Assembly: GCF_000002865.3 (NCBI RefSeq)
Contig: NW_001865047.1
Coordinates: forward strand, 994,937 to 1,058,936
Source of the DNA: Monosiga brevicollis MX1
Taxonomy: Eukaryota > Opisthokonta > Choanoflagellata > Craspedida > Salpingoecidae
Reading direction: 5' to 3'
Length of the DNA stretch: 64,000 bases
The notes under the pieces were generated by a model, which worked only from the letters and a program-made list of their open reading frames with translations, was not told the origin of the DNA and searched no databases. This document shows positions 1 through 64,000 of this stretch, in pieces. Position 1 is the first letter of the stretch. Every line of letters begins with the position of its first letter. The position numbers and the translations under genes are program-made.

Positions 1-1422
1 GTCAGATCCATACCAAAATCAAGTTATCGGTCAAACCCAGTAGGACACATCTTCTTTCCTGACTGGCAGCGGCGAAGCGAGCGAGGGAGAAGGGACGGAC
101 GCAAAGATGGGGGTTTGAACCTTGGCGTGCTCCTATTGTCGTTGATCTACAAAAACAGGGGGGAATGGGGTTTAACGGTCATGTACCCAACTGACTTGGT
201 TATCATTCGCTGTTCCATCTGATCCCGACCCATGGTCCCGCTCTGTCTCCTCCCTCCTTCTTGCTCTGCGCTGCTCTGCTCTCCTCCCTTCCCCTCTCTC
301 GATCTCGGTTGCTAGAGGGCGCGACGAGCGAAATTTCACACACACATGTACTAGGATCGCAACTTCGCTACACCCTGCCATCCCCTAAACGCTACCCTCC
401 TGGCACCCCATGCTGACGTCTCCCTCTGCCTCGTCGGAAAAGATTCCGCCTTGATCTTTTCAGATCAAATAGCCACGCCGCCTTGCTTTCTCTTGATCTG
501 ACTCTCTGACTCTCTCTGACTCTCTGACTCTCTGACTCTCTGACTATCTGACTCTGTCTCTCTGCCTCTGCCCTGTCTCTGCCAGAGAGGGACACACGCA
601 CCACTTCTCCCAACTCCAGAATCCCCCCTCTCCGCCCCCGCCTTGCTCTGACCCCTTTTTTGTACCCAACCTGCCCCTCTCCTGTTCTCCCCCACGCACT
701 GTCCCGCCGTGTCCGCCGTGTCCATGTCCTCGCTTGCTCACGTCTTTTGTTTTTTCCCTTTGGATAAAACAAATTGTCGGCTCTCTGTCTGGTGTCTATA
801 CTGCCCTCCTCTCTGGCTCGCTCCGTCTCATCGTCCGTCCTCTCACTCGCACACACACTCAATTCAGCTCTTTCTCACGCTCGCGCTCCTCTCTCTCTCT
901 CTCACACACACACACACTCGCTCTCCTCTCTGTCTCTCTCTTCGCTTCTCTCTCTTCTCACACTATACACGCACGATTTCTCACTCTCTCTCAAAAAACC
1001 CCCCACAAGAAGTCTAACACACGTCATGGAGTCAAATGAAGAGCTTGGTGTGTGTCCTAATTCCTGTCAACCTCTCGGACAGAGCCAGACATTAACCCCC
1101 CTTTTCGTACCCACGGCATGACATGATGCAGCGCGCGCGTGTCTCTGTTTGTGTGTGTGTGTGTGTGTGTGGGCCTCCCTCTGACCGTTGGCCCTGATCG
1201 CCTCTCTCCACTCTCTCCTCTCTCCTCTCTCTGCTCTTCATCTCTGCTCTCCTTTTCTCTCTGCTTTCGACTTGTGGTAGAAAGCGCAGTGGGATGAGCT
1301 CGCGCTCCTTTTCCCTCCCTCTCTCCCTCTCTCTGTCTCTCTGCTGTCTCTCTCTCTGTCTCTCTGCTGTCTCTCTGCTGTCCCTCTGTCTCTCTGCTGT
1401 CCCTCTGTCTCTCTGCTGTCCC

Positions 1423-1465
<43 letters not shown>

Positions 1466-2520
1466 GTGTGTCTGTGTAGATGCTTCTCCTCCTTCCCCCT
1501 TTTCCTTGCTGGGCACTTTTCTTCTCCGCCTTGGCTCTGCGCGCGTGCGCTGTTGATCCCTGATCCGGTCTCTTGTCGGCCGCTGGGTCTTCTTCTTCTG
1601 CTGCTGCTGCTGCTGCCTGACAAGAGGTCGGTGATAGGCACACCAGATCCAACGTGTCAAGATTCGAATGCTCCCTCCCCTCTGCCATTGTCGCCCCTCC
1701 TCCCTCTCTCTGCTCTCTCTGCTCCCTGCCCTTCCCTCTCTCTGCTCCTCCCTTTCTCTGCTGTCCGGTCGGCCGTTGCCACGGTAGCCGCTTGCACCTG
1801 TCGGCGTCAAACTCTGCACGACACTTTTTCCCGTCTGCCCGGCCTTTGAGCCTTGGCTCTTTGTGGCTTGAAAAATCTCACCCGCATCATCCCCATACCG
1901 TTGCATTTCCGTTTTCCGTCAGGCGCTGGAATCCCTCCCTGTCCCCTTCGCACCACTAACCACGACCACGACCACTACCACTACCACTACCCCAAACCGT
2001 CTTGCTCCTCCTCCCCCTCTTTCCCCCCTTCCCCCTTCGATCGCCTTCTTCCTCTCCCTGTTCCTCGTCCTCGTCCTCGTCCCTGTTCCTCTTGCTCGTC
2101 CTCGTCCCTGTTCCTCTTGCTCGTTCTTTTTTCCCTCCACTTGGCCACAGACCCAGAGCTGACTGGACAGTGGATGTGGCGGGAAGCGGTCCCAATCAAA
2201 ACACCCTCTCCCGACCCAACCCCGACCCAGCATTTTCAGCCCGCTGCCCCTCCCTTTCCCTCCCCCACCTCCACCTCCGATCCGGCGCCAGCTGCTCTGC
2301 TGCTCTGCTGCTCTTCCGTTCCCACCTGCCCGATCGCATTTCGTCAGCCGATCGAGTTGTCAACGCACGCAACCACCACTTCATCAGTCCCAAAGGCAGC
2401 CGATTGGTTATCTTTTTTTTTTCCCACTCCCGGATTGCCACCAGCAGAGCTCCAGTGTCAAGCGAACATGGGACCATAAGCGCCCTGGGTTCTGGCCATT
2501 CCTGCCATCCCGCCCACATC
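1..2520. other. Gene-free pyrimidine-rich region
   Basis: No open frame here looks like protein; long frames on either strand are low-complexity readings of CT/TCTG tracts (strongest at 485-560, 890-960, 1290-1480) and of TCGTCC-type repeats near 2060-2125. The plus strand is strongly pyrimidine-biased. The last few hundred bases presumably hold the promoter and 5' leader of the gene that starts at 2521, but no specific element can be named. Confidence 0.6.
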
Positions 2521-4790
2521 ATGACCGACTTTGCAACCTTTGAAGACCTGGACCACTGGGTTGACACCCTCCAGGTTTGTGGCCCGCAAACCATTCATTG
2601 ATTCTGTCCTCCTGACCTTTGGCCCCGCCCGGCATGTCTTTTTCACCCACCTTGACCCGAGAGATCCTCCTCGATATCCTCCTCGATATCCTCCTCGATA
2701 TCCTCCTCGATATCCTTATCATCTGGCTTGCGTGCACAGGTCGCCACAAACGCTAAAACCCTCCTTGAGACGGCCCTTCTTGTCAAGACGACTTGCGATG
2801 CAATTCGAAGACCCGAAGAGGCCCGTTCGTCCTACCTCGTCAACCTGCTCCACAGATATGGCCCCGCAGTGCTCGACAACCTGTTCCTGTACGTTCGCTT
2901 CCCGCACGGGTGAGGGAAAAACAACCAAAAAAACTAAAACAGGAAGCCACACTGGACCGCCCTCCCATGCCATCCCATCCCTTGCTGACCATGCCCCCTC
3001 TCATTGGCAGAGCTGACCACGTACTTGAAGAAGTGCAAGACGGAACCAATGGCAGTGTTCGCCTCGATCCCGTGCCCACCAACTTGGCTCAGGCCCTAGC
3101 AGCTGCCACTGGTGTCAACGTTGATGCCATCACCATTCACCAACCCAGCCTCAACCAAACCTCTTCCCTCGGCTCGATCCTCGTTTCCATCATATGCATG
3201 CTCAGTGCCGTACGTTTCTGCCTCCCATCCAAACACCAGCTACCAGTTGCCCAGACTTGCTTCAGTCAAGGAGCACCCCCCAAAGCCCTCCATTCCTGTG
3301 GCATGTGTTGCATCTCCGCAAGATGACGACGCACTCTGCTCACCAATCCAATGTGGCCCCTTGCTACAGGTTAAACATGATGACGAGCTCGTTCGCAGCT
3401 TGTGCACTCAAGTCCTCAGCAATTTTACTGCCACCCTTCAGGTTGGCCTGCCAATCAAATCTCGCTCTGCTGCACAAAGTTACATGACTCACTCTCTGCG
3501 CCGCATCTTTTAGGCAACCTGCCTGCTTGCAGCTCATAGTTTAGATGCCCCACGGATCGGCGATGCTTGCGTACTGTGGAGCTTTTTAATTGTTTACATT
3601 GGCCCGGAAGTATGCCACGATGCCTTCACTGGTCCGTCTTCTCGCTCCACCCACGCAACTGATAAAAAAGAAGCTGCCTCTCTACCCAAACGCAGTGCTC
3701 CTTGACTCACGCCGTCTGTCTGCACGCCCATGCTCTTCCCCTCCCCCAACGTGCCAGGCTTGCCTCATTTGTTGAAATACCTTGCATCCTTTGCGGAAGA
3801 CAAGGAGCGCCGCCTATTGAGCGTCTTGTTGCTTGCGCAACTGGCCACGCCTATGGTAGGTCCTGGTACTCCCATCATTCCCTAGAGTAGTCATGCTCTG
3901 ACCACCGGCTCTCGCTTGGTAGGCCAATGAGGACGAGGTTGTTCTGGCAAGTGATTTGTTGTTGGGGTTTAGCACGCAGGTCGTGGGCGTTGTGTCCGGT
4001 GAGTTTTCGGCCCTGCTACAGGCCAGTCTTGCTTGTCGACCTCTAGCCCAGGGGCAAGAATGTCATCTGAACCACGACTCGACCCAACCCCGCTGTGCCC
4101 TCCGTGCTCACCCACACGCCGGTCTCCCGTCTTGGTTAGCCGCGATCGAACGCACAACCTTTTTGTCGCGCGTTTGGGTAAGCCCCGACAGTCATCGTTG
4201 CTCCGCCCCCGATGCTACGAAATATGCTGTGCACATCAAGACCAACAACTGGTGTATTCCTCTGACTCATTGCCGATTCTTATTTCTTCTTGAATCGTAC
4301 TACGTGTTTTGTTTCTACCCACCACGTTTAGGGTCACCGGAGTGTTGTGCTGGCTCTCAGTCACGTGGCTCATCTCGAGCCTTGGAAACGAACGCTGAAG
4401 AAAATGCATCCCAACTTGCTGCAACTTTTGATCACAGAAATGAAGGCCACCGACTATGACGCCTTGGAATCTCAATTTTCCCGCGAATCCTCTCTTCGTG
4501 CGTTACCAGTGCTCGTCCATCCGACTGGGTGCGGTCTTGACCAGTGCTTGGCCATCCTGCCTCACGCTGAATTCTTGGCTGATCTGCTCGATTTAGGCGC
4601 GCTGTGTCGCTGTCTGACCCAAGTGCCCCTGGAAACAACCCTCAGCCTGCAGAAGTTGCACCGCTGCGTCAGCTGTCGTCTCTTTCGAGACTGGTCGCCT
4701 TTGACCCGAGAGGCCCTTGCCACCATGTTGCTGTGCAATCCCGAGCCCCGGAAAGAAAAGCAGATCAAACCCCTGATTCAACAGGAGTAG
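2521..4790 (+). CDS. Hypothetical helical (ARM/HEAT-like?) protein, 8 exons
   Basis: Not recognised. Eight exons join in frame to 401 codons: 2521-2574, 2740-2888, 3011-3209, 3370-3441, 3514-3631, 3758-3855, 3923-3979 and 4332-4790. All have GT-AG borders and the phases agree. The protein begins MTDFATFEDLDHWVDTLQ. It is Leu- and Ala-rich throughout, with many predicted amphipathic helices and no signal peptide or membrane span. That suggests a solenoid of the ARM/HEAT kind, but this is only an impression. The last exon is the longest and best supported, ending in KPLIQQE. Intron 1 contains a 12-bp tandem repeat (about 2663-2714). The stop codon lies within a 92-bp duplicated segment. The 352-nt intron before the last exon could hide one more small exon. 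Confidence 0.7.
2663..2714. repeat. 12-bp tandem repeat in intron 1
   Basis: About four copies of a 12-mer (ATCCTCCTCGAT) lie just upstream of the exon 2 acceptor. It is a simple minisatellite with no sign of function. Confidence 0.8.
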
Positions 4791-4931
4791 TTTCAATACC
4801 GGTCAAGACGTACAACCTCTTTATCAGCTGCTGCTGATGCCGGAAAGAAAAGCAGATCAAACCCCTGATTCAACAGGAGTAGTTTCAATACCGGTCAAGA
4901 CGTACAACCTCTTTATCAGCTGCTGCTGATG
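4748..4931. repeat. 92-bp tandem duplication across a stop codon
   Basis: Two essentially identical 92-bp copies, 4748-4839 and 4840-4931, sit head to tail. Each contains the last 14 codons and the TAG stop of the upstream gene plus about 47 bp of 3' flank. The first copy terminates the protein, so the second is silent 3' UTR. The near-identity points to a recent slippage or unequal-crossover event. Confidence 0.9.
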
Positions 4932-5520
4932 ATGATTCATGTTTTGTTCAGTCCTGGTCGTTTCTTGTTGTTCTGCTGTGTTCTGTTTTATTGTTTCTGA
5001 AGGTCTCTAGTGTTCTCTTTCGATGGGACTGTGCATCCATCAAACGCCTGTCTGGCATGACCTGCGTCTTTGTATTTTTGTATCGTCTTGTTTTTTCTTT
5101 TTCTTTTTTTTTTTGCAGGGTGCTGCGCACCCTTGCATCTCACCCGCACATACACACGTGCGCGCTCACTTACTAAGCCATGCTTTTAATTAGGTAGAAC
5201 ACCCAGTCTAGAACTTGACACCCACCCTACAGCGCGTTTGTGTTCCCCGTTGTTTTGCTTTGTTGTTGTTGTTGCTGTTGTTTTTCTTATCTTCTTGCCC
5301 CTGTTTCTAGCTTATGTTTGCCGCCGCTGAATCTTGTTTCTGAGTCATCAAATCAATTTGCTCTTTTACAGCCACACTCGTTCCTTCTTAGCCCCATTCG
5401 GCATCCATCAACCTCTCGACACACACGGGGGGCTGTACAAGGGGCGCAAAGCGGCAATCCTTGTGTCGGAAGACTTGCAAGCTGCTCAACTGGCCAAACC
5501 AAAGGGTGTCACGAGGCAAA
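4932..5520. other. Intergenic, tail-to-tail
   Basis: The 3' flanks of the gene ending at 4790 and of the minus-strand sulfotransferase ending at 5521 lie here. T-rich runs occur near 5095-5120 and 5255-5285. No coding potential was seen. Confidence 0.5.
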
Positions 5521-6513
5521 CTAGTTGCAGACCTGTAGCGTCCCGTTACTGGCATCACGCGTCACATAAAAGAGTTTATAGTCTGGTTGAAATGCTGGAT
5601 TGGCCAAGATGAGGCACCTCGCGCTGCGCAGCTCATCAGGGTGCGCCTTGGCCCCTTTGCGGAGCTCGTTGAGACGGGGACGCTTTGCAAAGTATGCACG
5701 CATGCGATCAAAGAGGTGGGCATCCGTTTGGCCGTACGGGCTATGTTCCTGCAGCGCTGGGATTAAGGCTTCGGTCATGATCTCGGGCAGGTAGGCCAGA
5801 TCACCGATAAAATCGACCGCAAAGCGGTTGTCGGCGGTCACGAGCATATCGTGCTGATGGACTGCGTGGTCCAAGCCCATGACGGTGCTGTCCCTGAAGG
5901 TGGCTGGTAGATCGCGGCTGCGAGCCAGTTCCATGAGTGAGGGGGCGTCCCTGGCGAACCCGTGTCCTGCGTTTGTGCGCCAGAAGAGACCCAGATGCTG
6001 CATGCTGTGTAACCGGTCAAGGGGGTCACGGACAAACGCAAAGTGGAGAAAGTTGGCCGTGTCTTCATGAAGCTGGCAATGATAAAAGAGCTGGAGGGCA
6101 TCCTCGCCCAGGCGGCTAAAGGCCTGGTCCTGCACCTCGGGCAATTTATCAGCTGGATCGTGGTCTGGCAGGAGACCTCCGATTGAGAGACGCATAATGT
6201 GATTGATGGTACTGCCCCCGTTGAGGGGGATGTAGTGGTACACAAACCGGTGGCGTCGTGATACCACACACCAAAATTGAGCCTTGGGGGAGCCGCGACC
6301 CTGGGTGTTGGCCAATTGCGCCGGACGCCGAATCCAGGCGTAGTGTTGGCGACACATTGATGCCCCAACAGATAGAGGTCCCGGCTCCGGGGGCACACAC
6401 CACGCATCTGCGCCGACCGGAGCTGCGGTGGGTGCATCCAACAACCACATCAAAGTCAAGACGAGCACGCCAAACCAGCGCCGTGCTGCGGCCCGACCGA
6501 GTGTGGCCCTCAT
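5521..6513 (-). CDS. Carbohydrate sulfotransferase-like, type II/secretory
   Basis: A single-exon gene of about 330 aa, predicted to transfer sulfate from PAPS to a glycan in the Golgi. The start at 6513 is chosen because it places a hydrophobic stretch (RWFGVLVLTLMWLL) at the N-terminus as signal peptide or anchor; an in-frame ATG at 6546 is an alternative. The phosphosulfate-binding loop is seen as YIPLNGGSTINHI, in the position of the family's PKxGxT-type 5'-PSB motif. The 3'-phosphate site is FAFVRDPLDRLHS (R and S conserved, as in FxRxPxxRxxS). Length and motif spacing fit the Sulfotransfer_2 (chondroitin/HNK-1-type) family, but the substrate cannot be deduced. The C-terminus is Cys-poor and ends LQVCN. 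Confidence 0.75.
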   Translation of the reverse strand: MRATLGRAAARRWFGVLVLTLMWLLDAPTAAPVGADAWCVPPEPGPLSVGASMCRQHYAWIRRPAQLANTQGRGSPKAQFWCVVSRRHRFVYHYIPLNGGSTINHIMRLSIGGLLPDHDPADKLPEVQDQAFSRLGEDALQLFYHCQLHEDTANFLHFAFVRDPLDRLHSMQHLGLFWRTNAGHGFARDAPSLMELARSRDLPATFRDSTVMGLDHAVHQHDMLVTADNRFAVDFIGDLAYLPEIMTEALIPALQEHSPYGQTDAHLFDRMRAYFAKRPRLNELRKGAKAHPDELRSARCLILANPAFQPDYKLFYVTRDASNGTLQVCN

Positions 6514-6546
6514 CTTCCCACCTTTTCCCTCAAAACCCCAAGCCAT

Positions 6547-7128
<582 letters not shown>

Positions 7129-8627
7129 ATGGCGCAGCAGCAGACGATGACGCTGGGCCAGGTTGGTTGGCAGCTTTCGGGCGGATTATTTTTGGCGGCG
7201 TTGGCATAAAGTTGCCATTGATTGACAATGATGATTGCCTGGTAGATCCAGCGGAACGAGGCGTTGATCACGGCCATTCAACACGAGGATGCTTCCCAGG
7301 TAGTAATGATCGTGAGCCTGCTGCGTCCTTTGATCTTTCCTGACTTGCCTCCCCTATCCTTTTTCTTATCCGGCTCGGCATCACGCTCCTTGTTGTACAC
7401 GCATCGGCTTGCATACAACGCCTGTCGGTCCTGTTTGCATGCCCAGATCCAGGCACTACTGCATGCAGGGGCGGATCCCAATGTGCGCCGGAGCCAGTTT
7501 GAGCCGCCCCTGCACGCCGCCGTGCGTAGCAATCAACCCGATATTATCCGACTTTTGCTTCATCATGGCGCCAACGCGCTGCTTCGCTACAAACTGGGTG
7601 GGCCATGCAAAACTCACGTCAGCCACCAGACATGGATTCACCAACGCTCAAGTATGCTGACTGGCTTCCTTTCTCGTTACAGGCCGCACGGCCTTGCATG
7701 TCGCATGTGCCGAGGCATCCGACGATGCCATGGCCACAGAGCTACTGGATATCTTGGTGGCCGGCCGCTACAATGTCGACGAACTGGGTCCCAAGCAGAA
7801 TCACCTTAGCCTACCAGATGAACAAGGGCAAACACCTCTGCATGTTGCCGCTCAACGAGGCTGGACTGAAGCATGCAACGTACGTTTTTTTGAGCCTGTT
7901 GCTGTCTTGTTGCCTTACACAAACACGATCATCCACCGCAGCCCCGTCCCCGCAATCGACCTCAATGCTGCGACCCACCCCAATGACAATGGTGTGCCCC
8001 ACAGCTGCTCATAGCACACGGTGCCATTGTGGATGCTGTCGATGACCAAGCGCAAACCCCGCTACACTGTGCCGCTGAGCATAATCACCCGGTATGATTG
8101 TGTTTGCGAACCCTTCCATACCAGCGTTGACCTTGATTGATTTGTCCAGCTGATCACTCATTGTCCACCCGCTTCTGCCCCTTCCCTGAACAGGCCTGTC
8201 TTCGTTCACTTCTGCGAAGTGTACGGCCTTCACCTTCGACACAGCTTGGAATCCACGCAGCCTTGGCATGGCGTTGTTCGTCTTCTGCTCATCGTTCTCT
8301 CTTGCATCGCACTCAAGGGGGCTCAACTCGAGGCGAGGACAATTGTAGGCAACACCCCGTTACACCGAGCGGCTCGACATGGTCATTTCGACAGCGTGTG
8401 GACCTTGCTCGGTACGATCCACGCCCTCAACCCCTAAGAAGAGCAAAGGGTTGTCGACGTGTCTGTATCTTCTCTGCCTCACCTTTGCTTGCTCAATAGC
8501 GCACAGGGCTGAGCCAAGCGCTTGCAACAACTCGGGCAAGACCCCGCTGGATCTGGCCCTTCGCAATGGCCACGAAGCCATGGCGCGCCTCTTACAGGCA
8601 CCTGATCAGGCACGTGACCAGCAGTAG
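7129..8627 (+). CDS. Ankyrin-repeat protein
   Basis: A multi-exon gene starting at MAQQQTMTLGQ (7129-7161) and ending LLQAPDQARDQQ at 8627. At least five ankyrin repeats are readable: around 7448-7600 (PPLHAAVRSNQPDIIRLLLH), 7682-7880 (TALHVACAE, then TPLHVAAQRG), 8004-8092 (TPLHCAAEHNHP), 8319-8410 (TPLHRAARHGHF) and 8498-8600 (TPLDLALRNGHEAMARLL). The TPLH and LL-helix signatures are clear, so a protein-binding scaffold is the expected role. Unlike the ankyrin genes at 30-42 kb, exons do not correspond one to one with repeats and the repeats are divergent, so it is an unrelated and older family member. Splice borders around 8195-8320 are the least certain. Confidence 0.8.
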
Positions 8628-8825
8628 CTCCGGCTCGGCTCGGCTCTCCCCGCAACATCCTCAAAGTTGAGGTGAAGATCAAACCATCATGTTCCGTTTT
8701 CAATTGCGAGAATCTTGCACTCTACGTGCAAGGGTCCAAGAAGACTATACTCCAGAAATGCAGTCATCCCCATACGCATCCTCAACAGCCATTTTGCCAT
8801 GCCATCATTGCACGCGCGATGGGTT

Positions 8826-9309
8826 TCAAAATTTATCCACCTGGGAAGGATGAACGACAGCCAAAAATTGCAACGGAACAATGGCCAGATCCGCGCCCTT
8901 GCGAATGACACCTTCGTCGTGATCAATCGTGACGAAGAGAGCCACCGATTCAGGATGTGAAGGAGACCCAGGCAGGACGAAAACCGTGTCGTCCTTGGCA
9001 GGGGGTCGTGTCGAAAGCTCGTCTGCACGCACCGTCTCGGTTGCGCCTACAATCGTGTGCACATCAACGTGAACATGTGACGGCAAGAACATACGCCAGG
9101 ACAAGCCCCCCGAAAAGCAACCAGCCGCATTGGCAACAAAGCAAGGCAAACACACCATCGTCCAAGACCACAGTAGTCTCGTAGCCATCCACGCTGGCAA
9201 TGTAGCCAGATCGACCGCGCAACTCCACCATAATGCCCTTGTGCAGCCAGATAGCTGTACGTGGCAAGCAAGGTGCAGGCAGTCAGTGTATGAGAACAGA
9301 GCCATCAAG

Positions 9310-9350
<41 letters not shown>

Positions 9351-12300
9351 CAGCCGAGGTGTTGAGCAAAAACAACTTACGCTTCTCGTCCACCATAGGC
9401 GTGCTTGCCACTCCCGGAGTAGGCGCCATGCCGGGCGTAAAGCCAGGTGTGTAGGCTTGAGGCGTGAAGCCAGGTGTCAGGCTGGGCGTGAGACCCGGTG
9501 TCATGCCTTGCGCCGGACCATTCGTGTGCGCTGCACGGCAAGGGAAAAAAAAGAAGTCAAATGAAAGAAAAACATGAGAGATGCATTTGCGCTTAAAAAC
9601 ATTCGCACTCAAGATCGGCCTTGAGGCATCAAGCCAAAATCAAGACTTACGTGTTTGCGGGGTGTGTGCGGTATGTGGTGTGTTGGGATACTAAGCAGGG
9701 GCAGGAGCAACGCAATGAGTCAGCTTGCTACATGGAGGCTTTTGATCGGAAACGCCTTCTCGCCCAACGAACCACAAAATCCTCGTCTGCTGGCACATAG
9801 CCGTCGCGGGGCGTGTTTGGCACTGCGGGGTTCCATGTATCGCTGTTGTCGTACTGAGATTGATTGCCGTATTCCGAATGATCTAAGCCCCGGGGCGCAC
9901 AAATTGCCAGTTGAATCCAAGAACAGCAGGGGCAAGCAACGTCGTCGTCACCCATCGCTGGCCAACAAACAACAAAAGAGCCCCATTCTTGGTGTGCACA
10001 TTCCAGTGGCAAGCATAAACACACCTCCGCGTGGCGTTTGGCTGCCCATGCGAGGCGTCTGGTTGCCGTGAGGGGTCTCGGCGCCCGTGTACCGCGGCGT
10101 CTCGGCGCCCGTGTAAAGCGGTGTCTGCGCCGAGTTGAAAGGCGTCCGCGCCCCGTGAATGCTGCCAGCCCACCCAGGCTTGTCGAACTGGCCTTGGTCC
10201 GATCGGAAAGCTGGAATTTCCTGCGGATACGGCAGTGCAATGAAGGAGTTACAAGATTAATAAACCAACAGAACCAAGCGCGCTCGGCCAGGGCGCTGGC
10301 TGCAGCCTAAAGGTGTGCCGAGTCCCCACAAACTCCCGTCGTTGGACAACTCCTATGCAGATGTCAACCGGGTTACCGAGAACCAGCCCAGGCAGAGCCA
10401 ACCAACCTTGACGTGCTGCGTCTTGAGAGAAATGATGCGGTTGCGAGCATGCAACTCCACGCGGACGGTCGTCTCGGTAGCGTCCGTGACAATACCCTGG
10501 TGACCCTTATGAGGGCCCGCCACGACACGCACGGTCTTGTGCATCAGGGGATGCGCGCGAGGGCGGCGCCGCGCTTGAGGTGCACCGCCCGTAGAGCCAG
10601 GAGTACCTAAACGTCAATGAACATGTAAGGGGACGCGGGCTGAACGGGACACAGCATCAAAGGGGCAAGCAGAAATAGACGCACGCATGCTTGGTGATTG
10701 CGGAACGGCGGCCTGTGTATTGAATGCGGTCTTTTGGCCACTGGCGACCTATGCATCCAGTTTGACAGTAGCCACCGGCGTGAGAGGAGCAGATGCAAGC
10801 AGCATGGCTGGAGTCAGTTACATGTAAACACAGACCTGCAAGTGACGACCCCGGCAAACGAAAATGCCATTGTGCTCGGTCGAACCGCGATCTTGCAAAA
10901 AGACGTAGCCACGGTGAATGTACTTGACTTTGCCCGATCGGCCCTGCACGAGGAAAAAAGGAGGTGGGTATCAATGCACAAGACACACGAGCACAGATAC
11001 CAGGTCCATCTATGTCTCTCCACCACATACCTTGTTGGGGCCATCAACCACGCGTGCCATGCTATCACGAGCCACTACATTTTGCTGCGAGTCGAACGTT
11101 TGAGGCTGATGCTTGCGTCCAATGGGTTTCACCTGCTGCGACTTGATCGTCTTTTCCTGTCCGTTCTGATCAAGGATCTACGAGTTACCGGTGCCAACCA
11201 AGCAGACACATGTAGTTTGATTGGCTGGGAACAAGGGACAATGAGTCGACACCAGAAGCACCAAATTTCGAGACCAACCTTGAATTCATCGCGCTCAATG
11301 GCAATGATGACCCCCACAGTGGCAGCTTGCGTCATTTGCACCAGGTCAAACAGTGCAAATTGACCTGCAAAGCACGCGCGAACATGCATCAAAACAATGA
11401 CGCAAGCAGCTCAGCAGGGCGCGCATTTTTTAAGCGGTTGGCAGTCGATACAAACAGGCACTGAACTGACCGTGAGCGTCCAGGCCTGTGCCAATGGTCT
11501 CGCAAATCTCCAAATCACGCGACAGAGATTCGATTTGCTAAAACGGCGTAACCGCCACGTGCAGGATGAGCGCACACCACATGACGTGGACCATGCCATG
11601 TGCCACAACGATGGAAGGGCGAAAACCAACCTTCATGGTGAGGTCGATCAGGACAGTCACGCGTTGATCGTTGACCTCGAGAACCAAACCCGTCTGTCCC
11701 TCGTAACGGCCACGTTGGACTTTAACGTGATCCGCTGGGCGGAAGTGCTTGCGCAGATCCTCTTTGGGCACTGGAATGCGATCAAGATCCTACGAACGAG
11801 CCACAAAAGGTTGTGTGCCCGAGCAGCTGGATGAGGCGGGTGCACTGTTCGAAACGCCCGTCGCGGTTGGTTTGGTCAAACTTTCTCCCATTCACGTACC
11901 CGAAGTTCTTGGTTCTCAACACGCAGCACGACTGTGCCATCTTCGCGAATGGTTTCAATAACACCAAAGGCGTTTTTCAAGTTGCCACGATACGCAATGA
12001 CACGATCGCCGACGACAAAGTTGGTCTGCGTACCGAGGTGAATAAGTTTCAATATAGCCACGCGTAAGCACAATCTCATTCTTGTCAGAATGGGCACAAG
12101 GAGCTGCTGGGCCTCAAAACAAACCTTGGATGATTCATCCTCTTCGATCGCTGCCGCAACTGCGGAATCGTCCGTGCCCTCAAACTCTGCGATCTCATCC
12201 AAAGTGGCCTAGCAATGAATATACGTGAGAATAGAAAGCCAAAGGTGTGACAAGTGTCATCAGCGAGCGCTGAACAAGAATCGGTGGCCGAGAAGCGATG

Positions 12301-14897
12301 TGGGTGAGAACGTACATTAACATCCTCAATCTGTAGGCTGGTCAGCGGCACACGATGGCGCAAGTAGCCCTTGATGAAGATGTTGCGCTCAAACTCGAAC
12401 GTATAATCATCTGGTAAACGAGTGTGGATGAGATACAAAGCGTGGTGCAATGTGTAAGCAAGACAACCAGAGCCACTTGACTCCCTCCGTCAGGTTGCAA
12501 ACAAATAAAAGTGGAGTGGAAAAACAAAAAACAGTAAGGTCAAGAGAGCAGAGATGAGATAATAATGACGGACAAAGACATACCAACAGTTGAGGCACGC
12601 TGAACAGCGTCGTCACCGCGGATAGCGCGGACTTCGTCTGGATCAAAGCGCCGCTTGGGTGCACGCACAGTACTGTTGCGTGTGGTGGCATCGGCGTTCA
12701 AGTCAAGGCGCGGTAGGAGATGTACGGTGACTTGCGTCCGCTTTTCGTTTGAAGTCACTTCGACAACCTTGGCCAGATCATCACGGTAGACACCTCGCTT
12801 GAGACGCACCCAAGCCCCGGGTTTGACTGAATTGGGCCAAAGCAAGCAAGAAGACCACGTGAGCTAGCATGAGACACCCGCCGGATGAGCTTTACGACAG
12901 GCATGCATGAGAACGGACCGGTAACAGTCTGCTTCTGAATGGCCAGCACACGAGGCATGTCATCCATTGGCACCAGCTTTTGGTCGTACTGGCCATAACG
13001 AAGAGCCATGATACCCGTGATGGCCTCCTTTACGGCAGCCGGACGATAGGCTTCAATGTAAATGTAGCTCAGTTTCTAAATCAACCGGGCAAACACAGCA
13101 GCATGAGCCTTCGCGCGAACGGGGAAGGACGCTCGAACACCCTGGGGGAAAAAGTATAACAAAGTGACATGCGCAAGCACAACCGACCGCTTTGGCACTC
13201 TTGTTGGGATAGGCCACAACGGATTTGATGCCCAATGGGCGGCCGGCATTGCGCTCGTGGGCAGCCTGGCAAGCATGTGGTGGTGAGGAGGCGAATCGAC
13301 AAGGACCGGGTGTCCGATCAGCGGGCACGCCTGGACATTCGCGCAAACCTTGCGCATCAGCTGAATGGCCACTTCGTGCTCTTTGCCAAGCTGGCATTTG
13401 ACCATATAAAGCTTTGGATCCTTCATGGTAGGTAGCTGACGATTGTCCGAGATGTCCTGCACCTCGGTGTCCTCCGCATAGCTGAATTGAGGGGATGAAA
13501 TTCATGAGAGAGCCCGAAAGCAGACTGTCAACTGGGGCTCGTCAGCAACAACAAACCGCGGCTCGGCTTCAGAAGTAGCAAAACGGCGTTGGAGCTGCTG
13601 CACATCGGCCTCGGCACGGCTGTTTAGAGGGTTTAAGAGCGTTGCACAGAGGGCGAGTGTGAGTAACTCGGCTAAAGTCAAGCAAGCAAAGGCACGGGGG
13701 GGTCGAGAGCAAGAAGTGAAGAGAAGCTATGGCCTACCGATTCTCAAGCTGACGAAGGCGTGACTGCTCGTCGAGATCATCGTCGTCGTCATCATCATCC
13801 TCTTCATCCTCATCAGACTCACGATCAATATCAATGTCCTGAGCCCGAGCGGCGCCTGCACATTTGCAAGGGGAGACGAAGGGCGGGGAGGATAAGATAG
13901 GCTAGCCAAATGTGCAAGTTCATGCGAGTGCAGCTTTGTAGGACTGACGTTCGGCTTCTTCAGCTTGGGCCCGCAACTTGGCCTCTTGCTCCTGTCGTCG
14001 CTGGATGCGCGCTTCGGCGGCACGACGTTCGCGGTCCCAATGCGAATCAGTCTGAAATTCGCGTTCTTCGTCGTCCTCAACCTCCTGGAAAACGAACCGA
14101 TGACATTAAGAGAGTTTGTGCGTGAGGGGATCAAGGGGCCAATTAAACAAGGGCAGACCCATTCACAAAAGCTTGACCGGCTGACCTCTTCGTAGCGGTC
14201 GTCATCGGCAGCATCATCGAGGAAAATGTTGCGTTTCATGCGTTTCTGCAGGTGCGGGCAAAGACAGACAGTAATCTTGAGTGAGCCAGCATGGGACAAA
14301 GGTTGGCTCAAAGACTGCAAAAGTGTACCTTAGGAGGGCGACCCCCACGGCCTCGATCATCCTCTTCGTCCTCTTCGTCATCGTCATCGTCCTCTTCGTC
14401 ATCCTCGTCGTCCTCGTCCTCGTCGTCCTCGTCGTCGTCCTCGTCATCGAGGTTCTGGGTCGGAGCAGCTTTAGTGCGCGCCGGAGCTTCATCATCTGAT
14501 TCATCATCATCATCTTCGTTGTCAATGTCATTCTGAATCACTCCCTCGCTGCCGTCCGAATCTGGGTTGGATGGGGACCACAGAGGTCAGTTTTCCAGGT
14601 AACAAAAGAATAGCTCACTTGACTAGATGCTTTGAATGTGCGCAGCCTGATCTCGCGTCTGTTGCGCTCTCGGTTGCACAGGGGTGCAAGCGTTTGGCAA
14701 AATCACGAGATAGAAAAGACCCGGCAAGGAGTACCTTCCGGGGCATTGGGGTTGAAATCCTCGTCCTCCGAGTCGGAATTGTCTGTCAATGTCGAAGAGC
14801 AGGTATCCAAGTAAGCATGGGCCGGTTAACCGTTGAGAGTCATTGCAAGGTATAAAGAGGAGCAAGATGGTGCAGGATGGTGCAACTAACCCATCAT
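8826..14897 (-). CDS. SUPT5H: Transcription elongation factor SPT5 (DSIF large subunit)
   Basis: Many-exon orthologue of SPT5, which with SPT4 forms DSIF and controls RNA polymerase II pausing and processivity. The start is a 7-nt coding exon (14891-14897) whose phase joins exactly to the next: MMDNSDSEDEDFNPNAPE. A long Asp/Glu domain follows (about 14350-14540), then KRNIFLDDAADDDRYEE, the NGN domain (DPKLYMVKCQLGKEHEVA, about 13360-13430; KSVVAYPNKSAK, 13190-13225) and KLSYIYIEAYRPAAVKEA. Successive KOW domains include WVRLKRGVYRDDLAKVVE (about 12780), DRVIAYRGNLKNAFGVIE (about 12000), HVKVQRGRYEGQTGLVLE (about 11700), RKHQPQTFDSQQNVVARDSM (about 11075) and VRVVAGPHKGHQGIVTD (about 10520). 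A CTR of TP repeats lies at 9395-10230 (TPLYTGAETPRYTG, GMTPGLTPSLTPGFTP). It ends HPSQVDKF. The CTR is the expected CDK9 target. Confidence 0.95.
9310..9346. repeat. Poly(A) tract in an SPT5 intron
   Basis: A 37-nt homopolymer. On the coding (minus) strand it is a poly(T) tract, placed to serve as an intron pyrimidine stretch between CTR exons. Confidence 0.9.
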
Positions 14898-15453
14898 GTT
14901 GGGGTCAGCCTGCCCAATGCATAAGGAAAACGGTTGATGCATCAGCGACGGACAAGAGCATGGCCGCACAAAAAAACAAGGTGAGTTCAGAGGTAGGACG
15001 ACGAAAATTGTGGGCAGGCACTCGAGCGCAACGCAGTTGTCCCCCAGCGCACCATGGTGCAGGATCTTGCGGTGGTCACTCAAAAAATCCTATGGCTCCA
15101 CCGCCGCAGTTGGAAAGCAGCACGGACCTGACCATGGGATGCCACAAGCAAGTCGTGAGGCTCAGAACGGCGAAAAACATTTTTTTTCATATGCTCACTA
15201 CCTCTCCCCACTAGCCGTAGCCATGAACCCCGCATTAAGCCCAGGTTCACAAGCCCATTTGTCTCGTGCATCTACCTCCCACCTGTCCCTCACCTTCCCC
15301 CGACGCAGACCAATCCGACGTGAGCCAACCCGACGGACTTACCCCCACTGCCGTTTCCGTCACTCGGGTCGAGGAAAATGCAGAAAGGTGATCTTGTCCA
15401 CAACTGTTGTTTTAAACAGGGTTGTTCCCTTTAATTTTTATCTCTCTCTCTCT

Positions 15454-15493
<40 letters not shown>

Positions 15494-16011
15494 CACGATT
15501 TTTGTGCGAAATGACCGCATTGGTCATGCATTAACCTTTTGTGGCTGGTTTGGTGGCTGGTTGTGAATTCGGTGGCCACTGGCATCCAGCAGCGCTGACT
15601 GTTGCCATCCTGGATGGCATTTTGTTGATATATCAGCAATGATCGAGCGTACTGGTGAAGTTCCTAAAGAAGTTTCAAACCCAATGTTTCAACACGTTCT
15701 GACTTGATGTTTATAAAACCGCACCCCTAATTTACAGGGTTGCCCCACTTCAAAAGCAGCCTCGGCGAATCCCGTGGTTGGCGCGTGGGCGCGGGTGCCG
15801 CAACATATAGGCATGGGCTAAACAGATGTGCGGTATGCTTTCAATTCATATCGATGTGGATAAATTTGGTATATTAGGGCTCTGAACGGCCGGGCACAAG
15901 GTATCATCAGTCGGATGTATTAGGAGCAGGAGAGACAAGATCGTGGGTGGGACGACTTTCTGACGCAAATTACAAGGATGATCTTTGGGGCTCACAAGCT
16001 TTTCCAGCCGC
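14898..16011. other. Intergenic: SPT5 promoter and kinase 3' flank
   Basis: Both neighbours are on the minus strand. The stretch includes a CT-to-poly(T) tract (15440-15493). No reading frame looks coding; the long minus-strand frame beginning near 15846 is the shadow of the kinase gene. AT-richer sequence near 15500-15760 has no recognised repeats. Confidence 0.5.
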
Positions 16012-17862
16012 TCAGCCAAGCTCTTTCTGCAGCCGCGGCAGGAAATCGGCAGCGGTTGGACGCTTCTTGGGATCAAACGACCACACCTGGTGAATGAGCT
16101 GCTGCAGGGTCTCAGGGGTCGCAGCAGTAAAGGGCAGTCGAGCCTTTGGATCAGGATTGGTGACAATCTTCTTGATCTCGGCAGGTCGTTTGCCAAAGTG
16201 TGGCTCATCCTCCTCAAACATCTCCCACAGCACGACACCAAAGGCGTACATGTCGCATGCTTGCCAGGCCACGACATCAGATTCCACGACTTGCTCCGCG
16301 TAGATTTCTGGAGCCGCAGTGGTCGGCGTTCCGACAAAAATAGCCGAGCTTTGCTGGGACGCCATGGTGCTCTCAATCTGGTTTCGAGTGGTGACAAAGC
16401 CAAAGTCGGCCAGACAAACCTTGAGCTTTGTCTGGGGCTGAGGAACGCTGAGCAAGATATTCTGGCTCTTGAGGTCACGATGAGCATGTTCCTTGCCATG
16501 AACAAACTTGAGGGCCGCGCCAACTTGAACAGCAATGTCATTCTTATGCTGGATTTCCAAGGGCTCGGCCTCGACGCCATGAAGACGATCCCAAAGCGAG
16601 CCGCCTGCCAAAAACTCCATGACAAGTCCAAGGCGACCAGGCCGTTCTTTGACTTTTGTGTAGCCAAACAAGCGCACCACGTTGGGGTGGCTAAAGGCCA
16701 TAAGCGCTGCCAGCTCCTGAGTAAAGGCCTTGACGCTGCGTTTGCTGCCGACGGGCAAAAACTTGATCGCCACAGGCGTGCCATCAAGCGTCGCAGCTGT
16801 CACTTCGCCAAAGCCTCCACGACCAATAGCCGCGCCGCAGTCTAGCCTGCTCTCATCAATGGCAAGGTCGGTTGTGGTCTGAATCTGCTCAGGTTCAGGC
16901 GCAGGTGGGGGCGGCAGATGCTCCGTGCTGCGCGCAAACGCTTGGCGGGCCATCGTGGTCTCTTGATACTGCTGGGACCAGTCTTGTCCCGAGGCGGCCC
17001 ATTCCGGAATCACGGGTCGCACGACACTCTCTTGGTTTGTACTCTTGAGCGTATGGTAGAGGGCCCGCTTCTGGTCGAGTGTGAGCGGCGTGCCTTTGAG
17101 GTCGCTTTGAAACTGCATGTAGCATGCCACACAGCTCGTGAGAATGGTTGTGGAAAGAATCAAAATCCAATCAAAGTGTTCGCTTTGTGTCGCGGCGGTA
17201 CATCTACAAACCTCGTTCCAATTATTTGGTTTTCTGGGGCTGGCAGTAGAAAGATTGCCCACCCTTGAGCTCAAGCCTGTCGTGCCTGCCTTTTGGCGTT
17301 GGTAAACCTCAGACACCTCCTGTCGAGACAAGCCCGTCCCCTTGAAGCGAGCCTGCACTTCGTTCCAAGTCTCTGGTTTCTTGGAGCCAGTCTTCGGCGG
17401 CGCGGCTGCTGAGGGGCTTGCCAGTTGGTCATGCTTTTGTTGATGGTACAAGGTTGAGAGTTGTGAGGGGGTGTACCCTTGACCGCGATGATCGTGTTCG
17501 AACTGTTGCCAGCTGCTGAGCGAGGAGGTTGCAGCCGCTGAAGTCTTGACGCTTGGCGACGCCGCTGCGCTTTTCGATTTGGCTGCCCTGTACATTGTCG
17601 ACATGTCGGCGGACGTCAAGCCTTGACCCTTGTGCGCACTCTGAAATGCGTTCCAGCTCGAGCTGCCGCCACCACCACCGCTGGTGTATGAGCTGCCACC
17701 ACCACCACCACTGGCGTATGAGCTGCCGCCACCACCACCGCTGGTGTATGAGCTGCCGCCACCACCACCGCCGCCACTGCTTCTATACATGCTCGACATT
17801 TGTGAGGAGCTCAGGCCTTGGCCCGCGTGGGCTCTTTGAAAGGCATTCCAGCTGTTGGGCAT
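16012..17862 (-). CDS. Protein kinase with five WNxFQ repeats
   Basis: Two exons (17212-17862 and 16012-17112) around a 99-nt intron give a 583-aa protein. The N-terminal half has five units of about 24 residues with the pattern W-N-x-F-Q...G-x-G-L...Y, for example WNAFQRAHAGQGLSSSQMSS and WNAFQSAHKGQGLTSADMS. Units 1 and 2 are separated by a Gly-rich SSYTSGGGGG linker. The C-terminal half is a complete kinase domain: GRGGFGEV loop, VAIKFLP lysine, HRDLKSQN catalytic loop, DFGFV, TTAAPEIY, then DMYAFGVVLWEMFE. The HRDLKSQN and GVVLWEM motifs fit the tyrosine-kinase-like (TKL) group and Ser/Thr specificity. There is no signal peptide or TM span, so it is probably cytosolic. The repeat is not one I can name. 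Confidence 0.88.
   Translation of the reverse strand: MPNSWNAFQRAHAGQGLSSSQMSSMYRSSGGGGGGGSSYTSGGGGGSSYASGGGGGSSYTSGGGGGSSSWNAFQSAHKGQGLTSADMSTMYRAAKSKSAAASPSVKTSAAATSSLSSWQQFEHDHRGQGYTPSQLSTLYHQQKHDQLASPSAAAPPKTGSKKPETWNEVQARFKGTGLSRQEVSEVYQRQKAGTTGLSSRVGNLSTASPRKPNNWNEVCRCTAATQSEHFDWILILSTTILTSCVACYMQFQSDLKGTPLTLDQKRALYHTLKSTNQESVVRPVIPEWAASGQDWSQQYQETTMARQAFARSTEHLPPPPAPEPEQIQTTTDLAIDESRLDCGAAIGRGGFGEVTAATLDGTPVAIKFLPVGSKRSVKAFTQELAALMAFSHPNVVRLFGYTKVKERPGRLGLVMEFLAGGSLWDRLHGVEAEPLEIQHKNDIAVQVGAALKFVHGKEHAHRDLKSQNILLSVPQPQTKLKVCLADFGFVTTRNQIESTMASQQSSAIFVGTPTTAAPEIYAEQVVESDVVAWQACDMYAFGVVLWEMFEEDEPHFGKRPAEIKKIVTNPDPKARLPFTAATPETLQQLIHQVWSFDPKKRPTAADFLPRLQKELG
17113..17211 (-). other. 99-nt in-frame, stop-free intron in the kinase
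   Basis: Read through, this segment adds 33 residues that interrupt the fifth WNxFQ repeat between WNE and FQSDLKG. Removing it with the GTTTGT donor and CATGCAG acceptor restores a perfect repeat. Its length is a multiple of three and it has no stop, so gene callers can easily miss it. Confidence 0.85.
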
Positions 17863-18396
17863 GTTGATGGTCCCCTTTCAATGTGCTCAAGGCGAAGACA
17901 ATGAAGAAGAAAGTGCCAGATCAGATTAACAGGAACGTTACGAACGTGAACGTTTTACAAGCAGTGAGTTGTTTCGTTTTTGCTCTTATGCTCTTATGCC
18001 TTGGCCATTGTTAAGAATGCGTGGCAAGTGTATGTATGTGTGAAAGGGCGATCATGACCTTTGGCAATGGCTTGGCTCATGGCTGTCCATGGGAATTGGG
18101 ATTGGCTGTAAGGGCATAGCGTTGAGGGGGTGTGAGGAGTTGCTTGCAGTCCTTGCACCTAACAAATCCCCCTCCCAAAAAAAAAACAAAAAGGGAGAGA
18201 GAGACAAGATGTTATTACGAGTAAAGAAGTGAATTGGACATCAGAAAGCATCACGCTTCATCAACACGCACGAGCCGGCTGAAGGCGTATGACCAGAAAG
18301 AACCGAGACAAGGCGGGCAAGTGACACAGACACTACCAAGGATCGGTCTTTCTCTGCCTCATTATCATTGCATTGGGGTAAGGTTGTGTCCTTCGC
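17863..18396. other. Kinase promoter and spartin 3' flank
   Basis: Non-coding between two minus-strand genes. Only simple features were seen, such as duplicated CTCTTATG near 17978-17995 and an A-rich run at 18175-18190. Confidence 0.5.
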
Positions 18397-21070
18397 TCAT
18401 GCCTGATAGGGTGAGCGGGGAGGAGGTGGAGGCAGCAGGGAGGCCATATGCCTCTGCTCTTGGGTCGGTCCTGGGTTGGAGGCGCTTTGTTTCATCGTGC
18501 CTTCGTGCTCACGAAGAACTTCGGCTGCCGTCTTCTTGACGGCATGGCGCGTGAGAGCCCTATCGCAGCAGGGACACCGAGTGAGCTGTGCATTTATCTG
18601 CGGAAACCGACGGGTCTTAGTCAAGCAGCCACGCAGGGTTTGAGCCGGCAAAAGACGCACTTGCGGCCCAGGCGTCGAAAGGTGGTATAAGCTTTGGCCG
18701 AGTTGCTCACAGTCTATGTCGGCAATCAAAAGTTGAGTGCTGGACACACGCCAAAAAGGTTGCGTTGGAGCGTTTGCCGGCCTTTGAAGCCGTGGAGGGA
18801 AACATACCTCGAGCGAATCGCGGGCCAACTCTGCAGCCTCATCGCCGTAGCGGTGTCGCACTGTCGAGGTGCTTTCATCAGCCAATTCCTTCGTCAAGAC
18901 CTGCGCAAGCCATGCGTACAAAATCAGAAGAAAAAAAAAATAAAGCACAGCACATCAACAGTACAAGTATGCAAGGTCAAGATGCGGGCACGTACAAGGG
19001 CAGCATCTTCGAGGCCTGCCAGGATGGTGAGTGCACCCACGCCGCCACTCTTGGCCACGTGAACGACCTTGCCAGTCAACCCGTTGCCTTTGCCCGATCC
19101 CGTTCCGACAAACCGGAGCACATAGGGACTGACAGCCTTGGCGCTGCGTTCGGCTAGCCAAAAAACCTTGTCCACGGTGTAGGCTGTCACGCGGTAGGTG
19201 GTAGCCGTGGCACCCTTGAGGGTGGCCACTGACGCTTGGACGCGGGGATCAATGTGCAGGTTGCCATCGCTGTGAGTGAGGCGTGCACGGATCGACTCGC
19301 CACCGCTGCGGATCATGGCGCCGCCGATGTGAGCAGCCGTGCGGATGACATCCGCAACGGTGTGGGCCCCCGAGATGAGCCAGCGCGATACCGTGTTCTC
19401 CCAGCCTACAAAGTCAAGCATGCCCGTTCACAGATAAAGAAAGTAGAACATCAACGAGAAAGAAAGCAAAGGAAGCAGAAGAAGAAGAAGAAGAAGAGGA
19501 AGAAAAAAAAAAACGAAAAGGAAATGTCCAGCAATCATCGACGGGTGAGGCAGAGCGTAGCAGGTTCATTCGGAAGAGGCCAGATGGTTAGCACGTGGTT
19601 GTAATCAACTGACCATCGGCAGGGGCCTCGGCTTCGGCAAGGGCTTCCTCGCGCTCCACGGCGGACGTGGAGAGTTCCAAGATTTCGTCATCTGCAGCCG
19701 ACAGACATGAGATTGATGATGCTGGTAGGCAAAGCGCCAAAGAAAGGGCTGCGCGCCGCGGCTGCGTACCATCAGCATCGGGCGTTTTCTTGCAAAAGGT
19801 GGTTTGGTTCTCCAAAATGGTTTCAAATTGCTTGATGAGGGGCGGGCTGAGGTCGGCAGAGAGGACGACACCGACGGCCGAGTTCTCCACACTTTCGCCC
19901 TCGCTGCGTGCGAGTGCAAGGATACATGGCACGTTGTTTGTGAAAGGTGTGCCCGCGATAGCCCACGAACATGGCAGAGCAGAACTCACTTGCCGCCGGA
20001 GAAGACGTAAAAGCGAGGTTGTACACGCAGAGTAGGGAGTTCCTATCACGGCACGCCGTCAGGAGTTTACAAAATGCCCATGTCTTGGATGGGACGATTG
20101 GAAAACTCTTTTGTGTGGACAGAAAATGGCGAGTTGGGGCCACGTACATCCATGAGCGGATAAAGCCATTCACCGCACTGGAGGAAAGATTGGCCGTGCA
20201 GAGAAAGGACCAGGAGATCGCACGAAGCGTGGAGCTGAACCACGTCGGCGCCCTCAGGTGACACGAGGTAGGTTTGCGTGTCTGTTCAAACGATGGGCCA
20301 GTAAAGAACACATGCAAAGAATAAAGGGACATAGCTGTGAGGACACGCACGGACGGGCACAAGCTGCGATGCAGATGGCGCGGCTGCTTTCAAGGCACGC
20401 ACTCGGGAGTCGGAGGACGAGCTGGCCCTCTTCGTCACCGTCATGACTCTCGGTACGGGATTCCAGGGGCTGGATGTGTTGCTAATGAACCAGGGGCCGC
20501 GCTCTGTCAGGTTGGTGTTCATGCTGTGCTGACACACACCATGCAAGCCGTCGGCGCCAGCAAGAGCTGCAGCGGCTTCAGTCTCGGTGCAAGCCCATAC
20601 CTGGTCCTCTAGTTCTTGAAGATAGTTTTTGCTCTGTTTTCGATGCGTGTCTAGCTGAGCTTGAAGAGTATCACGCAACTGAATCTGGGCCTTGTCCAAG
20701 GAAGCTGATTCCAAGGCCGCGAGCATATCGCAGCCGCGCTCAAAGTCCACGAGCGCCTTGCTGAACATGGTGTGCGCGTGCTGTTGGGATCGATCATAGT
20801 ATCGGGTATCCGGGGTGATGAAGGCGCGGATTGCACGGAGCCAGGGAGAGGCGGTTGGGCGGGCTGCGGTGGGTGACGAACCTCGTATTGCTCACGCTTG
20901 AGCTCAGCTTCGGCCTGGCCAAACACTTCGCTGCCGCGGCGCAGATACTCCTGGACCTAGCCTCACACGGCAATTCCAGCCAGGCCACTAAGACACGCTC
21001 GGGTGTGCATGCCATGGGGTTTCGAGGCGCGAGCAAGCTGTACCTGCGCCAGGGCGTCAATCTCGTCCAT
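18397..21070 (-). CDS. SPART: Spartin (MIT plus senescence-domain protein)
   Basis: Multi-exon orthologue of spartin, which acts at endosomes, lipid droplets and the midbody. It starts MDEIDALAQ at 21070. Next comes an MIT-like helical region from two exons (EYLRRGSEVFGQAEAELK, about 20890-20955; MFSKALVDFERGCDMLAALE with a following helix, 20610-20780). The beta-rich spartin core follows, with the diagnostic FLQCGEWLYPLMD (about 20140-20190) and VGVVLSADLSPPLIKQFE (about 19815-19870). The C-terminal senescence domain lies at 18950-19420 (GWENTVSRWLISGAHTVADV, YRVTAYTVDKVFWLAERSAK, KVVHVAKSGGVGALTI) and continues as STSTVRHRYGDEAAELARDS (about 18840-18890). The last exon (INAQLTRCPCCDRALTRHAV to SPYQA) has a CPCC motif I do not know from other spartins; its splice site is the least sure part. 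Confidence 0.9.
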
Positions 21071-22214
21071 GATGGGGGGGGGGGGACCGATGTGCAATGC
21101 GTGTGTGGCAAACAAAAATGCCCCAGATCCAATCGCAGCTGGTCCACGTCGTCGTGTCTCCCAGCACAAAGGCTCCAAGAGTCCTGTTGTGCCCACACAC
21201 CCCACATCCAGCAGACCGAGCTGCACGGATGCACAGCTGCACTGCTGCACTGATGCACAGATGCACTGATGAAGCTGCTTGCCTCTGCGACAATTTGATC
21301 AGGAGGCGTTCACAGAGGGAAGAAGAGCCAGAAAATGTCAAGTTAGCAAGCAGGAGAGGCGTGTGCTTGTCCTGTTGCCGACGAGGACGGCCACCCTCAA
21401 AAGCGGCTCAGCCGTCCCCACCCGTGCTCATCATCTCCAGTCTCTCCCCCCATCAAGCCAGTGTGCCACACCCCCAGACCACACAGCCCATCATCAGACT
21501 CCGCGCTGCCATTCTCTTCGCCATTTCACACGCGTCGGCAACACACACACACACACACACACACACGTAACCACAGATCTGTGCTGACAATTCGAGAACT
21601 AGCAAGACCAGTTGTTCCGAACAACACTACAGCTTGACGGCGTGTGAAAGCAGTGAAGATATCAAGCTCATTCAAAGCGACCCCAAGCGTTACGATTTGA
21701 GTATTGAATTGCTCTGAAAAAAGGTTCTTGACCAATAGCCACCACAACGACTCCCATAAAAAGTGTAACCAGCTTACAACGAAAGTTACACTAAGTTACA
21801 CTATACACTACCTGAAGTGTGACATATCATTACACTTTACTACTGGTATGAGAACTTGCCACCGCTGCAGTCGTCGAAGGACGAGAGAATGGCTGTGACG
21901 CGATGTGTTGGGCAGAGAGAGGATGAGTCTGGCTGTTTGTTCATGTGGTGAAAACAAAGCTGAAAGCAGAGAGTGAGCATGACCACGGGCTGGACTGCAG
22001 AGAGTCGGCACACCGAGCTGCGCGCGTCTGTGTGTTGTTGTGCTGCGCATTCGATATGGCAGCGCCAGCCCTTTGGAAAGGGGCCTGCTTGAGTGAATGC
22101 TTGTCTTGCTGGCTCAGCAGCAGTGCGCAAGGCCTCAATCTTGCCACTGGCTGCGTGAGACGACGGTTCCTGCGGAGCGAGCGGGTCATCGTGCTTGACC
22201 TTGATGACCCTCAT

Positions 22215-22268
<54 letters not shown>

Positions 22269-23086
22269 CGAGAGAGAGCGACTCGAGCTGAACGTGAGGT
22301 GGCGCCTTGTCGGCGATTCACTGCGCGCTTCACTCAGTGGTCATGCCCCCTCCCCCACCCCGTCCCCCTGGAGCTGGTGGTTGCCTTCCAGACGCCATGC
22401 TCGCTCCAACCGTCCCAGCCATTGTCGAAACTCCTCTGCTCTGTGGCTTGTCCATGCGAACATTCTTGGTGTTGAGCGTTTGTTGCCCATCACTCATCGA
22501 GCTGTTTCCTTGCCTCCGCTTTTTTTTTTCCTGATATTCCGTAGCTGCCTCGTATCCGCTACTCGCACAGGCCGGTGCAGCTACAATTGTTGTCGCCATT
22601 CCATTCTAACCTTCAGGTTTGGCTGCCGTGAGACTTGTCGGTTGCCCGTACATCGCCGACCCGCTTTCGATCTCGGGAGGGTTTCTTCTTGACCTCGAAT
22701 GGCAAGCTCACTGTGCCCAACCCATGTCATCGCAGAGTCGACAAGGCCACGGATCCAATCTTGTCAAGTTACAAAAGCCTTTTGCCCGTCAAAGCAGTCG
22801 CTCCTGGACGCCCTCCCAGTTGTGGTTCCATCCACACTCCCCACACTGGGTCGCGGGGATTTTCCGGGAATCATCATGCTGCGACTTGTTCAGTCGTTGA
22901 CATATCACGCACCTCAGCAACCCCCACCCCCTTTCCTTCCCGCCGTGGGTCCCTCGGCCTGAGCGCCCCAGGACTCGCCGCCTTTCCTTTCCCACGCAAG
23001 TGGTGATATCTGGCTCGCGTCCAGTGCGTGACCTGCATCGGCGCGCCTTGACATTGGCCGTGCCGCAGATCAGGCGCACCGCCACC
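21071..23086. other. Divergent promoter region, spartin/CCR4
   Basis: About 2 kb between two divergent start codons. It holds a (CA)n tract (21540-21565), a small inverted repeat (21760-21839) and a (GA)n tract (22216-22279). Open frames at 22344-22600 (Pro-rich) and 22635-23006 (Ser/Pro-rich) look weakly protein-like and could be 5' exons, but no conserved motif or forced splice join supports that. Confidence 0.45.
22216..22279. repeat. (GA)n microsatellite
   Basis: A GA tract, pure for about 39 bp, then interrupted by GC-containing units. Confidence 0.95.
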
Positions 23087-24980
23087 ATGATGAGCATGAT
23101 GCCTCTTCCCATCGACAAACTTGTACGTTGATCCTCTCTTGTCCCTGGGTTGGCTCCGCTTGTCACCACGTCTGGCATGCGTGGCTCCTTCTCGCCCATC
23201 AAAGCAGCCAAGCAGCCGACTCACATCTTGCCCAACAATCATGACAGAGCGTCCAGTTTGCCGATGATGATCAGGATGAAGCCGACGCATGGTCGGGCCT
23301 CGACCTCTCAGGTTAGCCTCACACCCGGCACCCGTATTGAGCAACTATTTGAGCAACTAGCAACATCCTTGATCCCATGCATCACCATTCCCGCGCCTCT
23401 CAACTCAATGTGATGATGATTCCGTTCCGGACCCAACAGGCAAAACACTGTCCAGCCTGGGCCAGGGCCTCTTTCGCATGACGTACATTACACACTTGTA
23501 CATTGCGCAAAACGATCTCGAGTTCTTGCCCGCGGCCATCGCGGGCTTGGTCAATCTTCGCGTGCTTGACGCTTCATACAACAAGCTCCGTGCTCTGCCC
23601 CCGGAGATGCACAAGCTCAAAGAGGTTTGTTGCCGAGTTGTTGATTGGTCGCCATCCTGCACTTGCAATCTTTATTAAGCTTTGTTAGACTCTAAAGAGT
23701 GAAGATCTCAACAACCTCTCATGCGCCATCCCGATGGCTTTGTTTTGTGGCCAACCCTGCAGCTGCGTGAGCTCAAGCTGGATGGCAACTTGTTGCCCAA
23801 ACTGCCCTTTGAACTGGGTCGACTTTATCAGCTACAACAGCTCTCCTTGGGTGGGAACCCCTTGACCGAGCCCATTCGTTCCTACGCAGCCGAGGGCACA
23901 GACACCCTGCTTAGCCATCTTCTGGACAACGCTCCAAGTAAGAGCAGTGCACGTGCAATCCCTCCCCTGGGTGGGCGGCCGTACTTTTGCTCATTTGGTG
24001 TTGCAATCTGTGCCGCACCTGGCACATAGTTGCCCTGACTCCACCCCAGCGCAACTGGATTTTCCCAGCAACCATGCCGCAGGACATGGGCGAGCTGCCC
24101 AAAGACACCGTTACCTCATTCTGCTACAACATTTTGTGTGAAAAATATGCCACTCGCCAGGTCGGTGTCACTGCCAGAACACGTGTCGGGTAGCTGGGAC
24201 TGAGCCAAGTGCCATCCACAATCAAATTACAGATCTGGGCGAAGGACTTCACGTTTTTGCCCTTGCAACGCCCTGCAGGTGTACCGCTACTGTCCTTCTT
24301 GGGCTCTCGAGTGGAATTATCGAAAGCAGCAAATTCTCAAGGACATTTTGCAGTATAGCTCTGGTATGTCGGCGCGTGGTTTGGCTTTTAGCTCAGCATG
24401 TCCCCGCGTTTGCGTATGCTCATGCCCCTGGGTGCTCTTCCAATACATGCAGACATCATTTGCCTGCAGGAGGTTGCTTCGGGTCAATTCTACAGCTACT
24501 TTCAACACAAGCTGCGCGAGCGGGATTACCAGGGGCTCTACCATCCCAAGTCGCGTGTGCGCACCATGAGTGATGCGGATCGCCAAACCGTCGATGGTTG
24601 CGCCATCTTTTTCCACGTCTCCAAGTTCAAGCTCGTGAAGGAGCACTGCATCGAGTTTGAGCGTTCGGCCACGCGCTACGCTTCAGGCTGTGCTGACATG
24701 CTCAACCGCGTTATGATCAAGGACAACATTGCGCTGTGCGCCCTTCTCGAACGCCAGTCAACGGGCGAGAAGTTTTTTGTCTGCAACTTGCACTTGACCT
24801 GGGATCCCAAGTTTCGGGACGTCAAGGTGATCCAGACGGTCTTGGCTTTGCGTGAGATTGAAAACTTTTTGAAGGAACACAACTGCCCCAACATCCCCGT
24901 CATGATCATGGGCGACTTCAACTCGATGCACGACTCGGGCGTGTACGAGCTCATGGAGAATGGCAAGGTGCGTTTCCTTA

Positions 24981-25035
<55 letters not shown>

Positions 25036-25542
25036 CGCGCGCGCGACACGAGGCGTACTTGATCAGAGTGAGCAGGGTGGGAACAGCAGGCTGTCTGTGA
25101 CTTCTGACCTGGCTTGGCAGTATTGTGTGCAACCTTTGATGGGGGAAGACTGGGTTCTCATGTGCTGTATTCAGCATGGTTCTCATGGTTTCTTGATGCA
25201 CCTTTGTCTGATGGGTTTCGTTTCTTGCAGCTGAGTCCGGATCATCCCGACTTGCAGGGGTATGACTACTCCAAATTTATCGAGAGCGTGGGCTTGCACC
25301 ACAATCTGAAGCTGCGCAGCGCCTACGGCAACGAGCTGCCCTACAGCAACTACACACCAACCTTTGTTGGCATCATTGACTACATTTGGTACTCTGCCGA
25401 GCGCCTCATTCCTTCGGCGCTTTTGGGTCCAGTGGAAGAGGCGTATATTCAGGAGCATGTTGACGGGTGCCCCAATCCCCATTTTGCTTCGGATCACTTG
25501 GCGCTTTCAGCTGAATTCCGCATCAATAAGTCTGGAGAGTAG
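23087..25542 (+). CDS. CNOT6: CCR4-type deadenylase (CCR4-NOT subunit 6)
   Basis: Multi-exon orthologue of CCR4/CNOT6, the poly(A)-specific 3' exonuclease of the CCR4-NOT complex. The start at 23087 sits in an optimal context (GCCACCATGATG). Exons join to MMSMMPLPIDKL-SVQFADDDQDE-AWSGLDLSG-KTLSSLGQGL, matching the family's N-terminal ...LxISGK... segment. Leucine-rich repeats follow (YITHLYIAQNDLEFLP, NLRVLDASYNKLRALP, LRELKLDGNLLPKLPFELG), then the linker with SFCYNILCEKYATRQ and YCPSWALEWNYRKQQIL. The EEP nuclease domain shows the catalytic Glu in CLQEVASGQFYSYF, plus NLHLTWDPKFRDVK, MGDFNSMHDSGVYEL, GIIDYIWYSAERL and the terminal ASDHLALSAEF. All Mg2+-site residues are present. A (GT)n(GC)n tract fills the intron at 24968-25230. 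It ends INKSGE. Confidence 0.96.
24985..25046. repeat. (GT)n(GC)n tract in a CCR4 intron
   Basis: Alternating purine-pyrimidine run, GT then GC, inside the penultimate intron. It is potentially Z-DNA forming. Confidence 0.95.
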
Positions 25543-26210
25543 AGACTTTGTTCAACTGGTCCGGACGGCGCTGGTCGTTGCCGATGTTTTTTTTGGTGGT
25601 AGTGGCCGCTTCCTTTTGACTTGACATGACTTGATGTCAGCGTGTTTAGTTCATGATGTCCCATGCCCTCTAGCGTGGAGGGTTTGGATTGGGTTTAGAG
25701 TCTTTGAGTGCACCCACCCGCGATGCGGGGTGCGGCTGCGAGGCTCCTCTGGCTCTGTCGACGTTTGGTCTACTCTTGTGTTTTTGAGGCCCGTCTGCCT
25801 GCCGTCTGGGGCGGTGTGGCGCATCGGGCCGTTGTCACCCGTTCAGTATTGCTTGCGTGTCCAAGGTGTACCAGCGTCATGATGATGTGTCGCCTGTGTA
25901 TTTCATCCTGTTTGAGTGTATTTGTGGCTTGCTTGGTCTCTTTCATTTTGGTTGTGCTCGTCTTGTCTTTGTGTTTCTGCACTGTCACCAGGGGCGTGGG
26001 TGCCAGCCCCTCTGTCCTTGTCGTTGTCACTTTGTAACAAGAAGACAATGACAAGAATCGACACCACAATTGGCACTGAAGCAGCGTGCTGGTTTTGGAG
26101 CAGCTCACGACTCGCGTCGATTTCAAAGCGACAAGACATGGTGGACGGCTATACTAGAGGCGCACGGAGGGCGGGCACGCAGTGCCTGATGCTTGTGGGA
26201 GGGGTCAAGC
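25543..26210. other. Intergenic, tail-to-tail
   Basis: 3' flanks of CCR4 (+) and the tetraspan gene (-). TTG/TGT-rich sequence without credible coding potential on either strand. Confidence 0.5.
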
Positions 26211-27622
26211 CTAGTTATCTTTTCGAGCACGCGTAACAATGTTGCTGCGCCAGCGCCGCTGGGCCGCCTCATGGGCTTCGCGCTTGGCACGCACGGTGTC
26301 GCTGGGATAACAAAGAAGGACGGTGTTGGCGGCAAGAAACGAAAAGCCCACGCTGGTCAAGTGCGTGTAAAACCCGTTGGCCACGGTGGCCTGGTTTTTG
26401 ATGGAAAAATTGCGTGCATTGAATGCTGTGGCAGGCGCGGCAACAATGACGTTGAGAGGAGAGGATCAAAAAGCCCTTTGCTTTGGGGAAAAAAAAAAGT
26501 CATGCTCTCGGGCGTAGCATGGCCGTGGTTTGAGGGAAAGGGGAAAGGCAAGTGTGTTGCGAGGCAGAAAACGAACGGACCGGCAAAGAGGATGGTGCCG
26601 ATGATACCGGTCAGGGTGGCAAAGGCCAGCAGTGAAAAGGCGACAAAGGCAGCTGGGGTCGATGCAATTTGCAGAACCGAGGTGGCGGCAGGCATGGCAA
26701 ATGGGGCATGGGTGAGAGCGTTTGCATGGGCGCGGAGCTGGAGGGAATAAAAGCGGTGGGCGCATACCAAAGGGAATGTGAAAGCGAGTGACATGACTAT
26801 GCTCGCGGGCACGATGATGCAGGGCACGTTCGCGAATGACCCCCATGATCAGAGTGATCAGGCCCACACATGTGAGGGCCAGCTGCAAGGCCACCATGGC
26901 GCGCGTTGCATATAGGTACCCGGTTTGTTGGACTACAAGGTGACATTGGGGCGAGTGATCGGAAACGACACCGTCAGGCTGGTTGAACGCAGCAATGCAA
27001 GGCAGCGCGTCTCCCTCGCACCGTTGGCTGGCGTTCGGTAAAGACCAAGATATTGTGCTCGCACATCTCCCGTGAGGTCGGGATCGATCCAATCTGGCGT
27101 GTCAAAGAAGCGGAGATAAAAAGGGGGGTGGGAGAAAGGGGGGGATGAGCGTGTGTGCTCCACTTTTGGGACGACACGAGGCGGCTACTGACGTTGGGCG
27201 ATGGCGGCAACAATGATGCATACGATGGTCGCAATGCCAAAGGCACTGGTCAAGATGGTCACTATGTCAAGTGGCAGGTAAGCTGCTCGCTATGCTCAAA
27301 CAGGGCGGGGATAACGCCGGCGCGCGAGGCTGGCTTGCAGGCGATACCTGGAACGGCTTGGCGCATGTGCTGTCGATAGGCTGCTCAAGGAGCGAGGCAT
27401 CCAGTAAAAGACGAAGACACATGACGGGATCAAACGAGCGGGGTTAGACCTTGAATGCATGTTGTTGAACAAGGAGGTGGCCACGCAGAGCAGCAGGCAG
27501 CAAGAGCTCCAACCGTCTCCTTCCTTGGCGGGATCATCATCGAGGTCTGGATCGAACGTGCTTGCATCCAAGTTGCTGGCAGCGGTCTCTGACAGGCTCA
27601 ACCTACTCAACCCGCCACGCAT
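26211..27622 (-). CDS. Probable four-pass membrane protein (tetraspan/claudin-like?)
   Basis: Four hydrophobic segments are readable in separate minus-strand exons, in order: YLPLDIVTILTSAFGIATIV (about 27210-27300), MVALQLALTCVGLITLIMGV (about 26840-26900), TPAAFVAFSLLAFATLTGII (about 26600-26670) and FYTHLTSVGFSFLAANTVLL (about 26310-26370). A basic tail ends VTRARKDN. The loop between spans 1 and 2 carries a Trp and Cys pair (SWSLPNASQRCEGDALPC), reminiscent of the W...C...C signature of PMP22/claudin-type tetraspans. An acidic first exon (MRGGLSRLSLSETAASNLDA, 27622) is plausible, but its junction to span 1 and one phase in the loop could not be reconciled. Exon borders are therefore approximate and a sequencing error near the gap is possible. 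Confidence 0.45.
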
Positions 27623-27749
27623 CAGCAGACACCACCGTCAGTCACGCCCCTATTGCAAGGACAACTCGACCGGGTACAAGACCAACTCACCGTTCCGGAT
27701 CACCCGCCAGCAAAGGCTGCTTGTCATCATCACTCCGCCGCCGCCGCCC

Positions 27750-28009
27750 NNNNNNNNNNNNNNNNNNNNNNNNNNNNNNNNNNNNNNNNNNNNNNNNNNN
27801 NNNNNNNNNNNNNNNNNNNNNNNNNNNNNNNNNNNNNNNNNNNNNNNNNNNNNNNNNNNNNNNNNNNNNNNNNNNNNNNNNNNNNNNNNNNNNNNNNNNN
27901 NNNNNNNNNNNNNNNNNNNNNNNNNNNNNNNNNNNNNNNNNNNNNNNNNNNNNNNNNNNNNNNNNNNNNNNNNNNNNNNNNNNNNNNNNNNNNNNNNNNN
28001 NNNNNNNNN
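27750..28009. other. Assembly gap (260 Ns)
   Basis: Run of N with GC-rich flanks (CCGCCGCCGCCC on the left), plus a single N at 28063. It lies between the divergent tetraspan and CMPK2-like genes, so promoter or 5' exon sequence is missing. Confidence 0.99.
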
Positions 28010-28167
28010 TTTGGTAGTGGGGGTGGTGGAGGTCTTCTTGGATGTGGCGGCACACGTTGGATNTGCGAGATCAGGTGGGTGTGTTTGTGGTGTTGTGAAG
28101 TTGGGGGCTGTGGTGTAGGCTGGTTGACGACGTTGGGGTGTTTGCAGGGAGGTGGCGTTGCCAGTGG

Positions 28168-29088
28168 ATGGCTGTGGTGGTCTGGGCGCTTGGGGTGTTG
28201 TGCGGCTTGGCCTGGGCTGGACGAGGGGAAGAACTGGGACCTGAGGTCATGGCGCAGATGGCGCAGCCGTGTTATGGGGTGCATCCACACGTGTTTTCCA
28301 GTGTGCAGAGCGTACGCCGGGCCCTGAAGCAGCATGGCCAACCCGGGCCCACGGCTGCGCTGACGTCGGTGGTGACCGAGCTGCTGGCAGCGCTCGATGA
28401 CTATGAAGCTCGTCGGGCTCGGGCCAAGACAACGCGCCCATTTTACGTGCTCGAGGGCATGGACGGGGTGGGCAAGTCAACAGCCACGCGTGGGCTGGCC
28501 GCGGCCGGAATACGAAGCGTGGCGACGCCCACCATGCCCTGGGCCCAGCACCGAGCCTTGTTTGATGCACAGGCCGAGCCTTTGCGTCGGGCCTTTTACT
28601 TTGCCACCAACTATCTAGCTGTAGCTGACGAAACACTGATGGAGGATGACGACCCTGGGCTCAAATCTGATGTTGTGGTGCTGGAACGGCTGGTGGGCTC
28701 TACTGTGGCCTACGCCACCGCAGCCACGGCTGGGGCACGAGGTCCTGCCATGCTCCCGCGGCCCGAGGCTCCAGAGTGGCGATGGCCTGCTGACCTCCCC
28801 CGACCCGCTGGCTTCATTTGGCTGACTGTGGACCCGCAAGTGCAATTGGCTCGTCTGCAAGACCGGGCGGCGGCCCTGACGCCTGGCGAAACCAGCACCA
28901 ACGCGGACGAGGAGGCCAAGCTTCTGGACGCAGCCGATCCGTACCAAGCGACGCTGCAGGAGGCCTATGCCCGCTTCTGGGCAGCCAATTCCAACCTCCC
29001 GCGGCTCGATCTCGACACGGGCACGCTCTCACCCGACCAGATCCAGTCCCAAGTCGCTGCCTTTTGTCGTCATCCACCCTCTTCCTGA
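28168..29088 (+). CDS. CMPK2: CMPK2-like UMP/CMP-dTMP kinase with signal-like N-terminus
   Basis: Single coding exon, 306 aa. The thymidylate-kinase fold is seen from the P-loop YVLEGMDGVGKSTATRG and from EPLRRAFYFATNYLAVADE, VVVLERLVGSTVAYATA, EWRWPADLPRPAGFIWLTVD and QLARLQDRAA. These segments follow animal CMPK2 in order and spacing. That enzyme phosphorylates (d)CMP/UMP and, in vertebrates, is interferon-induced and paired with viperin. Two oddities: the usual DRY motif reads ERL (Arg kept), and the first ATG is followed by a hydrophobic stretch (MAVVVWALGVLCGLAWAG) without basic residues. That looks like a secretory signal rather than the mitochondrial presequence of animal CMPK2. A TTTGCAG 24 nt upstream of the ATG could be the acceptor of a 5' UTR intron. 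Family assignment is firm; orthology to CMPK2 rather than TMPK is likely. Confidence 0.82.
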   Translation: MAVVVWALGVLCGLAWAGRGEELGPEVMAQMAQPCYGVHPHVFSSVQSVRRALKQHGQPGPTAALTSVVTELLAALDDYEARRARAKTTRPFYVLEGMDGVGKSTATRGLAAAGIRSVATPTMPWAQHRALFDAQAEPLRRAFYFATNYLAVADETLMEDDDPGLKSDVVVLERLVGSTVAYATAATAGARGPAMLPRPEAPEWRWPADLPRPAGFIWLTVDPQVQLARLQDRAAALTPGETSTNADEEAKLLDAADPYQATLQEAYARFWAANSNLPRLDLDTGTLSPDQIQSQVAAFCRHPPSS

Positions 29089-29978
29089 CAACTCCTGGTC
29101 GTAACTCATCTTATAAAGCTGCTCTGCAATCCCGAGTGTGACGGAGCCTTGGTGGAACGAGCTGTGTTCTTGTACAAGTATTGGCTTGGTACGGCTGCTG
29201 GTCGTGAAAGAGCCGCAATTGAAAGAGGCCACTGTGACACGTTGCCCTTGTCGAGCAAGACAATTTGCAGCAATACGTGCTCTGCGCTTGTCTTTTGATC
29301 AAGCGACGGAGTTGTGTAGTGGCCCTTTTCTACAGGGACAACAAGTGCGAGTGTGCCGAGCCAAAGCCTCTCCCCTTCACAGACACACAGACACAGACAC
29401 AGACACAGACACAGACACACACACACACACACACACAAAAAGCAAAAGCACACCAGTCCCCTTTAAACTGTTGTCCACCAAAAGATGATGACATTTGATC
29501 CCCTTACAGTTTGCCCCCTTCCTCCTTATTAGGCTATTTTTCTTCTGCTGCTGCTGCTTGCATCTCGTGTGAGTTGGCATCGGGACGACGTGGGATCGGC
29601 ATCGGCGTCTGGCTGCTGGAGGCGTTGGGCTATTGCGTGCGGGGTCATGATCCTGCTTGCCTGTTGGTGATACGACGGCTTCCTTTCGGTGAGGCCTCGT
29701 CGTTTTGGTTGAGAGAGCACCGCTGCCAGTTTCTTTTTTTTTTGTTTTTTTCGGTGGGCCCTGATCACACTTCACGTGCGCTGATCAACCAACGAGTACA
29801 TCTCACTTTGCAACTGATCACCGGTGCTGTTTGCCAGAGGTGAGTTCTTTGGCGCATCAGTGGGGAAAAAAACCCAGGGTTACGGACTGCCTACCGTTTT
29901 GGAACCCGACATCGTACGAGTTGTGCTTGGAGGGGGCTCATGAGATTGGTGGTGGATGGTGACAGAGATACCGTTACC
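29089..29978. repeat. 5' flank of ankyrin gene 1 (duplicated block)
   Basis: From about 29170 this flank is homologous to 39145-40030 (upstream of ankyrin gene 3), and from about 29520 also to 34795-35217 (upstream of gene 2). Shared landmarks are a block ending GTGGCCCTTTTCTACAGGG followed by a CA repeat (29388-29440), the phrase CTTGATCCTGCTTGCTTGTT or close variants, and a near-identical 60-bp leader before each ATG. No independent gene is supported; short frames here are conserved only partly in frame. Confidence 0.7.
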
Positions 29979-32900
29979 ATGAGTGATGATGGAGAGCAGC
30001 TGTGGGATGCGTGTCGGTCATCAGATCCACAAGAGGCGGTGCAGCTGTTGACCGGTTGGGACCATCAACGTATTCAAGATGCTGCCCAGTACAAAGATGA
30101 AGGGGTACGTGAGCTGTTTGGCATGATTGGCCACTACACTTGGAATATGTCACTGAGTGTTGTGTATATTGTATGCATCATTCCACAGAAAGGCACGGCA
30201 CCACTGCATCAGGCGTGCATGAAGGGTAATGTCAAGGTGGTGGAGATGCTGCTGACGCACGGTGTTGATGCCAAAGCCAAGACCAACGTCAGCACTGCCC
30301 CCTCCTTGATTCCCCTATGACGGCACACCTGCACCACATGTTGATGATGACGATGGATGCTGTACCTGTACGTCATGTCAATGCATCATCCAGGATGGCT
30401 ATACTCCGCTGCACTATGCCTGCAACAGAGGTCATGTCGAGGTTGTGGAGATGCTATTGAAGCACGGTGTTGATACTGAAGCCACGGACGACGTCAGTAC
30501 AGTACCTCCATCTTCCCCCTTTACCTTTACCCACCACCATATGATGATGCTGATGATGATGATCTACCTGTACGACATGTCGATGCATCATTCAACAGGA
30601 TGGTCATACACCACTGCACTATGCCTGCAACAGAGGTCATGTCGAGGTTGCGGAGATGCTGTTGAAGCACGATGTTGACACTGAAGCCACGGACAAAGTC
30701 GGTACAGTACCTCCCTTCCCCTCCCTATCCTGTACCACATGATGATGCTGACGATGCTGCTGTACCTGTACGTCATGCCTATGCATCATTCCACAGTTCA
30801 GCAAAACACCACTGCACTGGGCCTGCGACAACGGTCATGTCGAGGTGGTGGAGATGCTGTTGAAGCACGGTGTTAATGTTCAAGCCAAGGATTGGGTTAG
30901 TACCTCCCTATATACCCCCGCCGCGCCCCTATGTTGACACACCACCACAGGATGATGTTGCTGTGTCCTGTACGTTATGCCAATACATGATCCTACAGCG
31001 TGGTCATACACCACTGCACTATGTCTGCAACAGAGGTCATGTCGAGGTGGTGGAGATGCTGTTGAAGCACGATGTTGACACTGAAGCCACGGACAAAGTC
31101 AGTACAGTACCTCCCTCCCCCTCCCTATCCTGTACCACATGATGATGCTGACGATGCTGTTGTACCTGTACGTCATGCCTATGCATCATTCCACAGTTCA
31201 GCAAAACACCACTGCACTGGGCCTGCGGCAACGGTCATGTCGAGGTGGTGGAGATGCTGTTGAACCACGGTGTTAATGTTCAAGCCAAGGATTGGGTTAG
31301 TACCTCCCTATATACCCCCGCCGCGCCCCTATGTTGGTACACAACCATCATGTCATGACGACGCTGTGCCTGTACGTCATGCCGATGCATTGTCCCATAG
31401 AATGGCACGACACCACTGCATGAGGCGTGCATCCAGAGTTATATCAAGGTGGTGGAGATGCTGTTGGGACACGCTGTTAATGCTGAAGCCAAAGACAACG
31501 TCAGCACGAGACCTCCCAATCCCCACTTTGCCCCCTATCCTGTGCCACATGATGATGGCTGATGATACCGTACCTGTACGTCATGCCGATCTGTTATCCC
31601 ACAGACTGGCTGGACACCACTGCACTGGGCCTGCTATGATGGTCATGTCAAATTGGTGGAGATGCTGTTGAAGCACAGTGTTGATGTTGAAGACAAGGCC
31701 GACGTCAGTACAGTACCTCCCTCTGGCCCCCTTGACGCCCCCGCCCCGTAATCCCACTATAATGGTACACACACCTGCACCACATGATGATGATGACGAT
31801 GGATGCTATACCTGTACGTCATGTCGATGCATCATCCAACAGGATGGCTATACTCCGCTGCACTATGCCTGCAACAGAGGTCATGTCGAGGTTGTGGAGA
31901 TGCTATTGAAGCACGGTGTTGATACTGAAGCCACGGACGACGTAAGTACAGTACCTCCCTCTACCTCCCTTACCCATCTTTTATCCCGTACCACGTGATG
32001 ATGCTGCTGCTGATGATGCTGTACCTGTACGTTATGCCGATGCATAATCCCATAGGATGGCTGGACACCACTGCACTGGGCGTGCAAAAACGGTCATTTC
32101 AAAGTGGCGGAGATGCTGCTGACGCACGGTGTTGATGCTAAAGCCAAGACCGACGTCAGTACAAAACCCTCTCTGTCCCCCTTTTACGCTCACCCACTCC
32201 CCTCCCTCCCACTATGATGCTATCCCTGTCCCACATGATGATGCTCATGATGCTGGACCGATATTTATTACCTGGCGATGCATTATCCCACAGCGTGGTT
32301 GGACACCACTGCACAAAGCCTGTTATAGCGGTCATGTCGAGGTGGCGCAGATGTTGTTGACGCACGGTGTTGATACCAAAGCCAAGGACGTCGTCAGTAC
32401 AGCACCACCCTCTCCCCTTGGCCTCCCCATCCTGTTCCACAGAATGTTGCTGATGATGCCGTAACTTTACGTCATGCCGACGCATCATCCCACAGGATGG
32501 CTGGACACCACTGCACTGGGCATGCATGCAGGGTCATGTCGAGGTGGAGGAGATGCTGTTGGTGCACGGTGTCGATGCTAAAGCCAAGGGCAAGGTCAGT
32601 ACAGTACCTCTGTCTTTCCTTCTTTGCCCGTCCTATGATGGTACACCTGTACCACAGGATGATGCCGAGGACGCTGTTGTACCTGTACGTCATACCGATG
32701 CATCATCCAACAGGATGGCCACACACCACTGCACAAAGCCTGCAAAAACGGTCATGTTGAGGTTGTGGAGATGCTGTTTAAGCACGGTGTTGATACTGAA
32801 GCCAAGGACAACGTCAGTACAGTTCCCTTTACCCACGATGATGGCACGATAACCACAATGTCATGATGATGCCGTAACTGCACGTCATGCCGATGCATCA

Positions 32901-33918
32901 TTCCACAGACTGGCTGGACACCACTGCACGTCGCCTGCAGTAGCGGTTATGTCAAAGTGGTGGAGATGCTGTTGAAACACGGTGCTGATACCGAAGCCAA
33001 GAAAGACGTCAGTACAAGTACAGTACCACCCGCCTCTCTACCTCTGGCTGCTGCTCCTGCTCTCGCTGCTCGTCTCCTCTGCGCAGTCTCTCCTCCTCTG
33101 TACCCTGCTCCTCGTGCGCTTTCGCTCTGCCTCTTGCTCCTCTTCTTCTTTCCCGCTATCCTGCTTTTTTCCCGTTTTGCGTCCGCTTTCCGTCGGTGCT
33201 CCCTGCTTCCCATCTTGTTTCCTGCTGTATCTTCCGTTCGCGAAGAACTCATTCCTCATGTTTCGGAACATTGATTATATCACATAGGACGGCCAAACGC
33301 CGCTCCATGTAGCCTGCACTGCCTTGCCTGCCAGCCGAGAGGGTATCCAGCAACTCTTGCGGCACGGTGCCGACCCGGATGCGAAGGATCTTGTAAGCCC
33401 TTTACCACAATGCCGTACCTTTTGCACTGTTCTGCTGCACCTGCGGTTGATACCTGATGACCTGCTGCGGCAGACGGGTGCACGACCCTTGGATCTGCTT
33501 CTTTGCAAGGCTCGCATCGACCTGGAGGTGAGCCTTTTTTTTTTTTATTTTTATTTGTGGTCCTGATTGCAGAGGCAGGCTGGCTTACCGATGAATCTGC
33601 TTCACTTTATAGTTGATTGAGGAACTATTGGGCGCAATCCGTGCTCCTTGCTCGTACCAAACTTCGAATCCCGATGGTGCGAACCCTGATTCACATGTGA
33701 TTGTCCGCATTGTTTTGTTCTCATCGGATCTCAACGTGGCGCCAGTCCAAGGCTTGATTCATGCAGAGCAGATGAGACGCTGGCGGTGCACTGCTGCTGT
33801 TCTCTATAGCGTCGGCTGGCGCGTGGATCCTCAATTGTTCAACATGCAAGACCTACAAACGCTTTGTGACCGGGTGGTCGTTCTAACCTCCGCCGCTGCA
33901 GCTGCAGCTACAAATTGA
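29979..33918 (+). CDS. Ankyrin-array gene 1 (14 one-exon repeats)
   Basis: Sixteen phase-0 introns; 658 aa. Exon 1 (29979-30104) encodes [20 protein letters not shown]..., a helical cap. Fourteen 99-nt exons follow, each one 33-residue ankyrin repeat starting at the repeat's first residue. They begin at 30189, 30394, 30599, 30797, 30999, 31197, 31401, 31605, 31843, 32056, 32294, 32496, 32714 and 32909. The consensus is [20 protein letters not shown], then [14 protein letters not shown] 35-residue repeat (33288-33392), an 18-residue half repeat (33474-33527, [18 protein letters not shown]) and a unique C-terminal exon (33613-33918) complete it; the last contains [20 protein letters not shown] and [11 protein letters not shown], which I do not recognise. 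No signal or TM span, so probably intracellular protein binding. Exons 3-4 and 5-6 are a recent two-repeat duplication (period 400 bp). Confidence 0.9.
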
Positions 33919-34371
33919 AATGGGTGAAGCTTGTGGTTGACTTGTCGGTGCTATGCAAACCGAGAATGAAGTCAAACGAGCAGGGCGGGCTTTGCCAAAC
34001 GCTTCAAGCAAAACAGTCCAACAACCACCGAAAAAGAGCAGGAAACCGCCCTGCCTGCTGGGCCATGCGTCGACGGCCAATTTGGCTACGTCGTGATGTA
34101 GCCCTTTCTCCTGGTTGCTGTTTTCTGTTTGTTCGTTGCGTGTCGATGATATGCGACGAGGACCCTGATGATGAATGTGTCTGCATGCAATTGGCGCGGT
34201 ATCAGCTTTGATACCGAGTCCTTGACCACATTCGTACGGGCCCTCAGCTGTGAGTGCAGGATGGGTCTTTCATGCAGACACACACAACACTCCAACAAAC
34301 GCAAAAGATGTATAATACTTTTACAATATTGTCCGCAGTTTTTGGTAATGGACACGCCCTCATTGGACATT
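33919..34371. other. 3' flank of ankyrin gene 1
   Basis: Homologous to 42633-43035 downstream of gene 3 (for example AATGAAGTCAAACG...GGCGGGCTTTGCCAAACG and TGATGAATGT...TGCATGCAATTGGCG). The duplicated segment therefore runs past the stop codons. Confidence 0.7.
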
Positions 34372-34373
34372 TA

Positions 34374-34781
34374 GGTGTCCCCCGGAGGTGCCAATCGAAT
34401 TTTGAATTTTGAAGAAATTTGAAGATGCTGGAGCGAAGTGCTTCCCGGAAACTCAACAAATTTTAATTTTGAATTTCATCAGATGAACCAGCGACCCAAA
34501 GTGTGCTCGATATCACTCACTACACAGCAAGGCAAAGTGTGATTTAAGTCACAAATAGGGTCCGTGAAGTGTAGCTAAATTCACATCTAGATGAACTGCA
34601 AAATATGAAAAACATCAAAATACGTTTCTGCGGACAGAACATATTTTGTATTTTCACTGCTGGGTTATATTTTGAATTTTATATTTTGCACTCAAAAAGT
34701 CTGACATTTGGCTCTGTAACGGTCATTTTGGTGCAAAATACAAAATTCATAATTAAAATATGTCGCGTTCCGGGGGACATC
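34374..34781. mobile_element. MITE-like element, 408 bp, TA target site
   Basis: A sharply bounded AT-rich island in GC-rich surroundings. The ends are inverted repeats: left TAGGTGTCCCCCGGA, right TCCGGGGGACATCTA, with one mismatch, flanked by TA on both sides (34372-34373 and 34782-34783). The interior has no open frame and is full of TTTTGAATTTT-type words. The paralogous flank near 43025-43045 lacks it. TA target site and short TIRs suggest a non-autonomous Tc1/mariner-type element; the superfamily is inferred. Confidence 0.75.
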
Positions 34782-34794
34782 TAATTCATTTTTT

Positions 34795-35217
34795 TTTTCT
34801 GCTTCCACATGAGTGATTGGCATCAGGGTCTGGCTGCTTGAGGCGTTGGGTTGTTGCGTGCGGGGTCTTGATCCTGCTTGCTTGTTGGTGATACGGCAAC
34901 TCCCTTTTGGTGGGGCCTGTGTTGGTTGAGAGAGCACCGCTGCCATCGCTGCCATTTTTTTTTTTTTTTTTTTTCCGGTTGGTGTGAGGGCCACTGATCT
35001 TACTTCACGGTCGACGACGTGGGTTGATCGACCAACTACACCTTAGTTTGCAACTTATCACCGGCGCTGTTTGCCAGAGGTGAGTTTTTTTTTGTGCATC
35101 AAAGGGAAACAAGGGTTATCGGCCAGCTGCCGGTTCGGAATGCGAGTCCGACGAGTTGTGTTCGGAGGGTGCTCATGAGATTGGTGGTAGCGGATGGTGA
35201 TAAGAAACATCGTTACC
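34795..35217. repeat. 5' flank of ankyrin gene 2 (duplicated block)
   Basis: Homologous to 29520-29978 and 39600-40030, including the poly(T) stretch, the TTGAGAGAGCACCGCTGCCA phrase and the leader just before ATG. Sharing across all three copies makes this the best candidate for common promoter sequence. Confidence 0.65.
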
Positions 35218-38200
35218 ATGAGTGATGATGGAGAGCAGCTGTGGAAGGTGTGTGATTCATTAGATCCACAAGAGGCGGCGCAGCTGTTGACCAGTTGGGA
35301 CTCACAACGGATTCGAGATGCTGCCCAATACAAAGATGATGTGGTACGTCAGCCGTTTGGTATGATGTTGTGTGATATCGCCAACGCTTTGGATGTGTCA
35401 GTGAATATTGTGTACGTCCTTGTATGACAGAAAAGCACGAGACCACTGCACGCGGCCTGCGAAAGAGGCCATGTCAATGTGGTGGAGATGCTGCTGACGC
35501 ACGGTGTTGATCCTGAAGCCAAGACCGACGTCAGTACAGTACCTGCCCTCTTACCACCCCCTACGATAGCAAATAGCTGTACTTCATGATGATGTTGATG
35601 ATGCTGCACCTGGATGTAACGCATGCTTATGTATCATCCCATAGCGTAACATCACACCACTGCACTTGGCCTGCGGCGGAGGTCATGTCGAGGTAGTGGA
35701 GATGCTGTTGGAGCACGATGTCGATGCTGACGCCAAGACTAACGTTAGAACAATTCCTCCTGCACCGCTGTGTGATGGTGCACCCATAATGACGATGTTG
35801 TACCTGCACGTCATGCTGATGCATCATCCCTTAGGATGGCGAGACACCACTGCACCGGGCCTGCAGGGAAGGTCATGTCAAGGTGGTGGAGATGCTGCTG
35901 ACGCACGGTGTCGATGCTAAAGCCGAAACCAGGGTCAGTGCAGTACCTCCCTCTGCCCCCTTCTAGCCCGTTTGATGTTACACCTGTCTTCATGATGATT
36001 GATAATGCTGTGCCTGTATGTAATGCCTGGTGATGCATCATCCCCTAGTTTGCACAGACAACGCTGCACCGGGCCTGCAAAGTAGGCCATGTCAAGGTGG
36101 TGGAGATGCTTCTGACGCAGGGTGTCGATGCTGAAGCGAAGGACATTGTCAGCACAGTTATTTCTGTTGCCTTTAGCCCCTATGATGTTACACCTGTACC
36201 ACACGATACACGATGATGCTGACGATGCTGTACCTGTATGTATTGCTTGGCGATGCGTCATCCCATAGCATGGCTTCACACCACTGCACTGGGCCTGCGG
36301 CGAAGGTCATGTCGAGGTAGTGGAGATGCTGTTGGAGCACGGTGTCGATGCTGACGCCAAGACTAACGTTAGAACAATTCCTCCTGCACCGCTGTGTGAT
36401 GGTGCACCCATAATGACGATGTTGTACCTGCACGTCATGCTGATGCATCATCCCTTAGGATGGCGAGACACCACTGCACCGGGCCTGCAGGGAAGGTCAT
36501 GTCAAGGTGGTGGAGATGCTGCTGACGCACGGTGTCGATGCTAAAGCCGAAACCAGGGTCAGTGCAGTACCTCCCTCTGCCCCCTTCTAGCCCCCGTTTG
36601 ATGTTACACCTGTCTGACAAGGTGATGCTGACGATGATGTACCTGTATGTAATGCCTGGTGATGCATCATCCCCCAGAAAGGCACAACAACGCTGCACCG
36701 GGCCTGCGAAGTAGGCCATGTCAAGGTGGTGGAGATGCTGCTGACGCAGGGTGTCGATGCTAAAGCGAAGGACAAGGTTGGTGCCGTAGCTCTTTCCGCC
36801 CCCTCGAGCCCCTATGATGTTACACCTGCACTGATGCTGTACCTGTATGTAACGCGTGTTGATTCATCATTCCGCAGGAAGGCGCAACACCGCTGCATTG
36901 GGCCTGTATTCGAGGTCACGTCAAAGTGGTTGAGATGCTGCTGACGCAGGGTGTGGATGCTGGAGCCGAAACCAGGGTCAGTGCAGTAGCGCCCCCCTCT
37001 AGCCCCCATGGTGTTACACCTGTACTTCATGATGATTGATAATGCTGTACCTGTATGTAACGCGTGTTGATGCATCATCCCCCAGGAAGGCGCAACACCG
37101 CTGCATAGGGCCTGCATTCGAGGCCACGTCAAAGTGGTTGAGATGCTGCTGACGCACGGTGTCGATGCTGAAGCGAAGGACAAGGTCGGTGCCGTACCTC
37201 TTTCCGCCCCCTCGAGCCCCTATGATGTTACACCTGCACTAATGCTGTACCCGTGTTGATTCATCATTCCGCAGGAAGGCGCAACACCGCTGCATCGGGC
37301 CTGCGATGAAGGCTATGTCGAGTTGGTGGAGATGCTGCTGACGCACGGTGTCGATGCCGAAGCCGAAACCAGCGTCAGTGCAGTAGCTTCTCCTGCCCCC
37401 TCTAGCCCCCATGATGTTACACCTGTCCTTCATGTTGGTTGATAACGCTGTGCCTGTATGTAACGCGTGTTGATTCCTCATTCCGCAGGAAGGCGCAACA
37501 CCGCTGCATTGGGCCTGCATTCGAGGTCACGTCAAAGTGGTTGAGATGCTGCTAACGCAGGGTGTGGATGCTGGAGCCGAAACCAGGGTCAGTGCAGTAC
37601 CTCACTCCTCCTTTCCACTTCTGCTGCCTGCTCGTCTCCTTTGCGCCGTCCCTCCCTCTGCCTTCTACACTCTGCCCTCCGTGCGCGTTCTTTCCGTCTT
37701 TTGCTCCTTTTCTTCTTTCGCTGTTTTGCGTTCGCTCTTCGTCGGAGCTCCTTGCTTCCCATCTTGTTTCCTGCTGTATCTTCTGCCCGCGAACTCATTC
37801 CTCATGTTTTGGAACATTAATTCTATCATCTAGGACGGCCAAACACCGCTCCATGTAGCCTGCATTGTCTTCTATGCCAGCCGAAAGGTTGTCCACCAAC
37901 TCTTGCGGCACGGTGCCAACCCGGATGCGAGAGATCTTGTAAGCCTTTTACCACAATGCCGTACCTTTTGCACTGTTCTGCTGCACCTGCGGTTGATACC
38001 TGATGACCTACTGCGGCAGACGGGTGCACGACCCTTGGATCTGCTCCTTTGCAAGGCTCGCATCGAGCTGGAGGTGAGCCCTTTTTTTTTTTTTTTTTTT
38101 TGTTAATTGAATTTTTTATTTGTGGTCCTGGTTGCAGAGGCAAGCTTGCTTACCGATGAATCTGCTTCACTTTATAGCTGATTGAGGAACTATTGGGCGC

Positions 38201-38477
38201 AATCCGTACTCCTTGCTCCTACCAAACTTCGAATCCCGATGGTGCGAACCCTGATTCACATGTGATTGTCCGCATTGTCTTGTTCTCATCGGATTTCAAT
38301 GTGGCGCCAGTTCAAGGCTTGATTCATGCGGAGCAGATGAGACGCTGGCGGTGCGCTGCTGCTGTTCTCTATAGCGTCGGCTGGCGCGTGGATCCTCAAT
38401 TGTTCAATATCCAAGACCTACAAACGCTTTGTGACCGCCTGGCCATATATTCGATGCAGACATGGCGACAAGCCTGA
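35218..38477 (+). CDS. Ankyrin-array gene 2 (11 one-exon repeats)
   Basis: Same plan as its neighbours; 557 aa. Cap exon 35218-35343 ([20 protein letters not shown]). Eleven 99-nt repeat exons begin at 35431, 35645, 35835, 36049, 36269, 36459, 36678, 36879, 37086, 37275 and 37489. Then come the 35-residue repeat (37834-37938), the half repeat (38020-38073) and the C-terminal exon (38178-38477). Repeats here favour EGATPLHWACIRGHVKVVEM and LLTQGVDA, so the array has homogenised toward its own consensus. Exons 2-4 and 5-7 are a three-repeat duplication (period about 624 bp). After CDRLA the tail reads IYSMQTWRQA, unlike genes 1 and 3: paralogy stops at about 38446, inside the coding sequence. 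Confidence 0.9.
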
Positions 38478-38492
38478 GCCTGTGTTTGCTGC

Positions 38493-39157
38493 TCACGAGG
38501 CTCGCCTCGCACAAGCATCCGCTTGCTCTGCCAGCGTCTCAATCGTTGTCCACCAGGCAGTCGCGCCTGGGCCCAGCTCTGCACTCGCCTCGAGGAAAGC
38601 TTGCTCTCTTGTTTCACCAATGTAATGACTGCACCGCCACACCAACCTCATCATGACCACACTAAAAGCCGAGCTTGCTCGAGTAAAATTGACTTTAACA
38701 ATCTGGGTAGCAGAACATGACTGTGGGCATCGGGATTGACCAGGCATTTGTGCTTTAGGAGGCACAAACGCTACTGCAGCAGTTGCAAGTTCTGATAGAC
38801 TGACAGGCCACGACGCTGTCCGTGCAGACGTCGTGCAAAAAGGATGCCGACGGAATCACACAGAGCAGCGCAGGTCAAATCGTCTACATTCATGAGGAAG
38901 TGGCTGAGCTGTAGGAACATATTCAGGCAACCACGGCAGTCTTGACCTTTGCTCCAGATGCCTTGCGAGCTGGCGGTGAAGCTGGCTAGGATGCAACAAA
39001 GGAGCGGCTGGCCATTCTCTGCAACCACAGCACTCATGGGATCAAACATAAGTGGACCAGGTGACGGCACTGGCAGAGCTGCTACACCAGCACTTTCCAG
39101 CTCTGCCTGTCTTTCTACATTCTGATTTGAGTGTGCTTGGTGCTTGTTTTTGTGCAA
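38493..39157 (-). CDS. Possible minus-strand gene or fragment between ankyrin genes 2 and 3
   Basis: This segment is absent from the paralogous flanks. Minus-strand frames look protein-like: 39157-38771 contains PLMFDPMSAVVAENGQPLLC and LSHFLMNVDDLTCAALCDSV, and 38640-38493 contains ETREQAFLEASAELGPG and AWWTTIETLAEQADACARRA. A GCA|GTAGCG donor could join them, but the acceptor is unclear and no start was identified. I do not recognise the protein. It may be a truncated gene captured at the duplication breakpoint. Confidence 0.3.
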
Positions 39158-39362
39158 GTATTAGCTTGGTACGGCTGCTGGTCGTGAAAGAGCAGCAACT
39201 TAAAGAGGCTCATTTGGATAGCCACTGTGACACGTTGCCCATGTGAAGCAGCACAGTTTGCAGCAATACGTGCTCTGCGCTTGTCTTTTGATCAAGCGAC
39301 GGAGTTGTGTAGTGGCCCTTTTCTACAGGGGCAACAACACACAGACACAGACACAGACACAG

Positions 39363-39394
<32 letters not shown>

Positions 39395-39505
39395 ACACAC
39401 ACAGACACACACACACAGACACACACACACACACACACACACAGACACACACACACACACACACAGACACACACACACAGACACACACACACACACACAC
39501 ACACA

Positions 39506-39558
<53 letters not shown>

Positions 39559-40030
39559 ACACACACTACCAAAAAGTCGGTGTCAGTCAGTTGCCCATTT
39601 TTCTTCGACAACTGCTGCTGCGATTCGGCGTCGGGTCGTGGGATCGGCATCAGCGTCTGGCTGGTGGAGGTGTTGGGCTATTGCGTGCAGGGTCTTGATC
39701 CTGCTTGCTTGTTGGTGATACGGCAAGTTCCCTTTCGGTGAGGCCTCGTTGTTTTGGTTGAGAGAGCACCGCTGCCATTTTCTTTTCTCTTTTTCCGTGG
39801 GTGTGAGGGCCCTGATCGCACTTCACGTGCGCTGATCAACCAACTAGTACACCTCACTTTGTAACTGATCACCGGCGCTGTTTGTCAGAGGCAAGTCGCT
39901 TGGCGCATCAGTGGGGAAAAAAACCAGGGTTACTGACCGGCTGCCGTTTTGGAACCCGACATCGTACGAGTTGTGCTTGGAGGGGGCTCATGAGATTGGT
40001 GGTGGATGGTGAGATAGAGATACCGTTACC
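39145..40030. repeat. 5' flank of ankyrin gene 3 (duplicated block)
   Basis: Homologous to the flank of gene 1 from about 29170, with a much longer CA tract (39338-39567) and the same leader before the ATG. Confidence 0.7.
39338..39567. repeat. (CA)n microsatellite interrupted by CAGACA
   Basis: About 230 bp. The paralogous site upstream of ankyrin gene 1 has only about 50 bp, so the tract expanded or contracted after duplication. Confidence 0.97.
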
Positions 40031-42486
40031 ATGAGTGATGATGGAGAGCAGCTGTGGGATGCGTGTCGGTCACCAGATCCACAAGAGGCGCTGCAGCTGT
40101 TGACCAGTTGGGACCGTCAACGTATTCGACGTGCTGCCCAATACAAAGATGAAGGGGTACGTAAGCCGTTTGGCATGATTGGCCACTACACTTTAAATAC
40201 GTCACTGAATGATGTGTATATTGTATGCATCATTCCACAGAAAGGCACGGCACCACTGCATCAGGCGTGCAATAAGGGTACTGTCAAGGTGGTGGAAATG
40301 CTGTTGGAGCACGGTGTTGATGCTAAACTCACGACCGACGTCAGCACTGCCCCCCACCCCTTGATTCCCCTATGACGGCACACCTGCACCACATGTTGAT
40401 GATGACGATGGATGCTGTACCTGTACGTCATGTCGATGCATCATCCAACAGGATGACTATACTCCGCTGCACTATGCCTGCCACAGAGGTCATGTCGAGG
40501 TTATCGAGACGCTATTGAAGCACGGTGTTGATACTGAAGCCACGGACGACGTAAGTACAAGACCTCCCTCTTCCCCCTATCCTGTACCACATGATGATGC
40601 TGATGATGCTATTGTACCTGTACGTCGTGCCGATGCATCATCCCACAGGATGGTAAAACACCACTGCACTGGGCCTGCGACAGCGGTCATGTTGAGGTGG
40701 TGGAGATGCTGTTGAAGCACGGTGTTGATACTGAAGCCACGGACGAGGTCAGTACAGTACCTCCATCTTCCCCCTTGACCCTGAACCCACCACCGCATGA
40801 TGATGTTGCTGACGTCCCTGTACGTTATGCTGATACATGATCCTACAGCGTGGTGATACACCACTGCACTGTGCCTGCAACAGAGGTCATGTCGAGGTGG
40901 TGGAGATGCTGTTGAAGCACGGTGTTGATACTGAAGCCACGGACGAGGTCAGTACAGTACCTCCATCTTCCCCCTTGACCCTGAACCCACCACCGCATGA
41001 TGATGTTGCTGACGTCCCTGTACGTTATGCTGATACATGATCCTACAGCGTGGTGATACACCACTGCACTGTGCCTGCAACAGAGGTCATGTCGAGGTGG
41101 TGGAAATGCTCTTGAAGCACGGTGTGGATACTGAAGCCACGGACAAAGTCAGTACAGTACCTCCCTTCCCCTCCCTATCCTGTACCACATGATGATGCTG
41201 ATGATGCTATTGTACCTGTACGTTATTTCTATGCATCATCCCACAGCGTGGTCATACACCACTGCACTGGGCCTGCGATAACGGTCATGTCGAGGTGGCG
41301 GTGATGCTGTTGGGGCACGGTGCTAATGCTGAAGCTAAGAGCAGCGTCAGTACAGTACCTCCTTGCGCCCCCTTTACCCCGCTGTGATGGTCGACCTGTA
41401 CTTTATGATAATGATGATGATACTTGTACCTTCACGTCATCCTGATGCATCCTCCCACAGTGTGGCTCTACACCACTGCACATGGCCTGCGAAAACGCTC
41501 GAGTCAATGTGGTGGAGATGCTGTTGAAGCGCGGTGTTGATACTGAAGCCAAGAACAATGTCAGTGCAGGACCTCCCTCTTGCCCCTTTACCCCCAATGA
41601 TGGAACACATCTGCATCACATGATGACGATGATGATGCTGCTGTACCTGGACGTCATGCTAATGCATAATCCCACAGGGTGGCCAAACACCACTGCACTG
41701 GGCGTGCAATAGCGGTGATGCCGAGTTGGTGGAGATGCTGTTGGAGCACGGTGCTGTTACTGATTCCAAGGACAATGTCAGTTCAATACCTCCCTCCTCC
41801 TCCCTTCCCTCTAGCTGCTGCTCCTGCTACTGCTGCTTGTCTCCTTTGCGCCGTCTCTCTCCCTCTACACTGGTCCTTTTTTTCTTTCCTCCAATCCCTC
41901 GTCTTTTCCCGTTTTGCGTCCTCGCTTCGTCGGTGCTCCCCGCATTCCGTCTTGTTTTCTACTGTATCTTTCTCCCGCGAAGAACTTGTTCCTCATGTTT
42001 TGGAATATTGATTATCTTATCATATAGGACGGCCTAACGCCGCTCAATGCAGTCTGCGTTGCCTTCTCTGCCACCCGAAAGGTTGTCCACCAACTCTTGC
42101 GACACGGTGCTGACCCGGATACGAGAGATCGTGTAAGCCTTTTATCGCGATGCCGTGCCTTTTGTACTGTTCTGCTGCACCTGCGCTTGGCACCTGATGA
42201 CCTGCTGTGGCAGACGGGTTCACGACCTTTGGATCTGCTTCTTGACGAGGATCCCGACGAGCCGGAGGTAGGCTTTTTTTTTACTTGTGGTATCGATTGC
42301 AAAGGCAAGCTGGCTTACCGATGGATCTGCTTCACTTTATAGCTGATTGAAGAACTATTGGGCGCAAGCCGTACCCTCTGCTCCTACCAAACTGAGTATC
42401 CCAATGGTGCGAACCTGATTCACATGTCATTGTCCGCATTGTCTTGTTCTCATTGGGTCTCAATGTGGCGCCAGTTCAAGGCTTGA
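40031..42486 (+). CDS. Ankyrin-array gene 3 (8 one-exon repeats, frameshifted C-terminus)
   Basis: Cap exon 40031-40156. Eight 99-nt ankyrin exons begin at 40241, 40452, 40649, 40849, 41049, 41247, 41461 and 41678. The 35-residue repeat (42028-42132), half repeat (42214-42267) and final exon from 42343 follow. In the final exon a single C is missing relative to genes 1 and 2 (GCGAACCTGATTC versus GCGAACCCTGATTC, near 42413). The frame shifts after NGAN and ends MWRQFKA at 42486, giving about 406 aa without most of the C-terminal domain. The original frame downstream (to 42632) is otherwise intact, so the loss is recent or a sequencing error. The ankyrin part is undamaged. Units 40748-40947 and 40948-41147 are a nearly perfect 200-bp tandem copy. 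Confidence 0.85.
40748..41147. repeat. 200-bp intron-exon tandem duplication
   Basis: Two copies of one 101-bp intron plus one 99-bp ankyrin exon. The introns are identical. The exons differ at five positions, all in the 3' half, placing the crossover inside the exon or reflecting later exon change. Confidence 0.92.
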
Positions 42487-45204
<2,718 letters not shown>

Positions 45205-45891
45205 ATGTCGCCGTCGTCGTCGCTGCTCGTGCCCCCCGGGGCTGCGACTTCCGCTGCTTCGGCCTCGCTCACCGTTTCCGTGCCTGACCCGCAACAGAGC
45301 CGACCTCGCTCGCTCAGCTTGCGCCTCTCGGGCTCGGCCACTTCCGAGCCCATGGCCATCCCGCAAAAGGCCAACCATGCCCGCAACTCGAATGCCCTCG
45401 GCGACGATGATCAACCCATCTCCTGCAGCTTACCCAGCAGCATGCCGTCCCCGGCCCTCCCTTCCTTCACCACCTCCTCCCCACACCAGACGTCGGTGAT
45501 GAGCTTTTTCGACAACCTTTTCCCCGCCTCCCGACGCTCGCAACAACCGCCCCAACAACCCTCGCCTCCCTCAATGACCCCCTCCACCGTCTCCTCCACC
45601 CACGGATCCCCCGTGCCCCCTCCCGCCCTCATCTTGCCCCAAAACGCCACCACGGGCGCCTCCCCCAGCACCGACTTTGATTCACCCACCTACAGCAACA
45701 TTCCCTCCCCACGCCCGACGCTTCAGGATCTTGTCGTGGCTGGTGACGCCATGCGTGCCGCCGGGACCCTCAAGCCCTTGCCCTCCAACCCCTCGAGCAG
45801 GCGCGGCTCACTCACCCGCGCCGCTCAAAAGAAGGACTCGGAGGAGAACGCCATGTCCTGGGTCATGAGTGCGTCGGGCCTGATGGCTTAA
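45205..45891 (+). CDS. Ser/Pro-rich, intrinsically disordered protein
   Basis: Single exon, 228 aa, starting MSPSSSLLVPPGAATSAASA and ending WVMSASGLMA. Composition is dominated by Ser, Pro, Ala and Thr. Short ordered-looking patches are VMSFFDNLFPASRRS and LQDLVVAGDAMRAAG. SRRGSL is a good basophilic kinase site, and many SP/TP sites suggest regulation by phosphorylation. No known domain. The open frame extends upstream without a stop, but the chosen ATG is the first one followed by credible composition. Function unknown. Confidence 0.6.
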   Translation: MSPSSSLLVPPGAATSAASASLTVSVPDPQQSRPRSLSLRLSGSATSEPMAIPQKANHARNSNALGDDDQPISCSLPSSMPSPALPSFTTSSPHQTSVMSFFDNLFPASRRSQQPPQQPSPPSMTPSTVSSTHGSPVPPPALILPQNATTGASPSTDFDSPTYSNIPSPRPTLQDLVVAGDAMRAAGTLKPLPSNPSSRRGSLTRAAQKKDSEENAMSWVMSASGLMA

Positions 45892-47024
45892 AAACCCATC
45901 TCATTGCCTCGCGCACTGTGTGTGTATGTTCCAAATCTGTTTGTGTCAAGGGTGAGTGGGCCGTGCCCACCATCACTTCGAGATGCCGAGTTTCCATCTC
46001 CCTGTCCATGTTCTTCCTGGCTTCGGGGCTGTCTCTAAGGACAGCATCAACGTTTGCCGCTCGAGTCTTTTGCATCGTTGCTCTCTCGCTTCGCCTGGCC
46101 CGCTGCCATCTGTTTACCGTTGTTTTCATTTTTTTTTTCTGTTTTTCCTTTTTTTCTTTCCTTTATTCTTGTCATTGCTTTTCTGCTTGGCCGGGGTGTC
46201 TTGACGCAGTTTGCTGCGGCTCCCTGCGTATCCGATCAGCTCAATTTTTTTTTTTTGGGCTGCTTGGATCTCAGCCCCAGCGTCCACCCTTGGCGGGACC
46301 AGACGCTGGTGACCATTCCCATTCCCATTGGGTGTTGTATGTCTAGATAATTTTTTCTTTTTACCGGCTTGTATTGTTGTGCTTTGATATGCTGAGCGTA
46401 CCTTTCATCCGATTGTTGACCGGGCTGTTGGTATACGCGCTGCCAACAACTCTCCTGTCCGCCCACTTGGTCACTAATGCCAATTCGTGGCTTGTCTGCG
46501 TCGTTCTCGGCAGCACAAATTCTTCCCTTTTTTAAACTTGCGTTCATTTTGCAAGCTCCAGTCTTGATCAGGACTGCAGTGGGCGGATGCTCCTTTGCCA
46601 CGTTCTGGGCTCTCTTTTGCCAGCCACGCCAGCTGCCAGAAAGTTAAATCGAATTATATGTTTTATAAACCCTCGCACGCACGTGCGCTTTTCCGAACAG
46701 CGTATTCGGGTACTCTGACTCCTGCCATTTTGTCTCAGCATCACAATAACACGGGTACAAGCACCTGCACGGGCAGAGATACAAGTGCCGAGGCACTCAC
46801 AGGCAACCGCAGGATCAAGTGCCCTCCCATAAGCGGAAGAAGGGTGCAAGCTTCCACAATTATGCAAAAAACAAAAAACAAAAACAAAAACAACAAAAAT
46901 ACAAAAAATACAAATTCATCTTACATGTTAGAGGGGTCAATAATTCATGTTATCTGCTGCCATTTTTATTTTGGCGCTGCGAGGCGGTCTTGATCGTGCC
47001 CGGGACAGCGTATATGTGGACAGG
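45892..47024. other. Intergenic
   Basis: T-rich tracts (46128-46170, 46244-46258) and an A-rich run (46865-46915). No frame has credible protein composition; the last part is presumably the BAG1 promoter. Confidence 0.5.
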
Positions 47025-48328
47025 ATGAGGGTGGTAGTGGTGCACAACAAGGCCAAGCATGAGGTGCGCGGGCGCAGAGCTGTTGTGGTCGAGGCATGGG
47101 TGGCGGTATTCCCTGCCCATGGGATGGATTCTCGTCCTGTCTGACGGCTAACTGCGGCTTCTAGCTGGAACTTGACGCTCAAGCAACGGTCGCTGACCTT
47201 CAACAGCTGGTGAGTGGCCCGTTTCGGTGGTCGCTGCGCGATACGTTTTGACCTCATCGATTGAACTGGCGGGATGGTTGATGTCAGGTCTCTGAACAAT
47301 TGGGTGTTCCACCGCAAGCACAGAAGCTTGTGCACAAGGGCAAGGCCCTCAGCGATCCAGACCAAACCCTTGCTGCTGCCCGCCTCAAAGATGGAGCCAA
47401 GCTGATGCTCATTGTCAAAGGGGTACGTGCATGTGATACAAGCGCTTGGGGCGCGAAGCTACGCCCAGTGGCTCACCTCGAGGTTTGGTCTGTCAAATTC
47501 ATAGCTCTCACCGGAGGAGGAAGCCCAAATGGCTGCTGTTGATGCCCTGGCCGCCAAAGTGCAGGCGCATTACGGTAAGAAGTTCTCGAGCCGAGCGCTG
47601 AAGTGAGCTGTTTACCTGCTTGTGACAAGAAATGATGGCTAACCAGGTGACGCAATGTGGCCAACAGATGGACTGGGGGATCTACGTGGGCGGCACGATA
47701 GCATCGAAAAGGTGTGGCCATGTGCAAGGTGTCCCTCTGTTTTGCAACCGCGTTTGAGTCCATGGTCTCTCGAACTCACGGTCAGCAATCCAACAGGGGT
47801 TTCTCGAGCGTAAATTGGCTCTAGAGGAGACACCGGTTCTTCATCGCAAGGTAGCGCCGGCTGCGCGATGCTTTGGTGTCGTGGCTTGGAGAGCTGTCAC
47901 GGTCCCTGCGTTATGGTGGCGGTGGTAGGTTTTGGGCCACGTGGAAAAAATGGTGCAGACTCTGGAGGCACTTGATGCATTGGTATGGCAGCCCATCTCG
48001 GTCCATCTGGTTTAATACTTGTCGTTCCCAAGCTCGGTCGTTGCATTGGCCATAATGATACTCATCCTTTTACTATAATTGCAGGACATCACAAAAGACA
48101 TGGCAGATGCTCGTGCGCGCCGAAAGCACCTGATTGCCAGAATTGAGGTATGGCGGGCAGGGCTTCAATACACGGTCCAAAGCGTTGCGAGCCCAGCTCA
48201 CACACTTTTGTGTGTTGCACTGAGCTCTGCAGGGCTATCTGCGAGAGGGCGACGAGTTGGCGGCGGCCTACCTGCGCCTCAAGGACAACATCGAAGCCAA
48301 CGCCTTTCCCTGGTGTTCCGCCAACTGA
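47025..48328 (+). CDS. BAG1: BAG1-type Hsp70 nucleotide-exchange factor
   Basis: Nine exons: 47025-47063, 47165-47209, 47288-47422, 47505-47574, 47630-47646, 47797-47850, 47929-47982, 48085-48147 and 48233-48328, giving 190 aa. The N-terminal ubiquitin-like domain reads MRVVVVHNKAKHE, LELDAQATVADLQQL and KLVHKGKALSDPDQTL. The C-terminal BAG domain reads QGFLERKLALEETPVLHRK, VLGHVEKMVQTLEALDAL, ADARARRKHLIARIE and GYLREGDELAAAYLRLKD. Order, spacing and the GFL motif match animal BAG1, which binds the Hsp70 ATPase domain and recruits it toward the proteasome through the UBL. Exon 5 is a 17-nt microexon needed to restore the phase. It ends FPWCSAN. Confidence 0.92.
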
Positions 48329-48808
48329 GTCGGGGGACACTTGGACCTTCTTGTTCCTGTCATGTCTTACAACCCTCTTCAGCATTCCAACTGGCCCGCG
48401 GCCTTGACGCTCGATTATATCAATCGAGAAGCTTTGGTTTTTTTTATGAGTGGAAGCAGATGCAAATATAGAGACGTCGGGGCGTTGGGGCAGTGAAGTG
48501 TGCAAACGGTCTGGGACATTGAGACACAGGAACGTACTGTCGTAGAGACATCAAATTTGCCGCTGACCGAGACGAAGCGACGCAGAGCGAGCTATACCCT
48601 AACGTCGGCCATACAGCCGGTCCGCAAAGAGCAAAGTATAGGAATTCTAAAATTACCACATGTAGTGAGGCAAGGGTGATAAAGCTTAGAGAGAGAAGAG
48701 AGAAAGGAAAATTTTTATGCCCACTCCCCCACTCCACGCTCCTCCCTGTGTTACTTTCTATTTTTTTTGGGAGCAGGAGCGCGTGGCGGGCCCGGCACCG
48801 ATTTGGTC
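48329..48808. other. Intergenic
   Basis: BAG1 3' flank and promoter of the FG-GAP gene. TTTTTTTTGGGAGCAG at about 48760-48775 could be a splice acceptor for a 5' UTR intron. Nothing else was seen. Confidence 0.5.
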
Positions 48809-50116
48809 ATGATGGCGGTGGTATGGGTCATGTGGCTGTGGGCTGTGGGCTGGGTTGTGAGCGGGGTGGTGGGGGAAGAGGCGCAGATTTTTGTGGACGA
48901 GGTGGGCGACTTGCATTTGGAGGCAGCGTCAACCAACTCGAGTCGGGTGTGGCTTGGATCGACGGATCTGGGGCAGGAGCTGGCTACGCTGCGCGCGGCG
49001 GTGGACGAGCTGCGAGTGGAGAATGCGCGGCTGCGCGCGGAACAAGTTGCTTTGCGCCAGGCTGCCCGCATGACGGGCTCTTGGTGGTTTCGGCACCTCT
49101 ATGACCAGGGCAGTATACCAATACATGCCATTTACGATGGCAACATGGGCTTTGCCGTGGCGGCCGCGGGAAACCTCGTGGCGGTGAGCGCTCCCAAAAA
49201 CAACATAGCAGCGGCGAATGCGGGACTTGTGCACGTGTACAGACGTTACCCGGACGGGTCGTTTAGTCTCATGGTCAACCTGTTCCCACCCAACGCTCAA
49301 GTCGGCGATGAGATGGGGTTTGCGCTGGCCATGGATACACGTGTCTTAATCGTTGGCGCGCGCACCGATCGACAGCTTGAGAACAATGGCGCATTCTGGG
49401 TGTTCGCCATTTCGAACGACGGAACGAGTCTCGATTCTAACCCGCTTCAATTTGTGGAAGGCCCCCTTTCCATCGGTCTGAACTTTGGTCGGTCTCTCAG
49501 CTTGAGCGGTGACCTGTTGGTGGTTGGCGCACGTTGTGATCCTGATAACCTGCCCCCGCCCGACTGCCTCTTCCTTTACCATCGTGGATCCAGCGGCGAC
49601 AATTTTGTATTCGTCAAGGCACTCTCCGCCTCTGCCTTCCCTTCAAGCCGAACCCTTTTGGTCTCGTTGGCCCTGTCCGGCACCCGACTAGCTGTCGCAA
49701 CCCTGAGCGAGACACCCGGCAATTCCCTTGATGGGGCCGCATATATTTTCCACCTGGACACGACCGTGTTGGCGAATGCGAGTCTGACCTGGCAGGCCAC
49801 TCTCTCCAGCGACGAGCCAAACGACCTGTTTGGACGCAGCCTATGTTTTGTCAACGAGATTTTGCTCATTGGCGCACCCGCGCAGGGTGACCACGTTGGC
49901 AGAATCTTGGCCTACGCTCCTTCGTCAAGCAACGGCGACGGTTTAGAGGCCCCATACGGTTACGTCGGCGAGCTGGCCAATCCCGGCCAAATGGATTTTG
50001 CTCGCTTCGGCATGGCCATGAGCACCCACCTCGACACACTCTACGTCTCAAGTTTTCAGCGCCATCCAAACGGCACCATGAGCGACACAGGGCACATCCA
50101 CATTTTTTACCCTTGA
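48809..50116 (+). CDS. FG-GAP beta-propeller surface/secreted protein
   Basis: Single exon, 435 aa. The start is at 48809; the frame is open slightly further upstream but contains no ATG there. It begins with a hydrophobic signal or anchor (MMAVVWVMWLWAVGWVVSGV). A short acidic and beta segment follows, then a coiled coil (LATLRAAVDELRVENARLRA, about residues 58-85). The rest is a propeller of FG-GAP-like blades, each with FG.x(S/A)-h-x-GDhLhVGA: MGFAVAAAGNLVAVSAP, MGFALAMDTRVLIVGA, FGRSLSLSGDLLVVGA, FGRSLCFVNEILLIGA and FGMAMSTHLDTLYVSS. This resembles integrin-alpha-type propellers, which are abundant in choanoflagellate surface proteins, but no Ca-binding DxDxDG loops are obvious. A coiled-coil stalk with a propeller head suggests an oligomeric surface or secreted adhesin (inference). 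Confidence 0.85.
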   Translation: MMAVVWVMWLWAVGWVVSGVVGEEAQIFVDEVGDLHLEAASTNSSRVWLGSTDLGQELATLRAAVDELRVENARLRAEQVALRQAARMTGSWWFRHLYDQGSIPIHAIYDGNMGFAVAAAGNLVAVSAPKNNIAAANAGLVHVYRRYPDGSFSLMVNLFPPNAQVGDEMGFALAMDTRVLIVGARTDRQLENNGAFWVFAISNDGTSLDSNPLQFVEGPLSIGLNFGRSLSLSGDLLVVGARCDPDNLPPPDCLFLYHRGSSGDNFVFVKALSASAFPSSRTLLVSLALSGTRLAVATLSETPGNSLDGAAYIFHLDTTVLANASLTWQATLSSDEPNDLFGRSLCFVNEILLIGAPAQGDHVGRILAYAPSSSNGDGLEAPYGYVGELANPGQMDFARFGMAMSTHLDTLYVSSFQRHPNGTMSDTGHIHIFYP

Positions 50117-50842
50117 GCAGCGGCGTGTAGTCATGGTTAGCTTGAGAATGTGCCACTCATCCCCTTTCTCGTCGTCTCTGCATGACCACAAGCCTCGAGA
50201 GCAAGAGTGCGTGCAGTCCATCAGTTCAGCTGAATTGATTTTTCAAAAAATAAAATTAAAAGCCGCCACTAATAGTGATAGTAGCCCATTCCCTTGTTAC
50301 CCTGCGATGCCTCTTATCTCATGAAGCTCTCCTCTCGCCCGTCCGCCTGGTTCTGGCTCTGGTCTTGAGTTCCAAATCACATACCCCAGCCTGATTCGTT
50401 CTGATACGCTGACTCGTCTTTTTCCTTCCCTCTGTTCTCTATTCGTTTGTGTCTCTGTAGTTTTCTCTCAAAACATGTGTTTCTCTGACTCTCTTTGCAG
50501 TTCTTTGATCAACTTGAACTTCTACCTCGCTTCTCCTTGCACATCTCTGCCTTTACCTCTTGTGTCCGTCTCTGTCTCTATCGCTGTTATTCGGAATTTT
50601 GGGTTCAAGCATTTGCTGCTGCTGACGGGTCGATACAGCTGTTTCGAGGCGCTCGCGGCTGCTGATGGACGTCGGACCGACCAAGGGGTTGAAGGGGAAG
50701 GGGGTCAAGCTGGGTCGGTGGGGGGGGCGGGCGGGGGTTTGGTGCTTGTGCTCGAGGTGGGCGCCGATTGGAGCTTGTTCATGCTAGCGGGACCAACTCC
50801 GTGACATCGGCCGGTCGTTCCTCGTGTTCCTGGTCCGGCGCA
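50117..50842. other. Intergenic / 5' leader of F-box gene
   Basis: Mixed-composition spacer with no credible coding frame. A GGGG-rich stretch lies at 50694-50745. The sequence just before 50843 is the likely leader. Confidence 0.5.
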
Positions 50843-53553
50843 ATGCTGGGACTGGAACACCTCCCGGACGAGCTCTTCACAGCCTACGTACGCACCTTTT
50901 TCCTCTTGGACCTCCCCTCTGCTGGCTGCTGGCTTACTGGTTCGACCCCGGATAGATTATCCCCCACCTGACCTACGAGGACTGCCTTCGGCTCAAGCAG
51001 GTGTCTCGTCGGTATTATAAGGTATGCGCCTGCATGCAGTTGTTCTTGGTCGCCAAGCACGGCACAGACACCTTTTCATCACACTCGTTCTCTCATCTGG
51101 TTTCTGTTTTGACACTTCACGATGCGCCTGGTACCCGCAGCTGATCCAACGCTTTCAATGGCTGCAGGCACTGCGATGGCGAGATCACTGTCGCGTATGA
51201 CCATCCGGCACGCAACGCTCACAAGTCGTTCAAAGCCGCCATCGTCTCGTGCTCATAGCCTCTGTTCTTGTTGCTTGGCCTTGCCTCTTGCTCATCCAGC
51301 ATGATGGGCTCTGGGAAAAGTGTTGGAAGGACGTCTACCACGAGCAGCTCCAGGTGTGCGGGTGCACCCGGCGAATTGTCGCACGCTGCAACTTGCTCAC
51401 CGCGCCTTGCCACCGGTCTCACCTATTTCCCACACCGCCACCTCTTGTTTCGTGTGTAAACGATCAGATTGATAGCCGGCAGCTCATGTGGTATCTCGAT
51501 CACACGCGGCCCCGTTTAACAGTGTTCCAACAAGTCTTTGTCAAGGTTCGAGTCTTCACGACGAGGCTACCACACCAGAACCGCGTCCATTTTTCAATTC
51601 ATGTTCCACTCATGGATTAATTTCTAGGCTGCTCAGATGGGCCATCTCAACGTGCTCAAAGAAACCTGGCGGCGCTGGTCCACGCACACTTCTCCCAACG
51701 AATTTCTGCTCATGCTCACAATCCAGGTTCGCTCCTCTTGTGAGAGCCTCCCTCCAATCTCGACGGGCAAGAGCGCTTCTTGAAAGACTCGCTGTTTAAC
51801 TTGAGTCATACCCATTGATATTGCTTTCCCTTCTCCCTCGCGTTTGCCTGGCACGCGACCCATCAATAGGTCGCCACGCGACATGCGTGTGCTTCCGGTC
51901 GCGTCTCGACCATGCGCTGGCTGCTTGACCATTTCCGGGAGCAGGTCGACAACTACGGTGTCATGGTGAGCCAGTGCCCTTGTCAAAAGCTGTACCCAGC
52001 TGCCCAGATGTCCATCTGGTCGGCTCATTTCTCGCCGTGTAGGACAATTGGGACTTTGTTTGCGCGTCTGGTAATGTCACAGCGCTCAAGCTCTGGATGG
52101 AGTACCATCAGCTTGACCAGGTACAACCCCCTCTGGTCTTGCTGCTTGCTCACCGCACGCGTCTCACATCCCCGTCTTTTGTCACTGGCGTGGGACCACT
52201 GTCGTACCAGGACTCGCTGGCTCTGCGCAACTGGTTTCCTCTCATGGCGGCTGCCAACCGAAACCGGGTGGCTGTGGTCAAGTACCTGCTGGACAAATTT
52301 GAGGTGTGCCTCGCTCCTCGTATGCGGCACACGACATGTTATCCTTGGCCGGCCGGGCCGCTTGTCCTCTTCAATGCTTCTTTCTCGCTCCAAGGCTCAA
52401 GAATTTCTCGGCTTGTTTTGGGCCCTTTTGTAGGTGGAGCCCGAGGTCTTTGCTTTTATCTTTCAACACACTCTTCGTACCCTGGTCCAGCGTGGGAATA
52501 CCATGGTTAGTCTTTGAGCTAGCCCAAAGAGGCCTTTCACTTGATCTCACGCTTGTTGATGCGATGGCAGGTGCTGGAGCTCTTGCTTCAAAGAGCAGGG
52601 GGAGTTTCGCTCGACTTTTTTGGCCGCACTACCCAAGGTTTGTAGTAGCTTGGCGTGAGGTGAGGTAATCCTGATGCAAACTTATTGGCCATGTCTTGAC
52701 TTTGCTTTGCAGGTGTATCCAATATCCTTCTCTACTGCGTCAATCATCAAGCGCTGGACGCCATGCGTTTATTCCATGCTCTCTATCGAATCAACCACGA
52801 CGAATGTGCGTAGGCATGCACGAATGCGTCCTCCTCAAAGGCATGCGAGCATGGCTCGCTGTGCTAGCGACTGCTTTTGCCTTGCTGACTGATCACCTGT
52901 CCACGCGACCCTTCAAGTAGTTTTGCTTGAAAATTGCCACTTGCTGCAGCGGTGCATGGCCAAGCCGTCGCTTCGCATGATTCAATTCTTTGTGGAGGAC
53001 CTTGCGCTTCCAGTACGGTCTTGCGATGGCTTGGCAATTTGGCACCCGGGGGCTCGAGTTGCTTGATTTTTATCAATATGAACCTGACCTGCTTTTCTCT
53101 CCTCGCTAGGTCGAGGTGTGGCAACGCTCCATTGTGCGAACAGCTTCTGCAGCTCACGCGGACGACGGAGCCTCCGACTCGGAAGAGGAAACGACGACGC
53201 TGCTCGAGATGCTTCGCCAGCAGGCTCATACCCACGCACACGTGTACAGCTATGTGCGCTCATTCCTGGATAGCGGTGTGCGTGCCGAGCTCCAAGAGCA
53301 GCAACAGCAAGCGCTGGCCGAAGGCAATGCGGCCCTGGCTCCACCCCGGCGCCCGCGCTTACCGAGGCAAGTGGATGCTCGAGGCCGGGAAGATGAAGAC
53401 TTGGAGGAGGAGCACGACGTGCCAGAGCATGAAGATGCCGAAGAGGCCGAGCGGGAGGATGACATTGTAGACGAGGCCAGCAGTGAGCGTGCCCGTCGTC
53501 GCCGTCATTCGGACGCCGCTTGTCCATCAGAAAAACGCACAAAGCATCGTTGA
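50843..53553 (+). CDS. F-box protein with ankyrin-like helical repeats
   Basis: A multi-exon gene. The first two exons form an F-box: LEHLPDELFTAY followed by IIPHLTYEDCLRLKQVSRRY, predicting a SKP1-binding SCF substrate adaptor. Then come LIQRFQWLQALRWRDHCR, HDGLWEKCWKDVYHEQLQ and a series of helical units, roughly one per exon: AAQMGHLNVLKETWRRW, STMRWLLDHFREQVD, NVTALKLWMEYHQLDQ, LMAAANRNRVAVVKYLLDKF, VLELLLQRAGGVSLDF and HQALDAMRLFHALYR. These resemble degenerate ankyrin repeats (AAxxGHLxVLKxL). The last exon (53110-53553) is Gln-rich, then acidic, then basic (SERARRRRHSDAA, possible nuclear signal), ending KRTKHR. It lies tail to tail with the gene at 53705. Not assigned to a named F-box family. 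Confidence 0.75.
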
Positions 53554-53704
53554 TGCAGATCTAGTGCTGCAAAGCATTGTTATAACTTGTTGTTGTTGTT
53601 GTTGTGTTTTAAAAGGCGATTTAAGTGATCCTTCTGACTGATCTTTTTTTTTTTTTTTCTTGAGGTCTTTTCTGAGAAACTCAATTTGCGAGGGTGACGA
53701 GTGC

Positions 53705-54925
53705 TCAGAGCCCTCTTCTCGAGGAATGAGCAGATGCGCCGGGCTGCGGGTGGGCTTGGTGTGTCGTCAGCAAGCCAGCCATATCGGTGGCCTCACGCTG
53801 CAACACGACTCGAGGAAAGCGAAAGTGGCAGGGGAAGGCCTCACGGTACACTTGCACGGGGAGGAGTTGATTGCGAGACCATTGGCGAACCGTCAGCTCG
53901 GGCAACTGGCGCAACATCGGGTACATGTCCTGAGAAAAGGGGTTGCGCGGTAGGAGCATCGCACAAGTGAGCATGGTTGCGTACTTGGAGCTCAAGCAAG
54001 CTGTTTGAGGCGGCGTTACCCACCCAAGAGGCATGCCTCAGGAGAACCGGCAGGGTGCCTTCAGGGTTTTGAAGCATGCGATGGACCAACGTCTGCTGCA
54101 CGTGCCGATGCCAGCGCGGCACGTCCAAAAAGTCAATGATGCCGTGCAGCTGGAGCAAGTCAACGAGGGTCATCTCGCGCAGGGTGGCTGGTGTGTGGCG
54201 GTAGAGGGTGAGGAGGAGGCGAAGCTGGTCTGGTTGAATAAAAGTTTCAAGGTCATGCCGATCGCTTTGTCCAGGCATGCCTAAGAGCGTGATCATGTTG
54301 TGCAAAGTGGTGCTATCGCGTAAGAGACGGCGAGGGATGTGGAGGCCATGGATCGCAATGCGCCAAAAGCGTAGCGTTGGGCTTGCCGATCGGCTAGAAC
54401 AGCTACTTGATGAGGTCGAGGATCGGGACAGAGACGGCGACCGCGAGCCCGAGACACCAAAGAAAGGGCGGCGACGTTCCAGCCGACGGCGCATCTTGAA
54501 GTGGCAGAAGAGAAAATAGGGTGGATGGCAAGCAATGGCAAAATGTAGCAACCCCAAAGTACGATATCCAGGCACGGGGTGGTAGTGTGGGAGCACAAGA
54601 CTCTGCAGAAAATGCATCGCGTGATGCTGTTGAAGGGCTTTGTAGAAGCGGTCGTTGCAGAGTCACCCACTCAAGCTGTGGACGGGTGATGCGGCACAAC
54701 ATCAAAGGCCAACACAACTCGAGTGAGACTAATTTGGCGCGACATGAGCGAGACGAGCGAGCCGCCTGGAGACACTTGCGCTGGATGGCTTGCATAGAGC
54801 AGTCGAGTGCCGCATCGAGCTCTTCGTTTCGTGCTCTTGAGCGTTTTTTTAAGCGACTGGCTGCCGTTTCCCCGAGTTGGCAGCATCTCAATCTTCCGCC
54901 TGATGTCGCTGATGGCGACTGCCAT
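53705..54925 (-). CDS. Unrecognised protein, possible BTB-like helical region
   Basis: Minus-strand gene with at least three exons; introns of 64 nt (54603-54666) and 55 nt (53930-53984) are well supported by phase. A hydrophobic stretch (LLHFAIACHPPYFLFCHF) is followed by a basic and Ser-rich linker (MRRRLERRRPFFGVSG). Then comes a helical domain: FIQPDQLRLLLTLYRHTPAT, VDLLQLHGIIDFLDVPRWHR and MLQNPEGTLPVLLRHASW. The LLQL..IIDFLDVP pattern recalls the C-terminal helices of BTB/POZ domains, but this is weak. The C-terminus is MYPMLRQLPELTVRQWSRNQ to AHSSRRGL. The start is unsure: ATG at 54925 (MAVAISDIRRKIEMLP) would need another intron, while ATG at 54795 (MQAIQRKCLQAARSS) works without one. 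Confidence 0.5.
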
Positions 54926-55298
54926 TTGTGTGTGTGTGAGCGTGCATGTCTGCGTGTGTGTGTGTGTGTGTGTGTGTGTGGAGGCATCGATCGGTGTCAG
55001 GCACTTTTCAAACCATGGTCCGCAGTTTGGCTGCCCGTAAGAGATGTCGTAGTGAGATGGATACTTATTGTAGAAGTAATAAGCATATAAAACTTATCTC
55101 ATGAAGATTTGCTTCAGCTTTGAGTAGAAATATGATGACTGCGCAACTTGCACAAGGTTCGGATCAGGTTCGTTTCCAGTTTTGCTGACAACTGAACCCG
55201 GAAATCTAATTCCAGGAGGTATAATTCAGGATCTTGTCTTTCATGTAAGTATTTTACTTACGCTTTTGCTCTCTGTCTCGTTTTCTTTTTTTTTCTCG

Positions 55299-55341
<43 letters not shown>

Positions 55342-55657
55342 TGTCAGGGAGAACCAACGGCAGCGGCGGAGAGCAAATGCGCAGATACCAGCTGGTGTGA
55401 GGGCCTCCAGGGGGGGGGGGGGGGGGGGTAGCCCTGTCCGGCTTGCTGCGTGTGCGTTGTTATTTCGAAAAGGCTGAGTTCGCGAGCGAGCGAGTGAGCC
55501 TCAAGAGTTTACAGCGCCGGGCTCGCACGCCCTCAGCTCCAATTATTGGTCGCTCTGCGGGTGCAAACACATCGCAGCGCCCTTTCTCGCACAGAGACAC
55601 GATCATTACGGGCTTGCAGCTGGCATTGTAGCCGCCTGACCCAAAGGTCGTGCCAGG
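54926..55657. other. Divergent promoter region with simple repeats
   Basis: Contains (TG)n at 54954-54979, (CA)n at 55305-55340 and a G19 homopolymer (55410-55428), with an AT-rich patch at 55050-55130. A short frame at 55131-55166 with a plausible donor could be a 5' exon, but nothing forces it. Confidence 0.5.
55410..55428. repeat. G19 homopolymer
   Basis: Uninterrupted run of 19 G in the divergent promoter region, a potential G-quadruplex on the plus strand. Confidence 0.95.
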
Positions 55658-58600
55658 ATGCGGCGGCGATCCAGCACAACAGCAGCCGCTGCTGGAGATC
55701 GCGAGCCTCGTCAAAAGGTCCAGGTTGCGCACAAGGTATGTCGGGCCGACGCACGGCCTTGTCCTCAGCTTGATGACGGCTGCTGAAATTGATCGACGCC
55801 ATGCTCGTACGATAGGAGGGCCATCTGCTTAAGCGTGGCAAAAACACCAACTCGGCCTGGCGCCGGCGCTACCTGATTCTGTTTGACAGCATGATCGAGT
55901 ATCGACGCTCACAGCGGGACGCCGACCCAGCTGGTTAGCAATAGACGCGGCGCTGCGTCGGTCACTCCAGATGCAGATTCACTAATGTCTCGTGTCTCAC
56001 TCAACCCTACAGGTACCATTCAGCTCAAGGGCGCGCGCCTCAATATCTCCAAGACCCCCGATCCATCCATGGATCTGCTGGAAATATCCTCACCCTCGCA
56101 GGTTGCCACGGCATCCATGCTCCCTCGCAGCTACATGTGTCAGGACGAGCACCCTCATGCCGCCTTTTTACCGCCAACGCGTGGGTGTATACTTTAGGCA
56201 CGCATGTATCTGCTGCAGGGTGGTCCACTCCTGATTCGCGAGTGGGCCCAAGCCATCAGACAGCAAATTGCGCTCTTACCTTCTCGTACGGTCGAACCGT
56301 TTCTGCTCAAGCACCTGTGCGGGTGGCAATCGTACGGCAGGTTTTTTTTTTTAGTTTATTCACAACTCTTTCCTTGCATGCCGGTAGCGGGTGACGCGAG
56401 CGCGAGTGCCTCCTCCTACCACGCTGACACAAATTCGATGATCCTTGTCGAAGCCAAGCCATCCGCCGCCAGCGAACCCGTCAACCTCGGTGCGTTGCCC
56501 TGTCGTGCGCAGCCGCCACCAATGACTTCACGCTCCACGTTCTCATCAGCTTTGCGCCCTTGACTATTAAACTGCTTCTCAGGCACGCGCGCCGGTGGTC
56601 AAGTCGTGACACACCTCACAGACCTAAAACGGGGCTGGCTGGAAAAACAAGGCATTGGCTCGCGAACCTGGATCTGGCGCTGGTTCATCTTGCGCTACGG
56701 CCGCATCGACTATTTCGCCAGCCAAGAGGATGCCCGGGACCAAAAGATGCTTGGCTCTATCGTGCTGGCCGAAGGCGCCAGTTTTTGCTACCCGCATCCC
56801 AAGCGACCCGAGCTCTACTGCCTGGATGTGCGTCGCGTCGCTTCGTGTCCTCCTTGATCCCGGCGATCCATCCGGTGTACCTCATACCCAATTCGTGCTG
56901 TGCAGATATCATCACCCGTGCAAGGCCGCGTCTTTCACCTGCGTGGGCGCTTTGTCGATGTGAAGGAATGGCACGAAACGGTGGGTCGCCCAAACATGCA
57001 CGCCGCTGGAGCCCGTGTTCTTTTCTATACTCCTAGGCCAATTTCCATGTTCTTCCGCTGATGTCCTCGCATGACCTTTCGGTACCTGGTACCTTGGGCT
57101 TACCCTTGTCGGTTATTAGATCAAGCAGCGCCACGCAGACGAGCGACCACCCATGGCCATGGTACAGGCGAGCAAGGGGCATTCGGCCATCGGCGTGAGC
57201 ACCAAAACCCTGCTTCCGCCTTCTCAGCGAGATGTGTCGGCAAAAAACAGCAAACTCGGTGACATTGTGCGCAAGCTGGCCTCGAGCGAGCGCATGTGTA
57301 AAATGTTCTGTGGGGGTGCCGGCTGCCAATATTGCGGTGATCTCGAGCGTTGGCTGCACAACGGTGCGCATGAACCCATGACCCCCGACCTCCCCAACCT
57401 ACTTTGGCGCTTGTCTGCTTGCGGCACACGCTCAACCTATTGTCATCACTCATCGGGGGCTTCCCAGATCAAGCCATACCAGGCATCTTCTCAACTTGGA
57501 TTACGAACGATATTCTGGCCCTGGCCCGCCCAACGCAGCGCGGGGTAGACGAGTTTGGCCTCCTTGACAAATTGGTGGAGAGTCGCGTGCGCGTTCTTAT
57601 CAATCTCGAGGACCACGGCGAACACGCCAACTGCGGCCAGGTGCGTTCAACGTGTACATACTTTTTTTTTTGTTTTTGTTTTTTTGTTTTTGTTTTTACG
57701 GCTCCGATAATTTCTGCTTGACCCAATGGCCTCTGCAGGGCAACTTACCGGGCGGGTTCAGCTACGACCTTGACGCCTTTGCCGCACGTGGTGTGGCCGT
57801 GCACCTTTTTGGCTGGGCTGATTATGGTGTGCCCTCCATGCAAACGGCGTTGACAATGGTTAAGGTGGCTGCACAAGCCCTGGATCTTCAAGTCGCGGTG
57901 GCCGTGCACTGCCACGCCGGTGCGAGTCCTGTCTAAAATGCCTTTTTCACCGCAGCTCTACAACCTGTCTGCATGGCGCCTCGTAACAACCTGACTCATG
58001 TCGATAGGGCTGGGACGCACGGGCATGCTTATTGCGTGCATCCTTGTCTACGTCCTCAAGGTCCGCTTCAAAGTCTTGTCATGCAAGTGTGCCCCAGCAA
58101 CGAAACATGTTCCAAGCTCACTTGATTCTGGTGTTTCGTGGCTGTTTGCTTCGCGTTTGTAAAGTATACGGCTGAGCAAGCGATTGCGTTTGTCCGCCTC
58201 CGACGTCCGGGCTCAATTCAGACGGGCGAGCAGGTGGGCGTGCTCAATGCATGATGACGTAGCATTGGCCGCAACATTCCTTACGAGCGCGGCGCAACGG
58301 TGCGGTGCAAGGATAGGTGCGCTTCGTGCGCGACTTCTGGCTCTATTTGCGACCACTGCAGCTTGTCTATCCACGAACGTGCGTCGAGGGCTGTGTAGAG
58401 CACTTTGCTCATACGGCGCCAGCCTCGAGTGCGGCCAGCGGAGAGGAGGGTGCTAACACATTGCGAGCTGTGGAAGTCAATGGTGACGGTCCCAGCTTGC
58501 GAACGTTTGTGAGGCAGGCAGCACAGCTTCACGGTGCCGATGACCAAGACCAGGTCTGTGCCTTGCCTCGGGAGGAACCTCATCAGGGAAGGGGGCGCTT

Positions 58601-59311
58601 TTAAGGTATCAACATGTCGCTGTGGCTCATGGCAATATGCTGGTCCATGACCTTGCGTGAACATCTGTATGTTAGGAGGTCAAATTGCCGTTGCTCTCGG
58701 CTGTGTACGGCTCGGTGCGTGCCGCCTGCGGTGACCTGGACGCAGAGGCTCTGGCAGCCGAGCTAAATCGGTATGTGCATTGGCCCTGCAAAGCGTCATT
58801 GCGAGCGCACGGAACTGCAAAGGCTATTCTTGCTTATCGGTCTCGCACGCGTGTAGGTTTTGCCGAAGCGTACCCAGCCCCGAGGATATGGAAGTGCTGC
58901 GGACGCTAATGGAGCATGCCAATCAAGACTTTTGGGTTCCGTGGCGGGGGGTGGATTTGGCGCAGACGTTGTGGCTGCTGGAGGTCTGGCTGGCGCAGCT
59001 GGGTCAAAGCCCGCTGTCGTCGGAGCAGCTGGAGGTCTTGGAGGATGGCCGCTTCTCGTCATTAGATTTACCCAACCGACAGCTTTGGGCTGTTTTCTGT
59101 ACGCTGTGGGCCGCGTCACAGGCCCTTGAGCCCTTGGCCCTTCTCGCAGGCCTTTGGCTGGGTGTGCCACTAGAGGGGGCTGCGCTCGCTTCAGAGGTCA
59201 AGCAAGTTCAGTCAAACCTGCGGCAGGCATCAGCTCCGCTGGCTCATCCCCTTTTGGAGGAAGCTCCTGTGCGGTATCGCGCAAAAGCCAGTGAGCCTTC
59301 CTCATCCAGTG

Positions 59312-59371
<60 letters not shown>

Positions 59372-59874
59372 ATTGCTTGACATTCTTGTTTAGCCCAAGT
59401 CCCGCACTGCATCGCCGAGTTTCTTGCTTTGGGGCTTTTGTGCGCGGCCCATGTCTCATTTATTGGTCTGCTTGATAGTTTGAAACGCTTGGGGTCGTGC
59501 AACATGGGATACAGCAGCTGGAGCTGGTTCTCAGGGTCCTGGTGGAGACCGTGTGGCCAGTGGGCGAGGTGCCGGCATGGGTGCCAGGCTCAGAGCTCGT
59601 CAAGACGGCAGACGCAGAGCCAGACAGATTCGGTGCTGGTGAGGCGGCAGGGCGGTCGCGGGCCGTTGCACATGAAGTGGAGCTGGTGGATGTGTTGCCT
59701 GGGGGTGAGGCTGGCGCGGTTGGTGATGCCAATGGCGCGTCTGCGAGCCTCGGCTCAGACGCCGACTTGCTGGATAACGATGGCCCTCTCGGCCCGAATG
59801 CACCCGGTCTGGAGGAGGACGACGACATGGCGCCGTTGGAGGATTACTTTGTTGGCCTGGACGTCCGTCTGTGA
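55658..59874 (+). CDS. PTPDC1: PTPDC1-type dual-specificity phosphatase with two PH domains
   Basis: A multi-exon gene. Exon 1 (55658-55735) starts MRRRSSTTAAAAGDREPRQK. A first PH domain follows (EGHLLKRGKNTNSAWRRRYL, 55816 on; closing helix GGPLLIREWAQAIRQQIALL near 56220-56280). The second PH domain is at 56600-57000 (LKRGWLEKQGIGSRTWIWRW; closing FVDVKEWHET). Next is a short Cys cluster (KMFCGGAGCQYCGDLERWL). After a donor at about 57365 comes the phosphatase: AIPGIFSTWITNDILALARP, VRVLINLEDHGEHANCGQ, VAVHLFGWADYGVPSMQT and the active site VAVHCHAG-LGRTGMLIACIL (HCxxGxxRTG with catalytic Cys and Arg), then FVRLRRPGSIQTGEQ and VRFVRDFWLYLRPLQLVYPR. The Cys cluster and core match animal PTPDC1, linked to cilia and centrosomes. 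The long C-terminal part is helical then acidic, ending FVGLDVRL. A (GT)n tract sits in its last intron. Confidence 0.88.
59313..59370. repeat. (GT)n microsatellite in an intron
   Basis: 58 bp of GT beginning at the donor site of the last PTPDC1-type intron. The first GT of the repeat can serve as the splice donor. Confidence 0.95.
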
Positions 59875-60382
59875 GTCTGCAGCAGTTTTATTAGAGAGGA
59901 AAAGAACCTGAACAAAATCGAATGATGAATGCTATAACATGTGCTTCGGGAAAGGGTCTACGCAAGGGTGAATTTAACTGGCCTCACGGCCACACACGGT
60001 GCCGCGAGTTGTCGTTGGTCAGCCTCTAACGTTGTACCCGCCTCTATGCACCCGGGCACGACAAGGAACGCTGCATGCAACCGCTGAATACCTCACAAAT
60101 CGTAGTTCGTATGGGGAATTCGACGCTCGTCTGCAGATTCGAACAAACATGATGACAGTTCGCTGTTCATAACATGACATGATGACGCTGTTCATAACAT
60201 GACATGATGACGTAAAACGAAAAACAAACAAATAAAAAAATCAAGGACTTTTGAGAAAAGTGACGAAGGGGGGGGGATGCTTTGATCGCATTTCTCACAC
60301 TGCCGCTGGCTCGTACGATCTCAATTCACCCGTTTGCCTGCCACTGAACCCGCGGCACTGCCGTTCTCTTACAGAGTCCTTC
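59875..60382. other. Intergenic and 5' leader of the CD-NTase-like gene
   Basis: Contains a 25-bp direct repeat (about 60163-60212), AATAAA at about 60231 as a possible poly(A) signal of the upstream gene, and a TTCTCTTACAG acceptor just before 60375, implying an intron in the 5' UTR of the gene at 60383. Confidence 0.55.
60163..60212. repeat. 25-bp direct repeat (x2)
   Basis: Two copies of GCTGTTCATAACATGACATG plus GATGAC in tandem, in the spacer between the phosphatase and CD-NTase-like genes. Confidence 0.85.
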
Positions 60383-61381
60383 ATGATGAGCGTTGCTCCT
60401 CCAGAGTCTCCTGAACTGAGCGTTGCCGAGCGCTTCGCTGCTGTTCGACAGCGGATCGAGCCCGGCGACGACGTCCAGCTTGCAATTGAGCGCCACGCGA
60501 TCGTGCGTGAGGTGCTCCTCGCTCAGGACCTTGTCGTGGACACGTTTCTCACGGGCTCCTGTGCGCGCAACACCGCCATCAAGCCGTTGCACAACGTTGA
60601 GATGTTTGCCGTGTTCGAGCCCCGTGGCGACGAGCACGACGCCCTCTCCGAGGCACGCGACCTGATCAACCAGTTTTGCAACGTCCTCAAGCGCGACCTT
60701 CCTGACCGCCTGCCGATTGAAGAAGTCAATCTTCAGGGGCGCTCCGTGAGCATCCTCTTCACGGACACCAGCCTCAGCATCAATGTCGTACCTTCTTTTG
60801 CCGACGGTGACACGTACAAGATCCCGGACCGCGCCCTCGGCGGCTGGATCGCCTCAAACCCCAAGGCTGCCAAGGCCGCTACCGAAGAGGCCAACGAGCG
60901 TAGCGGTGGCCGCCTTGTGCCACTCATCAAGCTGGCCAAGCGCTGGAACCAGTTCGCGGGGGAGCGTTCCCGCTTTTATAAGAACGACCAAGAGCAAGTT
61001 CAGCACTTCCCCGAAGGCCAGGAGGTACCCCAGGGCTGGCGCCTGGTCAAGCCCTTTAAGAGCTTCCACCTCGAGGTGCTGTCCGTCACCTTTTTCAAAG
61101 CGGCCCCGGCCGAATCAGAGCGTCGCAACTTTGCCATTTTGTTGATGGCCTTGTACCAAAACTTTATGCTCAACATCGCACCACCGGGCATGGCGGGACA
61201 GTCTCTCAACGCCTACTTGATGGGCGCGGCTGGCCAGCCGAAGCACCCCTTCCCGGCAAGCGATATCAATCGCCTGGTGATGGAGGCCACCAAGGTTGCC
61301 AACGACGCCTGGTTCGATGAGAAGACCAATCCGACCGAAGCGCACCGTTGCTGGCGCTCGCTCTTGGGCGATGTCTACTAG
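60383..61381 (+). CDS. SMODS/CD-NTase-like protein lacking catalytic aspartates
   Basis: Single coding exon, 332 aa; ATG at 60383 with a second at 60386, just downstream of a 5' UTR splice acceptor. The fold is that of bacterial CBASS-type CD-NTases (SMODS; relatives of DncV and cGAS): helix, then the nucleotidyltransferase strand FLTGSCARNTAIKPL, INVVPSFADGDTYKIPDRAL, GGWIASNPKAAKAAT, LVPLIKLAKRWNQFAG, and KPFKSFHLEVLSVTFF near residue 230. Family members carry G-S...D-x-D and a third Asp before V-V-P. Here the GS is kept, but D-x-D reads N-V-E (LHNVEMFAVFE) and the third Asp reads Asn (SINVVPSF). The frame is intact and GC-rich at third positions like an expressed gene. It is probably a pseudoenzyme or nucleotide sensor. 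No signal or TM span. No second CBASS gene is visible nearby. Confidence 0.85.
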   Translation: MMSVAPPESPELSVAERFAAVRQRIEPGDDVQLAIERHAIVREVLLAQDLVVDTFLTGSCARNTAIKPLHNVEMFAVFEPRGDEHDALSEARDLINQFCNVLKRDLPDRLPIEEVNLQGRSVSILFTDTSLSINVVPSFADGDTYKIPDRALGGWIASNPKAAKAATEEANERSGGRLVPLIKLAKRWNQFAGERSRFYKNDQEQVQHFPEGQEVPQGWRLVKPFKSFHLEVLSVTFFKAAPAESERRNFAILLMALYQNFMLNIAPPGMAGQSLNAYLMGAAGQPKHPFPASDINRLVMEATKVANDAWFDEKTNPTEAHRCWRSLLGDVY

Positions 61382-62420
61382 GGCTCGGTCTCCCCTTCTA
61401 CCACCAAGCTGCTCTCCGTTCTCTCTCTTCCTTCTTCGCCTCTTCATGACACAAACTAGGTCATTAAACCGGTTGTGACGGTGGCCATTCTACAACCTCT
61501 CCGACCGCTGCCGCTCCTTGTAAATTGAATCGTCCAGCACCACCGCGGTCTCGGCCCCGTCTTCGCTTCTCTATTCTCAGCCGGCAGCGTTGCCGGTTGG
61601 GCATGGAGAGCACCAGAACATGAGCAGGGGGAGGCTTGGAGAAGCATGTGGTGTCGAGGGAGCGAGGGGCAGAGGAGAATCGAGGGTCGAAAGATGTGCC
61701 CAGCGTCAGATTAAAAGTCGATCTGACGAGAGTCACCTGCCATCTCAAGGGCGGCACTGACGAGCCTCTAACTGCAACGGCGGCCAGCACTAAATGCAAT
61801 CGGCAACGTCGACACATACGGCTAAAAACGTGCGCGGGCTCAGGCGAGACCGAAATTTTCAGCTTGCCCCCCTCGAAGAGACAGAATGCACCCGAAAATC
61901 GAATCATGAATGCCACCTGCGGATCGGGGAGGCGCAAGTACATGTAAAGGAGATTTCAGGATGCATTGGGAGAACCGTCGTATCCCCATGTCCCAAACCT
62001 TGACATGAGGGGTATATTCGGGGTGTGGGGGTGACTTGCTTGTGCAATCAAGGGGGAACATGAGCGACTTTGTCCCGGGGCTTGGCCATGCCACGCTCTT
62101 CGTGGTCGACCAATGACGAGAGGTGCACAACAACTGAATGACAGGGGTCAGTTCAAAGCCCTGGCTCCATGTCATTTGACCTGTGGTGACTGTAATTTGA
62201 AACAAACCCAGCCTCCCACTGGCAACAACATTGAGCATGCAGTCAGTCAGTCAGGCTTAAAGGCTGAAGAAAAGGGGGTACAAGCGAAGGAGGACACGTA
62301 CACAAACGTTCTGGGGACACCCCCCAACAGTGCATGATCAAGCACCATCGCAAATGTGTTTGTTCCTTTTCCCTTGGGATGCTGCATCAGCCATGATGAT
62401 TGTGGGGGGCTGAGCACAGC

Positions 62421-62497
<77 letters not shown>

Positions 62498-63644
62498 ATA
62501 CGCGCTTTGCAAACACTTGTTTGGCTTGCATGCATGCAAGTTTGCATTTTGGCGCCGAGTCGCAAAAGAACAATGCGTGGCGGGCGGGAGAGGAGCATGT
62601 GCGTCGCCGTTTGTCCTTCGGGCAGGCATGGGTGAGGTTTGGGTGAAGGGCGTCATTGTTGGGGGTGCCTCTTGACCAAGCTGATTCTGCAGCAACCCTC
62701 GTTGTGAGCGGGACGATTGATCAATCGCCGCCGTCGATGACCGGCATGTGATGCAGAACGGGGTCGTCCCACCTCTGTGTATGCCTTTCTACGCATCGGA
62801 CATGATTGTGCATTGTTGGAGCGTCGTCGCTAGCATACTTGCTTCTGCTTCAAGTGTGCAGCGTCAACAACGCACCATGCATGCCAACCTTCAGGCCCGT
62901 CACCCTCCAGCCCACCTGGTTGCCGTCCCACCTGGCGCGCCATTTCTTTTGAGCAGCTTCACCCAGCCCCGCCTCCTGCTTGTTTGCCCTGTGCGAAACA
63001 GGCACGACCCGACACGGCCTAGTCGTTAGCAGGAAGGGGTGAATTGCATTATTTTTCTTTCGGACCCCACTGTCTCCACTGTGCGGACGACGCCCGACCA
63101 CGGGGATTGCTTCCGTTTCACTCCGCACCTCCGGCACCACCAGTCGCTGCTCGCCTGCTCGCCTGCCGTTCGTCTTGTGCTGAAGCTGCTGGGCATTTGT
63201 TTGTTGTGATCATCCGTGTCTCGGCTCGCCAAGGGTCGTAGCTTGCCGCCGTCCGTCAGACTTGTTCCTTTGCAACGCCGCCCGTCCCCGGCAGTCGTCG
63301 AGTCCTGCGTGCGACGCTTGTCCCCCTCTTTGCCCAACGCTGCTGGTCGGGTGCTGCTGGTTTCCATGCGTCGCTGCTGTCCACCGGGGCTGATTGCCGG
63401 CGAGCCCAAGTTTCCTTACTCATACATCCCAGAGCCCGCCCTTCATTCGACCGCCAAGACTCAAGTTTGCTCACGCTAACGGATCTGCTTTGGGCCATCT
63501 TCATTTGCTTCTTGGTCGACCAGTGTCGCCCTCCTCGCTCTTGTGGCGTGCCATCGCACAAGCGAGTGCACCGGGCCTGAGCAAGCTTGTCTGGGCAAGC
63601 CGGGACCAGACCTTCGCCGGCCGGCAGCTCAACCCCATTTTATC
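61382..63644. other. Long intergenic region
   Basis: No credible protein frame on either strand. It contains a (GT)n tract at 62421-62496 and a CAGTCAGTCAGTCAGG repeat near 62240-62255. The sequence before 63645 is presumably promoter of the right-edge gene. Confidence 0.5.
62421..62496. repeat. (GT)n microsatellite
   Basis: About 76 bp of uninterrupted GT dinucleotide, the source of Cys/Val and His/Thr shadow frames. Confidence 0.97.
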
Positions 63645-64000
63645 ATGACTCGGCAGTCGATCGACACTGCCGTCCGCCCAAGCGGTGCTGAAGCGACACG
63701 GGCCGCAGCGCGACGCAAACTCGACTTTCGTCGCCCGTCCATGGTGTCTACCAAGCCTACCGTCCCTGTCGATGCGGCTAGTGAACGCCCGGTGCCCGTA
63801 CCGACCAAGATTCGCTCTCGGGAAACCCTAGCGAGTGCCCCGGCTGCACCACGCCCCTCGCGCCGTCGTCGCGTTCTCGCGTCTACTGCCAGCATGTCCG
63901 TCTCCTCTGCCAGCGACCCCGAGGCCTCGCGCAAGCCATCTTTGGTGTCCATTTCGCCGGGTATTTCGTCGGGCTACTCCACCGAATCTACCAGTAGCCT
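63645..64000 (+). CDS. Partial gene at window edge, basic Ser/Pro-rich N-terminus
   Basis: The frame is open from MTRQSIDTAVRPSGAEATRA at 63645 to the window end (118 codons and continuing). It is rich in Ser, Pro, Ala and Arg, with basic clusters (AARRKLDFRRPSM, APRPSRRRRVLAST) and many SP/TP and RRxS-type sites. RRKLDF resembles a cyclin-docking RxL motif, so a cell-cycle kinase substrate is conceivable, but this is a short-motif guess. Unrecognised. Confidence 0.5.
   Translation, partial: MTRQSIDTAVRPSGAEATRAAARRKLDFRRPSMVSTKPTVPVDAASERPVPVPTKIRSRETLASAPAAPRPSRRRRVLASTASMSVSSASDPEASRKPSLVSISPGISSGYSTESTSS

Follow-up and report, generated by a model that had tools for sequence, protein, structure and literature searches.

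Catalytically dead proteins are known in the wider cGAS/OAS/CD-NTase fold; MiD51, in the cGLR branch, combines a dead active site with nucleotide binding. In the OAS branch, the catalytically dead OASL is reported to be kept for signalling or scaffolding (PMC4420275). The eSMODS proteins, of which 12 sequences were published, form a eukaryotic superfamily that was placed inside bacterial clade D, close to a subclade with Myxococcus, and has choanoflagellate members (Culbertson and Levin, 2023; PMC10732462); the words inactive, pseudo, active site and Monosiga do not appear in the main text of that report. The choanoflagellate Monosiga brevicollis also has an active 2'3'-cGAMP synthase of the CD-NTase fold class, Mb-cGLR1, with E62, D64 and D142 at its active site, a Mab-21_C domain and a gene beside STING (Li et al., 2025; PMC12424679).

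Here we describe a gene in a 64,000-nucleotide stretch of the M. brevicollis genome (the window) whose product, the window protein, belongs to the SMODS branch, in contrast to OASL and MiD51. Like eSMODS, it has a choanoflagellate host and SMODS as its top Pfam domain; PF01909, reported in all eSMODS members (PMC10732462), gave no match in it or in two intact sister proteins. Compared with the bacterial clade D CD-NTases (PaCdnD, 6p82/6p8j; BcCdnD; EcCdnD), it has Asn, Glu and Asn in place of Asp, Asp and Asp, it carries a long insert before S227, and no CBASS effector was recognised near its gene, at 49-64 kb of the window. The best overall explanation, which we hold with moderate confidence, is that the window protein is a eukaryotic SMODS-type CD-NTase turned pseudoenzyme.

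A single-frame gene encodes a SMODS-type CD-NTase

The gene is read in one frame from an ATG at 60383 to a TAG stop at 61379-61381 with no internal stop, which bore out the 332-codon stop-free frame listed by the first-pass annotation (Table 1). An open stretch of at least 331 codons in any forward frame appeared in 1 of 2000 dinucleotide shuffles of the gene. We take the gene to be real because of its homology: Pfam SMODS (PF18144) matched at 49.9 bits (cut-off 26.5), the relative P0001 is 39% identical to the window protein, and the predicted structure has a pLDDT of 92.8, with a two-lobed CD-NTase fold modelled across the full length. P0001 was one of two relatives from the first protein search, the other being 31% identical, and each match covered 96% of the query. 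Oligonucleotide cyclase profiles of PADLOC also matched (best E 5e-44), and the NCBIfam CBASS cyclase model NF041117 scored 116.9 bits, under its equivalog cut-off of 200. The PF01909 nucleotidyltransferase profile gave no match at E ≤ 1, and the intact sister proteins P0001 and P0005 had none at E 0.01 either; searches of the window protein for OAS1_C or Mab-21 domains gave no Pfam match at E ≤ 1. A resemblance of residues 201-222 to MbtH-like proteins (E 0.2) was taken as chance.

GC content at codon positions 1, 2 and 3 was 0.64, 0.41 and 0.77; STING (0.58, 0.44 and 0.66) and cGLR1 (0.57, 0.43 and 0.70) of this genome rank the three positions alike. Sequences resembling a splice donor (GTGAGT, at 59871) and a splice acceptor (TTACAG, at 60369-60374) are present, but the join, taken from the frame ending at 59874 into the CD-NTase frame, is out of frame, and fusion to the upstream gene was rejected. 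The relatives P0001 and P0002 begin about ten residues inside M1 of the window protein.

Table 1. Features of the CD-NTase-like gene, in window coordinates
Feature	Position	Strand	Evidence
CDS without intron for a SMODS-type CD-NTase of 332 aa, metal site substituted	60383..61381	+	Frame, Pfam, homology
G58-S59 phosphate-binding motif, kept	60554..60559	+	GS in 149/149 relatives
N71-V72-E73 at the D-x-D metal motif	60593..60601	+	D and D in 149/149 relatives
N134 at the third metal-site acid	60782..60784	+	D in 145 and E in 4 of 149 relatives
Retained K186 (K178 in the BcCdnD donor pocket)	60938..60940	+	K in 148/149 relatives; alignment
Stretch with protein-specific insert, 40 residues between K186 and S227	60941..61060	+	Longest among 149 relatives is 24
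S227-F-H-L-E231 motif, kept	61061..61075	+	Alignment of relatives

The catalytic aspartates are lost while other invariant residues are kept

One profile search found 330 relatives, 120 of them listed, and a second found 32, adding 29 new ones; 149 were aligned in all. Dead relatives could be under-represented in these counts, since candidates were picked by words in common with profiles to which intact proteins contribute. The metal site was D, D, D in 120/120 relatives of the first alignment, and an acid stood at all three positions in every one of the 149 (145 DDD and 4 DDE), the window protein alone having N, E, N. Where an active CD-NTase has [DE]h[DE] and a third acid, it has N71-V-E73 and N134. 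The first-pass annotation had described a retained GS motif, which is present as G58 and S59, and substitution of all three metal-site Asp; the latter stands as N71, E73 and N134, with the refinement that E73 leaves one position acidic. It had also named a structural alignment with intact acids at the metal site as an observation that would speak against its reading; apart from the Glu at the second position, the alignments of 120 and 149 relatives showed no substitute acid for the first or third Asp. The codons concerned are AAC (N71), GAG (E73) and AAT (N134), and as three separate codon changes they are unlikely to reflect sequencing error.

Sixteen columns were invariant in the alignment of 120 relatives; at these the window protein has lost the three catalytic residues and kept all 13 others (G58, S59, R62, T64, A65, S121, P137, W155, P160, K186, S227, F228 and P268). 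When the columns conserved in at least 119 of 120 were counted, 20 of 23 were kept and the same three were lost. The chance that three random losses would hit exactly the catalytic three is 1 in 560 for 16 columns and 1 in 1771 for 23. At the level of at least 118 of 120, 25 of 30 columns were kept, R37 and I95 differing besides the catalytic three. Because exactly the three catalytic residues were lost and the other invariant ones held, this pattern of conservation favours retention in a non-catalytic role rather than simple decay.

The nucleotide pocket is not wholly unchanged, because C60 occupies a position that is Tyr or Phe in 148/149 relatives and the Lid2 residue is Ala instead of His; in the four intact sisters, too, it is Ala or Thr. 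By its counterpart F194 of BcCdnD, F228 is likely the base-stacking residue. Residues 191-230, which include the insert before S227, were modelled at pLDDT 93-96, and the insert could be a partner-binding or pocket-covering part.

Probable origin of the gene and a possible early decay

In a tree of 121 rows (120 relatives and the window protein), the window protein grouped with P0001 and P0005 at 100/100, on an end branch of 0.77 versus 0.64-0.68. In a second tree, built from 37 of 150 rows, it joined P0001, P0005, P0121 and P0122 at 99/96; the order inside this clade was unresolved, and the end branch of the window protein was the longest of the five members (1.11 versus 0.48-0.85). Since all four sisters, which are metagenome proteins, have an intact triad, the triad was lost on the lineage of the window protein. 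Scans of prokaryote and viral contigs for the sister clade with two motifs matched 219 and 191 stretches, none of them a relative. These scans were narrow, a wider profile having found kin in the same prokaryote collection, and the result is therefore a hint rather than proof that the sisters are eukaryotic.

Among the 120 relatives listed of 330, 12 of the 14 that carry organism names were Myxococcota by name, and the wider profile scan of the prokaryote collection, with patterns that themselves demand the Asp residues, gave 20 loci, 13 of them Myxococcota by name. At two of these loci (L008 and L010) a neighbouring gene was tested, and both had a SAVED domain. The Myxococcota names fit the published eSMODS account, in which the bacterial kin include subclade D04 with Myxococcus xanthus (PMC10732462). 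A plasmid search matched 37 records, all below 60% identity and 2 covering 80% or more; the 20 listed of these were mainly proteobacterial and actinobacterial, which counts against a purely myxobacterial picture, although the collection is itself biased. A phage collection gave no match. The gene most probably belongs with eSMODS and descends from a clade D CBASS cyclase of myxobacterial type.

The rival that survives best, and which we nevertheless consider unlikely, is early decay, in which drift abolished catalysis once the pathway of the enzyme had vanished and the rest of the protein has still to degrade. It would suit a gene for which one copy only was found: with the window protein, PF18144 and P0005 as queries, a search of 39.5 Mb on 57 contigs, which scores best candidates only, gave no second SMODS-type gene. 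It would also suit the longest end branch of a small clade, which is as compatible with relaxed constraint as with new function, and the surroundings, where no CBASS effector or other immune gene was recognised by Pfam (E ≤ 0.01) in six frames across 49-64 kb, introns being able to hide one. However, drift should strike invariant columns at random, and the losses here were 3/3 at catalytic and 0/13 at other columns. The frame is also intact for 332 codons, and the codon-position GC order matches that of STING and cGLR1, although such a bias fades slowly. The lone decaying pseudogene that the first-pass annotation had set against its own reading is therefore lone in the sense of being the only copy found, while its decay is disfavoured.

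Laboratory mutants as a guide to a probably dead, nucleotide-binding site

Single substitutions of the kind seen here have been made in active enzymes. The D73N and D75N mutants of BcCdnD were both reported inactive; D75N was completely inactive and yet bound ATP with Kd values of 140 nM and 5.1 uM, and D73N was crystallised with pppApA alone or with ATP, its Asn itself coordinating Mg (PMC13424991). The PDB sequence 9sa5 has Asn at the D73 place, and the title of PDB entry 4u0m describes DncV D193N in complex with ATP, GTP and a folate. In Mb-cGLR1, D64N was reported to abolish activity (PMC12424679). The pseudoenzyme proposed by the first-pass annotation is thus strongly supported: its first and third Asp have no acidic replacement, and a single Asp-to-Asn change is reported to kill Mb-cGLR1 and BcCdnD.

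By analogy with these mutants, catalysis by the window protein is very unlikely, because the first-position Asn is joined by a third-position Asn, and nucleotide binding is plausible. Since the fold and pocket look intact while the three metal-binding Asp are replaced, the window protein probably binds nucleotides without making a signal. It would be unable to make a cyclic oligonucleotide, and a pocket formed by S59, R62, R120, S121, K186, F228 and E73 should bind ATP or another NTP. The sole remaining acid, E73, aligns with BcCdnD D75, which holds magnesium on the donor triphosphate, and may still do so here. If nucleotide binding alters docking on a partner, the window protein might be a scaffold that senses nucleotides, or it might regulate cGLR1-STING or OAS-like signalling; in animals, OASL and MiD51 play comparable parts. 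On the analogy of those two proteins, a nucleotide-dependent scaffold or regulator is the likeliest role.

A working nucleotidyltransferase, in which E73 and other groups, or Mn, support a slow or different reaction, seems very improbable to us. The metal site still has one acid of three, E-x-D is the motif of cGLR1 itself, choanoflagellate cGLRs are reported to be Mn-dependent (PMC12424679), and the Asn of BcCdnD D73N can hold Mg (PMC13424991). However, the same BcCdnD mutants and Mb-cGLR1 D64N were inactive in those reports, and in the window protein the first and third acids are both gone from a site whose three acids are kept in 149/149 relatives.

The pseudoenzyme reading suggests that a bacterial-type immune cyclase in a close animal relative can become non-catalytic without giving up its fold or most of its nucleotide pocket. 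If the receptor or regulator reading is true, the window protein mirrors in nature the Asp-to-Asn trap mutants made by crystallographers. We know of no earlier dead member of the SMODS branch, and none was described in the literature searched, by title and abstract start, most subscription journals lying outside its scope. Dead relatives being already known in the OAS and cGLR branches, it is the SMODS-branch case that is new within that literature. M. brevicollis is reported to be gene-editable and its STING pathway has already been studied (PMC8592570), which makes the function of an eSMODS-like protein directly testable.

Other CD-NTase-like genes of the genome

STING was identified at L004:3717-4892 (+) by a PF15009 match (E 1.9e-36), and it has a transmembrane domain. 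The nucleotidyltransferase frame of cGLR1 lies at L004:5167-6132 (-), with an intact active site (E, D and D at residues 62, 64 and 142), a Mab-21_C domain and no SMODS match. These are the residues published for Mb-cGLR1 (PMC12424679), in keeping with a genome of M. brevicollis or a very close relative. The two genes lie tail to tail with 268 bases between their stop codons (4896-5163 of L004), whereas cGLR1 was reported beside STING in antisense with 178 bases between them (PMC12424679), so either the gene models or the strain differ. No link of the CD-NTase-like gene to STING was found, the two genes being on different contigs. A partial OAS1_C match at G000:C10:57630-57797 (L032), of 26.3 bits (cut-off 19.9) over profile positions 111-166 of 188, may mark a further CD-NTase-like gene, the third of this genome. 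Searches of the genome for SAVED or Mab-21 (PF03281) genes gave no match, but the controls gave none and PF03281 missed even cGLR1, which makes these negatives uninformative.

For the roles that the first-pass annotation suggested for a domesticated pseudoenzyme, such as a sensor, a decoy or a regulator of an active paralogue, the genome does hold a CD-NTase with an intact active site, cGLR1, but the best-candidate searches gave no second gene of the SMODS type. As a whole, its interpretation is partly supported. By analogy, the cGLR1-STING pair and the OAS1_C-like gene are possible targets of the window protein. A specific form of the regulator reading, that a captured CBASS-type cyclase became a non-catalytic nucleotide receptor or regulator tuning the organism's own cGLR1-STING pathway, is offered tentatively and is in our view doubtful. 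We give little credence to a decoy, to which a pathogen protein attacking CD-NTases would bind in place of the active copy. Decoys are known elsewhere in immunity, and the fold appears kept, as modelled, with catalysis apparently lost. However, the sequence of cGLR1, with Mab-21_C and no SMODS match, is but distantly related to that of the window protein, and we know of no pathogen effector against choanoflagellate SMODS proteins.

Restoration of a D-x-E...D site by A-to-I editing of the mRNA, with AAC and AAT read as Asp, is scarcely credible: both Asn codons differ from Asp codons solely in the first A and an A_deamin gene is present, but the A_deamin matches fall within a single 1.2-kb stretch and so represent one gene, presumably ADAT1, a tRNA enzyme common to eukaryotes, and to our knowledge ADAR editing is animal-specific. 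This A_deamin-domain gene, at G000:C48:318323-319502, was the only one found.

Other features of the window

Upstream of the CD-NTase-like gene, at 55800-59900, two exons are PH-like and a further one is of the DSP phosphatase type (HCHAGASPV), with Pfam matches under the curated cut-offs; these are probably one gene. An FG-GAP repeat match (PF14312, E 9e-17) lies at about 49480-49550, and a long TG/CA simple repeat at about 62400-62560 is read as HTHTHT or CVCVCV frames.
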